The notes under the pieces: model-generated | The model's input: the letters and a program-made list of their open reading frames with translations, nothing else | Database searches by the model: none | Told to the model about the DNA's origin: nothing | Shown: positions 1 through 64,000 of the stretch, piece after piece | How the letters are laid out: each line of letters starts with the position of its first letter | Numbering within the stretch: position 1 is the stretch's first letter | Program-made: the position numbers and the translations under genes | Source of the DNA: Pseudodesulfovibrio indicus | GTDB taxonomy: Bacteria > Desulfobacterota > Desulfovibrionia > Desulfovibrionales > Desulfovibrionaceae | Reading direction: 5' to 3' | Assembly (NCBI RefSeq): GCF_001563225.1 | Contig: NZ_CP014206.1 | Location: 992,001-1,056,000 of the forward strand | DNA length: 64,000 nucleotides

Positions 1-1
1 C

Positions 2-733
2 TGGTACGACCTCCATGTCCCGGACATCGACGGCGTGGCCCGGTTTTATGACGCGGTCCTGGACTGGGGGATGGAGCGCACGGACCCGGGTTCCTCCAAG
101 GTCAAGACCATCTTCCACAAGGGGCGGCTCATCGGCAGCGTCTTCGAGCTGACCGAGGCCGGTCCGGCCGCGGGCTGGGTTGCCTGCGCCTCGGTCCCGG
201 ACGTGGACGGCGCGGCAGCGCGCGCCGTGAAACAGGGCGGGCGCGTGGTCGCCGCGCCGACGGACAAACCCTATCGTGGCCGCATGGCCACCATCCGCGA
301 CCCGCAATCCGCGCGCATGGCGTTGCTCCATTCCCCGGTGGGCGACCCGCGCGACGAGGGGCCGGGAGACGGCCTCTTCCTCGGCGCGGAGCTGTGGACC
401 CCGGACGTGGAAGCTGGCGCAAAATTCTACGCCGGGCTGCTCGGCTATCAGCTCGCCGCCGTCAGGCTGAAGCAGGGGACCTACGTCATGCTCCTGGCCG
501 AGGGCAAGCCGCGCGGCGGCCTCACCGCGCCCCTCGCGTCCCTGCCCGCCGCGCTGTGGATACCCCAGGTGGCCGTGTCGGACATCGAAGGCACGGTGCA
601 ACGGGTGGAGGAGAACGGCGGCACCGTGTTGCTTCGGCCCGATCCCGCGTCCCGTCCCAACCGCACCGCCGTGTTCGCCGACCCCTCGGGCGCCATACTG
701 GGCGTGCGCGAGTTCGTCCCGCCTCGGGAATGA
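2..733 (+). CDS. VOC (glyoxalase/bleomycin-resistance) family protein, 5' end outside window
   Basis: The frame is open from the window edge, and the first visible residues (WYDLHVPDIDGVARFYD) are the usual start of a VOC domain, so the gene begins just upstream. Two VOC modules follow each other: residues about 1-115, ending in the ARMALLHSP strand, and about 125-243, starting LFLGAELWTPDVEAGAKFY. The two-module layout resembles the CFP32/hydroxylase-like VOC group. Such proteins usually bind a metal with His/Glu pairs, but substrates vary widely and none can be read here. A GTG at position 35 lies inside the first conserved strand and is not the real start. The closest neighbour downstream is on the same strand after a gap of about 150 bp. 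The family assignment is secure and the function is unknown. Confidence 0.85.
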   Translation, partial: WYDLHVPDIDGVARFYDAVLDWGMERTDPGSSKVKTIFHKGRLIGSVFELTEAGPAAGWVACASVPDVDGAAARAVKQGGRVVAAPTDKPYRGRMATIRDPQSARMALLHSPVGDPRDEGPGDGLFLGAELWTPDVEAGAKFYAGLLGYQLAAVRLKQGTYVMLLAEGKPRGGLTAPLASLPAALWIPQVAVSDIEGTVQRVEENGGTVLLRPDPASRPNRTAVFADPSGAILGVREFVPPRE

Positions 734-742
734 TGCAGCCAT

Positions 743-755
743 GGCACATTGTGCC
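743..755. promoter_or_regulatory. 13-bp palindrome upstream of the FmdE-like gene
   Basis: GGCACATTGTGCC is a perfect inverted repeat around one central T. It lies in the 154-bp gap before the FmdE-like gene and could be an operator. It shares the GCACA/TGTGC core with inverted repeats at 3027 and 12597. No regulator is known for it. Confidence 0.3.
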
Positions 756-887
756 GAATCGTACATAATACCGGTTTATTGCGCTGGTGGAATGGCCGTG
801 GCATAGTGCGTTTCCATTTTTATGGTCATAATCGGGGAAAAGACGGCATCGGTCATGCCGCCCGCGAACGCGAACAGTGAGGCAAAC

Positions 888-2522
888 ATGAACATCGGTC
901 AGTACACCTTTGAAGAGTTCAAGCAGAAGGCCAAGGAATTTCACGGGTATCCCGCTCCGGGATTGCTCATCGGCGGATACATGGTGGAAGCGGCCAAGGC
1001 CCGGTTGCCCGAAGGCACCCTGTTCGAGGCCATGGTCGAGTCCGGCAAGTGTCTGCCCGACGCGGTCCAGCTCCTGACCCTCTGCTCCACGGGCAACAAC
1101 TGGATGAAGGTCAAGCTGCTGGGCCGGTACGCCGTGTCCCTGTACGACAAGTTCACGGGTGTTGGCGTGCGCGTGGCCATTGATCGGAAGAAGCTCGACA
1201 AGTGGCCGGAGATCCGGGGCTGGTTCATGAAGGAGAAGCCCAAGGCGGAACAGGACACCGACAAGCTGTTCGCCGAGATCGAGGAGGCGGGGGACACCAT
1301 CTGCTCCATCCGGCCCGTGACCATTTCCAAGAAATACCTGGGCCACGGCCACATGACCACCATCGACGTCTGTCCGGTCTGTGGCGAGGCGTATCCCGGC
1401 TCGGACGGCTCCATCTGCCGCGGCTGCCAGGGCGAGGACCCCTACGTGGCCATGGAGAACGTGGCCTGCGCCGACGACGCCCCCGACGGGCCGGAACTTC
1501 GGGTGGTCCCGGTGGAGCAGGCCGTGGGCAAGCAGGTCGTCCACGACATGACCGGCATCGAGCCGGGCGAATCCAAGGGCCCCATCGCCCGCGCCGGCGA
1601 CGTCCTGGACGTGGGCGACGTCTGCCGGTTGCAGCGCATCGGCAAGTTCAACGTCTTTGACGGCGAGGCCCTGCCGGGCGACGAGTGGGTGCACGAGAAC
1701 GACGCGGTCAAGGCGTTCGCCAAGCGCATGGCCGGGCCGGGCATCACCTACGACCCGAACCCGGAAGAGGGCAAGATCAACTTCTTCGCCGAGTATCCCG
1801 GCATGCTGTCCATCGACCTGGACGCCCTGACCCGGTTCAACCTGTCCCCGGACGTCATGCTCGCCACCCGCCACGACGGGTCCGTCATGCCCGAGGGCAA
1901 GGGCGTGGCCGGCACCCGCGCCATCCCACTGTACATCTCCCGCGACCGGTTCAGCCGCGCCCTGACCGCCCTTGGCGAAGGGCCTGTGCTGTCCGTCCTG
2001 CCCCTGCGGACGGCCAAGGTCGGCATCCTGGTCACCGGCACCGAAGTGTTCCAGGGCCTCATCGAGGACAAGTTCATCCCCATCGTCTCGTCCAAGGTCA
2101 TCAACCTCGGCTCCGAGGTGCACATGACCGACATCGTGCCCGACGACCGCGAGGCCATCACCAAGGCGGCCAAGGCGATGCTCGAAGGCGGCTGCGACCT
2201 GGTGGTGACCACCGCCGGCATGTCCGTGGACCCGGACGACGTGACCCGTGCGGCCCTGGTGGACGCCGGGCTGCACGGCGACCTCTACGGCGTGCCCATG
2301 CTGCCCGGCACCATGACGCTGGTGGGCAAGCTGAAGCAGGCCGACATCATCGGGGTTCCGGCCTGTGCGTTGTTCTACAAGACCACGGCGTTCGACGTGG
2401 TGCTGCCGAGGATCCTGGCCGGACAGCAGTTGAGCCGGAAGGATCTGGCGCGGCTCGGAGAGGGCGGGTTCTGCATGAATTGCAAGACGTGTTCGTTCCC
2501 GAAGTGTCCGTTCGGAAAGTAG
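888..2522 (+). CDS. FmdE domain - zinc finger - molybdopterin-binding (MoeA-like) protein
   Basis: A 544-residue protein. I chose the ATG at 888 because GAGG stands just before it and FmdE similarity begins there (MNIGQYTFEEF); an upstream GTG at 822 would add 22 unconserved residues. Domains: an FmdE-like domain at about 1-150 with FHGYPAPGLLIGGYM and a conserved GKCLPDAVQ...CSTGN stretch; a four-cysteine zinc finger at about 162-180 (CPVCG...CRGC); a linker; then a MoaB/MoeA-type molybdopterin-binding fold at about 375-520 (VGILVTGTEVFQG, DLVVTTAGMSVDPDD). The C-terminus carries a second Cys cluster (CMNCKTCSFPKCPFGK). FmdE was named from the molybdenum formylmethanofuran dehydrogenase operon. 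A role in molybdenum or tungsten cofactor handling is likely, but the reaction is unknown. It seems monocistronic, with a strong terminator after it. Confidence 0.85.
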   Translation: MNIGQYTFEEFKQKAKEFHGYPAPGLLIGGYMVEAAKARLPEGTLFEAMVESGKCLPDAVQLLTLCSTGNNWMKVKLLGRYAVSLYDKFTGVGVRVAIDRKKLDKWPEIRGWFMKEKPKAEQDTDKLFAEIEEAGDTICSIRPVTISKKYLGHGHMTTIDVCPVCGEAYPGSDGSICRGCQGEDPYVAMENVACADDAPDGPELRVVPVEQAVGKQVVHDMTGIEPGESKGPIARAGDVLDVGDVCRLQRIGKFNVFDGEALPGDEWVHENDAVKAFAKRMAGPGITYDPNPEEGKINFFAEYPGMLSIDLDALTRFNLSPDVMLATRHDGSVMPEGKGVAGTRAIPLYISRDRFSRALTALGEGPVLSVLPLRTAKVGILVTGTEVFQGLIEDKFIPIVSSKVINLGSEVHMTDIVPDDREAITKAAKAMLEGGCDLVVTTAGMSVDPDDVTRAALVDAGLHGDLYGVPMLPGTMTLVGKLKQADIIGVPACALFYKTTAFDVVLPRILAGQQLSRKDLARLGEGGFCMNCKTCSFPKCPFGK

Positions 2523-2551
2523 AATCGGTTCCCTTGTTGGAAGCGATACGG

Positions 2552-2581
2552 AAGGCCGCCCCTTGGGGCGGCCTTTTTTTT
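2552..2581 (+). terminator. Rho-independent terminator after the FmdE-like gene
   Basis: A GC-rich stem (AAGGCCGCCCC / GGGGCGGCCTT) is followed by a run of eight T residues about 30 bp after the stop codon. Confidence 0.9.
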
Positions 2582-2632
2582 GCGTGATGCGGGAGAGGTG
2601 GTGCACGATGTCGCGCGGGAGTTGTTGTCCGT

Positions 2633-2790
2633 CATGAGAGTCGACGTTGTCGCTCCTTCATGTTTTTTGGGGAGCCCTCCCGGCGGGGTTCTTTTTTTTC
2701 CAAAGCAAAAAAGAAAGAACCAAAGAAAAGTGCTTTGGCGGGTATCCCCCCCCCCCCGAGTTTTGCCGCCAAGAATCCGCTCCGCTCCGC
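2633..2790 (+). repeat. Dispersed element II, truncated copy 1
   Basis: This stretch matches the start of the elements at 5518 and 41033: a gcgctcctcca-like start, CCCTCCCGGCGGGGTTCTTT, a spacer, AAAGAAAGAACCAAAGAAAA, then a ccgccaagaatccg segment. The GGTTCTTT/AAAGAACC arms can pair. After about 2790 the sequence diverges from the other copies. It contains a run of 12 C at 2746-2757 where the other copies have GGGGACATCCCCGCCC-like sequence. It is not coding. The rest of 2582-3217 holds an element I half, one inverted repeat and no gene. Confidence 0.7.
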
Positions 2791-2929
2791 TCGGTACGGC
2801 TTCGCCCCAAAGTGCTCCAGGGGGAGCCTTTGGACGGGGCTTGGGTATGCCGTTTGCGGGTGGCCAAAAACCGCTCCAGAGAGCAGCCCGTCCGTTGTCC
2901 TGCTCCGCCAAAGGCGGCGACAATGAGTC

Positions 2930-3006
2930 TTGGAAAGGGGATGGGGGGCCAGGGGGAAACCTTTTGCAAAAGGTTTCCCCCCCTTCTCCCTGCCCGCCGG
3001 AGGCGT
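2930..3006 (-). repeat. Element I half, inverted orientation (hairpin 2952-2981)
   Basis: A perfect 14-bp stem GGGGGAAACCTTTT / AAAAGGTTTCCCCC with a 2-nt apex is followed by GCCCGCCGGAGGCG, the reverse complement of the GCCTCCGGCGGC box that opens forward copies. It is the same family as the copies at 20002, 22692, 27419, 45453 and 56326. Confidence 0.75.
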
Positions 3007-3026
3007 GTCGGTATGTGTGCTGTAAA

Positions 3027-3044
3027 TTGCACAGACTTGTGCAA
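3027..3044. promoter_or_regulatory. TTGCACA-N4-TGTGCAA inverted repeat, possible operator
   Basis: A perfect 7-bp inverted repeat with a 4-bp spacer lies about 175 bp upstream of the DUF2318 operon. The same half-sites recur in a cluster at 12578-12626. It is probably a dimeric regulator site, but the regulator is not identifiable here. Confidence 0.4.
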
Positions 3045-3217
3045 GGGTGCGGAGTGGTGCACCGGTTTGCGGCGTTGGTTTGGCGGCAAGTTGTCGGAAA
3101 GATATGAGTTCGTGTTTGGTATGGTGTCTGCATAGTAGAATGGTTTAGTAACTGTTTTCAGCGAGAGCTTGCACTATTTTCATACCACAGAAGTCTGGAA
3201 TTGGGACGGAGGAAATT

Positions 3218-3670
3218 ATGAACGGACTGAAATACGTCGGCGTGATCGTGATGTTGTTCGCCCTGGGTTTTGCTGCCGAGGGCAAGGCGTTTTGGGGTTT
3301 CGGCGGGCCTGAGAAGGTCGAGGCGGTGAACGGGAGCGTGACCCTGCCGGTGGCGGCCGTGTCGGACGGCGCGGCGCATTACTATTCCTTTGATGCCAAC
3401 GGCAAGGACGTGAAATTCTTTGTGCTCAAGAGCAGCGACGGCGTGATCCGCGCGGCCTTCGACGCCTGCGACGTCTGCTATCTGGAGAAAAAGGGGTATT
3501 CCCAGGACGGCGAGTTCATGGTCTGCAACAATTGCGGCCAGAAGTTCCACTCCTCGCGCATCAATGAGGTCCGCGGCGGCTGCAATCCTTCGCCCCTGGC
3601 CCGCACCGTGAGCGGCGAGAGCGTGGTCATCCCGGCCGCCGACATCAGTGCCGGGGCCGGGTACTTCTAA
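3218..3670 (+). CDS. DUF2318 exported Cys-rich protein
   Basis: A 150-residue protein with an N-terminal signal or anchor (about 1-24, YVGVIVMLFALGFAAEG) and a DUF2318 domain. The diagnostic features are FFVLKSSDG, FDACDVCY...KKGY, the second pair MVCNNCGQKF and GGCNPSPL, which together form a four- or five-cysteine metal or haem-binding site facing the periplasm. The start is fixed by GGAGG six bases before the ATG. The stop is one base before the permease gene, and an ATPase gene follows. DUF2318 proteins are often encoded beside FtsX-type permeases and iron-related transporters. A metal-binding part of an exporter or importer is the best inference, and the metal is unknown. Confidence 0.85.
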   Translation: MNGLKYVGVIVMLFALGFAAEGKAFWGFGGPEKVEAVNGSVTLPVAAVSDGAAHYYSFDANGKDVKFFVLKSSDGVIRAAFDACDVCYLEKKGYSQDGEFMVCNNCGQKFHSSRINEVRGGCNPSPLARTVSGESVVIPAADISAGAGYF

Positions 3671-3671
3671 C

Positions 3672-4835
3672 ATGAACATCCTGACCATTCCGCTCAGGAA
3701 CATCCGCCGGAAATGGGTCAAGACCCTGCTCCTGCTGCTGGTCTTCACCCTGGGCGTGACCTCCATCGTGTCCCTGAACTACGTCTCCAGCGTGGTGGGC
3801 GACTCCCTTGAGAAGAAGCTCACCGCCTACGGCGCGAACATCCTGATCATGCCCCAAAGCGAAAAGCTGACCGTGAGCTACGGCGGCTTCGCCATGGGGG
3901 ACATGGCGCTCGGCGTGCACGACCTGGACGAAACCCTGGTGGCCGAGCGGGTCGCGGGGATCGAGCTTCGGGAGCGCATCGCCGTGGTCGCGCCCAAGCT
4001 GGTGGCCATGGCCAAGGCGGGCGACACCGCCGTGGGCGTGGTCGGCGTGCGCTGGGACCGGGAGAAGATCCTCAAGGGCTACTGGGCCGTGAACGGCGCT
4101 TTCCCGGAAGCCGAAAACGGCGTGCTGGTCGGGGCCAAGGCCGCCGCCAACCTGGGGCTGGTCCCCGGCTCGGACCTGACCCTGAACGACGTACCCGTGC
4201 GCGTGGCGGGCGTGCTCATGCCCACCGGCTCGGACGACGACTCGGTGATCTTCGCGTCCATGGACTTCGCCCAGGCGCACTTCGGTTCGCCGGGCCGGGT
4301 CAGCTTCGTGGAGGTCGCGGCCCTGTGCGCGGGCTGCCCCATCGACGAGATCGTGGCCGAGCTGCAAAAGGCGCTGCCCGGCACGGACATCCAGGCGCTG
4401 CAGTCCATCGTCAAGCAGCGCATGTACTCGGTGAACTTCGTCAAGGACCTCATCCTGACCGTGTCCCTGGTCATCCTGTTCATCGCCTGCTGCATGGTCG
4501 GCGTGACCATGCTCGCCTCGGTCAACGAGCGGATCAAGGAGATCGGCCTGATGCGTTCCCTCGGTTTTGCCAGATCGGGCGTGTTCGCCATCTTCTGCTT
4601 CGAGGCCGTGGTCATCGGCCTGGTGGCGGGTGCGGCGGGGTATGCGGCGGGCTACGGCCTGAGCCTCAAGGTCCTGGCCCTGCTCGACATGGCCAAGGAC
4701 GCGACGCTCGTCTTCAACCCTGGCCACATGGCCCTGACCGGGCTGCTCATCGTGGCCGTGTCCGTGCTGTCCGCGTTCTTCCCGGCCTGGAAGGCCGCGT
4801 CCGTGGAACCGTCCGAAGCCCTCATATCCCTGTAG
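3672..4835 (+). CDS. FtsX/MacB-type ABC transporter permease
   Basis: A 387-residue integral membrane protein with the MacB-FtsX layout. It has one N-terminal membrane helix (about 18-42), a large periplasmic MacB_PCD-like domain (about 45-245), then three helices near 260-285, 305-330 and 355-380. The cytoplasmic loop ERIKEIGLMRSLGFARSGVF is the coupling segment typical of the family. The gene follows the DUF2318 gene with a 1-bp gap and precedes its ATPase by 8 bp, so the three form one operon. The ATG at 3672 starts MNILTIPLRNIRRK, a normal family start; an in-frame upstream GTG would lie inside the previous gene. The substrate is unknown. The family mostly does mechanotransmission or export rather than channelled transport. 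Confidence 0.9.
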   Translation: MNILTIPLRNIRRKWVKTLLLLLVFTLGVTSIVSLNYVSSVVGDSLEKKLTAYGANILIMPQSEKLTVSYGGFAMGDMALGVHDLDETLVAERVAGIELRERIAVVAPKLVAMAKAGDTAVGVVGVRWDREKILKGYWAVNGAFPEAENGVLVGAKAAANLGLVPGSDLTLNDVPVRVAGVLMPTGSDDDSVIFASMDFAQAHFGSPGRVSFVEVAALCAGCPIDEIVAELQKALPGTDIQALQSIVKQRMYSVNFVKDLILTVSLVILFIACCMVGVTMLASVNERIKEIGLMRSLGFARSGVFAIFCFEAVVIGLVAGAAGYAAGYGLSLKVLALLDMAKDATLVFNPGHMALTGLLIVAVSVLSAFFPAWKAASVEPSEALISL

Positions 4836-4843
4836 GAGTGATC

Positions 4844-5506
4844 ATGTTCGAAGCCAGAAACATCACCAAGACCTTCCGGTCCGAAGGGTTGGAGTCCCGC
4901 GTCCTGTGCGGGGCCGACCTGACCGTGGAGCCGGGCGAGTTCGTGTCCATCGTGGGCCGTTCCGGGTCCGGCAAGACCACCTTCCTGAACATCCTGTCCA
5001 CGCTCCTGGCCCCGGACGGGGGCGAGCTGCTCTACCGTGGCGAGGACGTCACCAACTTCTCCCGCGCCCGGCTCAACGAGCTCAGGAGCCGGGACTTCGC
5101 CGTGATCTTCCAGTTCCATCACCTGCTGCCGTATCTCTCGGCGCGCGAGAACGTGCTCCTGCCCTACATGCAGGGCGTGCGGCCCGTGACCGCCGAGCAG
5201 CGCAAGCGGGCCGACGCCTGCCTGGAGCGGGTGGGGCTGTCCGGCAAGGGCGACAAGCTGCCCGGCCACCTGTCCGGCGGCGAGCAGCAGCGGGTGGCCA
5301 TCGCCCGCGCCCTGGTCAAGGAGTCCGCGCTGTTGTTCGCGGACGAGCCCACCGGCAACCTGGACAAGGCGACCGGCGAGTCGATCATGGAGTTGCTGGG
5401 GGATTTGAAGGGGGATGGGTTGTCCATCGTCATGGTCACGCACGACGGGGAGTACGCCGCGAGGGCGGACAGGATGGTGACCATGGTGGAGGGGAGAGTG
5501 GCTTAG
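4844..5506 (+). CDS. LolD/MacB-type ABC transporter ATP-binding protein
   Basis: A 220-residue ATPase of the LolD/MacB/FtsE subfamily. It shows Walker A (GRSGSGKTTFLN, about 38), a Q-loop with the FQFHHLLPYLSARENV signature of this subfamily, the ABC signature LSGGEQQRVAIARAL, Walker B LLFADEPTGNLD, and the switch His in MVTHD. The start at 4844 has AGGAG eight bases upstream. It is the last gene of the DUF2318-permease-ATPase operon and should power the neighbouring permease as a dimer. A repeat element begins directly after the stop. Confidence 0.93.
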   Translation: MFEARNITKTFRSEGLESRVLCGADLTVEPGEFVSIVGRSGSGKTTFLNILSTLLAPDGGELLYRGEDVTNFSRARLNELRSRDFAVIFQFHHLLPYLSARENVLLPYMQGVRPVTAEQRKRADACLERVGLSGKGDKLPGHLSGGEQQRVAIARALVKESALLFADEPTGNLDKATGESIMELLGDLKGDGLSIVMVTHDGEYAARADRMVTMVEGRVA

Positions 5507-5517
5507 TCCTTTTTTTA

Positions 5518-5830
5518 GAGCCGTCGCTGGCGCTCCTCCAAGTTTCGAACAGCCCTCCCGGCGGGGTTCTTTCTTTTGTTGGGCCAAAAGAAAGAACCAA
5601 AGAAAAGGCCCTGGGGGGACATCCCCGCCCGAAGTTTGGCCGCTGAGAATCCGATTCGCTCGGGACGGCTCCATCCGATCAAAAGTAGAGTGCGTGCCTC
5701 CACGGGAACGCCCCTTCTATGGGATGCCGCCGGGCCACGGGAGCGGAGCCGCCGCCCCTTCGCGGTCGGCTTCTAGGCGGCCAGAACAGGGCTCGCTCTC
5801 TGCGGCTTGGCGGAACAACGTGCGAAGGAA
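5518..5830 (+). repeat. Dispersed element II, full copy 2
   Basis: A non-coding element of about 310 bp between the ABC operon and the bactofilin operon. Landmarks shared with the inverse copy at 41033-41330 are gagccgtcgctggcgctcct, CCCTCCCGGCGGGGTTCTTT, AAAGAAAGAACCAAAGAAAA, TTTGGCCGCTGAGAATCCGA, CCATCCGATCAAAAGTAGA, CTCCACGGGAACGCCCCTT, and CGCCCCTTCGCGGTCGGCTT. Short frames inside it are not shared between copies in a coding pattern. No gene is seen in 5507-5938. Confidence 0.85.
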
Positions 5831-5878
5831 GAGGGCCTTCGGGCCTGATGGCGGGGGAGGGTGCCGCTGTGAAGGGGC

Positions 5879-5916
5879 AAAACAAAAGGGCCGCTCCGGT
5901 TTGGGAGCGGCCCTTT
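5879..5916 (-). terminator. Terminator of the bactofilin operon
   Basis: The stem GGGCCGCTCC / GGGAGCGGCCC (5888-5913) is followed on the minus strand by TTTTGTTTT. It ends the minus-strand transcript of the bactofilin and 52-residue genes. Confidence 0.85.
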
Positions 5917-5938
5917 GTCGTCGGCTTGGTCGGGCCGA

Positions 5939-6097
5939 TTATTTCTTTTCTTTTTCGGGTTTGGCCTCACGGATGTAGGCCAGGCCGTCGGTCAGAGAGC
6001 GAATGTGGCACTGCATGACCAGCTCCACCTCGCGCTTCTTCTCGGCGGTGAAGGCGACGTATTCCGCGCCTTTGTTTTCGATGACCAGTTCAAACAT
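5939..6097 (-). CDS. 52-residue conserved-looking small protein downstream of bactofilin
   Basis: The frame reads MFELVIENKGAEYVAFTAEK and ends in a Lys/Glu-rich tail (AKPEKEKK). GGAGG stands six bases before the ATG, and the gene starts 12 bp after the bactofilin stop with a terminator behind it, so it is very likely translated from the same transcript. There is no membrane segment or signal peptide, and the sequence predicts a short mixed alpha/beta protein with one Cys (MQCHIRS). I do not recognise the family. The tight coupling suggests a role linked to the bactofilin scaffold, but this is only context. Confidence 0.7.
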   Translation of the reverse strand: MFELVIENKGAEYVAFTAEKKREVELVMQCHIRSLTDGLAYIREAKPEKEKK

Positions 6098-6109
6098 GTC
6101 GTACCTCCG

Positions 6110-6577
6110 TTACGCTCCGGTGTCGTCGGAGCCGGTCTTGGCGACCTCGGGTTCCCTGGCGGCCGTCTTGGATTGGCCGCCGAAATTTGCGGACACGACC
6201 TTGGGGTTGGCGGCAACGCCCTCGCCCCTGGTCATGTTGATGGTCCCTTCGACCACGGCGCCCTTTTCCACGACAAGCACCGGGGTGTCAAGGCTTCCCT
6301 TGAGGACGCTCGTTTTTTCGAACACGGCCTTTTCCTTGACGTGGACGTCGCCGCGGATCTCGCCGCAGGAGGTCAACTGCCCCACGCGCACCACGCCTTC
6401 GATATACGCCTTGCGGCCGAGGATCAGATTGCCGTCGGTGGTGATTTCACCCTCGTACCGCCCGTCGATGCGGACCGTGCCGACAAACTCGAGCTTGCCC
6501 CGGTATTCTGTCCCGACGCCCAGGAAGGCGTTCAGCTCGGAATTTTCTTTGGTATTCTTGCTGGAAAACAGTCCCAT
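6110..6577 (-). CDS. Bactofilin family protein
   Basis: A 155-residue protein with a bactofilin (DUF583) core at about 18-125. It is built of repeated short beta-strands such as GTVRIDGRYEGEITTDGNLILG, AYIEGVVRVGQL, GEIRGDVHVKEKAVFEKTS and APVLVVEKGAVVEG-like turns, which form the right-handed beta-helix of this family. The flexible ends (MGLFSSKNTKENSE and the Ala/Glu-rich tail) are normal. Bactofilins polymerise without nucleotide and organise cell-envelope or polar structures. The first gene of a two-gene minus-strand operon. Confidence 0.92.
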   Translation of the reverse strand: MGLFSSKNTKENSELNAFLGVGTEYRGKLEFVGTVRIDGRYEGEITTDGNLILGRKAYIEGVVRVGQLTSCGEIRGDVHVKEKAVFEKTSVLKGSLDTPVLVVEKGAVVEGTINMTRGEGVAANPKVVSANFGGQSKTAAREPEVAKTGSDDTGA

Positions 6578-6724
6578 CTCATGTTCCTCGCGCGTTCCGG
6601 GGGGTGCATAGGGACGACCCCCCGCTTCAGGTCAAAACAGCAGAGCAGGGTTCTCCTATATACCCGGTGGCAGTGGAGCGCCACTTTTTTTTGGCCCGGG
6701 AAATACGGGCCGGGGCGAAACCGG

Positions 6725-7162
6725 CTAGTCCAGCCGCCTGCCCATGGAGAGGCGCGGCTCCACGGTAAAGCCGTTGGCCTCGTAGAAACGGCGCACGGTC
6801 TCGTTGGACTCCAGGATCTGGAGGTTGACCTTGACGCAGCCCAGGGCCTTGAGCTCGGCCAGGGCGCGGTCCAGCAGCCGGGTTCCCAGCCTCCGGCCCC
6901 GCTGGTCCGGGTGCACGGCCAGGGAGTATATCCAGCCCCGGTGGCCGTCGTACCCGGCCATGATTGTCCCGACCACCAGGCCCGACTCCACACCGCCCGC
7001 TTCGGCCACCCAGAAGAGGCGGTCGCGGGCGACCTTGGCGTCGATGACGAACCCCGGCTCGTTGTAGTCGGCGGGGTAGCCGAACACGGCGCGCCACAGG
7101 GCGGTCACGCCGTCCCGGTGGCGGTCCTCGAAGGGCAGAATGGCGGGATGGTTATCGGTCAT
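6725..7162 (-). CDS. GNAT family N-acetyltransferase (YpeA-like)
   Basis: A 145-residue single GNAT domain. Motif A is IYSLAVHPDQRGRRLGTRLLDRALAEL (about 80-105), which contains the acetyl-CoA pyrophosphate loop R/Q-x-x-G-x-G/R; motif B is KVNLQILESNETVRRFYEANGF, the usual Asn and Tyr of the C-terminal half. The arrangement resembles the YpeA group. The substrate is unknown. It is monocistronic and its start is divergent from the sugar isomerase at 7255, with a 92-bp shared upstream region. Confidence 0.9.
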   Translation of the reverse strand: MTDNHPAILPFEDRHRDGVTALWRAVFGYPADYNEPGFVIDAKVARDRLFWVAEAGGVESGLVVGTIMAGYDGHRGWIYSLAVHPDQRGRRLGTRLLDRALAELKALGCVKVNLQILESNETVRRFYEANGFTVEPRLSMGRRLD

Positions 7163-7254
7163 GGGCGCAGTCTGCCCCGGACCGGTCCCGGTGTCCAGGT
7201 TTGGTGGTGCCGGAACCGCTTGACGGGTCCTACCCGCTCACCTAGAAGGGTGGC

Positions 7255-7926
7255 ATGAAACGCAGCGAAATCAACGCACTCATCCGCGACGCCAAGGAGT
7301 TCTTCGGTTCCTTCAAATTCGCCCTGCCGCCCTGGGCCTTCTGGGGTCCCGAACAGTGGAAGGGCAAGGGCGGGTCCGAGGTGGTGGCCAACCAGCTCGG
7401 CTGGGACCTGACCGATTACGGCGCGGGCGATTTCGAGCGGCGCGGGCTGATCCTGTTCACCATCCGCAACGGCAACCTGGCCGCCGGACATCCCAAGAAA
7501 TATGCGGAAAAGATCATGATCGTCCGCGAGAACCAGATCTGCCCCATGCATTTCCACTGGTCCAAGACCGAGGACATCATCAACCGGGGCGGCGGCAACC
7601 TGGTCATCGAGCTGTACGGCTCCACCCCGTCCGAAGAGCTGGGCGCGGAACCCCTGGCCGTGTCCGTGGACGGCTTCACCCGCATCGTCCAGCCCGGCGG
7701 CAAGGTCGTCCTCACCCCGGGCGAATCCATCTTCCTGGAGCAGGGCATGTACCACCGCTTCTACGGCGAACCCGGCAAGGGCAAGGTCCTGGTGGGCGAG
7801 GTCTCGTCGGTCAACGACGACAACACCGACAACCGCTTCCACCAACCCCAGGCCCGCTTCCCCGAAATCGAAGAGGACGAGCCGCCCCTGCACCTCCTGT
7901 GCACGGACTACCCGAACTACGTGTAG
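7255..7926 (+). CDS. D-lyxose/D-mannose-type sugar isomerase (cupin)
   Basis: A 223-residue cupin-fold isomerase of the D-lyxose ketol-isomerase family. The metal site is visible as CPMHFHWSKTEDIINRGGG (His, His and Glu) with a second cupin half GESIFLEQGMYHRFYG that supplies the fourth ligand. The N-terminus MKRSEINALIRDAKEFF is typical of the family. The expected reaction is aldose-ketose isomerisation of D-lyxose/D-xylulose or D-mannose/D-fructose with a divalent metal. AGAAGGG lies before the ATG, and no sugar transporter is nearby. Followed by a terminator. Confidence 0.88.
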   Translation: MKRSEINALIRDAKEFFGSFKFALPPWAFWGPEQWKGKGGSEVVANQLGWDLTDYGAGDFERRGLILFTIRNGNLAAGHPKKYAEKIMIVRENQICPMHFHWSKTEDIINRGGGNLVIELYGSTPSEELGAEPLAVSVDGFTRIVQPGGKVVLTPGESIFLEQGMYHRFYGEPGKGKVLVGEVSSVNDDNTDNRFHQPQARFPEIEEDEPPLHLLCTDYPNYV

Positions 7927-7952
7927 CATTCCGTGCCGCGGGACGGGAAAAG

Positions 7953-7976
7953 GCCGCTTTCGGGCGGCTTTTTTTT
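7953..7976 (+). terminator. Terminator after the sugar isomerase gene
   Basis: A GCCGC/GCGGC stem with a short loop is followed by eight T residues, 27 bp after the stop. The remaining gap to 8193 holds no recognisable gene. Confidence 0.85.
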
Positions 7977-8193
7977 GTTGTCGCGGGGTGGGTTGCCGCT
8001 GTTCGGCGAGGCGGAACCCGAAGGATTCCACAACGGCCATGGCGGGGGGACAGAAGGCGGCGCAGGGCCTCGCGGGCGGATTCCTCCCTCCAAAAAAGCG
8101 GGGCGGGCGCGGCCCGCATTCCCCCTCCCCCGCACGGTTTACTGCCGCCCCAATATATGAGAAGGTCCGCCCAAGTTCTCACGGGGGTTATCC

Positions 8194-9402
8194 ATGGAAA
8201 AGATCATACTGGTACACGTGACCGGCGGCGACCGCCCCGGCCTGACTTCCGAACTCTCTGGCGTGCTCGCGGGCTACGACGTGGACGTCCTCGACATCGG
8301 CCAGGTGGTCATCCACAACTTCCTGACGCTCGGCATCCTCATCCGCCTTCCGGCCAACTCCCAGCCCGTGCTCAAGGACCTGCTCTTCAAGGCCCACGAG
8401 CTGGGCGTGACCATGCGGCTGCATCCCCTGGCCGAGGAGAACTACACCTCCTGGGTGGGCGAGGCGCACAAGCCCCGGTTCATCATCACGCTGCTGGCCC
8501 GTTCGGTCTCCTCGGGCCAGATCGCGGCCATCACCAAGGTCGTCTCGGACTGCGGGCTGAACATCGAGACCATCCACCGGCTGTCCGGGCGCGTGCCGCT
8601 CGACTGCAACGACTACGAGTGCTCGCGCGGCTGCGTGGAGTTCACCGTGCGCGGCACCCCCACGGACGTGGCCGAGATCCGCTCCCGCTTCCTCCAGATC
8701 TCCTCGGAGCTGATGGTCGACATCGCCTTCCAGGAGGACAACATCTTCCGCCGCAACCGCAGGCTGGTGGCCTTCGACATGGACTCCACCCTGATCCAGG
8801 CCGAGGTCATCGACGAGCTGGCCAAGGAGGCGGGCGTGGGCGACCAGGTGGCGGCCATCACCGAGGCGGCCATGCGCGGCGAGCTGGACTTCAAGCAGTC
8901 CCTGCGCAAGCGCCTCTCCCTGCTCGAAGGGCTGGACGAGTCAGTGCTCAAGAAGGTGGCCGCCCGGCTGCCCATGTCCGAGGGCGCGGAAAAGCTCATC
9001 TCCAACCTCAAGAACGTGGGCTACAAGATCGCCATCCTGTCCGGCGGGTTCACCTATTTCGGCGACATCCTGAAGCGCAAGTACGGCATCGACTACGTCT
9101 ACGCCAACGAGCTGGAGATCAGGGACGGCAAGCTCACGGGCAAGGCCCTGGGCGACATCGTGGACGCCGAGAAGAAGGCCGAGCTGCTCCAGTCCATCGC
9201 GGACCAGGAGTCCATCTCGTTGCAGCAGGTCATCGCCGTGGGCGACGGGGCCAACGACCTGCCCATGCTCAACCTTGCGGGGCTGGGCATCGCCTTCCAC
9301 GCCAAACCCAAGGTCAAGGAGGGCGCGCGGCAGTCCATCTCCACCCTGGGGCTGGACGCCATCCTCTTCCTGCTGGGCATGCGCGCCCGCGAAGTGCTCT
9401 AG
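8194..9402 (+). CDS. serB: Phosphoserine phosphatase with N-terminal ACT domains
   Basis: A 402-residue SerB that catalyses the last step of serine biosynthesis (phosphoserine to serine). Two ACT-like regulatory modules occupy about 1-180 (VTGGDRPGLTSELSGVLAGY and FIITLLARSVSSGQIAAITK). The HAD phosphatase domain follows with the nucleophile motif FDMDSTLIQAEVIDELA (about 195), motif II SGGFTYF, and motif III VGDGANDLPML. The N-terminal ACT pair is longer than in E. coli SerB and is common in other bacteria for amino-acid feedback. It stands alone between two terminators. A GGGGG tract is 8-13 bases before the ATG. Confidence 0.95.
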   Translation: MEKIILVHVTGGDRPGLTSELSGVLAGYDVDVLDIGQVVIHNFLTLGILIRLPANSQPVLKDLLFKAHELGVTMRLHPLAEENYTSWVGEAHKPRFIITLLARSVSSGQIAAITKVVSDCGLNIETIHRLSGRVPLDCNDYECSRGCVEFTVRGTPTDVAEIRSRFLQISSELMVDIAFQEDNIFRRNRRLVAFDMDSTLIQAEVIDELAKEAGVGDQVAAITEAAMRGELDFKQSLRKRLSLLEGLDESVLKKVAARLPMSEGAEKLISNLKNVGYKIAILSGGFTYFGDILKRKYGIDYVYANELEIRDGKLTGKALGDIVDAEKKAELLQSIADQESISLQQVIAVGDGANDLPMLNLAGLGIAFHAKPKVKEGARQSISTLGLDAILFLLGMRAREVL

Positions 9403-9426
9403 CGCACGCTCCCCTGCGACCTTTTT

Positions 9427-9462
9427 GAACGCCTGCCGCTCCGGCGACAGGCGTTCCTTTTT
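9427..9462 (+). terminator. Terminator after serB
   Basis: A 9-bp perfect stem GAACGCCTG / CAGGCGTTC with a 12-nt loop is followed by CTTTTT. Confidence 0.85.
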
Positions 9463-9528
9463 GTGCGGCTTCACAAAAGGGGGATATGCACGTAAGGAAT
9501 GGGGAACCTTGAAACCTTTGGAGGGAGC

Positions 9529-10659
9529 ATGTTCGAGAGCGGCAAGCCGTATACCCTGGATTCCGTGGTCAGGATGGTCCTGGGAGCAGGGTTTTTCGTG
9601 GGCATGGTCTGGCTGCTGGGCTACCTGTCCGGCGTGCTCGTGCCGTTCGTGGCCGCGCTGCTGGTGGCCTACCTGCTCAACCCCCTGACCAGCCGCATCC
9701 AGCGGCTGGTGCGCAGCCGGGGCGTGGCCGTGCTCCTGACCATGCTGCTCGTGACCCTGGCCGGCGCCGGGGTAATCCTCCTGCTCGTTCCCATGATGGT
9801 CAACGAGTTCTCGCACATGGGCCAGGTCCTGTCGCGGATGGTCTCGAACACCGAGCTGGCGGACAAGGTGGCGGCGCATCTGCCGCCCGACCTCTGGAAC
9901 TGGGTGCGCGAGACCGTGCAGTCGCCCGAGGTCCGCGACCTGTTCACGGCCCAGGGCGCGCTCAATGCGGTCAAGACCGTGGCGGGCAACGTGGTGCCGG
10001 GCATCCGGGGCGTGGCCGTAGGAGCCATCAACGCGGCGACCGGGGTGTTCGGCCTGTTCGTCATCCTGCTCTACGTGATCTTCCTGCTGGCCGATTTCGG
10101 GCGCATCAAGGCGGGCTGGCAGGACTACCTGCCCGACGAGTACCGCCAGGGCGTGACCGATTTCGTGGCCGAGTTCGAAAAGACCATGGGGCTGTATTTC
10201 CGGGGCCAGATCATCGTCTGCCTGCTGGTGGGGGTGCTCATGTCCTTTGGGTTCGTGCTCATCGGCCTGCCCCTCGGGCTGGTCATGGGCATGCTCATCG
10301 GCATCCTGAACATCGCCCCGTACCTGGGCGCGGTGGGCGCGGTGCCGGTTCTGCTCCTGGCCGGGCTGGACTCCCTGGAGGCGGGCGAGTCCGTGTGGGT
10401 GGGCATCGGCCTGGCCGTGGCGGTCATGGCCGTGGTCCAGGTCATCCAGGACGCGGTCCTGGTCCCCCGCATCCAGGGCGAGAGCCTGGGCCTCTCCCCG
10501 TGGCTGATCCTTCTGTCCCTGTCCGTTTGGGGCAGGCTCCTGGGGTTCCTGGGCCTGCTCATCGCCCTGCCCATGACCTGCCTGTGCCTCTCCTGGTACC
10601 GCAGGCTCCTGGCCAAGCGCGCCGAGACGCGGGAGGAACTCCCCCCGGCAAGGGAATAG
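9529..10659 (+). CDS. AI-2E family (PerM/TqsA-like) membrane transporter
   Basis: A 376-residue polytopic protein of the AI-2E transporter family. It has paired helices at the N-terminus (about 15-55 and 65-95), a long soluble segment (about 100-150), and a group of helices from about 170 to the end, with the conserved PLGLVMGMLIGILNIAPYLGA and VWGRLLGFLGLLIALPMTC segments. Members export or exchange small solutes, including quorum signals or Na+/H+, so the substrate cannot be assigned. I chose the ATG at 9529 because GGAGGGA precedes it; an upstream ATG at 9499 would add ten residues. It converges with the sensor kinase gene. Confidence 0.9.
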   Translation: MFESGKPYTLDSVVRMVLGAGFFVGMVWLLGYLSGVLVPFVAALLVAYLLNPLTSRIQRLVRSRGVAVLLTMLLVTLAGAGVILLLVPMMVNEFSHMGQVLSRMVSNTELADKVAAHLPPDLWNWVRETVQSPEVRDLFTAQGALNAVKTVAGNVVPGIRGVAVGAINAATGVFGLFVILLYVIFLLADFGRIKAGWQDYLPDEYRQGVTDFVAEFEKTMGLYFRGQIIVCLLVGVLMSFGFVLIGLPLGLVMGMLIGILNIAPYLGAVGAVPVLLLAGLDSLEAGESVWVGIGLAVAVMAVVQVIQDAVLVPRIQGESLGLSPWLILLSLSVWGRLLGFLGLLIALPMTCLCLSWYRRLLAKRAETREELPPARE

Positions 10660-10675
10660 CCGGGGCGGCCGCCGA

Positions 10676-12085
10676 TCAGGCGTGTTCGTAGGGGAGCACG
10701 AGGTAGAATTCGTTGCCGTTGGCGGCGTGGGAGTAGCCGACCTTGCCTCCGTGCAGCTCCACCACCTGGCGGACGAAGTAGAGGCCGCGGCCGGTGCCGG
10801 ACTCGCGGGCCACGTTGGTCGCGCGGAAGCCGGGCTTGAAGACCTCCATGGGGTCGTCGAGGTCCAGCGGGTTGCCCGATGAGGTGACCCAGATGCGGAT
10901 GCCCGGCTTGCCGGGTCCGAAGTAGTCGTTCAGGATTTTCCAGCCGCAGAACACGAACCGCCCCTTTCGCCCGTCGCGGACCACCTTCTCGGTGTATTTC
11001 AGGGCGTTGGACAGCAGGTTCTCCAGCACCTGGGAGATCAGGCCCCGGTCCAGGATGACCCGGATGACCTGCTCCTCGTCGCCTTCCCCGTCCACCTCGA
11101 CCTCGATCCCGCGCTCCTCGAAGCGCAGCCGGAACCGTTCCAGCGCCGGGTCGATGACCGTGGTGCGCAGATTCACGTCGCGCTTGTCCAGCACGTACCG
11201 CCCCTCCTCGAAGTGCCGCCGCCGAAGCAGGGTCTCCAGGAACATGGAGGTGGACTCGTAGTGGCTGTATATCTCCTGGTACTGGGCCTCGATGCCCCCG
11301 GCGATCTCGGCCAGCCGGTTGCCCTCGCGCACGTAATCCTCCCCCTCGCATTGGCGCAACATCTCCAGCACCCGGCCGGTGGTCAGGTGCAGCTCCTCGA
11401 TCTTGCGCTTGAGCCGGTTGAAATAGAGCTTGAAGTACATGTTGGGCACGATGACGTTGTGGCCGATGTCCTGGACCATGGACTTGATGAACGCGATGTG
11501 CTCGCGGTTGCGGGCGCGGATGATCCTGTGATGGAGCTGGTAGCCCACGCGGTTGACGTATTTCTCGAGAAACAGGCGGGCGTGGCCGGGCATGTCGGCG
11601 CAGGGGCGTATGACGAAGCTGCCCAGGATGTTGTGGGGCGGCACAAAGGCAAGCATGTCCGCGTATTCCGGGTTGCCGGGGATGGGGATGTACAGCTCCT
11701 CGCCCTGGACGGTGAGCCGCTGGTTCATCTCCTCGCCCCAGGGCCGGGTCGACGCCAGGTCGCACCTGCCGGTGGAGCAGGCGGCCAGGGAGAAGGTCTC
11801 CTCGTCCTCCAGGATGTACAGGGTGGACTCCAGCCCGAACAGCGCGCGGGGAATGGCCATGCAGATGGCGTAGAACATTTCGCGCCCGCGCAGCTCCTGG
11901 GCCAGCTCAAAGAAGATGTTCAGGGCCAGGATCTGGCGTCGGGAGAAGTCGTACCCGTCGTAGTCGAGGAGCTTGGCCTCGACCCGGTGAACCGCGTAGG
12001 CGAGTCGCTCCTCGCCGGAAAGGCCGATGAGCGGGTCGGTTTCTGCGGTTCCCCCCGCGGGCTGTTCCCTGTCGAAATCGTTCAT
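10676..12085 (-). CDS. Soluble sensor histidine kinase-like protein
   Basis: A 469-residue cytoplasmic protein without membrane helices. Residues about 50-190 look like a GAF-type sensor region with three Cys (AACSTGRCDL). A long helical part follows (about 195-320) containing the candidate phospho-His MVQDIGHNVIVPN. The HATPase_c domain at about 340-469 has an N box VLENLLSNALKYTE, a DDPMEVFKPGFRA loop and the G2 box GTGRGLYFVRQVVELHGG. No response regulator gene is adjacent, so the partner is unknown. The H box is not canonical, so histidine phosphorylation is likely but not proven. Confidence 0.8.
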   Translation of the reverse strand: MNDFDREQPAGGTAETDPLIGLSGEERLAYAVHRVEAKLLDYDGYDFSRRQILALNIFFELAQELRGREMFYAICMAIPRALFGLESTLYILEDEETFSLAACSTGRCDLASTRPWGEEMNQRLTVQGEELYIPIPGNPEYADMLAFVPPHNILGSFVIRPCADMPGHARLFLEKYVNRVGYQLHHRIIRARNREHIAFIKSMVQDIGHNVIVPNMYFKLYFNRLKRKIEELHLTTGRVLEMLRQCEGEDYVREGNRLAEIAGGIEAQYQEIYSHYESTSMFLETLLRRRHFEEGRYVLDKRDVNLRTTVIDPALERFRLRFEERGIEVEVDGEGDEEQVIRVILDRGLISQVLENLLSNALKYTEKVVRDGRKGRFVFCGWKILNDYFGPGKPGIRIWVTSSGNPLDLDDPMEVFKPGFRATNVARESGTGRGLYFVRQVVELHGGKVGYSHAANGNEFYLVLPYEHA

Positions 12086-12194
12086 ACGCCTCTCTTCCGG
12101 TTCAGTTGGAGGGGCAATTCCCGCCTGTTATACGCGGTCGTCGGGTTTCTGACAAGGAAAGGCGGCAGGAGGATGCCGAAGGGCGCAGAAAGGC

Positions 12195-12220
12195 GAAAGG
12201 GCCGCGGTTGCGGCCCTTTC
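12195..12220. other. Perfect 11-bp hairpin without a T-run
   Basis: GAAAGGGCCGC and GCGGCCCTTTC pair perfectly around a 4-nt loop, 110 bp upstream of the sensor kinase start. No T-run follows on either strand, so it is a weak terminator or only a structured leader. Confidence 0.4.
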
Positions 12221-12304
12221 TGGGGTTAGAGGTCTGCTTTTGAGGAGGGGTTGAGGTTAGAAACTGCTTTTCAAGGGAGGTATGGTATGTGCGCTATGGC
12301 CGGG

Positions 12305-12496
12305 CTACCTGCTCCGCATTTTCCGGACGGGATGGGGGGTTGTCGTCCGGGCTGGAACGGGGACCCGGGCCGTAAGGCCGAAATTCGCCCCACCTTCTTC
12401 CCGGACGCCGGGGGCGGCGTCCGGGTCGGTGAGGAGGGACCGCCGTAACAAAACGACGGCCAGGATGATGAGAGTGACAGTAACTGCATCAATCAT
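12305..12496 (-). CDS. Candidate 63-residue small membrane protein (weak)
   Basis: The frame encodes MIDAVTVTLIILAVVLLRRS followed by a soluble, Pro/Arg-rich tail. One hydrophobic helix of about 15-17 residues followed by RR resembles small single-pass proteins. There is no clear ribosome-binding site, only a poor AAGCAAG, and the tail composition may be chance in GC-rich DNA. A cluster of inverted repeats lies upstream at 12578-12622, which is the only context support. The rest of 12086-12695 holds a hairpin and no other gene. Confidence 0.25.
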   Translation of the reverse strand: MIDAVTVTLIILAVVLLRRSLLTDPDAAPGVREEGGANFGLTARVPVPARTTTPHPVRKMRSR

Positions 12497-12577
12497 GACT
12501 TGCTTTAAGCATAGGGCGTGCCAAACATTCATAATAAATTATTTCAGCATGATAAGGGTTTGTTGCAGGCGCAACAT

Positions 12578-12622
12578 TTGTGCAATGTGATGTGTATTGC
12601 ACAAGCAGATGTGCACATCTGC
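12578..12622. promoter_or_regulatory. Cluster of TTGTGCAA / TGCACA inverted repeats
   Basis: TTGTGCAAT and ATTGCACAA form a 9-bp inverted repeat at 12578-12604. Directly adjacent, GCAGATGTGCACATCTGC is a perfect 18-bp palindrome at 12605-12622. The same half-sites occur at 3027-3044. This looks like an operator cluster for one dimeric regulator, and any target would lie on the minus strand to the left. Confidence 0.45.
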
Positions 12623-12695
12623 ACAAAAAAACGGGTGAAGCGAAGGGGTTGTCGGGCGGGCCGAGGTACGCCTTTCATCCGGGCGCCGGGAAGGA

Positions 12696-13667
12696 TCAGG
12701 CCGCGATCAGGGCATAGGCCGCGCCGACCAGGGCGATGGTCAGGCAGCGCAGGAGCTGGTTGTAGAGGATCAGCTTGAAGGCCATGCGCGGGCGGAAGAT
12801 GCCCGCGTAGTAGGGGAACTGGTGGCGGAACGCGCGCACCGGCGAGGAGAGCACGTTGCCGAGCATGAGCGCCAGGATGACCTGGGTCTGGGTCAGGGCC
12901 GTGTCCGCTATGAGCGCGCTGGCCACGGCCAGCCCGGCGGTGAACTCGGCGGCCATGTGGAAGGCCACGATGGACAGCGCCTCGGGCGGGAGAAAGGTGA
13001 ACAGGCCCGCCCCGCCGGCCATGAACGACTCCAGCCAGGCGAACAGGCCGAGCTGCTTGAGCACGAAGAACATGGTGTAGATGGGGCAGGTCAGGTACAG
13101 CACCTTGGGCAGCCGTTTCTTGAACCGCTTCCAGGTCTTCAGGAGGGCCGAGCGGGTGTCGCGCTTCTCCTCCATTTCCTTCAGGCGGCAGGGGAGGCAC
13201 CCTTCGGTCAGCGGCGGGAGCAGGAACTTGCCCGCGAAGACGATGGCCATGGTCCGGATCACGGCCGCGAAGGCGGTCAGGCCGACGTAGGTCGCAGCCG
13301 CCGCGCCGATGAACGGTGCGGCGATGAAGAAGATGGTCGGCAGGTGCAGGAAATAGGTGGGCAGGGAGTTGAACAGGTTGGACAGGATCAGCTCGCGGTC
13401 CGAGATGATATCCTTCTCATGGGCCTCGGAGAGCATGGTGTTGGCCGTGATCCCGGAGAAGAAGGCCATGGTGAACGAGGCGGCGGATACGTCCTTGAGC
13501 CGCGCACGGCGGGCCAGGGGATCGGCCAGTTTGGCGGCGTAGCGGGTCCATTGCAGGGACTCGATGAGGTTGCCCACCAGGAGGCCGACGGAGATGAAGA
13601 AGGTCAGCCTGATGAGCGGCCAGAACAGGCCGTTCCACAGGACCGGCCAGGAGAGGTCCAGTTCCAT
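12696..13667 (-). CDS. Nucleoside-recognition (Gate) domain membrane protein
   Basis: A 323-residue protein with about eight membrane helices. It has two Gate-type repeats: an N-terminal one with FTMAFFSGITANTMLSEAHE and a C-terminal one with AFHMAAEFTAGLAVASALI. A cytoplasmic loop in the middle has CLPCRLKEMEEKRDTRS. The family is called nucleoside recognition after a NupC/FeoB-like core, but real substrates are mostly unknown. It starts 5 bp after the panB stop and is probably cotranscribed with it. The start ATG at 13667 begins MELDLSWPVLWNGLFWP; longer upstream readings in this frame are shadows of panB. Confidence 0.8.
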   Translation of the reverse strand: MELDLSWPVLWNGLFWPLIRLTFFISVGLLVGNLIESLQWTRYAAKLADPLARRARLKDVSAASFTMAFFSGITANTMLSEAHEKDIISDRELILSNLFNSLPTYFLHLPTIFFIAAPFIGAAAATYVGLTAFAAVIRTMAIVFAGKFLLPPLTEGCLPCRLKEMEEKRDTRSALLKTWKRFKKRLPKVLYLTCPIYTMFFVLKQLGLFAWLESFMAGGAGLFTFLPPEALSIVAFHMAAEFTAGLAVASALIADTALTQTQVILALMLGNVLSSPVRAFRHQFPYYAGIFRPRMAFKLILYNQLLRCLTIALVGAAYALIAA

Positions 13668-13672
13668 ACTGT

Positions 13673-14560
13673 CTATTTCTTTTTGGTTTTGACCTTGATC
13701 TTGCGGACCTGGGCGACCTCGCCCTCGGGCATGTAGAAGGTGTTCTTGTCGCCGGGGAAGGTGGTGCGCCTGACCTCGGCGCAGTAGGTCTCGATGGCCT
13801 CGCGGGAGGCCTCGCCCAGCTCGGCGAAGCGGCGCACGAACTTGGGGGTGAAGCGGTCGAAGAGGCCGAGCACGTCGTGGTAGACCAGGACCTGGCCGTC
13901 GGTCACGTTGCCCGCGCCGATGCCGATGGTCGGGATGGTCAGGGCGTCGGTGATCAGTGCGGCGACCTCCACCGGGATGGCCTCCAGGACCACGGCGAAC
14001 GCGCCAGCGGCTTCGACGGCCTGGGCATCCTCGATGAGCGCGCGGGCGGCGTCCGCGGACTTGCCCTGGGCCTTGAACCCGCCGAATTTGGCCACGTGCT
14101 GCGGGGTCAGCCCAACGTGGGCCATGACCGGGACGCCCGCTGCCGTCAGGGCCTCGATCTGCGGGACCACGGGCAGGCCGCCCTCCAGCTTGACCGCCTT
14201 GGCCCGGCCTTCGGCCATGAGCCTGCCCCCGTTCTTCAGGGCCAGGTCCACGGTGGCGTAGGACATGAACGGCATGTCGCCCACCAGCAGGGCGCGCTTC
14301 ACGCCCCGGCTGGCGGCCAGGGTATGGTGGACCATCTGGTCCATGGTCACGGACAGGGTGTCCTCCATGCCGAGCACGACCATGGCCAGGGAGTCGCCCA
14401 CCAGGACGACGTCCACGCCCGCCTGGTCCGAGATCAGCGCGGACGGGTAGTCGTAGGCGGTCATGCAGCAGATCTTGTCGCCGCCCTTCATGGCCTGGAT
14501 GTCGGGGGCGGTGAGGGGCTTGGCCTGTGCCGCAGCGGGGGAGGTCTTCTTGGTGCTCAT
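13673..14560 (-). CDS. panB: 3-methyl-2-oxobutanoate hydroxymethyltransferase
   Basis: A 295-residue PanB, the first committed enzyme of pantothenate synthesis, which transfers a hydroxymethyl group from methylenetetrahydrofolate to 2-oxoisovalerate. The TIM-barrel landmarks are MTAYDYPSA, the metal-binding VLVGDSLAMVVLG, GDMPFMSY, MAHVGLTPQHV, the catalytic Glu in VVLEAIPVEVA, and TIGIGAG. The length is a little above the usual 265-280 because of a Lys-rich tail. The next gene is a membrane protein; panC and panD are not here. Confidence 0.97.
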   Translation of the reverse strand: MSTKKTSPAAAQAKPLTAPDIQAMKGGDKICCMTAYDYPSALISDQAGVDVVLVGDSLAMVVLGMEDTLSVTMDQMVHHTLAASRGVKRALLVGDMPFMSYATVDLALKNGGRLMAEGRAKAVKLEGGLPVVPQIEALTAAGVPVMAHVGLTPQHVAKFGGFKAQGKSADAARALIEDAQAVEAAGAFAVVLEAIPVEVAALITDALTIPTIGIGAGNVTDGQVLVYHDVLGLFDRFTPKFVRRFAELGEASREAIETYCAEVRRTTFPGDKNTFYMPEGEVAQVRKIKVKTKKK

Positions 14561-14635
14561 GGCCGGGAGAGTAGGGCCGCTTGGGCTCCCAAGTCAAGGT
14601 TTCTCGCCCTTGGCCCCGGTCCGGCGGGGAGGGAA

Positions 14636-14668
14636 CGGAAAAGGGCCGCCCGTTGCCGGACGGCCCTT
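14636..14668 (-). terminator. Terminator of the CI-like regulator gene
   Basis: The stem GGGCCG..CCG/CGG..CGGCCC (14643-14667) is followed on the minus strand by TTTTCCGTTCC, 24 bp after the stop. Confidence 0.75.
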
Positions 14669-14691
14669 CAAGTGACTCGTGTCTCCCCGGT

Positions 14692-15414
14692 CTACATGGG
14701 GGCGAGGTTCTGCAGCACCCAGATGACCCGGCCCACGGTGCGGGCGTTCATCTCCGAGGCGGGGATGGTCAGGTCGGAGTACTGGCCGTTGTCGGCCTTG
14801 AGCAGGAAGTTGTCTCCCTGGTGGAAGACCCGGCGGATGGTCAGTCCCTGGTGGGGGAAGTGGACCGCGCACAGGTCGCCGTCGGGGTGTTCGGTCTGGT
14901 CGCGGTCGATGCCCACGAAGGCGCCGCGGGTGATGACCGGGTCCATGCTCGCGGAATCGACCTTCACCACCAGCAGCCTGGGACGGCAGAAGGACTCGGG
15001 CACGGACAGCTCTTCAATGGACTTGGGCTCCCATTCCTCGGCGTCCTTGTCGGCGCCGGCCATGGTGGAGACGGGCACCACGCGGCCGCGGGAATTCATG
15101 CGGCCATAGGGGGCCGGGGTCTCGCGGAGCAGGGTATCGGCGGGCACCTTGGCCTTGTCGGCGTTGATGTACACCGGCTCGACGCCTTCGGACAGCCAGT
15201 CCGGGTCCAGTCCGTGGCTGCGGTAGAGTTTCAGAAACCAGTCAGCGGGGATCGAACAACGGCGCTTGGCGTCGGAAATACTCGACTGACGAACGTCCAG
15301 TACCTCGGCAAGTTGGACCTGGGTGCGCGCCCCGGTCGCCTTCTTGATACGCTCAAGGGCTTCTTCGAACCACTTGAGCTGCGCCTCGTCGCATCTCCGT
15401 TTCTTCTTGGGCAT
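14692..15414 (-). CDS. CI/LexA-like repressor: HTH plus S24 peptidase domain
   Basis: A 240-residue regulator. The N-terminus (about 12-70) is a CI-type helix-turn-helix (TQVQLAEVLDVRQSSISDAK). The C-terminus (about 130-240) is an S24 peptidase-like domain with the nucleophile Ser in VDSASMDPVI and the general-base Lys in FLLKADNGQYS. A possible self-cleavage Ala-Gly lies in the linker (STMAGADK). Full catalytic residues suggest stress-induced self-cleavage or LexA-like dimer control. AAGGAG precedes the ATG by 6 bp. No phage genes are nearby, so it is a chromosomal regulator or a stranded prophage one. Palindromes in its upstream region fit autoregulation. Confidence 0.88.
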   Translation of the reverse strand: MPKKKRRCDEAQLKWFEEALERIKKATGARTQVQLAEVLDVRQSSISDAKRRCSIPADWFLKLYRSHGLDPDWLSEGVEPVYINADKAKVPADTLLRETPAPYGRMNSRGRVVPVSTMAGADKDAEEWEPKSIEELSVPESFCRPRLLVVKVDSASMDPVITRGAFVGIDRDQTEHPDGDLCAVHFPHQGLTIRRVFHQGDNFLLKADNGQYSDLTIPASEMNARTVGRVIWVLQNLAPM

Positions 15415-15512
15415 GTTTGCTCCTTGAAAGGGTGCAGAGGGCCTGCGCGTATGCCGCCCCTATGATCGGGATAACGGCCATACGGCATGCCTTCCATTAT
15501 ATTTTTTCCAAT

Positions 15513-15528
15513 GGGGAAAAGGTTCCCC
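15513..15528. promoter_or_regulatory. GGGGAA-N4-TTCCCC palindrome upstream of the CI-like gene
   Basis: A perfect 6-bp inverted repeat with 4-bp spacer lies 100 bp upstream of the regulator start. It differs in spacing from the two 16-bp sites farther upstream and may be a weaker auxiliary site. Confidence 0.4.
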
Positions 15529-15567
15529 TATACCGAATACGCTCGGTTCCGCCAGGACAATTCCGCA

Positions 15568-15608
15568 ATCGGGAAAATCTCCCGGAGACTTTGGGAGAAT
15601 ATCCCGAT
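15568..15608. promoter_or_regulatory. Paired operator of the CI-like repressor (two GGGAGAWTWTCCCGAT sites)
   Basis: ATCGGGAAAATCTCCC at 15568-15583 and GGGAGAATATCCCGAT at 15593-15608 are reverse-oriented copies of one 16-bp motif, 9 bp apart, so the whole 41 bp is an imperfect palindrome. They lie between hflC and the minus-strand CI-like gene, where its promoter must be. A third match is at 28181-28196 upstream of mlaE. Autoregulation is inferred. Confidence 0.65.
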
Positions 15609-15640
15609 AATGTCAATAATATCGTTTAGGGAAATTTTTG

Positions 15641-15679
15641 GCAAAAGAAAAGGATGTGGTCTACATGTGACCACATCCT
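15641..15679 (-). terminator. Terminator of the hflKC operon
   Basis: AGGATGTGGTC and GACCACATCCT form a perfect 11-bp stem with a 7-nt loop; on the minus strand it is followed by TTTTCTTTTGCC, 22 bp after the hflC stop. Confidence 0.9.
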
Positions 15680-15701
15680 CATCCGAATAACGTATAGCGG
15701 A

Positions 15702-16553
15702 TTACTTCAGGTGTTTCAGGAAGGGGCTCTCCGGGGTCATAATGAACCGGGAGTTTTTCTCGAAGCCGCGCTTGTATGCATCCAGGCTGCGGGTGAATTC
15801 GTAGAATTCCGGGGAACGGCTCAGGGCGTCCGCATAGACCTTCGTGGCCTGTCCGTCGCCTTCGCCGCGGATGATCTCGGCCTGCTTTTCCGCGTCGGCC
15901 AGGATGACCGCCCGGTCCTTGTCGGCCGTGGCCTTGATCTTGGCCGAGGCCTCCAGACCTTCGGAACGGTACTGCTTGGCCTGCCGCTCGCGCTCGGCCT
16001 TCATGCGGCCGTAGATGGAGCGGGCGTTCTCCGCGGGCAGGTCCGTGCGCTTGATGCGCACGTCCAGAACCTCGATGCCGTAGGGCTGGAGCAGCTCCTT
16101 GGAGCGCAGGGTGACCGCGTCCATGATCTCCTGCCGCTTGTGCGAAACGACCTCGATCAGGGTGTAGCGGCCCAGCGCCACGCGCAGCTGGGAGCGGACG
16201 ATGTCGTCCAGCCGGGCGCGCGCGCCCTGGATGGTGCGGACCTTGGTGTAGAAGGTCAGGGGATCGGTGATGCGCCACTTGGTGTATGAGTCCACGTTCA
16301 TGTACTTCTTGTCCGTGGTGGTGATCTCCTCGGGCTTGGCGTCGAAGTCCAGGATACGCGCGTCGAAAAAGACCACGTTCTGGACCAGGGGGAGCTTGAA
16401 GTGCAGGCCGGGACCGAGCGACTTGTCGCCCACCGGGCGGCCGAGCTGAATGACGATGGCCTGTTGGGTCTGGTCCACGGTGAATGCCGCGGAGGTCAGG
16501 ACCAGGGCGCCGAGCACGATGCCGACGCCGAGAAGGATGGTGGTTTTCTTCAT
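15702..16553 (-). CDS. hflC: Protease modulator HflC
   Basis: A 283-residue SPFH (prohibitin-like) membrane protein. It has one N-terminal helix (about 5-25), the SPFH core with VDQTQQAIVIQLGRPVG and GLHFKLPLVQNV (about 25-200), then a coiled-coil rich in Glu/Arg/Ala (about 195-250) and the conserved ending region with FYEFTRSLDAYKRGF. In Proteobacteria HflC forms with HflK a large periplasmic cage that regulates the FtsH protease. It follows hflK by 12 bp, with GGAGG before its ATG; ftsH is not in the window. Confidence 0.96.
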   Translation of the reverse strand: MKKTTILLGVGIVLGALVLTSAAFTVDQTQQAIVIQLGRPVGDKSLGPGLHFKLPLVQNVVFFDARILDFDAKPEEITTTDKKYMNVDSYTKWRITDPLTFYTKVRTIQGARARLDDIVRSQLRVALGRYTLIEVVSHKRQEIMDAVTLRSKELLQPYGIEVLDVRIKRTDLPAENARSIYGRMKAERERQAKQYRSEGLEASAKIKATADKDRAVILADAEKQAEIIRGEGDGQATKVYADALSRSPEFYEFTRSLDAYKRGFEKNSRFIMTPESPFLKHLK

Positions 16554-16565
16554 GTCCGGTCCTCC

Positions 16566-17636
16566 TTACTGCGCCGGCTTGGGTTCGGGCTGCCGGGGCA
16601 GCTTGTCCAGGGGCAGGTAGGGAACGGATTGCCTGAGGGCGTCCCTCGACATGATCAGCTTCTCCGCGTCCGGGTTGGACAGGATTTCTTCCATGGTCTC
16701 CAGGTACAGCCGCTCGCGGGTGATGTCCTTGGCCTTGTTGTACTCGGTCAGCACGGACAGGAACCGGGCCGCGTCGCCCTCGGCCTTGCGGACCTTGGTC
16801 TCCTTGTAGGCACGGGCGATGTTGATGATGTGGGCCGCCTCGCCGCGCGCCTTGGGCAGGACGTCGCGCTGGTAGGCCTCGGCCTCGTTGATGAAGCGGC
16901 TCTTGTCCTCGCGGGCGGAGGCAACGTCCTTGAACGCCTCGATGACCTCGTCCGGCGGATGCACGTTCTGCATCTGCACGGCCACCACCGAAAGGCCGGT
17001 GTTGTAGCTGTCCAGGATGCGCTGCATCAGGTCGCGGGTCTGGACCTGGATTTCCTGCTTGCCGGTGGTCAGAGCGTCGTCGATGCGGCCGTTGCCGATG
17101 ACTTCGCGCATGGCCGCCTCGCCCGCATGGGCCAGGGTCTGTTCGGGGTCGTTGACGTTGAACAGGTAATTTTTTGCATCTTTTATCATGTACTGGACGA
17201 TAAACTGAACGGAGACGATGTTCTCGTCGCCGGTGAGCATCAGGGATTCCTCCTTGACCTCGCGGCTGGCCCCCTGCTGGAAGGCCTGGGTCAGCGGACG
17301 GCCCACGGACCGGAAGCCGAATTCCACGCGGCGAATCTGCGTCACCTTGGGGGTGAGCACGCTTTCCACCGGATACGGGATGTGGTAGTTGGGACCCGCC
17401 GTGGTGATGCGGTTGTATTGCCCGAACTGCTTGACCACGCCGACCTCGTCGGGTTCCACGATGTAGAACCCGCTGGCAATCCAGAGGAGGACAATGATCG
17501 GAAGGACGAGTTTCCAGCCGGGCAGCTTGAATTTCTTCAGCTTGTCAAACTGCTGCTGGAAGTCGTCGAAGCTCGGCGGCTTGCCGCCGGGACGCCCCTG
17601 TTGTTGCTTTTGTAGTTTTTCCCAATCCCAGTTCAT
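16566..17636 (-). CDS. hflK: FtsH protease regulator HflK
   Basis: A 356-residue SPFH protein. The cytoplasmic N-terminus is Gln/Pro/Lys-rich, one membrane helix lies at about 42-62 (WKLVLPIIVLLWIASGFYIV), and the SPFH domain follows with VEPDEVGVVKQFGQY, GPNYHIPYPVE and VQFIVQYMIKDAKNYLF. A coiled-coil region (about 250-310, RGEAAHIINIARAYKETKVRKAEGD-like) mediates assembly with HflC. The ATG at 17636 begins MNWDWEKLQKQQQ, the normal family start, though the ribosome-binding site is weak. It is the first gene of the hflKC operon and diverges from the YkgJ gene. Confidence 0.95.
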   Translation of the reverse strand: MNWDWEKLQKQQQGRPGGKPPSFDDFQQQFDKLKKFKLPGWKLVLPIIVLLWIASGFYIVEPDEVGVVKQFGQYNRITTAGPNYHIPYPVESVLTPKVTQIRRVEFGFRSVGRPLTQAFQQGASREVKEESLMLTGDENIVSVQFIVQYMIKDAKNYLFNVNDPEQTLAHAGEAAMREVIGNGRIDDALTTGKQEIQVQTRDLMQRILDSYNTGLSVVAVQMQNVHPPDEVIEAFKDVASAREDKSRFINEAEAYQRDVLPKARGEAAHIINIARAYKETKVRKAEGDAARFLSVLTEYNKAKDITRERLYLETMEEILSNPDAEKLIMSRDALRQSVPYLPLDKLPRQPEPKPAQ

Positions 17637-17729
17637 AATGACCCACAAGTAGGCACATTGCGTGAGCAGGTCAAGAAGAGCCGGAGGAAAAACCAGGATT
17701 TCAACCACGCCCGACCGGGCGCTCTCGAT

Positions 17730-18215
17730 ATGGACGTGATTCAGTTCCCCCCGCTCATAGGCCTTTTCCGCCGTTTCCGCGCCTTCGTCCTCCGCAGGGA
17801 CGTGGAGGTGGTCGGCCGCTGCAACCTCTGCGGCAAATGCTGCCGCTCCATCCTGCTCAGCGACAGGGGCCGCTGGCTGCGCCGCATGTCCCGGTTCGAG
17901 CGGCTGGTGGCCGAGGCCCCGGAGCACGGCCGGTTCCGGCCCATCGGCAGGGCCGAGGACGGCCTTCTCCTCTTCGACTGCGCCATGCTCGCCGGGGACA
18001 ACACCTGCTCTTGCCACGACGCCAGGCCCGCTTTATGTAGTAATTACCCGTCCAAGTCGCTATATTACAGAGGAGGACGGCTCCCGGACGACTGCGGTTA
18101 CGCCTACCGGGCCGTGACCTTTCGCGACGTGCTCCTCGGGCGCAAACCGCTCAGGCCGCCGGATTTCTCCGCCCTGCTGCAACGGAAAATAGAACAAAAC
18201 AAAGACGGATCGTAA
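17730..18215 (+). CDS. YkgJ family cysteine-cluster protein
   Basis: A protein of about 161 residues with the YkgJ-type cluster: RCNLCGKCCRSI near the N-terminus, CAMLAGDNTCSCHDARPALCSNYP in the middle, and CGYA near the end. These cysteines usually hold a zinc ion or an Fe-S cluster. I chose the ATG at 17730 (MDVIQFPPLIGLF); a TTG at 17658 would add 24 Lys/Arg-rich residues, and neither start has an ideal ribosome-binding site. Its stop overlaps the start of the exporter adaptor gene by one base, so it belongs to the exporter operon. The function is unknown. Confidence 0.8.
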   Translation: MDVIQFPPLIGLFRRFRAFVLRRDVEVVGRCNLCGKCCRSILLSDRGRWLRRMSRFERLVAEAPEHGRFRPIGRAEDGLLLFDCAMLAGDNTCSCHDARPALCSNYPSKSLYYRGGRLPDDCGYAYRAVTFRDVLLGRKPLRPPDFSALLQRKIEQNKDGS

Positions 18216-19303
18216 TGAAAAAGCTCCTCTTCATACTCATCGCCCTGCTCCTCACCGGCGGCGGGGTCTGGTACTTCACCGCGGGCCAGTCCAAGGACCG
18301 CATCAAGGTGCTCAAGACCGACACCGTCAAGCGGGGCTCCGTGGCCCGCGTGCTGGAGGCCACCGGCATCGTCAAGGCCCAGGTCGGCGCCCAGGTCAAG
18401 ATCGGCGCCCAGGCCACCGGCGTGCTCGAATCCGTGCCCGTCAAGGTCGGCGACCGCGTCAAGAAGGGCGACCTCGTGGCCCGCATCGACTCCCGCGAGC
18501 TCAAGGCGCGCATCGCCGAGGCCCGCGCCAACCTCGAACTGGCCCAGGCCAAGCTCGACTACATGGAAAAGAACCTGCCGCGCAAGCGGTCCCTGGTGCA
18601 GAAGAAGCTCGAAGCCCAGGACACCCTGGACGTGGCCACCCAGGACGCACAGATCGCCCGGCACACCGTGGCCTCGGCCGAGGCCAAGCTGCGCACCCTC
18701 CAGATTCAGCTTTCCTACACCAGCATCTATTCGCCCATCGACGGCGTGGTCAGCCAGGTGGCGGCCCAGGAGGGCGAGACCGTGGTCTCCGGCCTGTCCG
18801 TGTCCAACCTGATCACCGTGCTCGAACCGGACAAGCTCGAAATGTGGATCTACGTGGACGAGACCGACGTGGGCCGGGTCAAGGCCGGGCTGCCCGTGCG
18901 CTACACCGTGGACGCCTACCGCGACAAGGTCTTCGAGGGCGAGGTGGACCGCATCTATCCCGAACCGGAAATCCGCGACAACATCGTCTACTACCGCACC
19001 CTGGTGAAGGTCACCGCCGACCAGGCCGGGTTCCTGCGCCCGGAGATGACCACCCAGTGCAAGATCGTCGTCCAGACCAAGGACGACGTCCTGATCGTGC
19101 CCAACAACGCCCTGAAGTGGGTCAAGGACCGCCAGGTCTGCTTCCGGGTCACTGACCCCAAGCTCGAACCCGAAGAGGTCGAACCGACCCTCGGCCTGAT
19201 CGGGCTCGAAACCTCCGAGGTCCTGGACGGCCTCTCCGAAGGGGACGTGGTCGCCACCCAGCTCGTGCTGCCCGGCGCCAAGGTCGGCAAGAAGGGATTG
19301 TGA
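18215..19303 (+). CDS. MacA-like periplasmic adaptor subunit (HlyD family)
   Basis: A 362-residue membrane fusion protein with an N-terminal anchor (about 3-20), lipoyl halves (VKIGAQATGVLESVPVKVGDRVKKGDLVARID near 60-92 and YTSIYSPIDGVVSQVAAQEGETV near 165-195), an alpha-helical hairpin between them (about 95-160), and beta-barrel and membrane-proximal domains after 200. This is the MacA layout. Start and stop overlap the flanking genes (TAATG at 18213 and TGATG at 19301), which shows tight translational coupling with the YkgJ and ATPase genes. It should join an inner-membrane ABC exporter to an outer-membrane channel; no TolC is in the window. Confidence 0.93.
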   Translation: MKKLLFILIALLLTGGGVWYFTAGQSKDRIKVLKTDTVKRGSVARVLEATGIVKAQVGAQVKIGAQATGVLESVPVKVGDRVKKGDLVARIDSRELKARIAEARANLELAQAKLDYMEKNLPRKRSLVQKKLEAQDTLDVATQDAQIARHTVASAEAKLRTLQIQLSYTSIYSPIDGVVSQVAAQEGETVVSGLSVSNLITVLEPDKLEMWIYVDETDVGRVKAGLPVRYTVDAYRDKVFEGEVDRIYPEPEIRDNIVYYRTLVKVTADQAGFLRPEMTTQCKIVVQTKDDVLIVPNNALKWVKDRQVCFRVTDPKLEPEEVEPTLGLIGLETSEVLDGLSEGDVVATQLVLPGAKVGKKGL

Positions 19304-20031
19304 TGAGCGACCCCGCCATCTCCCTGACCGGGATCACCAAGACCTTCTTCCAGGGCAAACAGGACGACGAGCCCGGCATCGAGGTGCTCAAGGGAATCAC
19401 CCTGGACGTGGCCCAGGGCGAGTTCGTCGCCCTTCAGGGAACCTCCGGGTCGGGCAAGTCCACCCTGCTGCACATCATCGGCCTGCTCGACCGGCCCACC
19501 GACGGACAATACCGGCTCCTGGGCCAGGACGCCGCAGGCCTCGACGACGACCACCAGTCCGACCTGCGCAACCGGGCGCTCGGCTTCGTGTTCCAGTCCT
19601 TCTACCTCATCTCCTACGCCACCGCGCTGGAAAACGTCATCCTGCCCGGCCTCTACTCCGGCAAACCGCGCAGCCGGCTCGTGGCCCGCGCCGAGGAGCT
19701 CCTCGACCGCGTCGGCCTGGCCGACCGCATGCACTTCAAGCCCTCGCGGCTGTCCGGTGGACAACAACAGCGCGTGGCCATGGCCCGCGCCCTGCTCAAC
19801 GATCCCCAAATCCTCCTGGCCGACGAACCCACCGGACAGCTGGATTCCAATACCTCCGCCGAGATCATGAAACTGTTCCACGACGTGCACCGCGCCGGGC
19901 AGACTATCATCCTCGTCACCCACGACGAAGACGTGGCCGCCGAAGCCGACCGCATCATCCGGCTCCACGACGGCCGCATCGCCGAAGACGTCATGAAGAA
20001 TGCCTCCGGCGGCCAGGGGGGAAACTTTTGA
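19303..20031 (+). CDS. MacB-type ABC transporter ATP-binding protein
   Basis: A 242-residue ATPase with Walker A (GTSGSGKSTLLH), the Q-loop GFVFQSFYLI, the signature LSGGQQQRVAMARALL, Walker B ILLADEPTGQLDS and the switch His LVTHDED. In MacB proper this domain is fused to the permease, but here it is separate. It overlaps the adaptor stop. Its last residues (NASGGQGGNF) and stop codon are encoded by an element I repeat that begins at 20002, so the C-terminus has probably been remodelled by the repeat. The natural end of the domain is near GRIAEDVM. Confidence 0.93.
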   Translation: MSDPAISLTGITKTFFQGKQDDEPGIEVLKGITLDVAQGEFVALQGTSGSGKSTLLHIIGLLDRPTDGQYRLLGQDAAGLDDDHQSDLRNRALGFVFQSFYLISYATALENVILPGLYSGKPRSRLVARAEELLDRVGLADRMHFKPSRLSGGQQQRVAMARALLNDPQILLADEPTGQLDSNTSAEIMKLFHDVHRAGQTIILVTHDEDVAAEADRIIRLHDGRIAEDVMKNASGGQGGNF

Positions 20032-20092
20032 AAAAGTTTCCCCCCTGGACCCCCCTTCAAAACTTTTTGGGTGCCTTCGGCAAGTCCGTGCG
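20002..20092 (+). repeat. Element I, forward half (hairpin 20013-20048)
   Basis: It opens with GCCTCCGGCGGCC, then a perfect 17-bp stem CCAGGGGGGAAACTTTT / AAAAGTTTCCCCCCTGG with a 2-nt apex, then GGACCCCCCTTCAAAACTTT and TGCCTTCGGCA. It overlaps the end of the ATPase gene and provides its stop codon. Confidence 0.9.
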
Positions 20093-20204
20093 TGAGCGGG
20101 AAGGCGAGTGTTGGGGGAGAGAAGAGTGGGGGGAGGCGTGATATGACGGCGTCAAAAGGTTTGGTTGGAATTTGAACGGTTAGAACGACGATAACTCGGA
20201 TACC

Positions 20205-20264
20205 CCCTTCGCGAAGCGACCCGAAAAGTTTGGGAAGGGAGAGGGGATGGGGGTCCGGGGGAGG
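20205..20264 (-). repeat. Element I, inverted half without its hairpin
   Basis: The stretch TTCGCGAAGCGACCCGAAAA, GTTTGGGAAGGGAGAGGGGA, GGGGGTCCGGGGGAGGCG matches the inverted halves at 27419 and 56490 up to the base of the stem, where it stops. It forms an inverted pair with the forward half at 20002. GGGGGAGG here probably serves as the ribosome-binding site of the next gene. Confidence 0.7.
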
Positions 20265-20275
20265 CGACGACAACG

Positions 20276-21505
20276 ATGATACGGACCGTGATGCGTGTGG
20301 TGAGCATGGGCTTGGAGGCTGTTTGGGCCTTCAAGTTGCGGTCTGTTTTCGTGGTTTTGGGCGTGGCCTTCGGGATCGCGTCGTTGACCCTGATCGTCAC
20401 GGCGGTGGACGGGGCGAACCGCAAGGCCGTGGAGATGGTCGAGATGTTCGGGCCGGACGCGGCGCTGGTGTTCGGCGGCAATTTCCAGAAGCGGGCGGTG
20501 GGCATGCGCACCCTGACGCTCAGCCGCGAGGACGCGGCGCGCATCCGGGATTCCCTGCCGGGCGCGTACCAGGTGCTGCCCATGCGGTCCAAGGGCGGCC
20601 AGACCGTGAAGGCGGGCAGCCGCAACTATCAGGACGTGCAGATCGTCGGCACCACCGAGAACTATGCCCAGGCCTGGAACTGGCCGCTGGCCGAGGGCCG
20701 CGACATCACCGCCGAGGACGAGCGCATCGGGGCCAAGGTCGCCATCCTGGGCGAGACGCCAGCCCGCGAGCTGTTCGGCGACCTGTCGCCCGTGGGCAAG
20801 GTGGTCTACATCTCGGACATCCCGTTCCAGGTGGTGGGCAAGCTCGCCTACCGGGGCGTGACCTCGGGCCGGGGCGGCGACGTGGACAACCGGATCATCA
20901 TCCCGCTCTCCACCCTGGTCCAGCGCTACAACATGGACCGCCAGTATTTCCGGGCGTTGCGCGTCAAGTTCGTGGAGGCCGAGCACATGGGGGCCTACAC
21001 CGAAAACCTGCGCTCCCTGCTGCGCCACCTGCACCATCTGGCCCCGGAAGAGGACGACGACTTCACCATCCTGACCGCCGACGAGGTCCTCAAGTTCCTG
21101 TCCATGTTCAAGGGCGGCCTGACCCTGTTCCTGGGCGTCACTGCGGGCATAGCCGTGCTCGTGGGCGGGTTCGTGCTGGCCAACCTGTTCTCCATCTCGG
21201 TCTCGGAGCGGGCCGAGGAGATCGGCCTGAAAAAGGCCATGGGCGCGCGCAATTCGGCCATCATGCTCCAATTCCTGGTGGAGGCCTGCGCCCTGACCCT
21301 GCTCGGCGGCGTGCTCGGCCTGTTCCTCGGCCTGGGGCTGGGCCAGTTTCTCTCCCGCCTCGACATCCTGACCATCCAGTTCTCCTGGAAGGCGTTCCTC
21401 ATGGCCCTGGCCGGGTCCCAGGCCGTGGGCCTGATCTTCGGCCTCAAGCCCGCGCGCCAGGCCGCCTCCCTCGATCCCATCCAGGCCCTTCGCGGCGAGG
21501 GGTAG
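20276..21505 (+). CDS. MacB/FtsX-type ABC transporter permease
   Basis: A 409-residue permease. It has a first helix at about 20-45 (SVFVVLGVAFGIASLTLIVTA), a periplasmic MacB_PCD domain at about 50-275, then three helices at about 285-310, 330-360 and 370-395. The coupling loop is SVSERAEEIGLKKAMGARNSAIM, and the end LKPARQAASLDPIQALRGEG is the standard family C-terminus. It pairs with the ATPase at 19303 and the adaptor at 18215 as a split MacAB-like exporter. A repeat pair of about 240 bp separates the ATPase and permease genes. The exported substrate is unknown. Confidence 0.92.
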   Translation: MIRTVMRVVSMGLEAVWAFKLRSVFVVLGVAFGIASLTLIVTAVDGANRKAVEMVEMFGPDAALVFGGNFQKRAVGMRTLTLSREDAARIRDSLPGAYQVLPMRSKGGQTVKAGSRNYQDVQIVGTTENYAQAWNWPLAEGRDITAEDERIGAKVAILGETPARELFGDLSPVGKVVYISDIPFQVVGKLAYRGVTSGRGGDVDNRIIIPLSTLVQRYNMDRQYFRALRVKFVEAEHMGAYTENLRSLLRHLHHLAPEEDDDFTILTADEVLKFLSMFKGGLTLFLGVTAGIAVLVGGFVLANLFSISVSERAEEIGLKKAMGARNSAIMLQFLVEACALTLLGGVLGLFLGLGLGQFLSRLDILTIQFSWKAFLMALAGSQAVGLIFGLKPARQAASLDPIQALRGEG

Positions 21506-21549
21506 GACGCCGATACAGGCCCGATTGCTGCGTTGCTGCAACCAGTTCA

Positions 21550-21592
21550 AACCCTCGCGTACTGTTCCGTACGCTTCGGTCTTGAACTGGTT
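21550..21592. other. Hairpin in the gap before the 169-residue membrane protein
   Basis: AGTTCAA..TTGAACT arms enclose a second pair GCGTAC / GTACGC. It lies in the 186-bp gap 21506-21691, which has no gene. There is no T-run, so it may be a structured leader or a remnant of a small repeat. Confidence 0.4.
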
Positions 21593-21691
21593 TTGCGCCT
21601 TGCACTCGACCCTGTCTCGACGTCCTGCCAAGAAATCATGGCCGTTGTATCCGGGCTTGCCTCGATCCCGGCCAGAAGATAGAGAATAGCG

Positions 21692-22201
21692 ATGCGCATC
21701 AACATCCCGCGAGTGTACGGCGAGTCGTCCAAGGAAAAGATCATCCGGTCCCTGGCCCTGATCCTGGTCTTCGCCGCCGTCATCTGGGCGTTCGTCAAGA
21801 ACAACCAGCACGTGGTGGACGTCCTCAACCAGCAGAGCGCGGTCTACGACGAGACCAAACGGCTGGACAAGGAGGACAAGAAGTTCATCGTCTCCTTCAC
21901 CAAATCGCTGAAGGACGAGTGGGGGCTGACCTGCCGCATCCAGATCTACGGCGGCGACTTCGTGGTCCCGGAACTGGACGACAAGACCCTGTACATGGGC
22001 CTCGCCCCGTCCATCGGCGTGGCCGAGCTGCGCTTCCCGCCGCTCATGCGCACCGCGCTGGGCCCGGACTACGCCGAGTATCTCAAGACAACCTTCCTGC
22101 TCCCCTCCTTCGAGCAGGACGACTGGCCCATGGCCATTCAGGAAGTATTGGTGGAAATATTTAAAAAACTCGAATCATTGAACAAGGGAGCCAAAGAGTG
22201 A
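21692..22201 (+). CDS. Membrane-anchored protein of unknown function
   Basis: A 169-residue protein with one membrane helix at about 19-36 ([19 protein letters not shown]) and a soluble domain of about 125 residues. The middle part ([34 protein letters not shown]) somewhat resembles TPM-type domains, which are found in envelope proteins, but I cannot assign it firmly. Its last four bases overlap the start of rnhA, so the two are translationally coupled. Start ATG at 21692 with AGAGAATAGCG before it. The position of the soluble domain (periplasmic or cytoplasmic) is not certain. Confidence 0.7.
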
Positions 22202-22683
22202 GCGAGAGCGTGACCATGTATACGGACGGTTCCTGCCTGGGCAACCCCGGCCCCGGCGGCTACGGCGCAATCCTCATCCACGGCGAATACAAGGGCGCAT
22301 CCGGCGACAACTACAAGGAACTCGCCCAGGGCTACAAGCGGACCACCAACAACCGCATGGAGCTGCTGGCCGTGATCGAAGGCCTCACCGCCCTCACCCG
22401 GCCCTGCACCGTGGACCTCTGGACCGACTCCAAATACGTCCAGCAGGCCATCACCCAGGGGTGGCTCAAGAACTGGCAGCGCAACGGCTGGAAAACCGCC
22501 GCCAAGAAACCCGTCAAGAACCAGGACCTCTGGCGCAGGCTCATGCCCCTGCTCGAAAACCACAAGGTCGATTTCCACTGGGTCAAGGGCCACGCCGGAC
22601 ATCTGCTCAACGAGCGCGTGGACGACCTCGCCCGAGGCGCGGCCTCCGGCGGTGGGCTGCTCGTGGACGAGGGCATGGAATAG
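22198..22683 (+). CDS. rnhA: Ribonuclease HI
   Basis: A 161-residue RNase HI that cuts the RNA strand of RNA-DNA hybrids. All catalytic acidic residues are visible: Asp in [17 protein letters not shown], Glu in [13 protein letters not shown], Asp in [10 protein letters not shown], and the HxxxNE/D segment [18 protein letters not shown]. The basic handle ([20 protein letters not shown]) is present as in the E. coli enzyme. The start is a GTG overlapping the previous stop. The C-terminus is followed within 8 bp by an element I repeat. Confidence 0.97.
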
Positions 22684-22691
22684 GAAAAGAC

Positions 22692-22792
22692 GCCTCCGGC
22701 GGCCGGGGCGCTGCCTCGAACCCCGCCAGGGAACCCTTTGAAAAGGGTTCCCTGGACCCTCCCAAACTTTTTGTGTGCCTTCGGCAGGTGCG
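22692..22792 (+). repeat. Element I, forward half (hairpin 22726-22755)
   Basis: It starts with GCCTCCGGCGGCC and has a 14-bp perfect stem CCAGGGAACCCTTT / AAAGGGTTCCCTGG with apex GA, then GGACCCTCCCAAACTTTTTG and TGCCTTCGGCAGG..CGTGCGG. The region 22684-23336 (653 bp) holds this half, two long inverted repeats and the inverted half at 23215, but no gene. Confidence 0.85.
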
Positions 22793-22893
22793 TGCGGACG
22801 CGGGGATGCGTCGCGCGGTCCGCGTCGTGGGATGATGAAAGCGGGGGAGGGGGGCGTTTCGGGCGGTGGTTTGGCTGGGAGCGGGCAGGCGGT

Positions 22894-22960
22894 GTCCCGA
22901 AGTGTTCGCGCCGGACATCTGCCGCGCGCGGTCAGCTGCCCGGCGCGAACACTCCGGGAC
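22894..22960. repeat. 21-bp inverted repeat inside the rnhA-pncC gap
   Basis: The arms 22894-22914 and 22940-22960 are complementary over 21 positions with one mismatch and a 25-nt loop. The arms contain GTGTTCGCGCCGG / CCGGCGCGAACAC. Possibly a cruciform or RNA hairpin inserted between the two halves of the element I pair. Confidence 0.7.
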
Positions 22961-23080
22961 GGTTGCCCAACGCCGCGGGCACGCTTGCCGGAACGCGACA
23001 AGTCGGCTTCGCGGCGTTTTCGGACGGCGTCCTAAAGAAATCGTTTTTAACGAGTCCAGACTCTTCCAAATATAAACCCG

Positions 23081-23159
23081 CGATTTCGGGCGGAAAAAAC
23101 TGCGTGCTTCTTTTGGTGAAGAAGCACGCAGTTTCGTCCGTTTTTTCCGCCCGAAATCG
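23081..23159. repeat. 30-bp inverted repeat with a bulge
   Basis: The left arm 23081-23110 pairs with the right arm starting at 23121, interrupted by a 9-nt insertion in the right arm. The inner stem is AAACTGCGTGCTTC / GAAGCACGCAGTTT and the outer stem is CGATTTCGGGCGGAAA / TTTCCGCCCGAAATCG. It is one of the longest stems in the window. Confidence 0.75.
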
Positions 23160-23214
23160 CCAACCGGCACGGCGGAAGGCGTCCCGGCCCGGCCTTTCGC
23201 CGCCGCACGAACCC

Positions 23215-23315
23215 GAGCGAAGCGAGCGCCAAGAAGTTTTGGAGATTCTTAAGAACCTTTTTCAAAAGGTTCTTAAGCGGGTCTAGGACAGCGCCCTGGC
23301 CGCCGGAGGCCTCCC
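23215..23315 (-). repeat. Element I, inverted half (hairpin 23248-23277)
   Basis: AGCGAGCGCCAAGAAGTTTT is followed by a 14-bp stem CTTAAGAACCTTTT / AAAAGGTTCTTAAG with apex TC, then CGGGTC and GGCCGCCGGAGGC. The stem sequence is unlike other copies, but the apex and flanks are the same. It pairs with the forward half at 22692. Confidence 0.8.
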
Positions 23316-23336
23316 CCCGCATGTCGTTACGCGGCC

Positions 23337-23822
23337 CTACTTGGTCACGCCGAGCAGCCCGTTGACGGCGGCCATGACGGTTTGGCCTTTGATCTGGTCG
23401 CGGGTTCCCTGGAAGTTGTATTGACGGGCGCGGTTGCCGCCGGGCCAGGCCCAGGCGATCCAGACGGTGCCCACGGGTTTGTCGGGCGTACCGCCGCCGG
23501 GTCCGGCGATGCCGGAGACGGCCACGGAGACGTCGGCGTCCAGGGCCTTGAGCGCGCCCTGCGCCATGGCGATGACCACGGGTTCGGAGACCGCGCCGTA
23601 TTGTTCGAGGGTGGTTTCGGGTACGCCGAGGAGTTTGGTTTTGACCTGGTTGGCGTAGGCGACCACGGACCCGGCGAACCATTCGGAGCTGCCGGGGGTG
23701 TCGGTCAGGGTGCTGGCGATGAGGCCGCCGGTGCAGGATTCGGCTGTGGCCAGGAGATGGTCTTGGACGCGCAGGCATTCGCCGATTTCGGCGACGGCGC
23801 GGGCGACGAGATAGGTGTCCAT
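23337..23822 (-). CDS. pncC: CinA C-terminal domain protein (nicotinamide-nucleotide amidohydrolase)
   Basis: A 161-residue stand-alone CinA C-terminal domain (PncC). Family motifs are [19 protein letters not shown] (catalytic Ser region), [31 protein letters not shown] and [23 protein letters not shown]. PncC hydrolyses NMN to nicotinate mononucleotide and ammonia in pyridine-nucleotide recycling. The start at 23822 has GGAGG before it (GGAGGAACTAACC). Upstream readings in this frame are chance. It diverges from the small membrane protein gene at 23913. Confidence 0.92.
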
Positions 23823-23912
23823 GGTTAGTTCCTCCGGTGCAGGTTGTACCCAAAGCCGGAATGGGTTGCAATGACGGCGGCGCGGACGGTAGGGTCCGGA
23901 CTGGAGGCATGG

Positions 23913-24335
23913 ATGATCGTCACCCCGTCGAGTCTGTTCGAGCTGGCCGTGCGCAGGCACCGGCAGCCGTGGAACTGGAGCCTGCATTGCGCGGCCCTGG
24001 CCCTGTTCTGCTGCGCGCTGCTGTGGCGCAGTTATCTGGCGCTGTCTGCCGGCGCGGTGCTGTTCGGGGCGGGCTTTTTCGAGCTGAACCTTGGCGAGCT
24101 GCCTGCGGGCCGGTGGTCCGGGCTGGTGCGCCGGGGCGTGGAGTGGGAGAAGAACTGGTCGGCGGTCCCGTGGACCTGGCTGAAGTGGGCGCGGCTGGGG
24201 TTTTCGTTGCTGGTCGGTGCGGTGCTGGTCTGGGCGTTGTGGGAGGGCGAGTTGGCCACGCTGATGCTGTTGGCCTGTTTTGCGGTCCTGTGGCGTATTC
24301 GGCGCGAGAATCGGGAGAGCGGCATCGATCCCTGA
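23913..24335 (+). CDS. Small integral membrane protein, unknown function
   Basis: A 140-residue protein. The start at 23913 is chosen because GGAGG stands five bases before it; upstream starts lack a site. Hydrophobic helices lie at about 28-48 ([22 protein letters not shown]), about 50-60, and at about 93-130 ([34 protein letters not shown]), with a Trp-rich amphipathic loop between ([19 protein letters not shown]). The C-terminus is Arg/Glu-rich and cytoplasmic by the positive-inside rule. I do not recognise the family. Confidence 0.7.
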
Positions 24336-24408
24336 CGATTCAGGTGGACAGATCGTTCCTTGATACTTATTATCGATAGATGGAAAGAACGCAATCGGAG
24401 GAAAGCAT

Positions 24409-24762
24409 ATGAGCGACGGAGCCAACGCCTGCAAGCAGTGGTTGAACGAAGTGAACTGGGACATGATCCACGAGGACGCGGTCACCCTGTACCTGGAATG
24501 GGGCAACAACAACTATCGTGACGCCATGCGTTCGCCGGTGACCACCAGCGGCGAATATTCCGTCTATTTCGCCATCGACACCTGGGCCGAGCCCAAGGTG
24601 GTGCTGATGAAGATGGACAATTACGGGTCCACGATCCTTTGTTCGAAGAAGATTCCCGAGGCCCTGGCGGCGGAGCTGCTGGAGGACATCAAGGGGATCA
24701 AGGGCATCCTCGAGCTGACGCCGCCCATCAAGGAGTGGCTGATGAAGGAGCTTGAGGCGTAA
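24409..24762 (+). CDS. Conserved hypothetical protein (DVU0772-like)
   Basis: A 117-residue soluble protein with a strong ribosome-binding site (GGAGG, 7 bases before the ATG) and a terminator. It contains [13 protein letters not shown] and [20 protein letters not shown] segments and ends in helices ([31 protein letters not shown]). It resembles a small family seen in Desulfovibrio (DVU0772 type), recalled from memory and not checked. No catalytic motif is visible. It stands alone as its own transcription unit. Confidence 0.7.
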
Positions 24763-24782
24763 TCGCCTGGTGAGGAAAAGAT

Positions 24783-24814
24783 AAGGGCCGTCCCGGATGG
24801 GGCGGCCCTTTTTC
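24783..24814. terminator. Bidirectional terminator between convergent genes
   Basis: GGGCCGTCCC / GGGGCGGCCC stem followed by TTTTT on the plus strand and by TTATCTTTTCC on the minus strand, between the gene ending at 24762 and the convergent gene ending at 24823. Confidence 0.85.
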
Positions 24815-24822
24815 GTGTTCGG

Positions 24823-25299
24823 CTAGTCCTCTTCGATGGCCACGCCGTCGCAGACGAAGGAGATGCCCTGTCCCGAGGCGGTGCCGATCATGACCGCCTG
24901 GATGATGGGCACGGCGGTGTCGTCGATGGCCTGCCAGCGGACGATGAAGTTGCCGCCGGACCCGCCGGAGATGTCGCGTTCGGGGACGAAGACTTCCTTG
25001 GTGGCCAGGGGCGGGACGACCACGGGCTTGGCGAAGTGGTCCTTGACCAGCTTGCCGTTGCCGTCGAAGTAGCGGACCGAGGTCACGGTGATGGCCATCT
25101 TGCTGTCCACGTTGCGGATGGAGAGCAGGCAGGTCAGGTTGTACGGCTTACCCTTGGGGCCTTGATAGATATAGGAATAGATGGGGACGTAGACGGTCTG
25201 CCCGGAGGCAACGTTGAGCTTCCGGCCCGCCAGGGCGGGCAGGGACAGGACGGCGACGGCCACGGCGGCCGTCAGCAGACGAAGCAGCGTGCTGCGCAT
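24823..25299 (-). CDS. DUF3124 family exported protein
   Basis: A 158-residue protein with a cleavable signal peptide (MRSTLLRLLTAAVAVAVLSL, likely cut after PALA). The mature part matches DUF3124: GQTVYVPIYSYIYQGPKGKPYNLTCLLSIRN, VRYFDGNGKLV, and a beta-rich C-terminal half with FIVRWQAI and VMIGTASGQGISFVCDG. Function unknown; members are periplasmic. Start preceded by GGAGA. It is transcribed toward 24823 as a single gene. Confidence 0.85.
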   Translation of the reverse strand: MRSTLLRLLTAAVAVAVLSLPALAGRKLNVASGQTVYVPIYSYIYQGPKGKPYNLTCLLSIRNVDSKMAITVTSVRYFDGNGKLVKDHFAKPVVVPPLATKEVFVPERDISGGSGGNFIVRWQAIDDTAVPIIQAVMIGTASGQGISFVCDGVAIEED

Positions 25300-25369
25300 T
25301 TCGAGTCTCTCCTTGGGTGAACCGGTTTGTATCTCAATCTATGCCCGTTCACCGCACCATTTGCAAGGA

Positions 25370-26104
25370 TTACCCGATGGAGCGGACGATCAGGCCGAGG
25401 CCGAGCAGGGCGATCATACCGAGCACGATGCGGCGGAACACCGCTTCGGGCAACCGGCTGCGGATGCGCCCGCCGATGCGGATGCCGAGGGCCACGGGAA
25501 TGAGTCCGGCGGCGGAGACGAGCAGCACCTCGGTGTTCACCAGGCCGAGCTTGCCCAGGCCGAGGAGCATGATCACGGAGGCCATGGTGAAGGAGGTGTT
25601 GATGGCCTGGACCAGCTCATCCTTGGTGATGTCCAACGACATGAGGTAGGGCAGGATGGGCATGATCTGGGACCCGGTGAGGCCGTTGACCGTGCCGGTG
25701 GCCAGGCCCATGACCGCGTCCAGGGGCTTGTTCTGGCGCAGGTGGATGGTGCCGCCCCAGAGGCCCCAGGCCCCGTACAGGAACATGGCCGCGCCGAGCA
25801 CCAGCCGGGGCAGGGCGGTGGACCCGCTGCCCAGCACCCAGAGCCCGAAGGCCAGGCCCGGGATCGCGCCCAGGTAGAGCATCCAGAAGCGGCGCAGGAT
25901 GGGCAGGAATCCTCCGGCGTCGATCATGACCAGGGCGTTGGACAGCAGCGAGGGGATGATGACCAGGGGGATGGCCAGCCGCATGTCGAGGTAGGCCGCC
26001 ATGATGCCGAGGCAGGTGGTGGCGAAGCCGAGCCCGGCGGTTCCTTTGAGGAAGGCGGCGAAGAAGAAGGTGGCGAACACGAGGATGAGGGTGAGTGGTT
26101 CCAT
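25370..26104 (-). CDS. TauE/SafE family sulfite or anion exporter-like protein
   Basis: A 244-residue protein with about eight membrane helices and the two repeat motifs of the family: FLKGTAGLGFATTCLG in the N-terminal half and VNGLTGSQIMPILPYLMSL in the C-terminal half. It could transport sulfite, sulfoacetate or another organosulfonate or anion. The start at 26104 (MEPLTLILVFATFFF) is the family-like one, with GAG nearby; an ATG at 26116 would add MHEH. In a sulfate reducer an anion role is plausible but not shown. It diverges from argJ. Confidence 0.85.
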   Translation of the reverse strand: MEPLTLILVFATFFFAAFLKGTAGLGFATTCLGIMAAYLDMRLAIPLVIIPSLLSNALVMIDAGGFLPILRRFWMLYLGAIPGLAFGLWVLGSGSTALPRLVLGAAMFLYGAWGLWGGTIHLRQNKPLDAVMGLATGTVNGLTGSQIMPILPYLMSLDITKDELVQAINTSFTMASVIMLLGLGKLGLVNTEVLLVSAAGLIPVALGIRIGGRIRSRLPEAVFRRIVLGMIALLGLGLIVRSIG

Positions 26105-26215
26105 GTGCTCGTGCATACGCCCGGCTGCCGGAAGAGGCAACCGCTTGCCTCTTTTCAGCGGCGCGACTCTGGGGTATGGCAGGGGACTGTTTGCAAAATC
26201 CATCTGGAGAACCCG

Positions 26216-27397
26216 ATGAAAATACCCGCAGGATATCTGTTCGCCGCCACTGCGGCGTCCTTCAAGAAGCCCGGCAAGCTCGACCTGGGCGCCATCGTCA
26301 GCGATGTCCCCGCCGTTGCCGCGGGCGTGTTCACCACCAATAAATTCAAGGCCGCGCCGGTGCTCCAATGCAAGGAGATGCTGGCCGACGGTCGCAAGAT
26401 GTCCGGTTTCCTGGTCAACTCGGGCCAGGCCAACGCCTGCACCGGCGACCAGGGCCGCGCCAACTGCCGCGAGACCCTGAACCTGGCGGCGAGCCATCTG
26501 GGCGTGCCCGCGGACGAGCTCCTGCCCGCCTCCACCGGGGTCATCGGCGCGCAGTTCGACATGGCCAAGTGGGAGGCGGCGATGCCCGCCCTGGCCGGGA
26601 CTCTGGGCCACGCCGGTCCGGAGGACACGGCCCGCGCGATCATGACCACGGACACCGTGCACAAGCTGGCCGAAGCGTCCTTCGCGCTGAAGAACGGCGA
26701 GGTCCGGCTGCTCGGCATGTGCAAGGGTGCGGGCATGATCTCCCCGAACATGGCCACCATGCTCTCGTTCATCGTCTGCGACGCGGACATCTCCGCCGAG
26801 GCGTGGCAGGTCATGCTGACCGACTGCGTGAACCTGACCATCAACCGAGTGACCGTGGACGGCGACATGTCCACCAACGACTGCGTCATGGCCCTGGCCA
26901 ACGGCATGTCGGGCGTGGCCATCGAGAGCGAGGAGGATTACATCCTGCTGCGCAAGCACCTGCTCTCGGTGCTGGAGGAGCTGGCGTACAAGATCGTCAT
27001 GGACGCCGAGGGCGGCACCAAGGTGGCCTTCATCGAGGTCTCCGGGGCCAAGTCCGACGAGGACGCCGAGAAGGTGGCGCGCGCCGTGGGCAACTCCCCG
27101 CTGGTCAAGACCGCGCTGTTCGGCTCGGACCCCAACTGGGGACGGATCATCTGCGCGGCGGGCTATTCCGGCGCGGACTTCAAGCCCGAGGACCTGGTGC
27201 TCAAGATCGGCGGCGTGCTGGTCTTCCGCAACGGAACCCCGGAGCCGGGCGACATGGACGGGCTGCTCAAGCCGATCATGAAGGAGCGCGACATCGTCAT
27301 CCACATCGACGTGGGCGACGGCCCCGGCTCCACCATGCTCCTGGCCAGCGACCTGACCCGTGACTACATTTCCATCAACGCGGACTACCGCAGCTAA
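26216..27397 (+). CDS. argJ: Bifunctional glutamate N-acetyltransferase / amino-acid acetyltransferase
   Basis: A 393-residue ArgJ, which moves the acetyl group from acetylornithine to glutamate in the arginine cycle. The autoprocessing site is visible in KGAGMISPNMATMLSFIVCDA, where Thr (about residue 181) becomes the nucleophile of the second chain. Other family signatures are LVNSGQANACTGDQG, GVIGAQFD, NLTINRVTVDGDMSTND and FGSDPNWGRIICAAGYSG. The start at 26216 has GGAGA upstream and gives the correct N-terminus; longer frames upstream are shadows. It is followed by a repeat and the HD gene. Confidence 0.97.
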   Translation: MKIPAGYLFAATAASFKKPGKLDLGAIVSDVPAVAAGVFTTNKFKAAPVLQCKEMLADGRKMSGFLVNSGQANACTGDQGRANCRETLNLAASHLGVPADELLPASTGVIGAQFDMAKWEAAMPALAGTLGHAGPEDTARAIMTTDTVHKLAEASFALKNGEVRLLGMCKGAGMISPNMATMLSFIVCDADISAEAWQVMLTDCVNLTINRVTVDGDMSTNDCVMALANGMSGVAIESEEDYILLRKHLLSVLEELAYKIVMDAEGGTKVAFIEVSGAKSDEDAEKVARAVGNSPLVKTALFGSDPNWGRIICAAGYSGADFKPEDLVLKIGGVLVFRNGTPEPGDMDGLLKPIMKERDIVIHIDVGDGPGSTMLLASDLTRDYISINADYRS

Positions 27398-27418
27398 CGA
27401 ATAATCTATAGACGGCCC

Positions 27419-27547
27419 CCCGATCTCCGCCTTCGCCGCAGGCGACCCGAAATGTTTGGGAAAAGGAGGGGATGGGGGTCCGGGGGAAGGGGAGGAAAGA
27501 ACCCTTTTCAAAGGGTTTTTCCTCCCCTTCCCCCGGCCGCCGGAGGC
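27419..27547 (-). repeat. Element I, inverted half (hairpin 27480-27536)
   Basis: CGCCGCAGGCGACCCGAAAT, GTTTGGGAAAAGGAGGGGAT, GGGGGTCC, then a long stem of about 27 bp with apex TC, then GGCCGCCGGAGGC. The last GGAGG is 7 bases before the ATG of the HD-domain gene and is its ribosome-binding site. No forward half is present here. Confidence 0.85.
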
Positions 27548-27552
27548 ATCCA

Positions 27553-28161
27553 ATGGCAGACATGAAGGACCGGGGCAGGCTGACGAGAATCGTGGACTTT
27601 TTCAACGAGTGCGGCATGTTGCGCAGGACGCCGAGAACCGGGTACCAGTTCCTGGGGTCCGGCTCGGAGAATGTGGCCGAGCACTCCTACCGCACGGCGG
27701 TCATCGGCCACGTCCTGGCCAAGATGGCCGGGGCGGACGTGGCCCGGACCACGTACATGTGCCTGTTCCACGACCTGCACGAGGCGCGCACCGGCGACTT
27801 CAACTACGTGGCCCATATCTATAATAAATCCGCCCGCACCGAGGCGCTGAAGCACGCCACCGAAGGCACGGGCCTGGACGAGGACATCCTGGGCTATTGG
27901 GCCGAGCTGGAGGAGACCGAGACCCTGGAGGCGCAGCTGGCGCAGGACGCGGACCAGCTGGACTTCATCCTGAACCTCAAGGAGGAGCTGGACCAGGGCA
28001 ACAAGTACGCGGGCGAGTGGCTGAAGAGCGCGGTGGAGCGGGTGCGCACCCAGTGGGGCAGGGAGCTGGCCCGGACCGTGCTGGAGACGGACCACAAGGA
28101 CTGGTGGTATCTCGGGCCGGACCGGGACTGGTGGGAACGCAAGAACGGCAAGTCCCGGTAG
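27553..28161 (+). CDS. HD-domain phosphohydrolase (YfbR/HDDC2-like)
   Basis: A 202-residue HD-family protein. The metal-binding residues are His in ENVAEHSYRTAVIGH, His-Asp in CLFHDLHEARTGDF and Asp in LAQDADQLDFILNLKEEL. The pattern matches YfbR/HDDC2 5'-nucleotidases that hydrolyse deoxynucleoside monophosphates. The start at 27553 follows the GGAGG supplied by the repeat; an in-frame ATG at 27472 would translate the repeat itself and is rejected. No operon partner is evident. Confidence 0.88.
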   Translation: MADMKDRGRLTRIVDFFNECGMLRRTPRTGYQFLGSGSENVAEHSYRTAVIGHVLAKMAGADVARTTYMCLFHDLHEARTGDFNYVAHIYNKSARTEALKHATEGTGLDEDILGYWAELEETETLEAQLAQDADQLDFILNLKEELDQGNKYAGEWLKSAVERVRTQWGRELARTVLETDHKDWWYLGPDRDWWERKNGKSR

Positions 28162-28180
28162 GGCAAGGGGTTGCCGAACC

Positions 28181-28196
28181 GGGAGAATTTCCCGAT
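28181..28196. promoter_or_regulatory. Third GGGAGAWTWTCCCGAT site, upstream of mlaE
   Basis: GGGAGAATTTCCCGAT differs from the site at 15593-15608 at one position only. It lies 20 bp after the HD gene and 150 bp before mlaE, within the region 28162-28345 where the mla promoter is expected. It is a candidate binding site of the CI-like repressor encoded at 14692-15414. Confidence 0.55.
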
Positions 28197-28272
28197 CAGC
28201 CGCCGAAATATCTAATGCTCTTGCCGTTTATCTTCATATTCGTTAAGGACCTTGAATCGAGTGACATGTGTA

Positions 28273-28292
28273 CAGCCGCCGCAAGGCGGCTG
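28273..28292. other. Perfect 8-bp hairpin in the mla leader
   Basis: CAGCCGCC and GGCGGCTG pair around GCAA. There is no T-run after it, so it is a leader hairpin rather than a terminator. Confidence 0.4.
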
Positions 28293-28345
28293 GTGCTGTT
28301 GGATGGAGCGGCGAATAGAGGCCGCGCAAGGGCGGGGAGCCACGG

Positions 28346-29152
28346 ATGACGGAGAAGACACGCGGGAGCATTCTCCCTGCGCTGTTGCCCTGCGGAATAT
28401 GCCGCCAGGTAGTGGACGAGATCGGGAGCATGACGCTGTTCATGCTCGATTCGTTGCGCCTGGTCTTTGCCGGCGTGGGCCAGTTCCCCAAGATCGTCCG
28501 CCAGATATATTTCATCGGCGTCCAGTCCGTGTCGGTCATCGCCCTGATCGGGCTGTTCACCGGCATGGTCATGGGCATGCAGCTTTATTTCGCGCTCTCC
28601 GTGTTCGGGGCCGACGGGTTCCTGGGCACGGGCGTGGCCCTGTCCATGGTCCGCGAACTGGGGCCGGTGCTGACCGCGATCATGCTCACCGGGCGCGCCG
28701 GTTCGGCCATGACCGCCGAGATCGGGGTCATGCGCATCTCCGAGCAGATCGACGCCCTGTCCATCATGGACATCAATCCCATGCGCTATCTGGTGGCCCC
28801 GAAGATGGCCGCCAGCCTGATCAGCTTCCCGCTGCTGACCGCGTTTTTCGACCTCATCGCCGTCTGGGGCGGCTGGCTGACCGGCGTCAAGCTGCTGGGG
28901 GCCAACGCGGGCGTGTACTGGTCGCGGGTCCAGGGATCGCTGGACTGGGACGACATCGAGGGCGGGTTCATCAAGTCCATCGTGTTCGCCGCCCTGGTCT
29001 GCACGGTCTGTTGTTTCGAGGGGTATTTCACCCACACCCGTTCGGGCCACGCCGGTCCGGAGGGCGTGAGCCAGTCCACGACCAACGCGGTGGTCAAGTC
29101 GTGCGTGATAATCCTGGCCGCTGACTATATTCTGACCTCGCTGTTGTGGTAG
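28346..29152 (+). CDS. mlaE: Phospholipid transport permease MlaE
   Basis: A 268-residue MlaE/YrbE permease of the Mla system, which moves phospholipids between the outer and inner membranes. It has about five helices and the family segments GLFTGMVMGMQLYFALS, MVRELGPVLTAIMLTGRAGSAMTAEIGVMRI, and QIDALSIMDINPMRYLVAPK. GGGGAG precedes the ATG. It is the first gene of the operon mlaE-mlaF-mlaD-mlaC-mlaA, with a candidate operator upstream. An alternative ATG at 28430 would cut the conserved N-terminal helix region only slightly. Confidence 0.95.
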   Translation: MTEKTRGSILPALLPCGICRQVVDEIGSMTLFMLDSLRLVFAGVGQFPKIVRQIYFIGVQSVSVIALIGLFTGMVMGMQLYFALSVFGADGFLGTGVALSMVRELGPVLTAIMLTGRAGSAMTAEIGVMRISEQIDALSIMDINPMRYLVAPKMAASLISFPLLTAFFDLIAVWGGWLTGVKLLGANAGVYWSRVQGSLDWDDIEGGFIKSIVFAALVCTVCCFEGYFTHTRSGHAGPEGVSQSTTNAVVKSCVIILAADYILTSLLW

Positions 29153-29161
29153 GGTGATCCC

Positions 29162-30022
29162 GTGAGCAAAGCCCCGAGCATACGATTGGAGAACCTGACT
29201 GTCGGCTACGGCGACAAGGCCGTGGTCGGGGGGCTCGACATCGAGTTCCCCGGCGGGCAGCTGTCCATGATCGTGGGCGGTTCCGGCTGCGGCAAGTCCA
29301 CGGTGCTCAAACACATTCTCGGCCTGCACCCGCCCATGAGCGGGCGCATCCTGCTGGGCGACCTCGACCTGGGGGCTTTGTCCGGGCGGGAGCGGCACTG
29401 CATCCGGCAGCGCACGGGCGTGCTCTTCCAGGACGGCGCTCTCCTCGGGTCGCTCAGGCTCAAGGACAACATCGCCCTGCCCCTGCGCGAGCACACCAAG
29501 CTCAAGGAGCCGGAGATCATGCGCATCGTCCAGGACCGGCTGGAGATGGTCGGGCTGGGGCATGCGCTGGACCTGTTCCCCAACGAGCTGTCCGGCGGCA
29601 TGCGCAAGCGCGCCGGGCTGGCCCGCGCCCTGGTCATGGACCCGCAAGTGCTGTTCTGCGACGAGCCGACTTCCGGGCTGGATCCGGTGCTCTCGGCCGA
29701 GCTGGACCTGCTGCTGCTGGAGATGATGTGCCATTTCGACATGACCATGGTGGTGGTCACCCACGACCTGGCCAGCATGCGCGCCCTGGCGGACTTCGTC
29801 GTCATCCTGGGCGAGCACCGCTGCCTGTACCAGGGGACCATAGAGGAGCTGGAGAAGACGGAAGATCCGTATTTGCGCCATTTCCTGGACCGCAAGGCCG
29901 AGGAGCGGGACGCCCCCAGGCTGACCATGCCGCCCATCGATCCGTCCATGATGAAGATCGACTGCACCAGGGCGCTGGGCGAAAAAATAACGATCCGGAA
30001 GGATAACCGATGTTCAAGCTAA
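29162..30022 (+). CDS. mlaF: Phospholipid transport ATP-binding protein MlaF
   Basis: A 286-residue ATPase with Walker A (GGSGCGKSTVLKH), the signature LSGGMRKRAGLARALVMDP, Walker B VLFCDEPTSGLDP and switch His VVTHDLASM. The GMRKRAGLARA form is diagnostic of the MlaF group. Start GTG at 29162. The last 13 bases overlap mlaD, and the C-terminal tail after about 240 is longer than in E. coli MlaF. It drives the MlaE permease. Confidence 0.95.
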   Translation: MSKAPSIRLENLTVGYGDKAVVGGLDIEFPGGQLSMIVGGSGCGKSTVLKHILGLHPPMSGRILLGDLDLGALSGRERHCIRQRTGVLFQDGALLGSLRLKDNIALPLREHTKLKEPEIMRIVQDRLEMVGLGHALDLFPNELSGGMRKRAGLARALVMDPQVLFCDEPTSGLDPVLSAELDLLLLEMMCHFDMTMVVVTHDLASMRALADFVVILGEHRCLYQGTIEELEKTEDPYLRHFLDRKAEERDAPRLTMPPIDPSMMKIDCTRALGEKITIRKDNRCSS

Positions 30023-30456
30023 AGAAAGAGACCGCAGTGGGAATTTTCGTGATCATGGGCCTGTTGGCCGTGGTCTACATGAGCGTCAAGCTCGGCAACG
30101 TGCAGCTCTTCTCTGACAAGTACTACATGCTCAAGGCGGACTTCACCGACATCTCCGGGCTGAAAGTCAACGCCCCGGTGCAGATGTACGGCGTGGAGAT
30201 CGGTTTCGTCAGCACCATCGCCCTGAACCAGAAGAAGGGCGTGGCCTCGGTCTCGATGATGATCCTCAAGGAAGTGGAGTTGACGGACGACGCCATTGCG
30301 GCCATCAAGACCAACGGGCTGATCGGCGACAAGTACGTGAAGATCGCCCCGGGCGGCGTGGGCGACCCGGTCAAGCCGGGCGACACCCTGTTCGACACCC
30401 AGCCCGCCATCGACCTCGAGGACCTGATAAGCAAGTTCGCCTTTGGCGAGGTATAG
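30010..30456 (+). CDS. mlaD: Substrate-binding MCE protein MlaD
   Basis: A 148-residue MCE-domain protein with one N-terminal helix (about 8-26, TAVGIFVIMGLLAVVYMSV) and a periplasmic MCE domain (about 40-120) with YYMLKADFTDISGLKVNAPVQMYGVEIG and TNGLIGDKYVKIAPG. MlaD forms a hexameric ring on MlaE that carries phospholipid. It overlaps mlaF by 13 bases. Confidence 0.95.
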   Translation: MFKLKKETAVGIFVIMGLLAVVYMSVKLGNVQLFSDKYYMLKADFTDISGLKVNAPVQMYGVEIGFVSTIALNQKKGVASVSMMILKEVELTDDAIAAIKTNGLIGDKYVKIAPGGVGDPVKPGDTLFDTQPAIDLEDLISKFAFGEV

Positions 30457-30487
30457 TCATTATCTCTGGATATTCAGAAGGAAGACC

Positions 30488-31126
30488 ATGGTGTTAAGAA
30501 GACTGATTCCGGCATTGTTTCTGACCTGTCTCCTGGCGACGGCCGGCTCCGCCGCCCTGGCGGGGCAGACCCCCACGGAGCGCGTGCGCGAGGGTGCGGA
30601 CAAGCTCATCGAGATGCTCTCCGACCCGGACATGCAGGACGCCGCGAAGCACGATGCGGCCATCGACCGGCTGCGCGCCGTGGCCGACGAATACATCGAC
30701 TTCGGCCTGGTCACCAAATACGCCGTGGGGCGGCCGTGGCTGGAGATGTCCGACGACCTGCGGACCAAGCTGACCGAGGCGTTCGTCAACCTCCTCGAAC
30801 GGTCCTACTTGAAGCAGATTCCGACGTACGGCGGCCAGAACGTGGACTACAAAAGCGAGCTCGTCCAGGGGGACCGCGCCAAGGTCGTCACGGAAATCAT
30901 TGACAATGACAAGAAAATAGTTGTTGAATTTCGTTTGAAAATCGTTCAGGAAAAGTGGATGATTTACGATATCGTCGCCGAAGGCGTCAGCCTGGTGATG
31001 AATTATCGCAGTCAATTCGCCGAAATTCTCAATCAGGGAACGGGCGAAGACCTGCTCAAGGTGATAGAGGACCGGATTCGGAAGATCGACGAGGGACAGG
31101 AGCCGGAGGGCAACAGCGAATCATGA
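30488..31126 (+). CDS. mlaC: Periplasmic phospholipid shuttle MlaC
   Basis: A 212-residue exported protein with a signal peptide (about 1-22, ending SAALAG) and the MlaC/Ttg2D domain: YIDFGLVTKYAVGRPWLEM, FVNLLERSYLKQI, and KWMIYDIVAEGVSLVMNYRSQFAEIL. It should ferry phospholipid through the periplasm between MlaA at the outer membrane and the MlaFED complex. The start at 30488 has AGGAAG upstream. Its stop overlaps the mlaA start by 4 bases (ATGA). Confidence 0.95.
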   Translation: MVLRRLIPALFLTCLLATAGSAALAGQTPTERVREGADKLIEMLSDPDMQDAAKHDAAIDRLRAVADEYIDFGLVTKYAVGRPWLEMSDDLRTKLTEAFVNLLERSYLKQIPTYGGQNVDYKSELVQGDRAKVVTEIIDNDKKIVVEFRLKIVQEKWMIYDIVAEGVSLVMNYRSQFAEILNQGTGEDLLKVIEDRIRKIDEGQEPEGNSES

Positions 31127-31953
31127 CGAGGGGAGAAGACATCGGAAGCCGACTGGCTGCCTTTGCGCTGATCGCCGCGCTCCTTCTGGGGTGTGCGGGA
31201 TCTTCCTTTGCGTCCGGGCCCGAAGCGGCCCCCGCCGACCCGACCATCCAGCTGGCCCAGTTCTCCGCCGCCCCGGCCCACACCGAAGACGACTTCGACG
31301 AGATCGACGCCGGCTACAATAGCCAGGATACGGTCGCCGACCCCCTGTATTACTGGAACCTCTTCTGGTTCGACTTCAACGACCTGCTCTACCGGGGCGT
31401 GTTCAAGCCCACGGCCCAAGGGTACGCCTGGCTGGTCCCGGCGCGCCCCCGTGTCTGGGTGAACAATTTCTTCACCAACCTGCTCTTCCCGGTCAGGTTC
31501 ATCAACGACATGCTGACCGGCAAGTTCGACGCCGCCTTCATGGAGACCTCCAAGTTCGTGGCCAACACCACCTTCGGCGTGCTCGGCCTGGGCGACGTCA
31601 CCGAGGGCAGGCCCCGCAACTGGGAGCCCGAGCGGCCCACCGCCGACGGCTTCGACCAGACCCTGGGCAAGGCCGGAATCGGCAACGGCATCTACCTGGT
31701 CTGGCCGTTCATCGGCCCCAGCTCCATCCGCGGCACCGTGGGCTGGGTCGCGGACGCCTACTGCGATCCGCTGACCTACGGCCGGTTTACCTTCGTGGAA
31801 TTTCTGGCCATCCGCGCCTACAAGAACCTGAACACCCTCTCCCTCCAGCTCGAAGGCAACGAGTACGAGGCCCTGACCGACGGCGCCGTGGACAAGTACG
31901 CCGCCATTCGGGACGCCTACATCCGGTTCAGGGCCAAGAAGGTCGAAGAATAG
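31123..31953 (+). CDS. mlaA: Outer-membrane lipoprotein MlaA (VacJ)
   Basis: A 276-residue lipoprotein. The lipobox is LLLGCAGS at about 20, and the MlaA domain follows at about 70-260 with DPLYYWNLFWFDFNDLLYRGVFKP, VNNFFTNLLFPVRFINDMLTGKF, and LVWPFIGPSSIRGTVGWVADAY. It removes mislocalised phospholipid from the outer leaflet. Genes mlaA to mlaE are often scattered in other bacteria; here all five are together in one operon. The next gene starts 16 bp later. Confidence 0.95.
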   Translation: MTRGEDIGSRLAAFALIAALLLGCAGSSFASGPEAAPADPTIQLAQFSAAPAHTEDDFDEIDAGYNSQDTVADPLYYWNLFWFDFNDLLYRGVFKPTAQGYAWLVPARPRVWVNNFFTNLLFPVRFINDMLTGKFDAAFMETSKFVANTTFGVLGLGDVTEGRPRNWEPERPTADGFDQTLGKAGIGNGIYLVWPFIGPSSIRGTVGWVADAYCDPLTYGRFTFVEFLAIRAYKNLNTLSLQLEGNEYEALTDGAVDKYAAIRDAYIRFRAKKVEE

Positions 31954-31969
31954 GCCCCTCCCCCTCCCG

Positions 31970-32446
31970 ATGCTGATCGCCGTCATCTCGGACACCCACA
32001 TGGGTACGCCGCCCTCCTGGCTCGACAACGTCTATGCCGGATGGCTCGCGCCCGCCGATTTTCTGATCCATTGCGGGGACATCACCTCGCCGTCCGCCTG
32101 GTCCTATTTCATGCAGCACCCGAATTTTCTGTGCGTGCGCGGCAACTGCGACTGGGACCCCGCCCTCGCGGACCTGAAGCCCGCGCTCACCGCCAAGGTC
32201 GGCCCGCTGACCGTGGGCGTGACTCACGGCTGGGGGCCGCGCTCCCAGGTGCCGGTCAAGGTGGCCGAGGCGTTCGGCCCGGACTACGACCTGGTCTGCT
32301 ACGGACACACCCACGCCAGGGACTGGTCCGTGGTCTCCGGAGTGCGGCTGGTCAACCCCGGCTCGCTGGGCGAATCCGGCTCCCTGGCCCTGGTCACCGT
32401 GGCCGCCGACGGGAATTTGAGCTGCGAATTCGTCGACGTCTTCTGA
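31970..32446 (+). CDS. YfcE/MJ0936-type metallophosphoesterase
   Basis: A 158-residue calcineurin-like phosphoesterase. Metal-binding motifs are ISDTHMG, LIHCGDI, VRGNCDW, THGW and YGHTHARDW, then LVNPGSLGESG. The group hydrolyses phosphodiesters in vitro and the cellular substrate is unknown. It probably shares the mla transcript (17-bp gap), but I cannot see a functional link. Confidence 0.9.
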   Translation: MLIAVISDTHMGTPPSWLDNVYAGWLAPADFLIHCGDITSPSAWSYFMQHPNFLCVRGNCDWDPALADLKPALTAKVGPLTVGVTHGWGPRSQVPVKVAEAFGPDYDLVCYGHTHARDWSVVSGVRLVNPGSLGESGSLALVTVAADGNLSCEFVDVF

Positions 32447-32537
32447 TCCTTTCCGATCCGTTTTCCATTCCAGACTCCAAGCCTGAGAAATACGCGCGAC
32501 GGTTGCGCTTTCCCCCCAGGAATGGCATAAACCCAAC

Positions 32538-33787
32538 GTGATTAAACTGAGGAGTATCCTGTCCGCCGCCTTGGCGCTCTGGCTTGCCGCCTCCGCATGC
32601 CTCGTTCCTGTTCCGGCAGGCGCGGCAGGGCGCGGAGAGCTGCTCTTCGGCATGTCCGCCGCGTTCACCGGGGCCAACGGCGAGCTGGGCATCGAGTACT
32701 ACCGGGGACTGACCGCCTATCTGGAGTACCGCAACGCCCGGGTGGGCGAGAACGGCTGGACCATCAAGGTCAAGCCCGCCAACGACGGGTACAATCCCGG
32801 CCCCTGCTTCCAGAACACCGTCAGCTTCATCCTCGACGACGACGTCTTCGCCCTGGCCGCCTACGTCGGGACCCCGACCACCTCGCGCATCCTGCCGCTG
32901 CTCCAGAAGTTCAAGGACCGTCACGTGTACATGCTCTTCCCGTTCACCGGGCGCAGCCGCTGCGCGTGGAACCGTTCGGCGAGTACGTCTTCAACCTCCG
33001 CGCCTCCTATTTCGACGAGACCTCGGCCCTGGTGGACAACCTGGTGGCCGCCGGGCGCAGCCGCATCGCCGTGTTCTACCAGCTGGACGCCTACGGGCGG
33101 AACGGCTGGGACGGGGTGCGTCGCGCGCTGAACCGGTACGATCTGAGCATCGTGGCCGAGGCCGCCTACCGCCGGGGCGCGACCTTTGCCCAGGACTTTA
33201 CGGTCGAGGTCCGCCATCTGATGAAAGCCGACGTCGACGCCATCGTGGTCATCGGGACCTACGCCTCCCAGGCCGCCTTCATCCGCGACGCCCGCAACCT
33301 GGGCTACGACGTGCCCATCGCCGGGGTCTCCTTCACGGACAGCGACAAGATGCTGACTCTGCTGAAGGAGGAGAGCGGGCGGACCGGCCGGGACTACACC
33401 GTGGACCTCATCCAGTCCCAGGTGGTCCCGAGCTACGAGGAGAACGACCTGCCCGGCGTGCGCTTCTACCGCGAGGTCATGGCCGGTTACGAGGGTGCGA
33501 CCGTACCCTCGGACGCGGGGTACGCCCCGCGCCGTTACAGCTTCGTCAGCTTCGAGGGGTTCCTGAACGGCATCCTGCTGGGCGAGCTGGTGGACCGCAT
33601 GGGCGACGCCCCGTCCCCGGCCCGCATCCCGGAGGTCATGGAGAGCATCCGCGACCTGGACCTCGGCATCGGGGTCGACGTCCGGTTCGGCCCGGGCCGC
33701 CACCAGGGGCTTGACCAGGTCTACATGACCACTGTGGAGGACGGCCACTTCCGGGCCATCGAGAACTGGGAGAGGTGGCGCCGATGA
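32538..33787 (+). pseudogene. Periplasmic Leu/Ile/Val-type binding protein, interrupted by a frameshift
   Basis: Two frames join into one Peripla_BP_6-type protein. The first reads from the ATG at 32538 with a signal peptide, GELLFGMSAAFTGANGELG and ends at FPFTG. The second resumes at the same point with QPLRVEPFGEYVFNLRASY and runs to 33787. One G seems to be missing from the ACCGGGCGCAG stretch at about 32949-32952; restoring it gives one open frame of about 416 residues. The downstream half keeps family motifs (IAVFYQLDAYGRNGWDG, DVDAIVVIGTYASQAAFI). Its stop overlaps the next gene by ATGA. It may be a real mutation or a sequencing error. There is no ABC transporter nearby, so it probably fed a ligand signal to the GGDEF-EAL protein. 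Confidence 0.8.
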
Positions 33788-36354
33788 AGGCCCCCAAACT
33801 TTTCGTCAAACCGCTGCTGTTCATGGTCGTGGTCTTCGGCATGATCGCCGTGGTCACCTCCATGACCTTCTCCAGCCGGCTCCGGCGCGAGATGACCCGC
33901 GAGTACGAGTCCAAGGCCCTGGCCCTGGCGCGTTCCGTGGCCGAATCCGACATCGCCACCATCCTCAGCCAGGACGCGGGCGCGCTTCAGGCGCGCATCG
34001 ACCAGTACCTGGGCATTGCGGCGGTCTCCTACGTTCTGGTGGCCGACGAGAAGGGCGACGTCCTGGCCCACACCTTCGTGCCGGTCATCCCGGACCGCAT
34101 CCTGTCCCTGGTGCGGGAGACCCCCAGGGTGGAGACGCGCGAAGAGCACATCATGCGCGATATCGAGCTGGACGGGAAACGGTACCTGCACGTATCGAGC
34201 CCCATCCTGTCGGGGCTGGCGGGCGACGTGCACATCGGCATGGACTACGAGGTCATCGACAGCAACATCCACGAGGCCGTGCTGGAGCAGCAGGTGGTCA
34301 TGCTCATCCTGTTCGGGGCCAGCCTGCTCCTGGTCTTCCTGTTCGTGGTCAACATCTCCAAGCCGCTCAGGCAGCTCACCGACTACGCGGGCCGGGTGGC
34401 GGTCAAGGACTTCGGCAAGGTCCCCCTCATCGAATCCGACGACGAGGTCGGCCAGCTGGCCCGGGCCATGGAGGCCATGACCGGCCAGATATCCGAGCTG
34501 GTCGGCAACCTGGAGGATCGCGTCCGCCAGAAGACCCGCGAGCTGCAGGAGGCGCGCGACGCCCTCAGGCAGAAGGTCGAGGAGCGCACCAGCGAGCTGA
34601 TGCGCACCAACACCCAGCTCAAGATCGAGATCGCCGAGCGCAAGGTCATCGGCGACGCCCTGCGCAAGGCGGAGAAGAAGTACCGGGCCATCTTCGAGAA
34701 CGCGGTGGAGGGCATCTACCAGTCCTCGCCGTCCGGGAGGTTCCAGGACACCAACCCGGCCCTGGCGCGCATCCTGGGGTACAAGTCCCCCGAGGACCTG
34801 ATGAGCTCCATCTACGACATCGGCACCCAGATGTACGTGGACCCCAACCGGCGCAAGGAGTTCCTGCGGCTCATCGAGGAGCGGGGCGAGGTCAAGAATT
34901 TCGTGTCCAAGGTGCGCAAGCGCGACGGCCGGATCATCTGGATCGCGGAGAACGCGCGCCAGATCAAGGACAAGAACGGCAACCTGGTCTGCTTCGAGGG
35001 GTCCATCGAGGACATCACCATGCGCAAGAAGGCCGAGGACCAGCTCAAGCGCCAGGCGTTCCACGACCCGCTCACCGGGCTGCCCAACCGCGCCCTGTTC
35101 CTGGACCACCTGCGCATGGCCATGGAGCGCTCCAGGCGGCGCAAGCACATGTTCGCGGTCCTGTACATGGACCTCGACCGGTTCAAGGTGGTCAACGATT
35201 CCCTGGGCCACGACGCGGGCGACGAGCTGCTCCGGGGCGTGGCGCGCGTGCTGGAGAAGTGCGGGCGGTCCGTGGACACCATCGCCCGGTTCGGCGGCGA
35301 CGAGTTCGCCATCCTCCAGGAAGAGATTTCCGCGCCCAAGGACGCCATCGCCATCGCCCGGCGCATCCTGGAGGGCGTGCGCCAGCCGTTCAGCATCGGC
35401 GGCAACGAGGTCTTCACCTCGGCCAGCCTCGGCATCGTGCTCAAGACCGACGGGTACGACCGGCCCGAGGCGCTGCTGCGCGACGCGGACACCGCCATGT
35501 ACCGCGCCAAGGAGCTGGGCAAGTCCCGGTTCAAGGTCTTCAACCGCAAGATGCACGATCAGGCCCTGCAGCTCATGGAGCTGGAGACCGACCTGCGGCG
35601 CGCCGTGGACCTGCGCGAGTTCGAGGTGGTCTATCAGCCCGTGGTCCGGCTGGACACCCGCCAGGTCTGCGGGTTCGAGGCCCTAGTCCGCTGGCGGCAC
35701 CCGGAACACGGCATCATCGGCCCCGGCGACTTCGTCTCCCTGGCCGAGGACACCGGGCTGATCTACGCCATCGACAACATGGTCCTGGAGGAAGCGTGCG
35801 CCCAGGTCCGGCGCTGGCAGTCCCTGTCCGTGGACTGCGACGGGCCGCTGAGCGTGAACGTCAACATCTCGGGCAAGCATTTCGGCCAGTCCATGCTGGC
35901 CGGGCAGATTTCCCGCGCCCTGGAAGATTCCGGGCTGGCCCCCGGCTCGCTGAACATCGAGATCACCGAGTCCGCCCTCATGGACAACCCCAATGTGGCC
36001 GAGGAGATCCTGCTTCAGCTCAAGGACCTCGGCGTGCACATCTGCATCGACGACTTCGGCACCGGCTATTCCTCCCTGTCCTACCTGCAGCGGTTCCCCA
36101 TCGACGTGGTCAAGGTGGACCGCTCCTTCATCATCGCCGTGGACAAGGACCCGGACAGCCAGGCCATCGTGCGGACCATCTTCTCGCTGGGCGAATCCAT
36201 GGGCCTCAAGATCGTGGCCGAGGGCGTGGAGACGTCCGGCCAGCTCGACTTTCTGGAGCGGGAAGGGTGCCAGTTCGTGCAGGGATACTTCTTCTACAAA
36301 CCACTGACCGTGACCGAGGTGGACAACCTCCTGGAGGGCCAACGGCGGGCCTGA
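33784..36354 (+). CDS. Membrane sensor with HAMP, PAS, GGDEF and EAL domains
   Basis: An 856-residue c-di-GMP enzyme. Helix 1 is at about 8-28 and helix 2 at about 172-195, enclosing a periplasmic sensor of about 140 residues. HAMP is at about 196-250, a coiled coil at about 250-300, PAS at about 300-420, GGDEF at about 430-595 and EAL at about 605-850. GGDEF is intact (RFGGDEFAIL) with an I-site RSVD five residues before it, so it could be a feedback-inhibited diguanylate cyclase. EAL is also intact (GFEALVRWRHPEHG, VNVNISGKHF, IEITES, CIDDFGTGYSS, VVKVDRSFI, VAEGVET, VQGYFF). It starts inside the stop of the binding-protein gene, so the two are translationally coupled. Confidence 0.95.
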   Translation: MKAPKLFVKPLLFMVVVFGMIAVVTSMTFSSRLRREMTREYESKALALARSVAESDIATILSQDAGALQARIDQYLGIAAVSYVLVADEKGDVLAHTFVPVIPDRILSLVRETPRVETREEHIMRDIELDGKRYLHVSSPILSGLAGDVHIGMDYEVIDSNIHEAVLEQQVVMLILFGASLLLVFLFVVNISKPLRQLTDYAGRVAVKDFGKVPLIESDDEVGQLARAMEAMTGQISELVGNLEDRVRQKTRELQEARDALRQKVEERTSELMRTNTQLKIEIAERKVIGDALRKAEKKYRAIFENAVEGIYQSSPSGRFQDTNPALARILGYKSPEDLMSSIYDIGTQMYVDPNRRKEFLRLIEERGEVKNFVSKVRKRDGRIIWIAENARQIKDKNGNLVCFEGSIEDITMRKKAEDQLKRQAFHDPLTGLPNRALFLDHLRMAMERSRRRKHMFAVLYMDLDRFKVVNDSLGHDAGDELLRGVARVLEKCGRSVDTIARFGGDEFAILQEEISAPKDAIAIARRILEGVRQPFSIGGNEVFTSASLGIVLKTDGYDRPEALLRDADTAMYRAKELGKSRFKVFNRKMHDQALQLMELETDLRRAVDLREFEVVYQPVVRLDTRQVCGFEALVRWRHPEHGIIGPGDFVSLAEDTGLIYAIDNMVLEEACAQVRRWQSLSVDCDGPLSVNVNISGKHFGQSMLAGQISRALEDSGLAPGSLNIEITESALMDNPNVAEEILLQLKDLGVHICIDDFGTGYSSLSYLQRFPIDVVKVDRSFIIAVDKDPDSQAIVRTIFSLGESMGLKIVAEGVETSGQLDFLEREGCQFVQGYFFYKPLTVTEVDNLLEGQRRA

Positions 36355-36378
36355 CGCGGGTGACCGAGGAGAGACGGC

Positions 36379-37737
36379 ATGGCCATACGAGATTTCATAA
36401 CCTGCGGCGTGGAGCCCATCGAACAGGTGCTCATGCCCTTCCAGGTGTTCTTCCGTTCCAAGTCCACCAGCGGCATCCTGCTGATCATCGGCGCGCTCGC
36501 GGCCCTGGTTTGGGCCAATTCGCCCTGGGCCGGTTCCTATGAGGCCCTGTGGTCCACCGAGTTTTCGGTGGGGTTCGGTGCGGCGGCCCTGTCCAAGCCG
36601 ATCATCCTGTGGGTCAACGACGGGTTGATGGCCCTGTTCTTCTTCGTGGTCGGCCTGGAGATCAAGCGCGAATTCAAGGTCGGCGAGCTGTCCACCCGCA
36701 GCCAGGCCGTGCTGCCCATCGCCGCGGCCATCGGCGGCATGGTCGTGCCCGCGTCCATCTACGCGGCCTTCAACCAGGGGCTGCCCTCCATCTCCGGCTG
36801 GGGCGTGCCCATGGCCACGGACATCGCCTTTGCCCTCGGCATCCTGGCCCTGCTCGGCGACCGCGTCCCGTACCAGATCAAGATATTCCTCACCGCCGTG
36901 GCCATCGTGGACGATATCGGCTCCATCCTGGTCATTGCTCTGTTTTACACCGCCGACATCTCCGGCTGGATGCTGCTCGGCGCGGCGATCATGCTCGGCG
37001 TGGCCTTCGTCGGAAACCGCATGGGCGTCCGCACCCCGTTGTTCTATGCCCTGGTGGGCTGCGTGGTCTGGCTCCTGGTGCTCAAGTCCGGGGTCCATTC
37101 CACGGTGGCGGGCGTGCTCATGGCCTTCACTATTCCGGCCCGCACACGCTGCGACGCCGAGGCATTCTCGGCCAACGCGGTCCGGCTGCTGGAGGACTAC
37201 AACAAGGCCATCGAGCCGGGCGGCTCGGTGCTGACCAACCCGACCATGCACTCGGCCCTGGTCTCCATGCAGCAGATAGTGGTCCGCGCCCAGACCCCGC
37301 TCCAGCGGCTGGAGCACGGGCTGCATCCCCTGGTGGACTTCGTGATCATGCCCATCTTCGCCCTGGCCAACGCGGGCGTGTCCCTGTCCGGCGGCCTGGC
37401 TCCCGGAGGGGCTCCCGTAGCCCTGGGTACGGTTCTCGGGCTGGTCCTGGGCAAGCCCGTGGGCATCGTGCTCATGGTCCTGCTCATCGTCCGCTTTTCC
37501 GCAGGGTATCCCCATGGCACGACCCTGCGCCATTTCGTGGGCGCGGGACTGCTCGGCGGCATCGGGTTCACCATGTCGCTGTTCATCGCCACCCTGGCCT
37601 TTGTCGGGTCGCCGGGGCTGCTTGCCTCGGCCAAGACGGCCATCCTGGGGGCGTCCCTGCTGGCGGGGGTCGCGGGCTACCTGGTCCTGCGCACCGCCCA
37701 GCCCCCGGAGCGGCAGGCGGGCGCGTCCTCCCGGTAG
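36379..37737 (+). CDS. nhaA: Na+/H+ antiporter NhaA
   Basis: A 452-residue NhaA, longer than the E. coli protein (388) with an insertion around residues 255-300 (TRCDAEAFSANAVRLLEDYN). The ion-binding Asp pair is in VAIVDDIGSILVIA, and the conserved MATDIAFALGIL and FFFVVGLEIKREF are present. It exchanges Na+ for H+ across the inner membrane. GAGGAGA precedes the ATG. Confidence 0.95.
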   Translation: MAIRDFITCGVEPIEQVLMPFQVFFRSKSTSGILLIIGALAALVWANSPWAGSYEALWSTEFSVGFGAAALSKPIILWVNDGLMALFFFVVGLEIKREFKVGELSTRSQAVLPIAAAIGGMVVPASIYAAFNQGLPSISGWGVPMATDIAFALGILALLGDRVPYQIKIFLTAVAIVDDIGSILVIALFYTADISGWMLLGAAIMLGVAFVGNRMGVRTPLFYALVGCVVWLLVLKSGVHSTVAGVLMAFTIPARTRCDAEAFSANAVRLLEDYNKAIEPGGSVLTNPTMHSALVSMQQIVVRAQTPLQRLEHGLHPLVDFVIMPIFALANAGVSLSGGLAPGGAPVALGTVLGLVLGKPVGIVLMVLLIVRFSAGYPHGTTLRHFVGAGLLGGIGFTMSLFIATLAFVGSPGLLASAKTAILGASLLAGVAGYLVLRTAQPPERQAGASSR

Positions 37738-37824
37738 GCGCTTCCTATCGGGTCCGATACCGTGTATCATCCCCGGACGGCCGCGCCATGCGCCAAACCA
37801 GCAACCATACGCGAGCACAGCACC

Positions 37825-38562
37825 ATGATAACGAGCGATAACGGAATGATAGAAGGGGTCTTCTCCATCGAGCGGATGGCCAAGATCGGCACCGGCACCA
37901 CGGCCCGCCGGGTGAAACAGACCGCACTGTATTATGCCCGCGAGGTCGAGGGCGAGAAGATCGAGTTGCAGGGGCTGAACAACAAGCACGTTCCCTCCGG
38001 CCCGGTGGAGCTGGTCACCAAGGACGAGCTGCTGGCCGACTACCTGCCCCTGCCCCAGCTCTTCAAGGAGGTCGTGGGCAACGTCCGCATGGTCCAGAAG
38101 TCCGTGGCGCGCGGCGACAAGTTCCGCAAGCGCGGCGAGAACTTCACCGCCGAGTACGAATACGCAAACGCCCTGAACCTCGACGAGCAGAACGTGCGCG
38201 CCAACTTCGGCATCGGCCTTTGCCTGCTGGCCCGCGACGAGGAGGACAAGGCCAAGAAGGTTTTCGACCGCATCATCTCCCTGGACAGCGCCTTTTCCGA
38301 CGATCACAAGCACCTGTTCAACGAATACGGCATCGCTCTGCGCAAGAAGAACCTCTTCGGACAGGCCGTGGACTACTACAAGCGTGCCCTGGAGCTGGCC
38401 CCGGACGACGAGAACCTGTGGTACAACCTGGCCCGCGCCCAGTACGAGCGCCAGGACTGGCCCAAGTGCGTCGAGGCCGTGGCTCGCTGTCTGGACCTCG
38501 ATCCGCTCCACCTGGAAGGGCGGAAGATGATGGAATATATCACCAAGAAGGGGCTGGTCTGA
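37825..38562 (+). CDS. Tetratricopeptide-repeat protein
   Basis: A 245-residue protein with an N-terminal part lacking repeats (GVFSIERMAKIGTGTTARRVKQ) and about three TPR units after residue 110 (EYEYANALNLDEQNVRANFGIGL, GIALRKKNLFGQAVDYYKRALEL, NLARAQYERQDWPKCVEAVAR). TPRs mediate protein contacts; no enzyme domain is visible. The start at 37825 (MITSDNG) is favoured over longer readings without support, but no strong ribosome-binding site is present. It is followed by cobB after 22 bp. Confidence 0.8.
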   Translation: MITSDNGMIEGVFSIERMAKIGTGTTARRVKQTALYYAREVEGEKIELQGLNNKHVPSGPVELVTKDELLADYLPLPQLFKEVVGNVRMVQKSVARGDKFRKRGENFTAEYEYANALNLDEQNVRANFGIGLCLLARDEEDKAKKVFDRIISLDSAFSDDHKHLFNEYGIALRKKNLFGQAVDYYKRALELAPDDENLWYNLARAQYERQDWPKCVEAVARCLDLDPLHLEGRKMMEYITKKGLV

Positions 38563-38584
38563 TCACCGCCCGGCAGGGAGCCGC

Positions 38585-39973
38585 ATGAGCACGGTCAAGG
38601 CATTCGTCATCGCCGGCACGCACAGCGGGTGCGGCAAGACCTCCATCTCCCTGGGGCTGATGGCCTCCCTGGCCCGGCGCGGCAACCGGGTGCGTCCCTT
38701 CAAGTGCGGCCCGGACTTCATCGATCCCGGACACCATGCCCTGGCCTGCGCCGTTGACGCCGTTCCGGTCCCCAGCCACAACCTCGACGGCTGGATGCTC
38801 GATCCCGCCACCAACCTGGACATCTTCAACCGCTACGCCGCGACCGGCGACGTGGCCGTGATCGAGGGTGTCATGGGGCTGTTCGACGGCTTCTCCGGCA
38901 CCGAGGACTCCGGGTCCACGGCCCAGATGGCCAAGATCCTGGGGCTGCCCGTGATCCTGGTGGTGGACGCCCGGTCCATGGCTCGTTCCGCCGCCGCCCT
39001 GGTGGCGGGCTACGCCGACTTCGACCCGGAGGTAAACATCGCGGGCGTGATCTTCAACCGCGTGGGCAGCCCGAACCATGCCGAACTGCTGCGCGAGGCC
39101 ATGACCCTGGTCCCGGACATCCCGGTGCTCGGCGTACTTCCCCGCGACGAGGCCATCGCCACCCCGTCGCGCCATCTCGGTCTGGTCACCCCGGACCAGG
39201 ACGGCCCGGACCTGGACCGCTACGCCCGGCTGGCCGACTGGGTGGAGACCGGCCTGGACCCGGACCGGCTCCTGGCCTCCCTGCCCGAGACCGCGGCCGT
39301 GCCGCCCTTCGAGCCCGTGCCGCAGCTGCCGCGCGTGACCATCGGCCTGGCCAGGGACAACGCCTTCTGCTTCTACTACGAAGAGAATCTCCGGCTGTTG
39401 CGCGAGGCCGGAGCCAGGCTGGTGGAGTTCTCGCCGCTGGCCGACGTCCATCTGCCCGAACACATCGACGGCCTCTACCTTGGCGGCGGCTATCCAGAGC
39501 TCTACGCTTTCGAACTCGGTCAGAACACCCGCATCCGGAGGGCCATCAAGGAGTTCTGCGAGTCTGGCCGCCCGGTCTACGCCGAGTGCGGCGGGTTCAT
39601 GCTGCTCATGAACGACATCATCACCGGCAGGGGCCGGTACGCCATGGCCGGGGTCTTTCCGGTGCGAGCGGAGATGAGCGAGAAATTCCGCGCCCTGGGT
39701 TATCGGGAGATATCCACGCGTGCCAATACCGTGCTTGGTCCCGCCGGCACCGTGGCGCGCGGGCACGAGTTTCATTATTCGGCCATGCAGGACGACCGCG
39801 AGGCCGCGCTGCTGCCCGCCGCCTATTCCCTGTCCGGCCGCAAGGGACACATCGACACCCGCGAGGGCTTCCTCGCCGGGAACACCCTCGGTTCCTATGT
39901 CCATCTTCACTTCGGTTCCAATCCCGAGGTCCCTCGGGCGTTTGTCCAGGCCTGCATCGACTGTCAGAAATAG
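38585..39973 (+). CDS. cobB: Cobyrinate a,c-diamide synthase
   Basis: A 462-residue CobB/CbiA, which amidates cobyrinic acid at positions a and c with ATP and glutamine during cobalamin synthesis. The N-terminal P-loop is AGTHSGCGKTSISLG with FKCGPDFIDPGHHALA, and the C-terminal class I glutamine amidotransferase domain has LYLGGGYPELYAFEL, the nucleophile Cys in YAECGGFMLLM, and a final HEFHYS and SYVHLHF. Other cobalamin genes here are scattered (cobA-hemD at 53496, cobM at 57145). A 1.46-kb repeat region follows. Confidence 0.96.
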   Translation: MSTVKAFVIAGTHSGCGKTSISLGLMASLARRGNRVRPFKCGPDFIDPGHHALACAVDAVPVPSHNLDGWMLDPATNLDIFNRYAATGDVAVIEGVMGLFDGFSGTEDSGSTAQMAKILGLPVILVVDARSMARSAAALVAGYADFDPEVNIAGVIFNRVGSPNHAELLREAMTLVPDIPVLGVLPRDEAIATPSRHLGLVTPDQDGPDLDRYARLADWVETGLDPDRLLASLPETAAVPPFEPVPQLPRVTIGLARDNAFCFYYEENLRLLREAGARLVEFSPLADVHLPEHIDGLYLGGGYPELYAFELGQNTRIRRAIKEFCESGRPVYAECGGFMLLMNDIITGRGRYAMAGVFPVRAEMSEKFRALGYREISTRANTVLGPAGTVARGHEFHYSAMQDDREAALLPAAYSLSGRKGHIDTREGFLAGNTLGSYVHLHFGSNPEVPRAFVQACIDCQK

Positions 39974-40010
39974 ACGGTGATTCCAAAGGTAGGCGCTCTT
40001 TTTGCCTGAT

Positions 40011-40325
40011 CGGTGGAGGAGGGGAGCGCGGTGGTTTGTTCCGCGCGTCCGCGTCTGGGGTTTTTCCTGTTGAGGTAGACCGTTTTGCGCTTTTATAGCG
40101 CCTTACTTTTTGGCTGGCGCCCCAAAAAGTAAGCAAAAAGTGCGCTCGCGGTGCGGCGGCGCGGAAACAGTGGCCAAGAGCCTGTAAGCGCCTCCCGCTG
40201 CCCTGACGGCATTGTCTGCCGAGGCAGACTCAGTCGGGCTGGGCTTCGGCGCTTGAAACAGGCTCTAGGCCCCGGTTTCCGAATGACCGCTCTTCGGGCG
40301 AGGGATTCTCCGAGCGTGGGAGGGA
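40011..40325. repeat. Tandem 315-bp repeat, unit 1
   Basis: The first of two near-identical units (period about 315 bp). Landmarks are gagcgcggtgg, CCGTTTTGCGCTTTTA, the inverted repeat TTACTTTTTGG...CCAAAAAGTAA, GCGGAAACAGTGGCCAAGAG, CTGTCTGCCGAGGCAGACTC-like, and GGTTTCCGAATGACCGCTCT. It is non-coding. It belongs to the 1.46-kb stretch 39974-41435, which carries no gene on either strand. Confidence 0.85.
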
Positions 40326-40690
40326 TGGTGGAAGAGGGGGGAGCGCGGTGGGTTTGGGCCGCGCGTTCGCGTCTGATGTTCCCCTGTCGCGATGAGCCGT
40401 TTTGCGCTTTTACAGCGCCTTACTTTTTGGCTTGCGCCCCAAAAAGTAAGCAAAAAGTGCGCTGCGGTGCGGCGGCGCGGAAACAGTGGCCAAGAGCCTG
40501 TAAGCGCCTTTTGCTGCCCTGACGGCATGTCTGCCGAGGCAGACTCAGTCGGGCTGCGCTTCGGCGCTTGAGACAGGCTCTAGGCCCCGGTTTCCGAATG
40601 ACCGCTCTCCGGACGAGGACCGTCCGAGCGTGGGAGGAATGGCGGAAGAGGGAGTAGCGCGGCAATGATCTCCGCGCACGAGAGGGACGG
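40326..40690. repeat. Tandem 315-bp repeat, unit 2 plus partial unit 3
   Basis: Unit 2 repeats the landmarks of unit 1, with CGTTTTGCGCTTTTA shifted by 317 bp. After it the beginning of a third unit appears (cgagcgtggg at 40625, matching 40311) and then stops near 40690. The strongest inner structure is TTTTTGGCTTGCGCCCCAAAAA at about 40426. Confidence 0.85.
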
Positions 40691-40734
40691 CGAAAGAGGT
40701 GAAACACGCCCTGGCCGATTCAACTCCAAACCAC

Positions 40735-41020
40735 CCCCTCTCGCGCTTTTGAGGCGCAGCCTCAAACAGCCGTCACCTCCAAACCTCCGCCCTTCGCACC
40801 CTGGAGCGCCTGGGGGCAAAGCCCCAACAACGGCTCTCATCACCCAACCCTCGCCCAACGGACCTCCCCTGGAGTGTCTTTGGGGCACAGCCCCAAACAG
40901 CGGCTTTCATACCCCGCCGCTCCGATCGAAGGCCCTTCCCTGGAACACCTTTGAGGCGCAGCCTCAAAAAGTGGCTCTCCTACTCCGAAGTCCCGTCAGA
41001 AGGCCCCTCTTCCTTCGCCC
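40735..41020. repeat. Four-unit tandem array (about 72-bp period) with compensated hairpins
   Basis: Four units each hold a short stem: TTTGAGGCGCAGCCTCAAA, TGGGGGCAAAGCCCCAA, TTTGGGGCACAGCCCCAAA and TTTGAGGCGCAGCCTCAAA. The flanking parts (CCCTGGA.., ..CAACGGCTCTCAT-like) are also shared. The stem changes GAGGC/GCCTC to GGGGC/GCCCC are compensatory. This is not a CRISPR: the flanks, not only the stems, are repeated and there are no unique spacers. Confidence 0.75.
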
Positions 41021-41032
41021 TTCGTACCGTCA

Positions 41033-41330
41033 AGCAGCAGGGAGCGAGCCCTGTTCTGGACGCCTAGAAGCCGACCGCGAAGGGGCGGCGGCTCCGCTCC
41101 CGTGGCTCCTCGGTATCCCTTAAAAGGGGCGTTCCCGTGGAGACTCGCATTCTACTTTTGATCGGATGGAGCCGCCCCGAGCGGATCGGATTCTCAGCGG
41201 CCAAACTGTGGGCGGGGATGACCCCCCAAAGCATTTTTCTTTGGTTCTTTCTTTTTTGCTTTGGAAAAAGAAAGAACCCCGCCGGGAGGGCTCCCAAAAA
41301 ACCTGGAGGAGCGCCAGCGACGGCTCTTTC
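41033..41330 (-). repeat. Dispersed element II, inverse copy 3
   Basis: The reverse complement of this region follows the element at 5518-5830 closely over nearly its whole length, from the gcgctcctcca start at about 41315 to the CCAGAACAGGGCTCGCTC end at about 41041. It lies between the tandem arrays and dinB. Confidence 0.85.
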
Positions 41331-41435
41331 TCTTCTTTCCCCTGTTTTCCCTTCTTCATCTCCCTTCGCATTTCCGGGGGGGCAAGGGGCCCCCAGCCCC
41401 TTAACAAACGACCCCACCCCTAGTAGAATAAACAA

Positions 41436-42623
41436 ATGACTCCCTGGATCCTCCACATCGACATGGACGCCTTCTTCGCCTCCGTCGAACAACTCGACAA
41501 CCCCGACCTGCGGGGCAAGCCCGTGGCCGTGGGCGGCACCTCCGACCGCAGCGTGGTCTCCGCCGCCAGCTACGAGGTCCGCAAATACGGGGTCCGCTCG
41601 GCCATGTCCGTGGTCAAGGCCCGCAAGCTCTGCCCGGAGATCATCCTCGTGCCCGGGCGCATGTACCGGTACAAGGAGCTGTCGCAAAAGGTCATGGCGG
41701 TGCTCCACGAATTCTCCCCGCTGGTGGAGCAGGCCAGCGTGGACGAGGCGTACCTGGACGGCACCGGCCTGGAGCGCCTCTTCGGCCCCATCGACGAGAT
41801 CGGGCGGCGGATCAAGGCGCGGGTGAAGGAGGCCACCGGGTTGACCTGCTCCGTGGGCGCGGCCCCGGTCCGCTTCCTGGCCAAGATCGCCTCGGACATG
41901 GACAAGCCCGACGGATTGTTCATCATCCGCCACGACGAGGTGCACGCGTTCCTGCGCACGCTGCCGGTGGGCAAGATCCCCGGCGTGGGGGCCAAGCTTC
42001 TGGACGTGCTGAAGAAACTGGGCGTGCGCACCTGCGGCGACATCCTGCAAAAGGACGCGGACTGGTGGGAGGCGCGGCTGGGCAAGTACGGCTCGGCCCT
42101 GTTTGACCGCGCGCGGGGTATCGACCCCACCCCGGTCAAGACCACGGAACCGGCCAAGAGCTGCAGCGCGGAAAACACCTTCGGCGAGGACACCTCGGAC
42201 CGCGACCTGCTGCGCAAGTGGCTGCTGGCCCAGTCCGAGCGGGTGGGCGAGGACCTGCGCCGCCACGGGTACAAGGGGCGCACCGTGACCCTCAAGATCA
42301 AGTGGTCGGACTTCACCCAGATCACCCGCTCCAAAAGCCTCCCCGCGCGAACGGACAACACGGACGTCATCTTTTCCACGGCCGTGGAGCTGCTGGACCA
42401 GGTCCGGTTGCACCGCACGGTCCGGCTCATCGGGGTGGGGGTGTCCAATTTCGAACCGCGCTCCCGGCAGGTCGGCCTGTTCGAGGAGGAGCCGCGCGGC
42501 GTGGAGGCCACCAGCGAGCTGGACAAGGCCGTGGACGCGGTACGCCGCAAGTTCGGCGGCAAGGCCGTGACCCGCGTGGAGCTCATGGAGTTCAGGAAAA
42601 AGCCAATCAATTCGGAGGAGTGA
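41436..42623 (+). CDS. dinB: DNA polymerase IV
   Basis: A 395-residue Y-family translesion polymerase. The catalytic carboxylates are in HIDMDAFFASVEQ (about 8) and ASVDEAYLDGT (about 105). Palm, fingers, thumb (LPVGKIPGVGAKLLDVLKKLGV) and little-finger domains are all present. A beta-clamp motif (RQVGLFEE) lies near 345. It is normally SOS-inducible; I see no confident LexA box in the repeat DNA upstream. Confidence 0.95.
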   Translation: MTPWILHIDMDAFFASVEQLDNPDLRGKPVAVGGTSDRSVVSAASYEVRKYGVRSAMSVVKARKLCPEIILVPGRMYRYKELSQKVMAVLHEFSPLVEQASVDEAYLDGTGLERLFGPIDEIGRRIKARVKEATGLTCSVGAAPVRFLAKIASDMDKPDGLFIIRHDEVHAFLRTLPVGKIPGVGAKLLDVLKKLGVRTCGDILQKDADWWEARLGKYGSALFDRARGIDPTPVKTTEPAKSCSAENTFGEDTSDRDLLRKWLLAQSERVGEDLRRHGYKGRTVTLKIKWSDFTQITRSKSLPARTDNTDVIFSTAVELLDQVRLHRTVRLIGVGVSNFEPRSRQVGLFEEEPRGVEATSELDKAVDAVRRKFGGKAVTRVELMEFRKKPINSEE

Positions 42624-42749
42624 TTTCCCGGAACCGGGCGCGCCGGAAGCGGCTTGCCAAAGCTGATGAAGATTACTACATAGTTCCTGTTGAAGGGATA
42701 AACAAACAAGCCCGCCTTTTGGCGGCGCAAAAGCGGAATACAATTATTG

Positions 42750-44039
42750 ATGAATAATAAATACAAAGCGTTGTCCTGTCCCCGGGGGCTGCTCCCCCTC
42801 TTTGCCGCGCTGCTGGCCCTGTGCCTGTTCGCGCCCGTCGCCATGGCCGAGGACGATCCCAAGGGGATCATGGAAGTGGACCTTTCCCCCAAGCCCGCCC
42901 CCCTGGACGAGACCGTGGAGAAGGGCATTTCGCACCTGTTCAAGGTCCTGGACGACAAGACGGTTCCCCTGTCCGTGGCCGAGATCGCGCCCATGCTCGA
43001 CTTCGTCATCGGCGTGGACGCGGACCCCAAGGACATCGAGCCCGCCAAGCGGTTCAACGGCCGGGGCATCTGCCTGCGCCGCGACGTGAAGACCGACCTG
43101 GCCCACATCCTCAAGTATTTCTACAATCCGGACATCCCCAACTACCTGCTCTGCCCGGCGGTGCTGCGCATGTCCGGCTGGCACCAGGGCAGCGAGTTCC
43201 TGAACCGCTCGAGCGGGCTGTGGGAAGAACTGCCGAACCTCGACCGGCCCGTGATCACCCGGGGCCGCGAGTTCGAGGTCACCACCCCGGACTCCTTTGC
43301 CGAGGCGTACTACGGCTACAACCTGAACCGGCTGATGATCCTGCTCAAGCACAACGGCAAGAACGTGCTCATCTCCGTGTCCCGGCAGGAGGACAAGTCC
43401 GAGGTGGGACGCAAGGGCGCGATCCTGGACGACCGCCAGTGGGACTATTTCTATTCCGGGCTTGAGGGCCTCAACCGGGGCATGATCGGCTGGATGGACA
43501 CCTTCACCTACGCCTCCGGCTCGGTCCAGGTCTTTGCCGAACAGGACGCGGATGCCCCGCGCAGCACGGTTTTTCTGTTCAAGTGGCTCCGCGCGGGCTG
43601 GGCGGGGATGAACGTGGTCCAGCGCAGCCATATTTATGACGGAACCCTGCGTTACGTGCGCAGCTTCTCCAAGGTGGTGGAGTCCAAGGACCTGACCCCC
43701 GAGTTTCTGGTCAACGGCCTCAAGACGGTGCTGAACATGCCCGAAAGCCGCATGAACACCCTGATCAACGAATACGCGCGCAATTTCGAGGCCCGGTTCA
43801 AGAACGATCCCAAGCTTCAGGATTCCGACTACGCCAAGGTCATTCGCGACGGCGGCTACGCCGAGGTCCTGGACGCCAACGCCCGCCGTTCGGTGCTGGC
43901 GCTCGAAAAGCTCAAGTCCATGCTCGGCATGGAGACCCTGGTCACCCTGGACGAGACCCCGCGCCCGCAGCCCGTGGCCGAAACCGCTTCCCCCGTGGGC
44001 GAGCAGGTGGCCGAGCGCGAAGTTCTGCCCGGCAGCTAG
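42750..44039 (+). CDS. Exported protein of unknown function
   Basis: A 429-residue protein with a signal peptide (about 1-34, GLLPLFAALLALCLFAPVAMA). The mature protein is mixed alpha/beta with no known motif; conspicuous segments are RFNGRGICLRRDVKTDLAHILKYFYNPDIPNYLLCPAVLRMSGWHQGSEFL (two Cys, perhaps a disulfide), VLISVSRQEDKSEVGRKGA, and a helical C-terminus ending in a Pro/Glu-rich tail. It resembles conserved hypothetical proteins of Desulfovibrionales. The ATG at 42750 is preferred to a TTG at 42747. A terminator follows. Confidence 0.75.
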   Translation: MNNKYKALSCPRGLLPLFAALLALCLFAPVAMAEDDPKGIMEVDLSPKPAPLDETVEKGISHLFKVLDDKTVPLSVAEIAPMLDFVIGVDADPKDIEPAKRFNGRGICLRRDVKTDLAHILKYFYNPDIPNYLLCPAVLRMSGWHQGSEFLNRSSGLWEELPNLDRPVITRGREFEVTTPDSFAEAYYGYNLNRLMILLKHNGKNVLISVSRQEDKSEVGRKGAILDDRQWDYFYSGLEGLNRGMIGWMDTFTYASGSVQVFAEQDADAPRSTVFLFKWLRAGWAGMNVVQRSHIYDGTLRYVRSFSKVVESKDLTPEFLVNGLKTVLNMPESRMNTLINEYARNFEARFKNDPKLQDSDYAKVIRDGGYAEVLDANARRSVLALEKLKSMLGMETLVTLDETPRPQPVAETASPVGEQVAEREVLPGS

Positions 44040-44067
44040 CCAGCGGCAGGGATACGAGGTATATTGG

Positions 44068-44103
44068 CGGCGCGCCGGGGTTCCGGCGCGCCGTTTCATT
44101 TTT
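44068..44103 (+). terminator. Terminator after the exported unknown protein
   Basis: An 11-bp perfect stem CGGCGCGCCGG / CCGGCGCGCCG with a 4-nt loop is followed by TTTCATTTTT, 28 bp after the stop. Confidence 0.85.
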
Positions 44104-44119
44104 CCCGAGGAGGAAAGCC

Positions 44120-44311
44120 ATGCTCGTCAAAGCCTGTGATGCCCGGTTCCTGTTCTGTCCCCTGCTCATGACCCACGACGACAAGATGAAGATGTGCCAG
44201 GTGGCCCAGTGCATGATGTGGCGCTGGGTGGACCGCGAGGCCGAGACCGGCTACTGCGGCCTGGCTGGAAGCCCTGCGAAGCCCGTAAACCCGGTACAGG
44301 TGTCCGGCTAA
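44120..44311 (+). CDS. 63-residue small Cys-containing protein
   Basis: The ribosome-binding site is excellent (GAGGAGGAAAGCC before the ATG) and the gene sits between a terminator and the fliJ operon. The protein has four Cys, spaced C-x6-C in the N-terminal part and C-x3-C after MKMCQVAQC, and a core WRWVDREAETGYCGLAG. I do not recognise the family. No membrane helix or signal is seen. The Cys pattern could hold a metal, but this is uncertain. Confidence 0.65.
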   Translation: MLVKACDARFLFCPLLMTHDDKMKMCQVAQCMMWRWVDREAETGYCGLAGSPAKPVNPVQVSG

Positions 44312-44351
44312 CCCCATTTCCCCGGCCCCGGTTTCGCGGCAAGGATGTTCC

Positions 44352-44792
44352 ATGGCCAAACCGTTTCATTTCAAGCTCGACAAGGTGCTCGACTATCGCG
44401 AGCAGCTGGAAGACCAGGCCAAGGGCGTCCTGGCCCGCGCCCGGGCCGCGCGAGACGCCAAGGCCGAGGCCGTCGAGGCCCTGGAAGAACAGCTGCGCGC
44501 CCACCTGCAAACCGAAGCCGCGTCCCGCAAGTCGGCCAACGACATGTGGCTGTGGCGACAGTACAAGGAAGCGCTGGAACAGGACCTGTCCATCGGTCGG
44601 GTGGAGCTGAGCGGTTTGGAACTCAAATTGCAAAGATGCCGCCTGGAGGCGGTGGAACGCTCCAAGGAGAAAAAGCTCCTGGAGAAGCTCAAGCAAACGC
44701 AAGCCAAGAAGCACCATGATCAAGAAAACGCCCGAGAAGAAAAGGAAAACGACGAAATGGCAACGATCCGGTACGAACGTCAGGATCACTAG
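44352..44792 (+). CDS. fliJ: Flagellar export protein FliJ
   Basis: A 146-residue, almost fully helical FliJ-type protein with the start FHFKLDKVLDYREQLEDQAKG and a long coiled coil up to about 125. FliJ is the stalk of the flagellar export ATPase complex and escorts unloaded chaperones. The Lys/Glu-rich C-terminal tail (KKHHDQENAREEKENDEM) lies in the region that overlaps the next gene by 77 bases. No other export genes are in the window. Confidence 0.88.
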   Translation: MAKPFHFKLDKVLDYREQLEDQAKGVLARARAARDAKAEAVEALEEQLRAHLQTEAASRKSANDMWLWRQYKEALEQDLSIGRVELSGLELKLQRCRLEAVERSKEKKLLEKLKQTQAKKHHDQENAREEKENDEMATIRYERQDH

Positions 44793-45444
44793 GGTACTCG
44801 CCAGCCTCGTCTTTCTGGCCCTGCTCAAGCTCGCCGTGTTCGGCCTCCTCAGCGTCGATTCTATGACGCTCAAGACCGTGGCTTCGGTCCTTCCGGATTC
44901 CGTGACCGGCATCGCCGCCGCCCAAGATTCCGGTGCCGCCGGTGCCAATGGTTCCGCCGCTGCGCCCCCGGCCACGCCCATCGCCGACAAGGCCGACTCC
45001 GCGGCCAACCGCGCCGCGCAACAGGAGGCCGAGCTGGATCAGGCCGCCAAGGCCCGCACCGAAGCCGACATGCCCGCGGAATGGAAGGCCCTCAAGAAAA
45101 AGGAAGAGGAGCTGGCCATCAAGGAGCGCACCCTGCGCGAGATGGAAGCGTCCATCAAGGCCGAGGCCGAAAAGGTCGCCAAGCTCCACGCCGAGATCAA
45201 GTCCATGCTCGACGAGGCCAAGCAGATCAAGGATCAGCGCGTCAAGCAGCTGGTCGACATGCTCTCCAACACCAAGGCCAAGAAAGCCGCCGAAATCCTC
45301 CAGTCCATGGACGACGTCCTGGCAGTCAAGGTGCTCTCCGGCATGCGCGGCAGACAGGCGGGCGAAATCCTCTCCTTCGTGGAATCCAAAAAAGCCGCCA
45401 AACTCTCCGAAGAACTCACCCGGTTGCAGATCCCCTTCGAATAG
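44716..45444 (+). CDS. MotE-like flagellar protein (MgtE_N-like)
   Basis: A 242-residue protein: a basic N-terminus, one helix (about 28-48, LASLVFLALLKLAVFGLLSV), an Ala/Pro-rich linker, a coiled coil (about 105-170), and a small C-terminal domain with KQLVDMLSNTKAKKAAEILQSM and VLSGMRGRQAGEILSFV, similar to the MgtE N-domain. Such proteins next to fliJ are MotE-like and support the stator. Its start lies inside fliJ, in a different frame, for 77 bases. It is followed directly by an element I repeat. Confidence 0.8.
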   Translation: MIKKTPEKKRKTTKWQRSGTNVRITRVLASLVFLALLKLAVFGLLSVDSMTLKTVASVLPDSVTGIAAAQDSGAAGANGSAAAPPATPIADKADSAANRAAQQEAELDQAAKARTEADMPAEWKALKKKEEELAIKERTLREMEASIKAEAEKVAKLHAEIKSMLDEAKQIKDQRVKQLVDMLSNTKAKKAAEILQSMDDVLAVKVLSGMRGRQAGEILSFVESKKAAKLSEELTRLQIPFE

Positions 45445-45452
45445 AAGGGGAA

Positions 45453-45592
45453 TGCCTCCGGCGCTGGGGGAAGGGAGGGAAAAACCCTTTGAAAAGGGTT
45501 CTTTCCCTCCCTTCCCCCAGACCCCCAACCCTCCCTTTTCCCAAACTTTTCGTGTGCCTTCGGCAGGGCCGTGCGGACGCAGGTGTCCGTGC
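45453..45592 (+). repeat. Element I, forward half (hairpin 45464-45520)
   Basis: GCCTCCGGCG opens the copy; a stem of about 27 bp (CTGGGGGAAGGGAGGGAAA / TTTCCCTCCCTTCCCCCAG with CCCTTT/AAAGGG at the apex) has one bulged base. It continues with ACCCCCAACCCTCCCTTTTC and TGCCTTCGGCAGG. It follows the stop of the MotE-like gene by 8 bp. No gene lies in 45445-45794. Confidence 0.85.
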
Positions 45593-45644
45593 GGCTTTTT
45601 TTAACTAAAACAGGTGAAACGGCACGGCCTTTCTTCACCCTCGC

Positions 45645-45752
45645 CATTCGCGAAGCGACCCAAGAAGTTTTGGGAGGATGAGGGGGAGGGGGTCCGGGGG
45701 AGGGGGAGAAGGGGCCCTTTTCCAAAAGGGCCCCTTCTCCCCCTCCCCCGTG
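45645..45752 (-). repeat. Element I, inverted half (hairpin 45696-45749)
   Basis: CATTCGCGAAGCGACCCAAG and AAGTTTTGGGAGGATGAGGG lead to a perfect 26-bp stem with apex CC (45722-45723). The arms contain GGGGGAGGGGGAGAAGGGGC and its complement. It forms the inverted partner of the copy at 45453. Confidence 0.9.
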
Positions 45753-45794
45753 CCTTTCATTGAACAACGGCGGGGGTTGGCGTATAGGCTTTGC

Positions 45795-46541
45795 ATGATG
45801 CGGATCAGACTGACCTTGGCCTATGAGGGCACGGATTTTTGCGGCTGGCAGTTGCAGCCTTCGGACCGCACGGTGCAGGGCGAGCTGGAGCGGGCGCTGT
45901 CCGTGATCCTGGGCGGCCCGGTGCGGGTGCACGGTTCGGGACGCACGGATTCCGGGGTTCACGCCCTGGGCCAGGTGGCCCATTTCGACTGTCCCGACGG
46001 CCGCGAGGGGTTCCCTTGGCGGCGCAGCCTGAACGCCCTGTTGCCGCCCGACGTACGGGTGGTGGACGCGGGGATGGCCGCCGACGACTTCCACGCCCGG
46101 TTCGGGGCGCGGTCCAAGACCTACGAATACCGGCTGTGGCACGAGCGGGAGTTCTGCCTGCCCCAGCGCAGGCGGTTCGTCTGGGCGTGCGGCCCGGTGG
46201 ATTTCGAGCGCATGGAGGCGGCGGCCCGCGTCCTCACGGGCGAGCACGACTTCGCGGCCTTTCAGAACGTGGGCACGGACGTGGGGTCCACGGTGCGCAC
46301 CGTGACCTCCATCGAGCGGCTGGCCGCTGATTCTCCCCTTGAATCCGCCTGGCGGTTCTCGGCGGACGGGTTCCTGAAACAGATGGTCCGCAACCTGATG
46401 GGCTGCATGGTGGCCTGCGGGCGCGGCAAGCTGTCGGTGGAGGAGGTGCGGACGATCCTTGCGTCGGGCGACCGGACCACGGCTCCGGCCACGGTCCCGC
46501 CCCAGGGGTTGACCCTCATCTCCGTGGTCTACGGGTCCTGA
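45795..46541 (+). CDS. truA: tRNA pseudouridine(38-40) synthase
   Basis: A 248-residue TruA that isomerises uridines 38-40 of tRNA anticodon stems. The catalytic Asp is in GSGRTDSGVHALGQVAHFD, and KTYEYRLWH, HDFAAFQNVG, FSADGFLKQMVRNLMGCM are family segments. The start is the ATG at 45795 (or 45798); upstream in-frame codons run through the repeat and are rejected. Its stop is adjacent to the convergent FapA-like gene with no gap. Confidence 0.96.
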   Translation: MMRIRLTLAYEGTDFCGWQLQPSDRTVQGELERALSVILGGPVRVHGSGRTDSGVHALGQVAHFDCPDGREGFPWRRSLNALLPPDVRVVDAGMAADDFHARFGARSKTYEYRLWHEREFCLPQRRRFVWACGPVDFERMEAAARVLTGEHDFAAFQNVGTDVGSTVRTVTSIERLAADSPLESAWRFSADGFLKQMVRNLMGCMVACGRGKLSVEEVRTILASGDRTTAPATVPPQGLTLISVVYGS

Positions 46542-48443
46542 TTACTTGCAGCCGATCTCGCGCCGCCGGGCGTCCCAATAGAAGACCGAGGCCTCCAGCC
46601 GCTTGTCCACGGTGCGGCGCACGGTGCCGAACCGGATGACCACGCCGGGATGGACGAGTCGGTTGACCTTGATCGTCACCCCTTCCAGCTCTTCCTGGTG
46701 CTGGAGGGCGAGTTGGTTGATCCGTTCGCTCAGCGTCTTGCGGCGGCGCACCAGGGTCTGGCGGTGCTTGAGCACCTCTGCCACGGCGGGCCGCTTGGAA
46801 GGCGGGGTGCGGGCCAGGAGCGCCTGCGGCGATTCCGTGCCGAGGGCGCCGTCGATCTTCTGGATGGCCTGGACGACTTTGGCCCGCTCCTGGCGCAGCT
46901 CCTCGTCCTGGGCGCTTTCGATGTGCACGCCGACCACGGTGGCCACGCCCAGCTCCGAACCGATCTCGTTGACCTCCACGCCCTTCCTGGTGAGGATCTC
47001 GCCCCCCTGGATGGTTCCCTTGCCGGACAGGGCGTAGAGCTTGCCCTCGGCCTGGATTACGGAATTCTGGATTTCGTTGGTGATGTGCACGTCCCCGCCG
47101 GCCCGGATGCGCGCGTTGGCCGCGTAGCTGGCGACGACGTCGCCTTCGGAGACCACCTCGCCGCCGTCGGGCATGAGGATGCCGCCCTTGACCTCCACCT
47201 GGCCGCCCGCGTGGATGGTGGCGCTCTCGATGGACCCCTCGACGATGACGTGCTTGGGAGCCGAGACCGAGAACCCGGACTGGACCGATCCCCGGATCTT
47301 GACCGAGCCGTGCTCGACCTTCACGTTGCCGGAGTTGAGGTCCACGTTGCCGTTGACCAGCAGGCAATCGGTCACGGACAGGGTGCCGCGCTCCATGACC
47401 ACCACGCCGTTGGTCCGGGACTCGTAGGACACGCCGTCGGGCATGAGCAGGACGTTCTCGCCCAGGTGGACGTGCAGCTCGTGCCCTGCGCTGGCCGGGA
47501 TGGTCTTGCCGTAGATGTCGATGCCGCCCTCGCCCGAGGTGGGGCGGTGCAGCCGGGCGATGATCTGGCCCGGAGCGGCCATGGGGTAGATCCCCCGGTT
47601 GCGGAAGTCCAGCCGTCCGGTGTCGTCCTCGGTACCGGCTTCCTCGCGGGTGGAGACCAGGTATTCCAGCCAGCCGTCGCGGCCCGGGATGGGGTGCTGG
47701 CCCTTGACCAGGACCTGATTCGGCAACGGCATGTCCAGCTCGGCGGCCTGGTTCAGCTTGGCTTCGAGCTTGTCCAGGTCCGGGTCGATGAGCACGCCCA
47801 TGTCGCGCAGTTCCTTGTCGATGCGCGCCGGGGTGATGGGTTCGCCCTTGAAATCCTTGTGGCGAATGGTGCCGATGACCTCGACCTCGTCCTCGGTGAT
47901 GCGGGCCGCCGGGTCCACGGCGACCACGCCGTCGGTGATCCGGGCCGTGCCCCAGACGCGGGAGCGGAACGCCTTGGCCGCCGGGTCCCATTCCACGTTT
48001 TCGCCGGGTTCGGCCTCCAGCTCCTTGGGCACGAACTTTCGTTCGGGCGTCAGGGGGCGGCCGTCGATGGTCACGCCGTTGGCGGCCTTGGCCGCCGGAC
48101 GGAAGCGCAGGAATTGATCATTGGGAAAGACGGGATATTCCAGGTCGCCCAGGGCGGCGAGGCTCGCATCGCGCGGCTCGGTGGGGGGCACGCCCCGGAC
48201 CAGGGTGATGCCCCTGAACTCGTTCCCCAGTTCCACGGCCTCCACGATGCGCCGGGCCGCCTCTTCGTCGATGGGAAGCCGGACTCCCGCCTCGGCCACC
48301 TGGCGGCGCAACAGTTCGACGCTCGGGCCTTCCCCCCCGGAGGGCGGGAAGTATCGGTTGACGCCGAGCTTCATGCCGTCCTCGGACAGGCAGAAACGGA
48401 ACCGGGCGTCCTTGCTGTTGTTCTGGCCCTTGTCGTCGGGCAT
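46542..48443 (-). CDS. FapA/DUF342 family polymer-forming protein
   Basis: A 633-residue DUF342/FapA protein. The N-terminal region (about 60-270) is a mixed domain with RKFVPKELEAEPGENVEWD and ARITEDEVEVIGTIRHKDF. The centre (about 300-480) is a right-handed beta-helix of repeated short strands (VVVMERGTLSVTDCLLVNGNVDLNSGNVKVEHGSVKIRGSV). A coiled coil follows at about 510-580 (EELRQERAKVVQAIQKIDG, VLKHRQTLVRRRKTLSERINQLA). In other bacteria DUF342 proteins organise the cell envelope or the flagellum. It begins a minus-strand unit. Confidence 0.9.
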   Translation of the reverse strand: MPDDKGQNNSKDARFRFCLSEDGMKLGVNRYFPPSGGEGPSVELLRRQVAEAGVRLPIDEEAARRIVEAVELGNEFRGITLVRGVPPTEPRDASLAALGDLEYPVFPNDQFLRFRPAAKAANGVTIDGRPLTPERKFVPKELEAEPGENVEWDPAAKAFRSRVWGTARITDGVVAVDPAARITEDEVEVIGTIRHKDFKGEPITPARIDKELRDMGVLIDPDLDKLEAKLNQAAELDMPLPNQVLVKGQHPIPGRDGWLEYLVSTREEAGTEDDTGRLDFRNRGIYPMAAPGQIIARLHRPTSGEGGIDIYGKTIPASAGHELHVHLGENVLLMPDGVSYESRTNGVVVMERGTLSVTDCLLVNGNVDLNSGNVKVEHGSVKIRGSVQSGFSVSAPKHVIVEGSIESATIHAGGQVEVKGGILMPDGGEVVSEGDVVASYAANARIRAGGDVHITNEIQNSVIQAEGKLYALSGKGTIQGGEILTRKGVEVNEIGSELGVATVVGVHIESAQDEELRQERAKVVQAIQKIDGALGTESPQALLARTPPSKRPAVAEVLKHRQTLVRRRKTLSERINQLALQHQEELEGVTIKVNRLVHPGVVIRFGTVRRTVDKRLEASVFYWDARRREIGCK

Positions 48444-48581
48444 GGCTCACCGTGGTGTTACTCGGAGAACGCGGTCCCTTTTCCGGCCCATGCCGTGAAG
48501 GGGCGGCGACACGTGCTGTAACAATATCACAGGAGGCGGGAATCTGGCAATTGACTGATAATTCGGGAATTTCAGGAATAG

Positions 48582-49844
48582 TTACGATGAGGCGGGACGG
48601 GAGAGGCGCCAGTACAATTCCTCCAGGGAGCCGGCAAGATCGGCAAAGATGCCGCCCGGTTCCGGCGGCAGCCCGAACAGGGCGCGGCGCTGGTCCCGAA
48701 GGCCTTCCTTGGAGACCGCGCCGGTGTCCGAGTGAAATACGGTCATGGCCAGCCGTTCGGCCAGCAGGTAGCCGGTCAGCCCGTTCTTGAGCAAATGCAT
48801 GAGCACCCGGAAGCGGTCCCGTTCGCCCTCCCAGAAGCGCAGGGTGTCCTGGTCGGGCTCGCCGGCCAGGGATTCGCAGATGAGCGAGTAGAGGGTGTTG
48901 ATCCCCGCGCCGGGGATGCCGCGCCGCCAGCCGAGCAGCCACGGGTTGCGCCAGAAGAGCAGGAAGTGGTCCGCGCCGGTGCGGATGATCTCCTCCATGG
49001 CCCGGCGCGCCTCCAGCAGGACCTCGTCCTCCCAGGCGATCTCGCGGGCGGCCACGTCCCAGGCCGGGACCGGTCCCTTGGCGGCCATGGCCGCCGGGTC
49101 CTCGCCCAGGATCGTGGCCAGCAGGTGCAGCAGCCAGCGGTTGGCCTGGGGCGACGCCGGGGTCTCCAGGTGGGCGTAGCTCAGGATGACGCGCCCCCGG
49201 CCCAGCCGGTTGGCCGCCACAACGGGCTGGCCCTCCATGAACCGCGGGCTCAGGTCCACGCCGTAGAGGGCCTCCCAGTCGTTCATGGTCCCGCCGGGCA
49301 GGGTGGCCAGGTTCAGGTCCGCCACCCAGAAGTCCGGGCCGGGCGCGCCAAAGCGGGCCAGTATCTCCACGGACGGGTCGGACGGCTCGAACCGCCCGGG
49401 CCACCAGACCGGGAGCAGGACCTCGTCCATGCCGTCCGGCACCAGCTCGGACCCGGTGTCGAGTCGGGCCTCCACGTGGCCGGACATGAAATGGTGCAGC
49501 CGGTTGGTGTACGGCTTGCGCGACCAGGGGGACAACCCCAGCCCGAAGGGTCCGGTGAGCGCCAGACCGGCCCCGCCGCAGAACCCCAGATAGGTGCCGC
49601 CCGCCTCCACAAAGGAGCGCACGGCGTCCATGCCGTCCGTACCCAAGCGGTCCGCCTTGCCCTTGGCCCGGCCGCCGGGCACGATGAGCGCCTGCGGGAC
49701 CTCGCCGAACTTGCCAGCAAGCGCGCCATCGGCTATTTCTGAGCCGCGCACGAGACGGTGGGGCACGGACCACGCCCTGAGCGCCCTGGCGACCAGCAGT
49801 CCCCAGAAGTGCGATTCGTCCCAATATATATGTATGCTTGACAT
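48582..49844 (-). CDS. BPL_N (biotin-protein ligase N-terminal) domain protein
   Basis: A 420-residue protein with a class I glutamine-amidotransferase-like N-terminal fold: ALIVPGGRAKGKAD, TYLGFCGGAGLALTG (nucleophile Cys at about 80) and later LSYAHLETPASPQANRWLLHLLATIL. The middle and C-terminal part (about 260-420) is mostly helical and unassigned. BPL_N domains are also found detached from biotin ligases, with unknown roles. Start ATG at 49844 (MSSIHIYWDESHFWG); GAGAG lies 8 bases upstream. It diverges from valS. Confidence 0.8.
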   Translation of the reverse strand: MSSIHIYWDESHFWGLLVARALRAWSVPHRLVRGSEIADGALAGKFGEVPQALIVPGGRAKGKADRLGTDGMDAVRSFVEAGGTYLGFCGGAGLALTGPFGLGLSPWSRKPYTNRLHHFMSGHVEARLDTGSELVPDGMDEVLLPVWWPGRFEPSDPSVEILARFGAPGPDFWVADLNLATLPGGTMNDWEALYGVDLSPRFMEGQPVVAANRLGRGRVILSYAHLETPASPQANRWLLHLLATILGEDPAAMAAKGPVPAWDVAAREIAWEDEVLLEARRAMEEIIRTGADHFLLFWRNPWLLGWRRGIPGAGINTLYSLICESLAGEPDQDTLRFWEGERDRFRVLMHLLKNGLTGYLLAERLAMTVFHSDTGAVSKEGLRDQRRALFGLPPEPGGIFADLAGSLEELYWRLSRPASS

Positions 49845-49855
49845 GTGCGGCTCTC

Positions 49856-49882
49856 TTGACAAGGGTAGCCCGACGCTATCAA
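49856..49882 (+). promoter_or_regulatory. Possible sigma-70 promoter of valS
   Basis: TTGACA at 49856-49861 and TATCAA at 49877-49882 are separated by 15 bp, about 92 bp before valS. The spacer is short, so this is weak. Confidence 0.3.
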
Positions 49883-49973
49883 AGGCGCAGCCACTTGCGC
49901 AAGCGTAACCATACGAAATTTCAAGCCGTCGGTCACGGGATACCGGCGCACGCAGCATAAAGGAAGGAACCGC

Positions 49974-52640
49974 ATGGCCCGGAAAGAGTTAGCCAAAGCC
50001 TACGAACCGTGGGATGTCGAGGAGAAGTGGGAGAGCCACTGGGAAGCGAGCAGGACCTTCAGCCCCGATCCCGACGGTCCGGGCGAGTCCTACTCCATCG
50101 TCATTCCCCCGCCCAACGTCACCGGCGTCCTGCACATGGGCCACGCCCTGAACCTGACCCTCCAGGACATCCTCTGCCGCTTCAACCGGCAGCAGGGCAG
50201 GAACGTCCTGTGGGTCCCCGGCACCGACCACGCGGGCATCGCCACCCAGAACGTGGTCGAGCGCCAGCTCAAGGGCGAGGGGCTGACCCGCGACGACCTG
50301 GGCCGCGAGAAGTTCATTGAGCGCGTCTGGGAATGGAAGAAGGAGAAGGGCGATCACATCCTGAGCCAGATCCGCCGCATGGGCGCGTCCGTCGACTGGA
50401 CCCGCGAATGTTTCACCTTCGACGACCAGCGCGCCAAGGCCGTGCGCCAGGTCTTCGTCAAGCTCTTCGAGCAGGGGCTGATCTACAAGGGCGACTACAT
50501 CATCAACTGGTGCAACCGCTGCCACACCGCCCTGGCCGACGACGAGGTCGAGCACGAGGCCAAGCCCGGCAAGCTCCACCACATCAAGTACCCCCTGGCG
50601 GACGGGACCGGCCATCTGATCGTGGCCACCACCCGGCCCGAGACCATGCTGGCCGACACGGCCATCGCCGTGAACCCGGACGACGACCGGTTCAACAAGT
50701 ATATCGGCAAGACCGCCATCCTGCCCCTGGTGGGCCGCGAGCTGCCGATCATCGGCGACAGCTACGTGGACATCGAGTTCGGCACCGGCTGCCTCAAGGT
50801 CACTCCGGCCCACGACATGAACGACTGGGAGCTGGGCCGCAAGCACAACCTTGAGGTCATCTCCATCCTGGACGAGCAGGGATTCGTCAACGAGAACGCG
50901 CCCGAGAAATACCGTGGCCTGTCCGTGACCGACGCCCGCAAGATGGTGCTGGACGAACTGGAGTCCGAAGGGCTGCTCAAGGAGATCGTGGACCACGATC
51001 ACTCGGTCGGCGTCTGCTACCGCTGCAAGTCGACCATCGAGCCGCACGTCTCCACCCAGTGGTTCGTGTCCATGAAGCCGCTGGCCGAGAAGGCGCGCGC
51101 CGCCGTGCCCGCCGAGACCCAGATCTTCCCCGAGCACTGGACCAAGACCTACTACCAGTGGCTGGACGAGATCCGCGACTGGTGCATCTCCCGCCAGATC
51201 TGGTGGGGCCACCGCATCCCGGCCTGGACCTGCGAGGAGTGCGGCGAGCTGATCGTTTCCATCGACGACCCGACCGTCTGCACCAAGTGCGGCTCCTCCA
51301 AGCTCGTTCAGGACGAGGACGTTTTGGACACATGGTTCTCCTCGGCCCTGTGGCCGTTCTCGACCCTGGGCTGGCCGGACGACACCCGTGAACTGGCCCG
51401 CTACTACCCGACCTCCTGCCTGGTCACCGGGTTCGACATCCTGTTCTTCTGGGTGGCGCGCATGATGATGATGGGCCTCCAGTTCATGGAGCAGGTCCCG
51501 TTCAAGCACGTCTACATCCACGCCCTGGTCCGCGACGAGCAGGGCAAGAAGATGAGCAAGTCCACGGGCAACGTCATCGACCCCCTGGACATGATCGGGA
51601 AGTACGGCGCCGACGCCCTGCGCTTCACCCTGACGAGCTTCGCGGCCATGGGGAGGGACATCAAGCTCTCCGAGCAGCGCATCGAGGGCTACAAGCACTT
51701 CATGAACAAGATCTGGAACGCCACCCGGTTCGCCATGATGAACCTGCCGGACGAGATTCCGGCGGTGGAGTTGTCCGAGGCCGACGGGCTGGCCAACCGC
51801 TGGATTCTCCATCGTCTGGAGGAGGTCAAGGCGGCCGTGGCCGAGGCCACTGTGGAATACCGGTTCAACGAGATCGCCCAGACCCTGTACAAGTTCATCT
51901 GGTCCGAGTTCTGCGACTGGTACCTGGAGATGATCAAGCCCGCCCTGTACGGCGAGGACGAAAAGGCCAAGGCGGCCACGCAGAAGGTCCTGTGGACCGT
52001 ACTCTCCGAGACCATGGTCCTGCTCCACCCGGTGACCCCGTTCATCACCCAGGAGATCTGGAACGTCCTGCCCCGCCCCGCCGGCGACGACCGCAGCGAG
52101 GACATCGCCACCCTGCCGGCCCCGGAAAAGCGGCCCTCCTGCCTGGACCCCAAGGCCGTGGACGAGATGGACCTGTTCATGGGCGTGGTCTCCGGCACCC
52201 GCAACATCCGCACCGAACTGCTCATCGAACCGGCCAAGAAGCTCGACCTGCTCATCCGCACGGTCAACGACGACGACAAGGCGGTCCTCACGGCGAACCT
52301 CGGGCTGATCCAGTCCCTGGCGCGCATCGAGAACATCACCGTGGGCCCCGACGCCAAGGGCCCCAAGGCGTCCGGCGCGGCCGTGGTGCGGGGCAACGAA
52401 CTGTCCGTGCCGCTTGAGGGCGTGGTGGACTTCGAGGCCGAGCTGGCCCGGCTGGACAAGAACCTGGCCAAGCTCGAAAAGACCATGAAGGGCGTGGCCG
52501 GCAAGCTCAAGAACCCCGGCTTCGTGAACAACGCCCCCGCCGAGGTCGTGGAAGGCGAAAAGACCAAGCTCGCCGAAATGGAAGAAGAAAAAACCAAACT
52601 CACCCAGCTCAAGGCGCGCCTTGAGTCCGTCATGGGGTAG
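49974..52640 (+). CDS. valS: Valine-tRNA ligase
   Basis: An 888-residue class I synthetase that charges tRNA-Val. The HIGH motif is in PNVTGVLHMGHALN (about 45) and the KMSKS motif is GKKMSKSTGNVIDPLDM (about 525). The editing (CP1) domain has VATTRPETMLADTAIAVNP, the anticodon-binding region WSEFCDWYLEMIKPALYG, and the C-terminal coiled coil is at about 825-888. Length is usual. GGAAGGAACCGC precedes the ATG. Confidence 0.98.
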   Translation: MARKELAKAYEPWDVEEKWESHWEASRTFSPDPDGPGESYSIVIPPPNVTGVLHMGHALNLTLQDILCRFNRQQGRNVLWVPGTDHAGIATQNVVERQLKGEGLTRDDLGREKFIERVWEWKKEKGDHILSQIRRMGASVDWTRECFTFDDQRAKAVRQVFVKLFEQGLIYKGDYIINWCNRCHTALADDEVEHEAKPGKLHHIKYPLADGTGHLIVATTRPETMLADTAIAVNPDDDRFNKYIGKTAILPLVGRELPIIGDSYVDIEFGTGCLKVTPAHDMNDWELGRKHNLEVISILDEQGFVNENAPEKYRGLSVTDARKMVLDELESEGLLKEIVDHDHSVGVCYRCKSTIEPHVSTQWFVSMKPLAEKARAAVPAETQIFPEHWTKTYYQWLDEIRDWCISRQIWWGHRIPAWTCEECGELIVSIDDPTVCTKCGSSKLVQDEDVLDTWFSSALWPFSTLGWPDDTRELARYYPTSCLVTGFDILFFWVARMMMMGLQFMEQVPFKHVYIHALVRDEQGKKMSKSTGNVIDPLDMIGKYGADALRFTLTSFAAMGRDIKLSEQRIEGYKHFMNKIWNATRFAMMNLPDEIPAVELSEADGLANRWILHRLEEVKAAVAEATVEYRFNEIAQTLYKFIWSEFCDWYLEMIKPALYGEDEKAKAATQKVLWTVLSETMVLLHPVTPFITQEIWNVLPRPAGDDRSEDIATLPAPEKRPSCLDPKAVDEMDLFMGVVSGTRNIRTELLIEPAKKLDLLIRTVNDDDKAVLTANLGLIQSLARIENITVGPDAKGPKASGAAVVRGNELSVPLEGVVDFEAELARLDKNLAKLEKTMKGVAGKLKNPGFVNNAPAEVVEGEKTKLAEMEEEKTKLTQLKARLESVMG

Positions 52641-52649
52641 AAGAAAAAA

Positions 52650-52675
52650 CGAAGCCCCTCAAGAGAGGGGCTTCG
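52650..52675 (-). terminator. Hairpin after valS with its T-run on the minus strand
   Basis: CGAAGCCCCTC / GAGGGGCTTCG is a perfect 11-bp stem. On the plus strand it has no T-run (CATTG follows), but on the minus strand TTTTTTCTTC follows. It can stop minus-strand transcripts or act only as a weak 3' stabiliser of valS mRNA. Confidence 0.55.
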
Positions 52676-52780
52676 CATTGAACCTTGAGGACATCACCGA
52701 GTCTGGCTCGGGAGGGGTTTCTCTCAAGGACGGCAAGATAGATATAAACACGGTTCGTAAAAAAAGCAAGCAACCACGAT

Positions 52781-53473
52781 ATGGCTGGCCAGGACGGACA
52801 AAGTAACCTCGAAGAGCTTGTGAAAAGCCTGTCTGTCGAGCGGCTCATGCCCTATCGGCTCCCCCGCCGCTCCAATCCCGACGAGAGCGAATTCGACTGG
52901 CTGCTGCGTTATATCTGGAACATCAGGTTGTGCGAATCTCTGTATCCGGGCCTTCAGAACCTTGAGATCGCTTTGCGAAACGCAATCCATAGCGCGCTTT
53001 CGACTTCCTATGGAACCGAGTTTTGGTTTTTCGAGGATGGATTGCTCAAGGCCGGGGAGCTGGAAAGCATCCGCAGGGCGGAGCGAACGATCCCCCGGAA
53101 CAAGAGAAAACTGGCGGGTAAGTTCATAGCCGAATTGGGATTCGGTTTTTGGGTTTCCCTGCTCCACAAACGATACCATGACTCTTTGGTTCCCAAAATC
53201 ATGAAATCGGCGTTTCCCGGAAAGCGGCGGTCAATTAGACGGTCATCGGTTGTTGGGGATTTGGATACTATCCGTAAGTTGCGCAACAGGGTGTTCCATC
53301 ATGAGCCGATCTGGAACAACCCCAACCTTGCCTCCTTGCACAATCAGATTTTGCAGTATATCGCTTGGCTCAACTACGAGCTGTTCGTCGTTTCCCGAGG
53401 GGTGGATCGCTTTGAGACGATCCACGGGGAAGGGACGGCACCCTATAAGGAAGTAATCGCGGCACTGGGGTGA
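52781..53473 (+). CDS. Abi-like HEPN-fold protein
   Basis: A 230-residue protein with the Abi-like layout: an N-terminal SLSVERLMPYRLP and LLRYIWNIRLCESLYPGLQNLEIALRNAIHSALS block, a central helical part with a short WVSLLHKRYHDSLV, and a C-terminal RKLRNRVFHHEPIW with the R-x4-H core of HEPN ribonuclease-like domains. The codons and base composition are visibly AT-richer than the flanking valS and cobA-hemD, which suggests recent acquisition. Such Abi_2/AbiD-type proteins are often anti-phage, but no partner gene is here. The ribosome-binding site is weak. Confidence 0.75.
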   Translation: MAGQDGQSNLEELVKSLSVERLMPYRLPRRSNPDESEFDWLLRYIWNIRLCESLYPGLQNLEIALRNAIHSALSTSYGTEFWFFEDGLLKAGELESIRRAERTIPRNKRKLAGKFIAELGFGFWVSLLHKRYHDSLVPKIMKSAFPGKRRSIRRSSVVGDLDTIRKLRNRVFHHEPIWNNPNLASLHNQILQYIAWLNYELFVVSRGVDRFETIHGEGTAPYKEVIAALG

Positions 53474-53495
53474 CCGCGCATAATCGGAGAAACAG

Positions 53496-55010
53496 ATGGC
53501 AAACGTATTCCTCGTCGGAGCCGGTCCGGGCGATCCGGGCATGCTGACCCTGCGCGCCAAGGAGATCATCGAGACCTGCGACATCATGATCTACGACTAC
53601 CTGGCCAACGCCGACTTCCTGAAGTGGTGCAAGCCGGATTGTGAGATCCTGTACGTGGGCAAGAAGGGCGGGGACCACACCCTGCCCCAGGACAAGATCA
53701 ACGACCTGATCGTGGAGAAGGCCAGGTCCGGCCTCGTCGTCTGCCGCCTCAAGGGCGGCGATCCGTACGTCTTCGGGCGCGGGGGCGAGGAGGGCGAGGA
53801 GCTGGTCGAGGCGGGCATCGACTTCGAGGTCGTGCCCGGCATCACCGCGGGCGTGGCTGCCGCCGCCTACGCGGGCATCCCGGTCACCCACCGCGATTTC
53901 ACCACCTCGGTCTGCTTCATCACCGGCCACGAGGACCCGACCAAGGCCGAGTCCGGCAACAACTGGGAAGTCTACGGTCGGTCCAACTCCACCCTGGTCT
54001 TCTACATGGGCGTGGGCAACCTGCCCATGATCGCGCAAAATCTCATGGAAAACGGGCGGCCCGCCGACACCCCGGTGGCCCTCGTGCGCTGGGGCACCCG
54101 CTGCAACCAGACCTCCTTCGTGTCCGACCTGGAACACGTGGCCGAAGAGGCCCAGGCGCGCAACTGGAAGGCCCCGTCCATCATCATCGTGGGCGGCGTC
54201 TGCTCGCTGCACGACAAGCTCGGCTGGTTCGAGAAGAAACCGCTGCTCGGCCAGGGCGTGGTCGTCACCCGCGCCCGCGAACAGGCCTCCGGCCTGGTCA
54301 ACGTGCTGCGCTCCCACGGCGCGTGCGTGCACGAGTTCCCGACCATCTCCGTGGAGCCGCTTGCCGACTACAACGAGGTCGAGACCGCCATCCTGCAGCT
54401 CGCCCGCTACCAGTGGGTGGTGTTCACCTCGGTCAACGGCGTGAAGTTCTTCTGGGAACAGCTGCGCGAGATCGGCCTGGACGCCCGCATCTTCGGCGGC
54501 ATGCAGATCGCGGCCATCGGACCGGCCACCGCCGACGAGCTGCGCGCACGCGGCATCGAGCCGGACTTCATCCCCGAGAAATACGTGGCCGAACACGTGG
54601 TCGAAGGGCTGCTCAAGCGCGGCATCCAGGGCTCGGACGTGCTCATTCCCCGCGCCAAGGTCGCCCGCGAGGTCCTGCCCCGCGAGCTCAAGGAGGCGGG
54701 GTGCAACGTCACGGTCCTGCCGGTCTACGAGACCCGGCTGGTCCAGGCCGACGGCGACGAGATCATGACCGCCCTGGGCGCGGGCAAGATCCGGTACGTG
54801 ACCTTCACTTCCTCGTCCACGGTGGAGAACTTCTTCGAGCTCGTCCCGGCGGACGTTTTCAAGAATTACCCGGACGTCAAGATCGCCTCCATCGGCCCGG
54901 TGACCTCCGAGACCGTCAAGCGGTTCGGCTTCACCCCGGCCCTGGAACCCGAGGATTACACCATCCCCGGCCTGGTGGACGCGCTGATCAAGGACGCCAC
55001 CGGCGAATAA
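53496..55010 (+). CDS. cobA: Fused uroporphyrinogen-III C-methyltransferase / uroporphyrinogen-III synthase
   Basis: A 504-residue CobA-HemD fusion. Residues about 1-245 form the SAM-dependent methyltransferase (VGAGPGDPGMLTLRAKEII, VCRLKGGDPYVFGRGGEE, VVPGITAGVAAAAYAGIPVTHRD). Residues about 255-500 form the uroporphyrinogen-III synthase (VVVTRAREQASGLVNVLRSHG, VFTSVNGVKFFWE, YVTFTSSSTVENFFELV, IASIGPVTSETVKRFG). Together they make uroporphyrinogen III and methylate it to precorrin-2, the branch to sirohaem, haem d1 and cobalamin. Such a fusion is common in sulfate reducers. It starts 22 bp after the Abi-like gene and has a terminator. Confidence 0.96.
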   Translation: MANVFLVGAGPGDPGMLTLRAKEIIETCDIMIYDYLANADFLKWCKPDCEILYVGKKGGDHTLPQDKINDLIVEKARSGLVVCRLKGGDPYVFGRGGEEGEELVEAGIDFEVVPGITAGVAAAAYAGIPVTHRDFTTSVCFITGHEDPTKAESGNNWEVYGRSNSTLVFYMGVGNLPMIAQNLMENGRPADTPVALVRWGTRCNQTSFVSDLEHVAEEAQARNWKAPSIIIVGGVCSLHDKLGWFEKKPLLGQGVVVTRAREQASGLVNVLRSHGACVHEFPTISVEPLADYNEVETAILQLARYQWVVFTSVNGVKFFWEQLREIGLDARIFGGMQIAAIGPATADELRARGIEPDFIPEKYVAEHVVEGLLKRGIQGSDVLIPRAKVAREVLPRELKEAGCNVTVLPVYETRLVQADGDEIMTALGAGKIRYVTFTSSSTVENFFELVPADVFKNYPDVKIASIGPVTSETVKRFGFTPALEPEDYTIPGLVDALIKDATGE

Positions 55011-55034
55011 CCCTCGCCGACAGACGCAAGAAAA

Positions 55035-55069
55035 GGCCCGGCCCGCTCTCTGCGGTCCGGGCCGTTTTT
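55035..55069. terminator. Terminator after cobA-hemD, shared with the convergent YegP-like gene
   Basis: GGCCCGG / CCGGGCC with a 15-nt loop is followed by GTTTTT on the plus strand. It ends one base into the 3' end of the convergent gene. Confidence 0.8.
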
Positions 55070-55403
55070 ATGGCAGGATGTCGATGATGGTCGTGGTCGG
55101 GCCGTTGGCCTTGACCGATTCGATGCCCTTTTCCATGGCCTGTGCGGAGGAGTACATCTCGCTCACGCCGATGATCTGGTGGTTGGCGGCCTTGAGCACG
55201 AAATAGGGCTCCCCGGCCTTGGATTGGCGGCGCTCGTAGCGCTCGTCGAGCGGGGAGTTGGTCTGCACGCTCGCAATGCCGTTGGTGCAGGCGTCCTTGG
55301 TCGTATATCGCTCGCTGGTCAGGATGATCTGGCCGTTGGTGGCCAGAAGGTTGAACATCCACTGGCCGTCCGTGGTGGGTTTGCGTTCGTATTTTCCCGG
55401 CAT
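55068..55403 (-). CDS. YegP-like DUF1508 protein
   Basis: A 111-residue protein made of two DUF1508 repeats: YERKPTTDGQWMFNLLATNGQIILTSERYTTKDACTNGIASV and YERRQSKAGEPYFVLKAANHQIIGVSEMYSSAQAMEKGIESV. The start at 55403 has AAGGAGAACGCCC before it; upstream in-frame codons have no site. The family (YegP, UPF0339) is small, dimeric and of unknown function. Confidence 0.9.
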   Translation of the reverse strand: MPGKYERKPTTDGQWMFNLLATNGQIILTSERYTTKDACTNGIASVQTNSPLDERYERRQSKAGEPYFVLKAANHQIIGVSEMYSSAQAMEKGIESVKANGPTTTIIDILP

Positions 55404-55617
55404 GGGCGTTCTCCTTGCGTTGACCGGAAGCCGATCGCGGCCGCCGTGACAATTCATTGAGTTTGTTCGACAATGCTTACCTCTATCATGTTTCGCCGCG
55501 CAGGGCCACCGGCCGGTGCCAAATTCCCGTTACGCTGTCCTTGAAAAAACGGCCGCTTTAAGCCAAGTTCTGGGGCGGGGCGATTCCGCGTCCCGCCAAT
55601 CGTTCAAGGGAGCGTCC

Positions 55618-56322
55618 ATGCCAATGCCCATTGCCGTCCTCGTATCCGGGGGCGGGTCCAATCTGCAAGCCATCATCGACCGCATCGAAGCGGGCATGCT
55701 CGACGCCGAGATCAAGGTGGTGGTGTCCAACAAGGCCGACGCCTTGGGCCTGACCCGGGCCAAAAACCATCACATCCCGACCCGCGTGCTGCTGCACACC
55801 GAGTTCGACTCGCGCGAATCGTTCGACGAGGCCATGGTCCAAGCCATCCGGGAGTCCGGCGTGACCCCGCAGGGCGTCGTGGCCATGGCCGGATTCATGC
55901 GCATGGTCACCCCGGTGTTCCTCAACGCATTCAAGGGGCGGGTCGTGAACATCCACCCGGCCCTGCTGCCGAGCTTTCCCGGCGTGCGCGGCCAGTCCGA
56001 CGCCGCGGACTACGGGGTCAAGATCGCCGGCTGCACCGTGCATTTCGTGGACGAGAAGATGGACCACGGCGCGGTCATCATCCAGGCCGCCGTGCCGTGC
56101 CAACCGGGCGAGGGCGGCGACAGGCTCGGCTCGCGCATCCTGCGGCTCGAACACCGCGTCCTGCCCCAGGCCCTGCAATGGCTGGCCGAGGATCGGCTCA
56201 CCGTGGACGGCCGGTTCGTGCACCTCAAACCGTCCACCCGGAACCTCGCCATCCAACCCATGGCCGACGTGGACGTCGAAACCCAAGCCCTGGTCTGGCC
56301 GCCTCTGGAAGAAGGCTTTTAG
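55618..56322 (+). CDS. purN: Phosphoribosylglycinamide formyltransferase
   Basis: A 234-residue PurN that transfers formyl from 10-formyltetrahydrofolate to GAR in purine synthesis. Signatures: VLVSGGGSNLQAIID, VVSNKADALGLTRAK, the catalytic NIHPALLPSFPG and the His/Asp pair in IAGCTVHFVDEKMDHGAVIIQ. The last region (after about 180) is a little longer than usual. AAGGGAG precedes the ATG at 55618; another ATG at 55624 is possible. It is followed by an element I pair. Confidence 0.95.
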   Translation: MPMPIAVLVSGGGSNLQAIIDRIEAGMLDAEIKVVVSNKADALGLTRAKNHHIPTRVLLHTEFDSRESFDEAMVQAIRESGVTPQGVVAMAGFMRMVTPVFLNAFKGRVVNIHPALLPSFPGVRGQSDAADYGVKIAGCTVHFVDEKMDHGAVIIQAAVPCQPGEGGDRLGSRILRLEHRVLPQALQWLAEDRLTVDGRFVHLKPSTRNLAIQPMADVDVETQALVWPPLEEGF

Positions 56323-56325
56323 AGA

Positions 56326-56423
56326 TGCCTCCGGCGGCCAGAGGGGAAACTTTTGAAAAAGTTTCCCCTCTGGACTCCCCTTCAAAACTTTTTGTGTGCC
56401 TTCGGCAGGGGCGTGCGGGAGCG
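56326..56423 (+). repeat. Element I, forward half (hairpin 56338-56373)
   Basis: GCCTCCGGCGGCC, then a perfect 17-bp stem CCAGAGGGGAAACTTTT / AAAAGTTTCCCCTCTGG with apex GA, then GGACTCCCCTTCAAAACTTT and TGCCTTCGGCAGG. It starts four bases after the purN stop. No gene lies in 56323-56608. Confidence 0.9.
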
Positions 56424-56489
56424 GGGGGGAGATCCGAAAACGATATTTTGAATTAACCCGATAAGACAGATCCATCCCCGCGACCCGAC

Positions 56490-56602
56490 CCGCGAAGCGG
56501 CACCAAAAAGTTTGGGAAAAGGAGGGGATGGGGGTCCGGGGGAAGGGGAGGAAAGAACTCTTTTCAAAGGGTTTTTCCTCCCCTTCCCCGGCGCCGGAGG
56601 CG
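56490..56602 (-). repeat. Element I, inverted half (hairpin 56536-56591)
   Basis: GCGAAGCGGCACCAAAAAGT, TTGGGAAAAGGAGGGGATGG, GGGTCC, a stem of about 26 bp with an apex mismatch, then GGCGCCGGAGGCG. Its GGAGG at 56596-56600 stands 8 bases before the exonuclease ATG and is the ribosome-binding site. It is the inverted partner of the copy at 56326. Confidence 0.9.
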
Positions 56603-56608
56603 CTCTTC

Positions 56609-57145
56609 ATGCCTGATGTAAATGACGTTCGGTTTGTGGCCATTGATTTCGAGACGGCGGACCCCAAGCGGGATTCGGCGTGCGCGGTGGGCATTGTGGT
56701 GGTCGAGGGCGGCGAGATCGTGGCCCGCGACTACCGCTTGATCCGCCCGCCCCGGTCGAAGTTCAACCCGTTTTGCGTGCAGGTGCACGGCATCCACTGG
56801 GCGGACGTGTGTGGCGAGCCGAGTTTCGGCGACCTGTGGCCGGAATTGCAGTTGTGGTTCCGGGACGCGGATTTCATCGTGGCCCACAACGCGGCCTTCG
56901 ACAAGTCGGTGCTGCACACCTGCTGCCGCGAGTCCGGCTGGGACGCGCCGGTCCAGCCGTTTTTGTGCACGGTGCAGCTGTCCAAGAAGACCTGGGCCCT
57001 GCCTTCCAACAAGCTGCCCGCCGTGTGCGCGCACTTGGGCATAGAGCTGAACCACCACAACGCGGCCTCGGACGCCGAGGCGTGCGCCCTGATCGCGGTC
57101 AGCGGGCTGCGCGAGAATCCCGCGTTCCTGGGCAAGGTGCTGTGA
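56609..57145 (+). CDS. DEDDh-type 3'-5' exonuclease domain protein
   Basis: A 178-residue exonuclease of the DnaQ/RNase T fold. The catalytic carboxylates are in VAIDFETADPKR, HWADVCGEP region and FIVAHNAAFDKSVL, with the final His-Asp in HHNAASDAEACAL. The start follows the repeat-supplied GGAGG. Its stop codon overlaps the start of cobM (TGATG), so the two are translated together, although no functional link is known. Confidence 0.88.
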   Translation: MPDVNDVRFVAIDFETADPKRDSACAVGIVVVEGGEIVARDYRLIRPPRSKFNPFCVQVHGIHWADVCGEPSFGDLWPELQLWFRDADFIVAHNAAFDKSVLHTCCRESGWDAPVQPFLCTVQLSKKTWALPSNKLPAVCAHLGIELNHHNAASDAEACALIAVSGLRENPAFLGKVL

Positions 57146-57906
57146 TGGCGCAGGTCTGTTTCATCGGCGCGGGGCCGGGCGACCCGGAGCTGCTGACCGT
57201 CAAGGGGCGGCGGCTCATCGGCGAGGCGGACCTGGTGCTCTACGCCGGGTCCCTGGTGCCCGCCGAGGTGGTGGCCGGGGCCAAGGAGGGCGCGAAGGTG
57301 GCGGACTCCGCGTCCATGAGCCTGGAGCAGACCCACGCGCTGATCATGGAGACCGTGCGCGCGGGCGGCACGGTGGCCCGGGTGCATACCGGCGACCCCG
57401 CGCTGTACGGCGCGATCCGCGAGCAGATGGCGCTGCTTGAGGCTGAGGGCGTCCCGTGCGCGGTGGTGCCGGGCGTGACCGCCGGGTTTGCGGCGGCGGC
57501 AGCGGCGGGGCGGTCGTACACCGTGCCCGAGGTCACCCAGACGTTGATCTTCACCCGGCTGGAGGGCCGTACTCCAGTGCCGGAACGCGAGGCGCTGCGG
57601 AAGCTGGCGGCCCACGGCTCGGCCATGTGCATTTATCTTTCGGCGGGCGATCCCGAGGGCGTGCAGCGCGAGCTGCTGGCCGGGGGACTGGACGCGGCCA
57701 CCCTGGTGGTCATGGCCTACCGCGTGGGCTGGCCGGACGAGAAGGTGGTCGAGACCGAGCTGGGCCGCTTGGCGGTGAGCGCCCGCGAGTCCGGCTTCAC
57801 CCGCCAGACCGTGTTCCTGGTCCTGCCCGGGCAGGGGCGCGCGGACGCGGGTACGGCCCGCTCCCTGCTCTACGACGAGCATTTCAGGCACATGTACCGC
57901 AAATAG
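57145..57906 (+). CDS. cobM: Precorrin-4 C11-methyltransferase
   Basis: A 253-residue SAM-dependent methyltransferase of the CobM/CbiF group: VCFIGAGPGDPELLTVKG, VLYAGSLVPAEVV, ARVHTGDPALYGAIREQ, CAVVPGVTAGFAAAAAAGRSYTVPEVTQT and GSAMCIYLSAGD. It methylates C-11 of the corrin ring during cobalamin assembly. It is coupled to the exonuclease gene and followed by yjbQ-like and lysE-like genes after 8 bp and 0 bp. No other ring-modifying genes are adjacent. Confidence 0.94.
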   Translation: MAQVCFIGAGPGDPELLTVKGRRLIGEADLVLYAGSLVPAEVVAGAKEGAKVADSASMSLEQTHALIMETVRAGGTVARVHTGDPALYGAIREQMALLEAEGVPCAVVPGVTAGFAAAAAAGRSYTVPEVTQTLIFTRLEGRTPVPEREALRKLAAHGSAMCIYLSAGDPEGVQRELLAGGLDAATLVVMAYRVGWPDEKVVETELGRLAVSARESGFTRQTVFLVLPGQGRADAGTARSLLYDEHFRHMYRK

Positions 57907-57914
57907 GAGACAGC

Positions 57915-58313
57915 ATGGAGATTTTGGAGATACGCACCCACGAGCGGGAAGAGCTGGCGGACATCACCGGCGCGGTGCGACGCATGATTTCGGCCAACGG
58001 CTGGTCCGACGGCGCGCTGCTGCTCTACTGCCCGCACACCACGGGCGCGGTGACCGTCAACGAGGGGGCGGACCCGGACGTGGTCCGCGACATCGTGGTC
58101 AACATGCGCAAGCTGGTCCCGCACCGGGGCGACTACCGCCACGCCGAGGGCAACTCCGACGCGCACATCAAGTCCTCCCTGTTCGGCTGCGACCAGATGG
58201 TCATCGTCGAGGGCGGCAACCTGATGCTCGGCACCTGGCAAAAGATCTACTTCTGCGAGTTCGACGGCCCGCGCACCCGCAAGCTGTGGGTCAAGTGGCT
58301 GGGGGACAAGTGA
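57915..58313 (+). CDS. YjbQ/UPF0047 family protein
   Basis: A 132-residue protein with the YjbQ signature: YCPHTTGAVTVNEGADPDVVRDI, NSDAHIKSSLFGCDQMVIVEGG and LGTWQKIYFCEFDGPRTRK. The conserved His and Glu residues are in place. Some family members rescue thiamine phosphate synthase mutants, but the normal role is not settled. GGAGA precedes the ATG. Its stop overlaps the lysE-like start by one base. Confidence 0.92.
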   Translation: MEILEIRTHEREELADITGAVRRMISANGWSDGALLLYCPHTTGAVTVNEGADPDVVRDIVVNMRKLVPHRGDYRHAEGNSDAHIKSSLFGCDQMVIVEGGNLMLGTWQKIYFCEFDGPRTRKLWVKWLGDK

Positions 58314-58939
58314 TGCTGACCCCGGAGGTGACCGGCGCGTTTTTCGCGGCCAGCGTGCTGCTCGGGCTGGCGCCGGGGCCGGACAACCTGTTCGTGCTCT
58401 CGCAGTCGGCCCTGCACGGGCGTTGCGCCGGACTTTCGGTGATGCTCGGCCTGTGCACCGGGCTGCTGGTCCACACCTCCGCCGTGGCCTTCGGGGTGGC
58501 CGTGATCTTCCAGACCTCGGCCCTGGCCTTCTCGCTGCTCAAGTACGCGGGCGCGGCCTATCTCGCCTGGCTGGCGTGGGGCGCGCTGCGCGCCCCGGCC
58601 TCGACCCTGCCGCCCGGCTCGACGCCCGCCGTGAGCCGCTGGAAGCTCTACCGGCGGGGTATCCTGATGAACGTCACCAACCCCAAGGTGTCGGTCTTCT
58701 TCCTGGCCTTCCTGCCGCAGTTCGCGGACCCAGCGCGCGGCTCGGTCACGGTCCAGATGCTGCTCCTGGGCGGGCTGTTCATCGCGGCCACGGTCCTGGT
58801 CTTCGGGGCCATCGCCCTGCTGGCCGGGACCCTGGGCCAATGGCTGGCCCGGTCCGCCCGCGCCCAGGTGATCCTCAATCGGCTGGCCGGACTGGTCTTC
58901 CTCGGCCTGGCCCTGAAGCTGGCCACCGCCGAGCGGTAG
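58313..58939 (+). CDS. LysE/RhtB family amino-acid exporter-like protein
   Basis: A 208-residue protein with about six helices and the family N-terminus FFAASVLLGLAPGPDNLFVLSQS, the loop FRRGILMNVTNPK-like (RRGILMNVTNPKVSVFFLAFLPQF), and a hydrophobic C-terminus (AQVILNRLAGLVFLGLALKLA). The family exports amino acids such as lysine, homoserine or threonine. It is the last gene of the exonuclease-cobM-yjbQ-lysE unit and is followed by a strong terminator. Confidence 0.9.
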   Translation: MLTPEVTGAFFAASVLLGLAPGPDNLFVLSQSALHGRCAGLSVMLGLCTGLLVHTSAVAFGVAVIFQTSALAFSLLKYAGAAYLAWLAWGALRAPASTLPPGSTPAVSRWKLYRRGILMNVTNPKVSVFFLAFLPQFADPARGSVTVQMLLLGGLFIAATVLVFGAIALLAGTLGQWLARSARAQVILNRLAGLVFLGLALKLATAER

Positions 58940-58959
58940 GCCCCGGCCCCGACCGGCAG

Positions 58960-58996
58960 AAAGCCCCCGTCTCCGATCGGAGACGGGGGCTTTTTG
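58960..58996. terminator. Bidirectional terminator between the lysE-like gene and the chemoreceptor
   Basis: A perfect 15-bp stem (AAAGCCCCCGTCTCC / GGAGACGGGGGCTTT) is followed by TTTTT on the plus strand, and the minus strand also ends in a short T-run. It separates two convergent genes. Confidence 0.92.
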
Positions 58997-59013
58997 CTGT
59001 TCCGGGAGTGAGG

Positions 59014-61128
59014 CTAGGCGACCATCTGCTGGATCAGGTCGTCCAGCTCGGCGGCCAACCGTTGCAGGTCGTTGACGGCGGACGCCGCGTGGTTCATGGA
59101 CTTGCTGGTTTCGCTGGAGACCCGGCTGATGTCCTCGGTGGCGCGGGAGATTTCCTCGGCCGAGGCGGACTGCTGCTCCGAGGCGGCGGCAATGGACTGA
59201 ACCTGCTCGGAGGAATCGTCGGAGAAGGCCACGATCTCGTCCAGGACCACCAGGGCCTTGTCCGCCAGCCGGGTGCTGGCCTCGATGGCCTTGGCCGCCG
59301 TGTCCGTGGAGGCGATGTTCACGCGGCTCGACTGCTGGATGGCGCCGACCGCGTTGTTGACCTCGGTGGTAGCGGACATGGTCTTCTCGGCCAGCTTGCG
59401 GACCTCGTCCGCGACCACGGCGAAGCCGCGCCCGGCCTCGCCCGCGCGGGCGGCCTCGATGGCCGCGTTCAGCGCCAGCAGGTTGGTCTGGTCCGCGATA
59501 TCGCTGATGACCTCGATGATGGTCCCGATGGAGTGGGCCTGGTCGCCCAGGCCGGTCATGTCCGCCTTGAGCCGCTCGGCGTGGGCCTGGACCTCGCGGA
59601 TGGCCTCGACCACCTGATTGACCACCCTGGCCCCTTCCTGGGCCTTGTTCATGGTCTCGCCGGTGTTTTCGGCGGCTCGGCTGGCGTTTTTGGCGACTTC
59701 CAAAACCGTGGCGTTCATTTCCTCCATGGCCGTGGCGGTCTCCTCGGTGCGGGCGTTCTGGATCTGGGTGCCCCGGTTGGCCTGTTCCACCTGCGCGCCC
59801 AGGTCGGTGGAGGCCTCGGCCAGGGTGTGGGAAATGGACGACGCCTGCTGGGCCAGCCGCTCGACCTTGCGCTGCATGCCCAGGATCTCGGTCTGGTCCA
59901 CCACGATCTCCACCGCGCCGACCACCTTGCCGCGCGCGTCGAGGATGGGCTTGCCCGTGTACTTGATGTCCAGGTCCATGCCCTGGGGATGGGCGTCGGT
60001 CTCGGAGGTCTCCATCTCGCCGGAGCGCATGGATCGGGTGCAGGCGCATTGCGCGGTATGGCAATCCGAGGTCCTGAAGATGTCGTGGCAGTTGACCGCG
60101 GCGTAGTCGCCGTGGGTCGCGAACCCGCCCAGGGTCCGGCCCTGCTCGTTCAGGAACAGGACGTTCAGTTCGGTGTCCACGGTCATCACCGGCAGCGGGA
60201 TGGTGTCCAGGTACTTGATCAGCGCGTCGGCGATCTCGTTGCCCCGGCCCAGGACCACGGCGAACTCGCCTTCCAGCCCCTCGGCCGAAGCCTTGGTGCG
60301 CAGCTTGCCCACGGTGATCGCCTCGGTGGTCTCGGCCAGTCTGGCCGAGAGGTCCTTGAGCACCCCGGTGATGGAGACCAGGCTGGCGCAGAGGCGGCCG
60401 ATCTCGTCTCCCTGGCGCACGTCCAGGGCGGCGTCGAAATTGCCCCTGGCGATCTCGCGGGCAAAGGCCTCGGCCTTGCGCGCCGGGCGAGAAAGCCCGA
60501 GGGAGATGATCACGGCCAGCAGGATTGCGGCGGCCACGCAGCCAACGGTGACCAGGGTGGTGGTCTCGCTCAGATGTTCCAGGGTCGTCGTGAAGGACGC
60601 CTGGCGGGAGAGCAGCCGCTCGTTGACGCCTTCAAGCAGGGCGTCCGTCTGGTCCATGGCGATCTGGAACTGCTTTTCCACCCGCTGGCTCATGGAGTAG
60701 AGCCGCAACCGGCTGGCGTCGCTCTTCTGCAGCAGCGGCAGGAGTTCCTTGTCCATCATGTCCATGAGCTGTCCGTAGGCCGCGGTGAGTTCGGCCACGT
60801 TGGACTCCATGCCCAGCTCCTTGCCCAGCCCTTCGACCAGTTTCAGGTCCTCGGCGGCCCGGGCCTTGAGTTCGACCGACTTTTTTCTGGCATCGGACAG
60901 GTCCTGGCGGATCAGCGCGTGGGCGAAGAATCCGTTTATGGCTTCGAGCCTCGAATCCAGGCGAAGGAGGGAAACCACCTCTGCGGCGGCCGTTTTCTGT
61001 TGTTCCTGAAAGTCGGAAAGGCCGTCGATGGCCTGTTCCTGAAACACGGCGAACCCGGTGAAGAGCAGCGCGAGGAGAGAGAAACCGATGGCGAGTCTGG
61101 CGAAGATAGGCAACCTGTTGAACTTCAT
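59014..61128 (-). CDS. Methyl-accepting chemotaxis protein with PAS domain
   Basis: A 704-residue chemoreceptor. Helix 1 is at about 12-30, a four-helix-bundle-type periplasmic domain follows (about 35-185), helix 2 is at about 190-212, HAMP at about 215-270, PAS at about 310-430, and the signalling domain after 430. The hairpin tip is [43 protein letters not shown], typical. The PAS domain carries a Cys cluster, [19 protein letters not shown] (C-x8-C-x4-C-x-C), which suggests a metal, haem or redox sensor. A conserved C-terminal CheR-binding pentapeptide is not obvious. Upstream (61129-61407) is a candidate operator and no gene. Confidence 0.94.
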
Positions 61129-61226
61129 ACTCTATTATCCGTTTTTGGAAGATGGTTGCAAATCCTTTGAGGGGCCATGCGCAAGCGCGACCTCATGTGA
61201 ACATATGATTTACTGACCTACAAGGT

Positions 61227-61242
61227 GGGATAAAATCCCGAG
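61227..61242. promoter_or_regulatory. GGGATAAAATCCCGAG, weak fourth match to the repressor motif
   Basis: It matches the GGGAGAWTWTCCCGAT consensus at 13 of 16 positions and has the same GGGA-N5-TCCC core. It lies about 100 bp before the chemoreceptor start and 166 bp before the Cache protein start. It may be coincidence. Confidence 0.3.
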
Positions 61243-61407
61243 GAAGTCCACCTTCCTGTTGTAGTTTTTCCCGCCCCCTCCGCCGGTGACGAGGCAGGGG
61301 ATTCCCGGCCGGGAAGGGGCGGGCGGTCGGGCATGGTGTTCCGCCGCGAATTTTGCTATATTCGTGGCAGGGCATAGAAAGGCCGAGTTGAGAGGAAGGA
61401 GGTCGCG

Positions 61408-61911
61408 GTGCTCCGTTGGACAGGCGTCATACTGGCCGTTTGGTTGGCCGCAATCCCGGCGTTTTCCGCCGAGAAGCCTCCCCGTCCCAAGGCCGTGCGC
61501 TCGGATATCCAGCTGGCCGTTCAGGTGGCGGCCTCGGGCCTGGGCGGACTGGTGGCGGGCGTCGAAGGGCGGGAGGAGCGGCTGCGCCTCATTCGCGGCT
61601 ATGTGGCCAAGGCCCGTTTCTTCCCCGACGGCGAGGGGTACTTCTTCGTCTACGATCTGGAGGGCATCTGCGTGGCCCACGGCGTTCAGCCCGAGTTGGT
61701 GGGCCGCTCCCTCATAAATCTGAAGGATGCGTCTGGGTTCTCCGTGATCCGAGCCCTGGTCGAAGTGGGCCGCAAGGGCGGCGGCTACATAGAATACGCC
61801 TGGCCCAAGCCGGGCAGCGAGGGCGACTTCGACAAGATCGGCTACGTGGAAGCCATCCCCGGCACCGACTACATCATCGGTTCCGGCCTCTATTTCGTGG
61901 ATCTCCGCTAG
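61408..61911 (+). CDS. Exported single Cache domain protein
   Basis: A 167-residue protein with a signal peptide (about 1-20, RWTGVILAVWLAAIPAFSA) and a lone sCache-type domain: ARFFPDGEGYFFVYDLEGICVAHGVQPELVGRS, and GGGYIEYAWPKPGSEGD...KIGYVEAIPGTDYIIGSGLYF. Cache domains normally sit in receptors as ligand sensors; here no output domain is present, so it may act as a free periplasmic ligand-binding protein. The start is a GTG with GGAGG six bases before it. Confidence 0.85.
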   Translation: MLRWTGVILAVWLAAIPAFSAEKPPRPKAVRSDIQLAVQVAASGLGGLVAGVEGREERLRLIRGYVAKARFFPDGEGYFFVYDLEGICVAHGVQPELVGRSLINLKDASGFSVIRALVEVGRKGGGYIEYAWPKPGSEGDFDKIGYVEAIPGTDYIIGSGLYFVDLR

Positions 61912-61914
61912 GCC

Positions 61915-62139
61915 TCAGCCGGGCGCGTCCCCCAACGGGTTGGTCACCCCCAGCCGCTTCAATTCCGTCCTTATGGTTCCGTCCCCCGCGGCCTTGCGCC
62001 GCAACTCCCGTTCCCGCTTGGCGCAGGACACGCACGCCCACCCGTCGCTGTGGTTGAACCGGCTGCGCAGCCGGCTCAGGTAGCGGTGGTAGGTGGTGGC
62101 CCCGCAGTGCGGGCAGAATCTGGCCTGGAGTATGCTCAC
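61915..62139 (-). CDS. Small zinc-ribbon protein
   Basis: A 74-residue protein with FCPHCGATTYHRYLSRLRS and ACVSCAKRERELRRK, two CxxC pairs that should hold one zinc. It resembles small nucleic-acid-binding zinc ribbons, but the role is unknown. The GTG at 62139 is preferred because GAGGGA stands before it; an ATG at 62160 would add MGAEGPN. It converges with the Cache gene with a 3-bp gap. Confidence 0.65.
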   Translation of the reverse strand: MSILQARFCPHCGATTYHRYLSRLRSRFNHSDGWACVSCAKRERELRRKAAGDGTIRTELKRLGVTNPLGDAPG

Positions 62140-62237
62140 GTTCGGTCCCTCGGCCCCCATGGGCAGGCCCAGAGTACGCCACGGACGGCGTCCGGGGGTC
62201 ACGGCCCGGTGACGAAGGCGTGAAGAGACCGGGAAGA

Positions 62238-63131
62238 TCAGGCCGGGGCGGCTCCGGCCAGATTGACGTTGTTCATGTGGGTGGGAATGTTCCGCTCCTG
62301 GAACTCCCGGATGAGCCGGGTGGCGATGTCGCTCTTGAGGTTCCACGCCTCGGCCGGGGAGTCTGCCCAGGCGGCCACCCAGCAGGTCACGCTCTCCTTG
62401 TCCATGCGCATGACCCAGAACTGCGGCGGCTCCTGCGCGTTGTGGTGCTGGCTGGTGGCGGCCACGCGCGTGGCGATGTCGCTGACCTCGCCCAGGTCCG
62501 CCTCGTAGGAGACCGAGAATTCCAGATAGGCCCAGAGCAGGGAGTCGTTGAGCGTCAGGTTGACGAACTCCTTGTTGAGCATCCGGCTGTTGGGGATGAC
62601 GTACCGCTTCCAGTCCCAGGTCTTGATCTTGGTGTGGGTGATGGAGATGTCCTCGACGGTTCCGTACTGGCCGTCCATCATCAGGGTGTCGCCCACCCGG
62701 AGCTGGCGCGAGAAGCTGATGACGATGCCGGAGATCATGTTCTCCACCAGGGGCCGGGCCGCGATGCCGACCACCGCCGTGGTCACGGCGATGATGATGG
62801 ACAGCATGGTGCTCGGCAGCTTGCCGATGAAGGGAAAGGTCAGGGCCATGACCCAGACCACGAACACGCACAGGACCAGGGTCCTGCGGATGATGGTGAA
62901 CCGGGACCGGACGCCCTTGATGATCTGGTTGCGTTCCTGGCGCTCCTGGCTGTCGGACAGGACCTCGGTGGGCATGGCGGCTGCGGTCTCGGGGTCCTTG
63001 AGCAGCTTGGTTATCCGTCGCACGCGGCTTTCCCGGAAGGAAGTCACCCTGGCGTGGAGCCAGAGATAGGCGGCCAGGGCCGCGAAGGTTATGCCGGCGA
63101 GGTAGGCGACGAGATTCACGTTTTCGGGCAT
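62238..63131 (-). CDS. MscS-type mechanosensitive ion channel protein
   Basis: A 297-residue MscS family protein. It has three or four helices (about 5-27, 80-103 and the pore helix 108-140 with MLSIIIAVTTAVVGIAARPLVENMISGIVI) and the C-terminal beta/alpha vestibule (about 145-285) with LRVGDTLMMDGQYGTVEDISITHTKI, WKRYVIPNSRML and a long soluble end. It should open under membrane tension and release solutes. The start at 63131 has GGAG upstream. Confidence 0.92.
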   Translation of the reverse strand: MPENVNLVAYLAGITFAALAAYLWLHARVTSFRESRVRRITKLLKDPETAAAMPTEVLSDSQERQERNQIIKGVRSRFTIIRRTLVLCVFVVWVMALTFPFIGKLPSTMLSIIIAVTTAVVGIAARPLVENMISGIVISFSRQLRVGDTLMMDGQYGTVEDISITHTKIKTWDWKRYVIPNSRMLNKEFVNLTLNDSLLWAYLEFSVSYEADLGEVSDIATRVAATSQHHNAQEPPQFWVMRMDKESVTCWVAAWADSPAEAWNLKSDIATRLIREFQERNIPTHMNNVNLAGAAPA

Positions 63132-63280
63132 GGGTCTCCTTTTGCTGTTTCGTTCTCAGCCCAGCCTACGGACAAACGGCCGTTTTGAAAAGGGAAGGAG
63201 CTTTTTGCGCCCCCAGGTTGCGTCGGAGGGGCACCGTGGGGTACGCTACAGGTCCCGAAATGCAAGAATGGAGGTTCCCC

Positions 63281-63598
63281 ATGGCCACAGAAACCCGCGC
63301 CACCACCGTCAGCCGCACTGAAATCCTGAAACGGTTCCTGGTCACCCTGGTGTGCATGATCTTTTTCGAAGTCCTGAAGCTCATCGTCCAGGTGGCCGTC
63401 CTCTTCCAGTACGGCTACCTGCTGGTCTCCAGGAAGCGGAGCGAACCGCTCCGGGCATACTGCAACGTGCTTTCGCAATACGGCTACCGGCTGCTGCGCT
63501 ACGCCACCCTGAACGACAACAGGCGGCCGTTCCCCTTTGCCGAGTTCCCGTCGGACGAGGATTGCGAGCCGCCGGTGAAGCAGGTACAGTTCCGCTGA
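63281..63598 (+). CDS. DUF4389 small membrane protein
   Basis: A 105-residue protein with the DUF4389 shape: one or two hydrophobic helices (about 18-45, RFLVTLVCMIFFEVLKLIVQVAVLFQY) and a polar C-terminus with RYATLNDNRRPFPFAEFPSD. The ATG at 63281 is chosen because GGAGG is six bases upstream; an earlier ATG at 63260 has no site. The function is unknown. It is coupled to the next gene (1-bp gap). Confidence 0.82.
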   Translation: MATETRATTVSRTEILKRFLVTLVCMIFFEVLKLIVQVAVLFQYGYLLVSRKRSEPLRAYCNVLSQYGYRLLRYATLNDNRRPFPFAEFPSDEDCEPPVKQVQFR

Positions 63599-63599
63599 G

Positions 63600-63869
63600 A
63601 TGAAGAACAGCTACCGCTTTTTCAGCAACACGGACTGCGAGTACTTTCCCTGCCACAAGACCCGGCGGCCGGAACGGTTCAACTGCCTGTTCTGCTACTG
63701 CCCGCTCTACTTTTTCGAGGAGTGCGGCGGCAACTACCGGATTCTGGATTCCGGGGTCAAGGACTGCACCGACTGCCTGATCCCTCACACCCCGGAGGGA
63801 TACGATCACATCCTGGCGCGGCTGCGGCAGCGGTTCGCCGAGGTCCGGGACGGGGTCGGAGAGGAATGA
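63600..63869 (+). CDS. Cysteine-rich small domain protein (PF04071-type)
   Basis: An 89-residue protein with the pattern CEYFPCHKT...NCLFCYCPLYFFEECGGNY...DCTDCLIPH. Eight or more Cys in CxxC groups imply a metal or Fe-S site. Members of this family are often found in cobalamin salvage loci, which fits the scattered cobalamin genes of the window, but the role is unknown. Confidence 0.85.
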   Translation: MKNSYRFFSNTDCEYFPCHKTRRPERFNCLFCYCPLYFFEECGGNYRILDSGVKDCTDCLIPHTPEGYDHILARLRQRFAEVRDGVGEE

Positions 63870-63873
63870 ACCG

Positions 63874-64000
63874 TCAGCAGCCCCGCCTGGCGTTGAAGGG
63901 CGAGTGGGTCATGTAGTAGCTCAGTTCCCGCTCCAGCTGGGCGCGCTCGCGCGAGGCCTGGCGCTCCTGGGCCTCCATGTCCGTGGAGTTGTCCTGGAAC
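63874..64000 (-). CDS. Partial gene, C-terminal end of a helical protein
   Basis: The minus strand is open from the window edge to the stop at 63874-63876. The visible 41 residues end in AQLERELSYYMTHSPFNARR and begin with a Glu/Gln/Arg-rich helix. The length and start are outside the window, and I do not recognise the family. Confidence 0.6.
   Translation of the reverse strand, partial: FQDNSTDMEAQERQASRERAQLERELSYYMTHSPFNARRGC

Follow-up and report, generated by a model that had tools for sequence, protein, structure and literature searches.

What is preserved at positions 20002..20265 of the Pseudodesulfovibrio indicus sequence, by the genes for an ABC ATPase (19300-20031) and a MacB-like permease (20276-21505), where a hairpin belongs to a set whose stems vary in sequence and remain paired? 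The genome is a single contig of 3.97 Mb, and the window, that is, the whole 64,000-nucleotide stretch analyzed, comprises its bases 992001-1056000. A named Pseudodesulfovibrio contig aligns with it at 66-68% in the longer matches. The original prediction described nine such hairpins as an intergenic, structure-conserved family in opposed, BIME-like pairs, and overlooked a third strand. The hairpins belong to a real and large repeat family in which a third segment, termed Y', is constrained in the manner of a Hoogsteen strand.

Composition of the family and its place among genes

All nine hairpins were found where they had been placed. Six are perfect (14, 17, 14, 14, 26, and 17 pairs), those starting at 27480 and 45464 form 24 of 27 pairs each in ungapped register, and the one starting at 56536 forms only 17 of 27 ungapped pairs because an indel distinguishes its arms. 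The window contains 9 perfect stems of at least 14 bp with a loop of 2-6, a set that includes other stems and differs from the nine predicted hairpins, and three mononucleotide shuffles gave 0, 0, and 0. The stems indeed differ yet remain paired: in six equal-length stem classes, 4 to 16 pairs per class occur as at least two Watson-Crick types. With G-T accepted as a pair, pairing is preserved in 885 of 910 cells.

Two of the three flanking boxes proposed earlier occur far above their controls. Box A, GCCTCCGGCGGCC, has 109 exact matches in the genome (59 on the plus and 50 on the minus strand; reversed-pattern control, 1 and 0), and box B, TGCCTTCGGCA, has 19 and 7 (control, 1 and 1), but AAAACTTTTTG proved to be the end of Y', which covaries with the stem. 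Halves were read at 101 of the 109 exact box-A copies, taken from 80 stretches and the window; seven were excluded before counting, five for a weak hairpin (L012, L020, L034, L065, and L078) and two for an apex insert (L027 and L048), leaving 94 halves. A half commonly starts with box A, which a short extra module follows in some copies, and continues with a purine-rich arm R, an apex resembling TTTTGAAAA, the arm Y, the third segment Y', and box B. Purine tracts in the halves reach 24 nt. Y' mostly starts with ACCCC, ACTCC, or AATC and ends with AAACTTTTTG or similar, whereas box B is a mini-hairpin such as TGCC-TTC-GGCA or TCGC-TTC-GCGA. Rfam gave no match at gathering score within the 64-kb window, where the parts of the family are located as follows.

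2932..2951, minus strand: third segment of a single half (weak match, by eye)
2952..2981, minus strand: main hairpin, 14 pairs
2994..3004, minus strand: box A (GCCTCCGGCGG)
20002..20014, plus strand: box A of the left half, GCC-TCC-GGC mini-hairpin (exact pattern)
20013..20048, plus strand: main hairpin, R arm, TTTTGAAAA apex, and Y arm, 17 pairs
20049..20069, plus strand: third segment Y' ACCCCCCTTCAAAACTTTTTG, parallel complement of the hairpin
20072..20082, plus strand: box B mini-hairpin TGCC-TTC-GGCA
20209..20219, minus strand: box B of the right half, TCGC-TTC-GCGA on the minus strand
20232..20254, minus strand: third segment of the right half; main hairpin absent, though present in the right halves of some congeners
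20260..20265, minus strand: box A remnant of the right half
22692..22704, plus strand: box A, then a short extra module up to 22725
22726..22755, plus strand: main hairpin, 14 pairs
22756..22773, plus strand: third segment ACCCTCCCAAACTTTTTG
22776..22786, plus strand: box B TGCCTTCGGCA
23229..23247, minus strand: third segment AATCTCCAAAACTTCTTGG of the right half
23248..23277, minus strand: main hairpin of the right half, 14 pairs
23298..23310, minus strand: box A of the right half
27446..27479, minus strand: third segment of a single half (outer limit approximate)
27480..27536, minus strand: main hairpin, 24 of 27 pairs, ungapped
27535..27547, minus strand: box A
45454..45463, plus strand: box A (GCCTCCGGCG)
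45464..45520, plus strand: main hairpin, 24 of 27 pairs, ungapped
45521..45552, plus strand: third segment, beginning ACCCCCAACCCTCCCTTTTCCC
45555..45565, plus strand: box B TGCCTTCGGCA
45660..45695, minus strand: third segment of the right half (limits approximate)
45696..45749, minus strand: main hairpin of the right half, 26 pairs, without box A
56327..56339, plus strand: box A
56338..56373, plus strand: main hairpin, 17 pairs
56374..56394, plus strand: third segment ACTCCCCTTCAAAACTTTTTG
56397..56407, plus strand: box B TGCCTTCGGCA
56502..56535, minus strand: third segment of the right half (outer limit approximate)
56536..56591, minus strand: main hairpin of the right half, 17 of 27 pairs ungapped (indel)
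56592..56601, minus strand: box A of the right half (GCCTCCGGCG)

Among 87 regions chosen by box A, 34 hold a simple pair with box A outward, none holds a simple pair with box A inward, and seven further regions have three halves. These numbers bear out the intergenic, BIME-like pairing of opposed halves. At 20002-20265 itself the opposed layout stands, but the right half (20209-20265) has no hairpin and keeps only its third segment. By our own gene caller (codon GC), 79 of 101 halves have box A turned toward the 3' end of a gene; 48 of these lie at most 18 nt from the stop codon, and 27 lie at 44-82 nt. The 87 regions comprise 44 convergent, 40 tandem, one divergent, and two undetermined, frequencies that are not genome averages because the regions were picked via box A, and the 63 neighbor pairs of the window include 9 divergent and 10 convergent ones. 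Of the halves in tandem regions, 32 are directed at the 5' side of a following gene and 28 at a 3' end. A rule of one half per gene 3' end was therefore rejected, and the near equality of the two directions makes the pair the unit. These counts establish the A-outward paired layout and the placement at predicted gene 3' ends.

Covariation of the third segment

Base for base, the third segment complements R in parallel orientation, running in the same direction as the hairpin, which makes it the mirror of arm Y. Examples are R GGGGGAAGGGGAGAGGG with Y' CCCCCATCCCCTCTCCC, GGGGGAAGGGAGGG with CCCCCATCCCTCCC, GGGGGAAGGGGGAAGGG with CCCCCATCCCCCAACCC, and AGAGGGAAAA with ACTCCCTTTC. For 67 distinct halves with a tract of at least 6 (43 distinct tracts), the mean R/Y' alignment score was 9.76 in parallel orientation, 5.57 in antiparallel orientation, and 5.34 with swapped partners (2000 permutations, best 6.43); the parallel score exceeded the antiparallel one in 49 halves, tied with it in 8, and fell below it in 10. 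When Y' was swapped between tracts of equal length (n = 144), the score was worse in 97, equal in 15, and better in 32. Within 33 tract columns that vary between G and A, Y' has C at 144 of 159 G cells versus 12 of 103 A cells, counts that are not independent because the copies have common descent and exchange parts. The ungapped fraction of allowed triads was 0.94 over 59 distinct triples, compared with 0.844 in the equal-length shuffling control (sd 0.014, maximum 0.879 of 500).

Strict exact ungapped runs of at least 10 were parallel in 60, antiparallel in 4, and identical in none of 350 hairpin-strands from 80 stretches of the same genome (window excluded). The corresponding numbers were 9, 0, and 0 among 42 hairpin-strands of relatives and 4, 1, and 1 among 284 of named loci. 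The alignment scores and strict runs together rule out a Y' that is antiparallel or identical to R, and pairing of Y' with the opposite half was set aside on reading because the two halves often have different tracts. A triad-compatibility score of at least 14 was reached by 90 of 134 intergenic hairpin-strands with box A, 11 of 348 without box A, and 1 of 212 coding ones. By eye, two of the 11 high scorers without box A represent box-A copies read on the wrong strand, and the others are family-like. A loose hairpin-plus-third finder gave 16 versus 10 and 92 versus 64 matches against its reversed control, probably because homopurine tracts are near-symmetric, and was replaced by the strict version. 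Swaps of Y' among copies of similar length lowered the score only from 22.7 to 18.7. At the level of sequence, these comparisons demonstrate covariation of three segments.

A single genome, through roughly a hundred copies that carry dozens of tract sequences, displays compensatory change across three strands. Change of this kind is usual for RNA stems; we have not found it in print for intrastrand triplexes, and it appears to be the strongest comparative signature that we could find for intrastrand-triplex repeats. If true, it would provide evolutionary evidence of unusual directness for the retention of triple-helix structures by cells. The natural variants of the family are ready test sequences, and the mirror-of-Y-arm rule can be used to seek such elements in any genome.

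Short modules of similar design occur in other phyla. The pattern CCARRGGG-N-CCCYYTGGAMYCCC, which leaves the letters of the arm and third segment free, matched in 8 of 297 genomes of the phylum (reversed control, 0). In named genomes, a slightly longer form of the pattern gave at least 119 stretches; 80 loci were read, and those listed include Clostridia, Ruminococcus, Chloroflexi, Streptomyces, Amycolatopsis, Methylobacterium, Acetobacteraceae, Desulfovibrionaceae, and others. Two variable positions of the Y arm predict Y' in 85 of the 89 module matches listed, to which several genomes contribute more than one (10000 permutations; mean 27.3, maximum 45). By type, the matches listed follow TT to AT in 35 of 36, CT to CT in 24 of 26, TC to AC in 6 of 7, and CC to CC in 20 of 20, and when identical module cores are counted once, Y predicts Y' in 71 of 75. 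R and Y disagree in 19 of the 89 listed modules, with R=A/Y=C at 17 and R=G/Y=T at 2 of the mismatched positions; Y' then follows Y in 16 modules, one of which (L136) spans two modules, and R in 3. The sole deviating segment among the 89 listed is R in 16, Y in 3, and Y' in 1. We regard as evenly balanced the broader proposition that DNA modules with a third strand selected to fit a triple helix, in some cases arrayed, are maintained in several bacterial phyla. It would make the three-way covariation of stem base, partner, and Hoogsteen base, along with strand choice, GNA mini-hairpins, and the neighbor-dependent choice of A or T in the third strand, evidence from evolution that intrastrand DNA triplexes arise in living cells and are of consequence there.

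Folding strand and rival explanations

To our knowledge, a mirror (parallel-complement) relation is required only by Hoogsteen-type triplexes. With moderate confidence, we read each half as a one-strand DNA fold in which the complementary strand forms a purine-motif intrastrand triplex. In the classification of Holder et al. (2015; PMC4666352), class III is R-Y-H with a pyrimidine motif and class I is RH-R-Y with a purine motif; the A-to-B strand would be class III and its complement class I. Read from box B to box A, the complement would run R' - R - loop - Y, and the neighboring third segment would fold back into the hairpin groove to give an intrastrand triple helix, flanked by two C(GNA)G mini-hairpins (boxes A and B). 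By our triad counts, the three adjacent segments are compatible on this strand with the G.G-C, A.A-T, and T.A-T triads of class I as so defined.

The choice of the complementary strand is less certain. It is favored by Y' opposite 57 GAAG steps, which reads AT in 46, AA in 8, TT in 2, and GT in 1 under a scoring that accepts allowed triads: an A of Y' opposite an A-T pair corresponds on the complement to T.A-T, which the purine motif allows, whereas A at this place is a mismatch in the pyrimidine motif. It is also favored by the cross-phylum A-C mismatches, which become G-T pairs on the complement, and by the TNC loops of boxes B and A, which become C(GNA)G loops. A TNC loop with N free is present in 69 of 80 box-B hairpins (TTC in 55, TGC in 11, TAC in 2, and TCC in 1; control, 6 of 45), box A has the loop TCC, and a box-B-type hairpin is absent from 14 of 94 halves. 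C(GNA)G DNA mini-hairpins are very stable. Their stability is described in PMC6479982, citing Yoshizawa (1997) and Hirao (1994). Stem mismatches of the same genome, considered as a strand sign, gave no support, with 5 A-C and 2 G-T in purine tracts and 16 A-C and 29 G-T in whole stems, where G-T lies mostly at the apex of stems with shifted register. The weakest point of the class I reading is the apex itself, where C stands opposite C in 168 of 200, again under a scoring that accepts allowed triads, and fits only the less usual parallel G.G-C triad.

Since Holder et al. (2015; PMC4666352) state that RNA cannot adopt purine-motif triplexes, a DNA structure is the best fit. A transcript could nevertheless be the folding molecule if the A-to-B strand, as a 3' UTR, formed a pyrimidine-motif R-Y-Y' class III triplex protecting mRNA ends. 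Pyrimidine-motif intrastrand triplexes are possible in RNA (PMC4666352), a gene 3' end lies ahead of box A in 79 of 101 halves, and the stem mismatches of the genome are not contrary to that strand. We consider this RNA fold unlikely, however: the A in Y' opposite A-T pairs at 54 of 57 GAAG steps would be a motif mismatch, the G-C-rich tract would require protonated C, the cross-phylum mismatches and TNC loops indicate the complementary strand, and tandem-region halves point toward the next gene's 5' side (32) about as frequently as toward a 3' end (28).

Mobility might account for the third segment in another way. The ATPase and permease genes are adjacent in congeners, and the orthologous site was read across in 11 of 14 congeneric loci, leaving out L250, L253, and L262, which do not hold both genes. 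By eye, the gap carries a pair with other stem sequences in five genomes (G001, G002, G007, G010, and G019; the right half of G002 is without a hairpin), single halves or remnants in three (G003, G004, and G018), and no recognizable copy in three (G006, 88 nt; G015, 63 nt; and G021). This comparison, made by eye, establishes that congeners have the element with different stem sequences. Three halves with a near-identical apex insert are alike by eye from box A to the end of Y' and divergent beyond, and because the likeness covers exactly that block, it seems to have been copied between sites. Such copying, the different stems at the orthologous site, and the paired and opposed halves would suit a REP/BIME- or MITE-like palindrome in which Y' hitchhikes within an A-to-Y' block copied whole. 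Hitchhiking, however, would give no mirror relation across many tracts (the comparison covered 43 distinct ones), and in the 89 listed cross-phylum modules the sole deviant is R 16 times, Y 3 times, and Y' once; the hallmarks of REPs, a GTAG tag and a PF01797 match, are both absent. This explanation therefore seems distinctly improbable. The RAYT gene that was to be sought as a check was not found, PF01797 having no match in the genome, against a control positive in 5 of 14 genomes. Among 22 genomes of the genus, this one included, PF01797 matches in nine, and no link between its presence and box-A counts was visible by eye; RAYT mobilization was rejected on these grounds. Within 12 nt of the hairpin feet of 94 halves, GTAG, CTAC, and GACG occur 0 times and CGTC once.

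It is very unlikely that the G-rich strand forms a quadruplex and the C-rich strand an i-motif, with mirror symmetry as a by-product of G-run content. A four-run G3+ motif is present on the box-B-to-box-A strand in 44 of 78 distinct halves, and 7-deaza-dGTP, discussed below, would weaken a quadruplex as well as a triplex. The motif is absent, however, from the other 34, of which 27 have a tract of at least 6 and 21 of these 27 follow the mirror rule at 0.9 or above; a quadruplex has no need of a matched run order, and short cross-phylum modules, e.g., CCAAAGGG...CCCTTTGG followed by AATCCC, have too few G runs. For the ND132 gaps, Hurt et al. (2012; PMC3409199) proposed a role as strong intrinsic terminators of transcription, which for the present elements is hardly credible. 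They do lie behind genes, and by our criterion no other terminator is present at 28 of 36 nearby gene ends that face a paired half. On the other side, a terminator already lies between stop codon and box A at 15 of 23 more distant ends, none of the eight hairpins within the scanned stretches (that at 2952 lies outside) was called terminator-like in an intrinsic-terminator scan, a T run directly after the stem was not found in the eight of nine hairpins covered and is located instead at the distal end of the third segment, and PIT elements are reported to be without terminator activity (PMC4666352).

For the intrastrand DNA triplex on the complementary strand, we infer that the fold would arise transiently in cells, on strand separation during replication or transcription, and would stall polymerases there, as such sequences do in vitro. 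It may be tolerated or useful mainly behind gene ends and terminators, and its cellular role could be polymerase stalling or topological buffering behind genes. The elements would be maintained and reshuffled via conversion or local copying, not by a RAYT.

Known repeats and intractable genome gaps

The family is a new, long, class I relative of the BoxC/PIT/TM_ECO triplex repeats treated by Holder et al. (2015; PMC4666352), which cites Hoyne and Maher; its layout is that of BIMEs, but its elements are not REPs. REP/BIME elements, the analogy first proposed, thus remain apt for the layout but not for the origin, given the missing GTAG tag and PF01797 match, and the BoxC/PIT/TM_ECO repeats are nearer. 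As described by Holder et al., TM_ECO-type motifs are intergenic and G/C-rich, have purine-motif intrastrand triplex potential, and occur in 262 proteobacterial genomes; E. coli has five inverted-repeat cases of two motifs, each with type A and type B, and its copies are highly alike. CD and NMR, the latter with numerous sharp imino signals reported, showed a TM_ECO triplex in vitro; the motif also caused a polymerase stop ahead of it under the assay conditions and was linked to genomic instability, while in vivo DMS probing in E. coli showed no stable triplex (PMC4666352). The present family shares the intergenic location, G/C richness, triplex principle, and inverted pairs (here 34 A-outward). 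In contrast, TM_ECO is class II (Y-R-RH), with 9 triads and one consensus, and lies more often upstream than downstream of ORFs (PMC4666352), whereas the present family is class I (RH-R-Y), has box A and GNA mini-hairpins, shows three-strand covariation in tracts as long as 24 nt, and favors gene 3' ends. No exact match to the TM_ECO consensus, CCCTCNCCC N3-6 GGGNGAGGG N3 GGGNGAGGG, occurs in the genome. On a Selenomonadaceae contig (L143), fetched by a pattern search for something other than class II hairpins, two hairpins with pyrimidine-first arms have strict parallel-complement scores of 24 and 20 and appear to represent the opposite orientation, a class II arrangement of the same principle.

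Like REP, BIME, and REPIN elements, the family is extragenic, palindromic, and of high copy number, with opposed pairs behind genes. One pair contains an IS, as described for REPs (PMC1525189). Unlike REP/BIME elements, it has no GTAG foot tag and no PF01797, its stem sequence is variable, and a third strand is added. With H-DNA mirror repeats it shares a mirror-symmetric purine-pyrimidine tract (Y-GGA-Y'), but because an inverted repeat is added, a single strand could form the triplex alone, unlike in H-DNA.

Literature searches for Desulfovibrio triplex or REP sequences and for Ruminococcus triplex repeats returned no description of the family or of the third strand, and six core sequences led to one bacterial source, judged by title, Hurt et al. 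(2012; PMC3409199); most subscription journals were outside the coverage of these searches. That study closed six 'intractable' gaps of Desulfovibrio desulfuricans ND132, all at gene junctions, which it ascribed to GC-rich secondary structure and suggested to be terminators; its main text does not use the word triplex and recognizes neither the family nor the third strand in sequences nearly identical to the present ones. Polymerases stopped hard at the gaps; with Taq, amplification of gaps 5 and 6 required 7-deaza-dGTP, which alone was insufficient for sequencing them; with natural nucleotides, amplification was obtained with strand-displacing Pfu (all gaps) and the GC-Rich PCR System (gaps 5 and 6) (PMC3409199). 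Hairpins or G-quadruplexes could also explain the stops, because natural nucleotides sufficed with Pfu and the GC-Rich System. N7 is needed in Hoogsteen pairing. The loss of N7 offers an added reading of the 7-deaza-dGTP effect, beside the weakened Watson-Crick pairing and stacking by which Hurt et al. explain it (PMC3409199).

The family offers a reason why parts of a Desulfovibrio genome resisted sequencing. The tail of gap 5 has no match with up to 2 mismatches in 60 relatives. In alignments to the copies of the present genome, the five printed ND132 gap sequences are family-like: the full 63 nt of gap 5 align to one copy with a score of 50 (best shuffled query 21, in a quarter of the loci), gaps 2 and 6 score clearly and gap 1 slightly above shuffled queries, and the 14 nt of gap 4 are identical to part of a copy.

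Base choice in the third segment

In the halves of the Pseudodesulfovibrio indicus genome, the base of the third segment (the parallel complement of the hairpin, read as the third strand of the proposed intrastrand DNA triplex) that lies opposite A-T pairs is either A or T, and the choice varies with the neighbouring base. Counted over all halves of this genome rather than distinct ones only, the third segment carried T in the G[A]G context in 68 of 79 cases and opposite the last A before G in 56 of 68, whereas A was used opposite the first A of GAA (56 of 76).

Genomic setting of the halves

The first 1.32 Mb of the 3.97-Mb genome holds 60 of the 109 sites that match box A exactly, as counted from the list of their positions. 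A terminator-like hairpin was found in the spacer of 10 of 37 pairs. Two such hairpins lie in the window:

23097-23134, terminator-like hairpin in the spacer between two halves
45565-45598, terminator-like hairpin in the spacer between two halves

The 3' end of an ABC-transporter ATPase gene (window 19300-20031) extends into an element, so that box A and the hairpin encode its final residues (ASGGQGGNF) and the stop. In the congeneric genomes G002, G007, and G010, the orthologues seem, by eye, to stop ahead of the element.

Between both halves of one pair, in genome stretch L064 (about 1170-1960), lies an IS-like insert with ends GGGGCTGACATAGAT and a transposase that reads, by eye, as ISXO2/IS1595-like; a similar end adjoins a half in stretch L067. 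Nearly the same insert, roughly 70-100 bp long and with hairpins of its own, occupies the apex of three halves, in L027 (- strand, 1550), L048 (1023), and L065 (1016), and is possibly another small repeat family.

Similar modules in other lineages

A Selenomonadaceae contig (L143) carries two A/T-rich hairpins with the pyrimidine arm first, each with a long parallel-complement segment behind it; the strict scores are 24 and 20, and the hairpin apex, TTTT/AAAACTTT, is similar to that of the P. indicus family. In three hosts distant from Desulfovibrionaceae, namely Oscillibacter (L149), Aminicenantes (L160), and bacterium D16-76 (L192), the box-A-like CCTCCGGCGG stands ahead of triplex modules. 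A hairpin with a similarly long apex is contained in an opposed pair on a Clostridia contig (L129).
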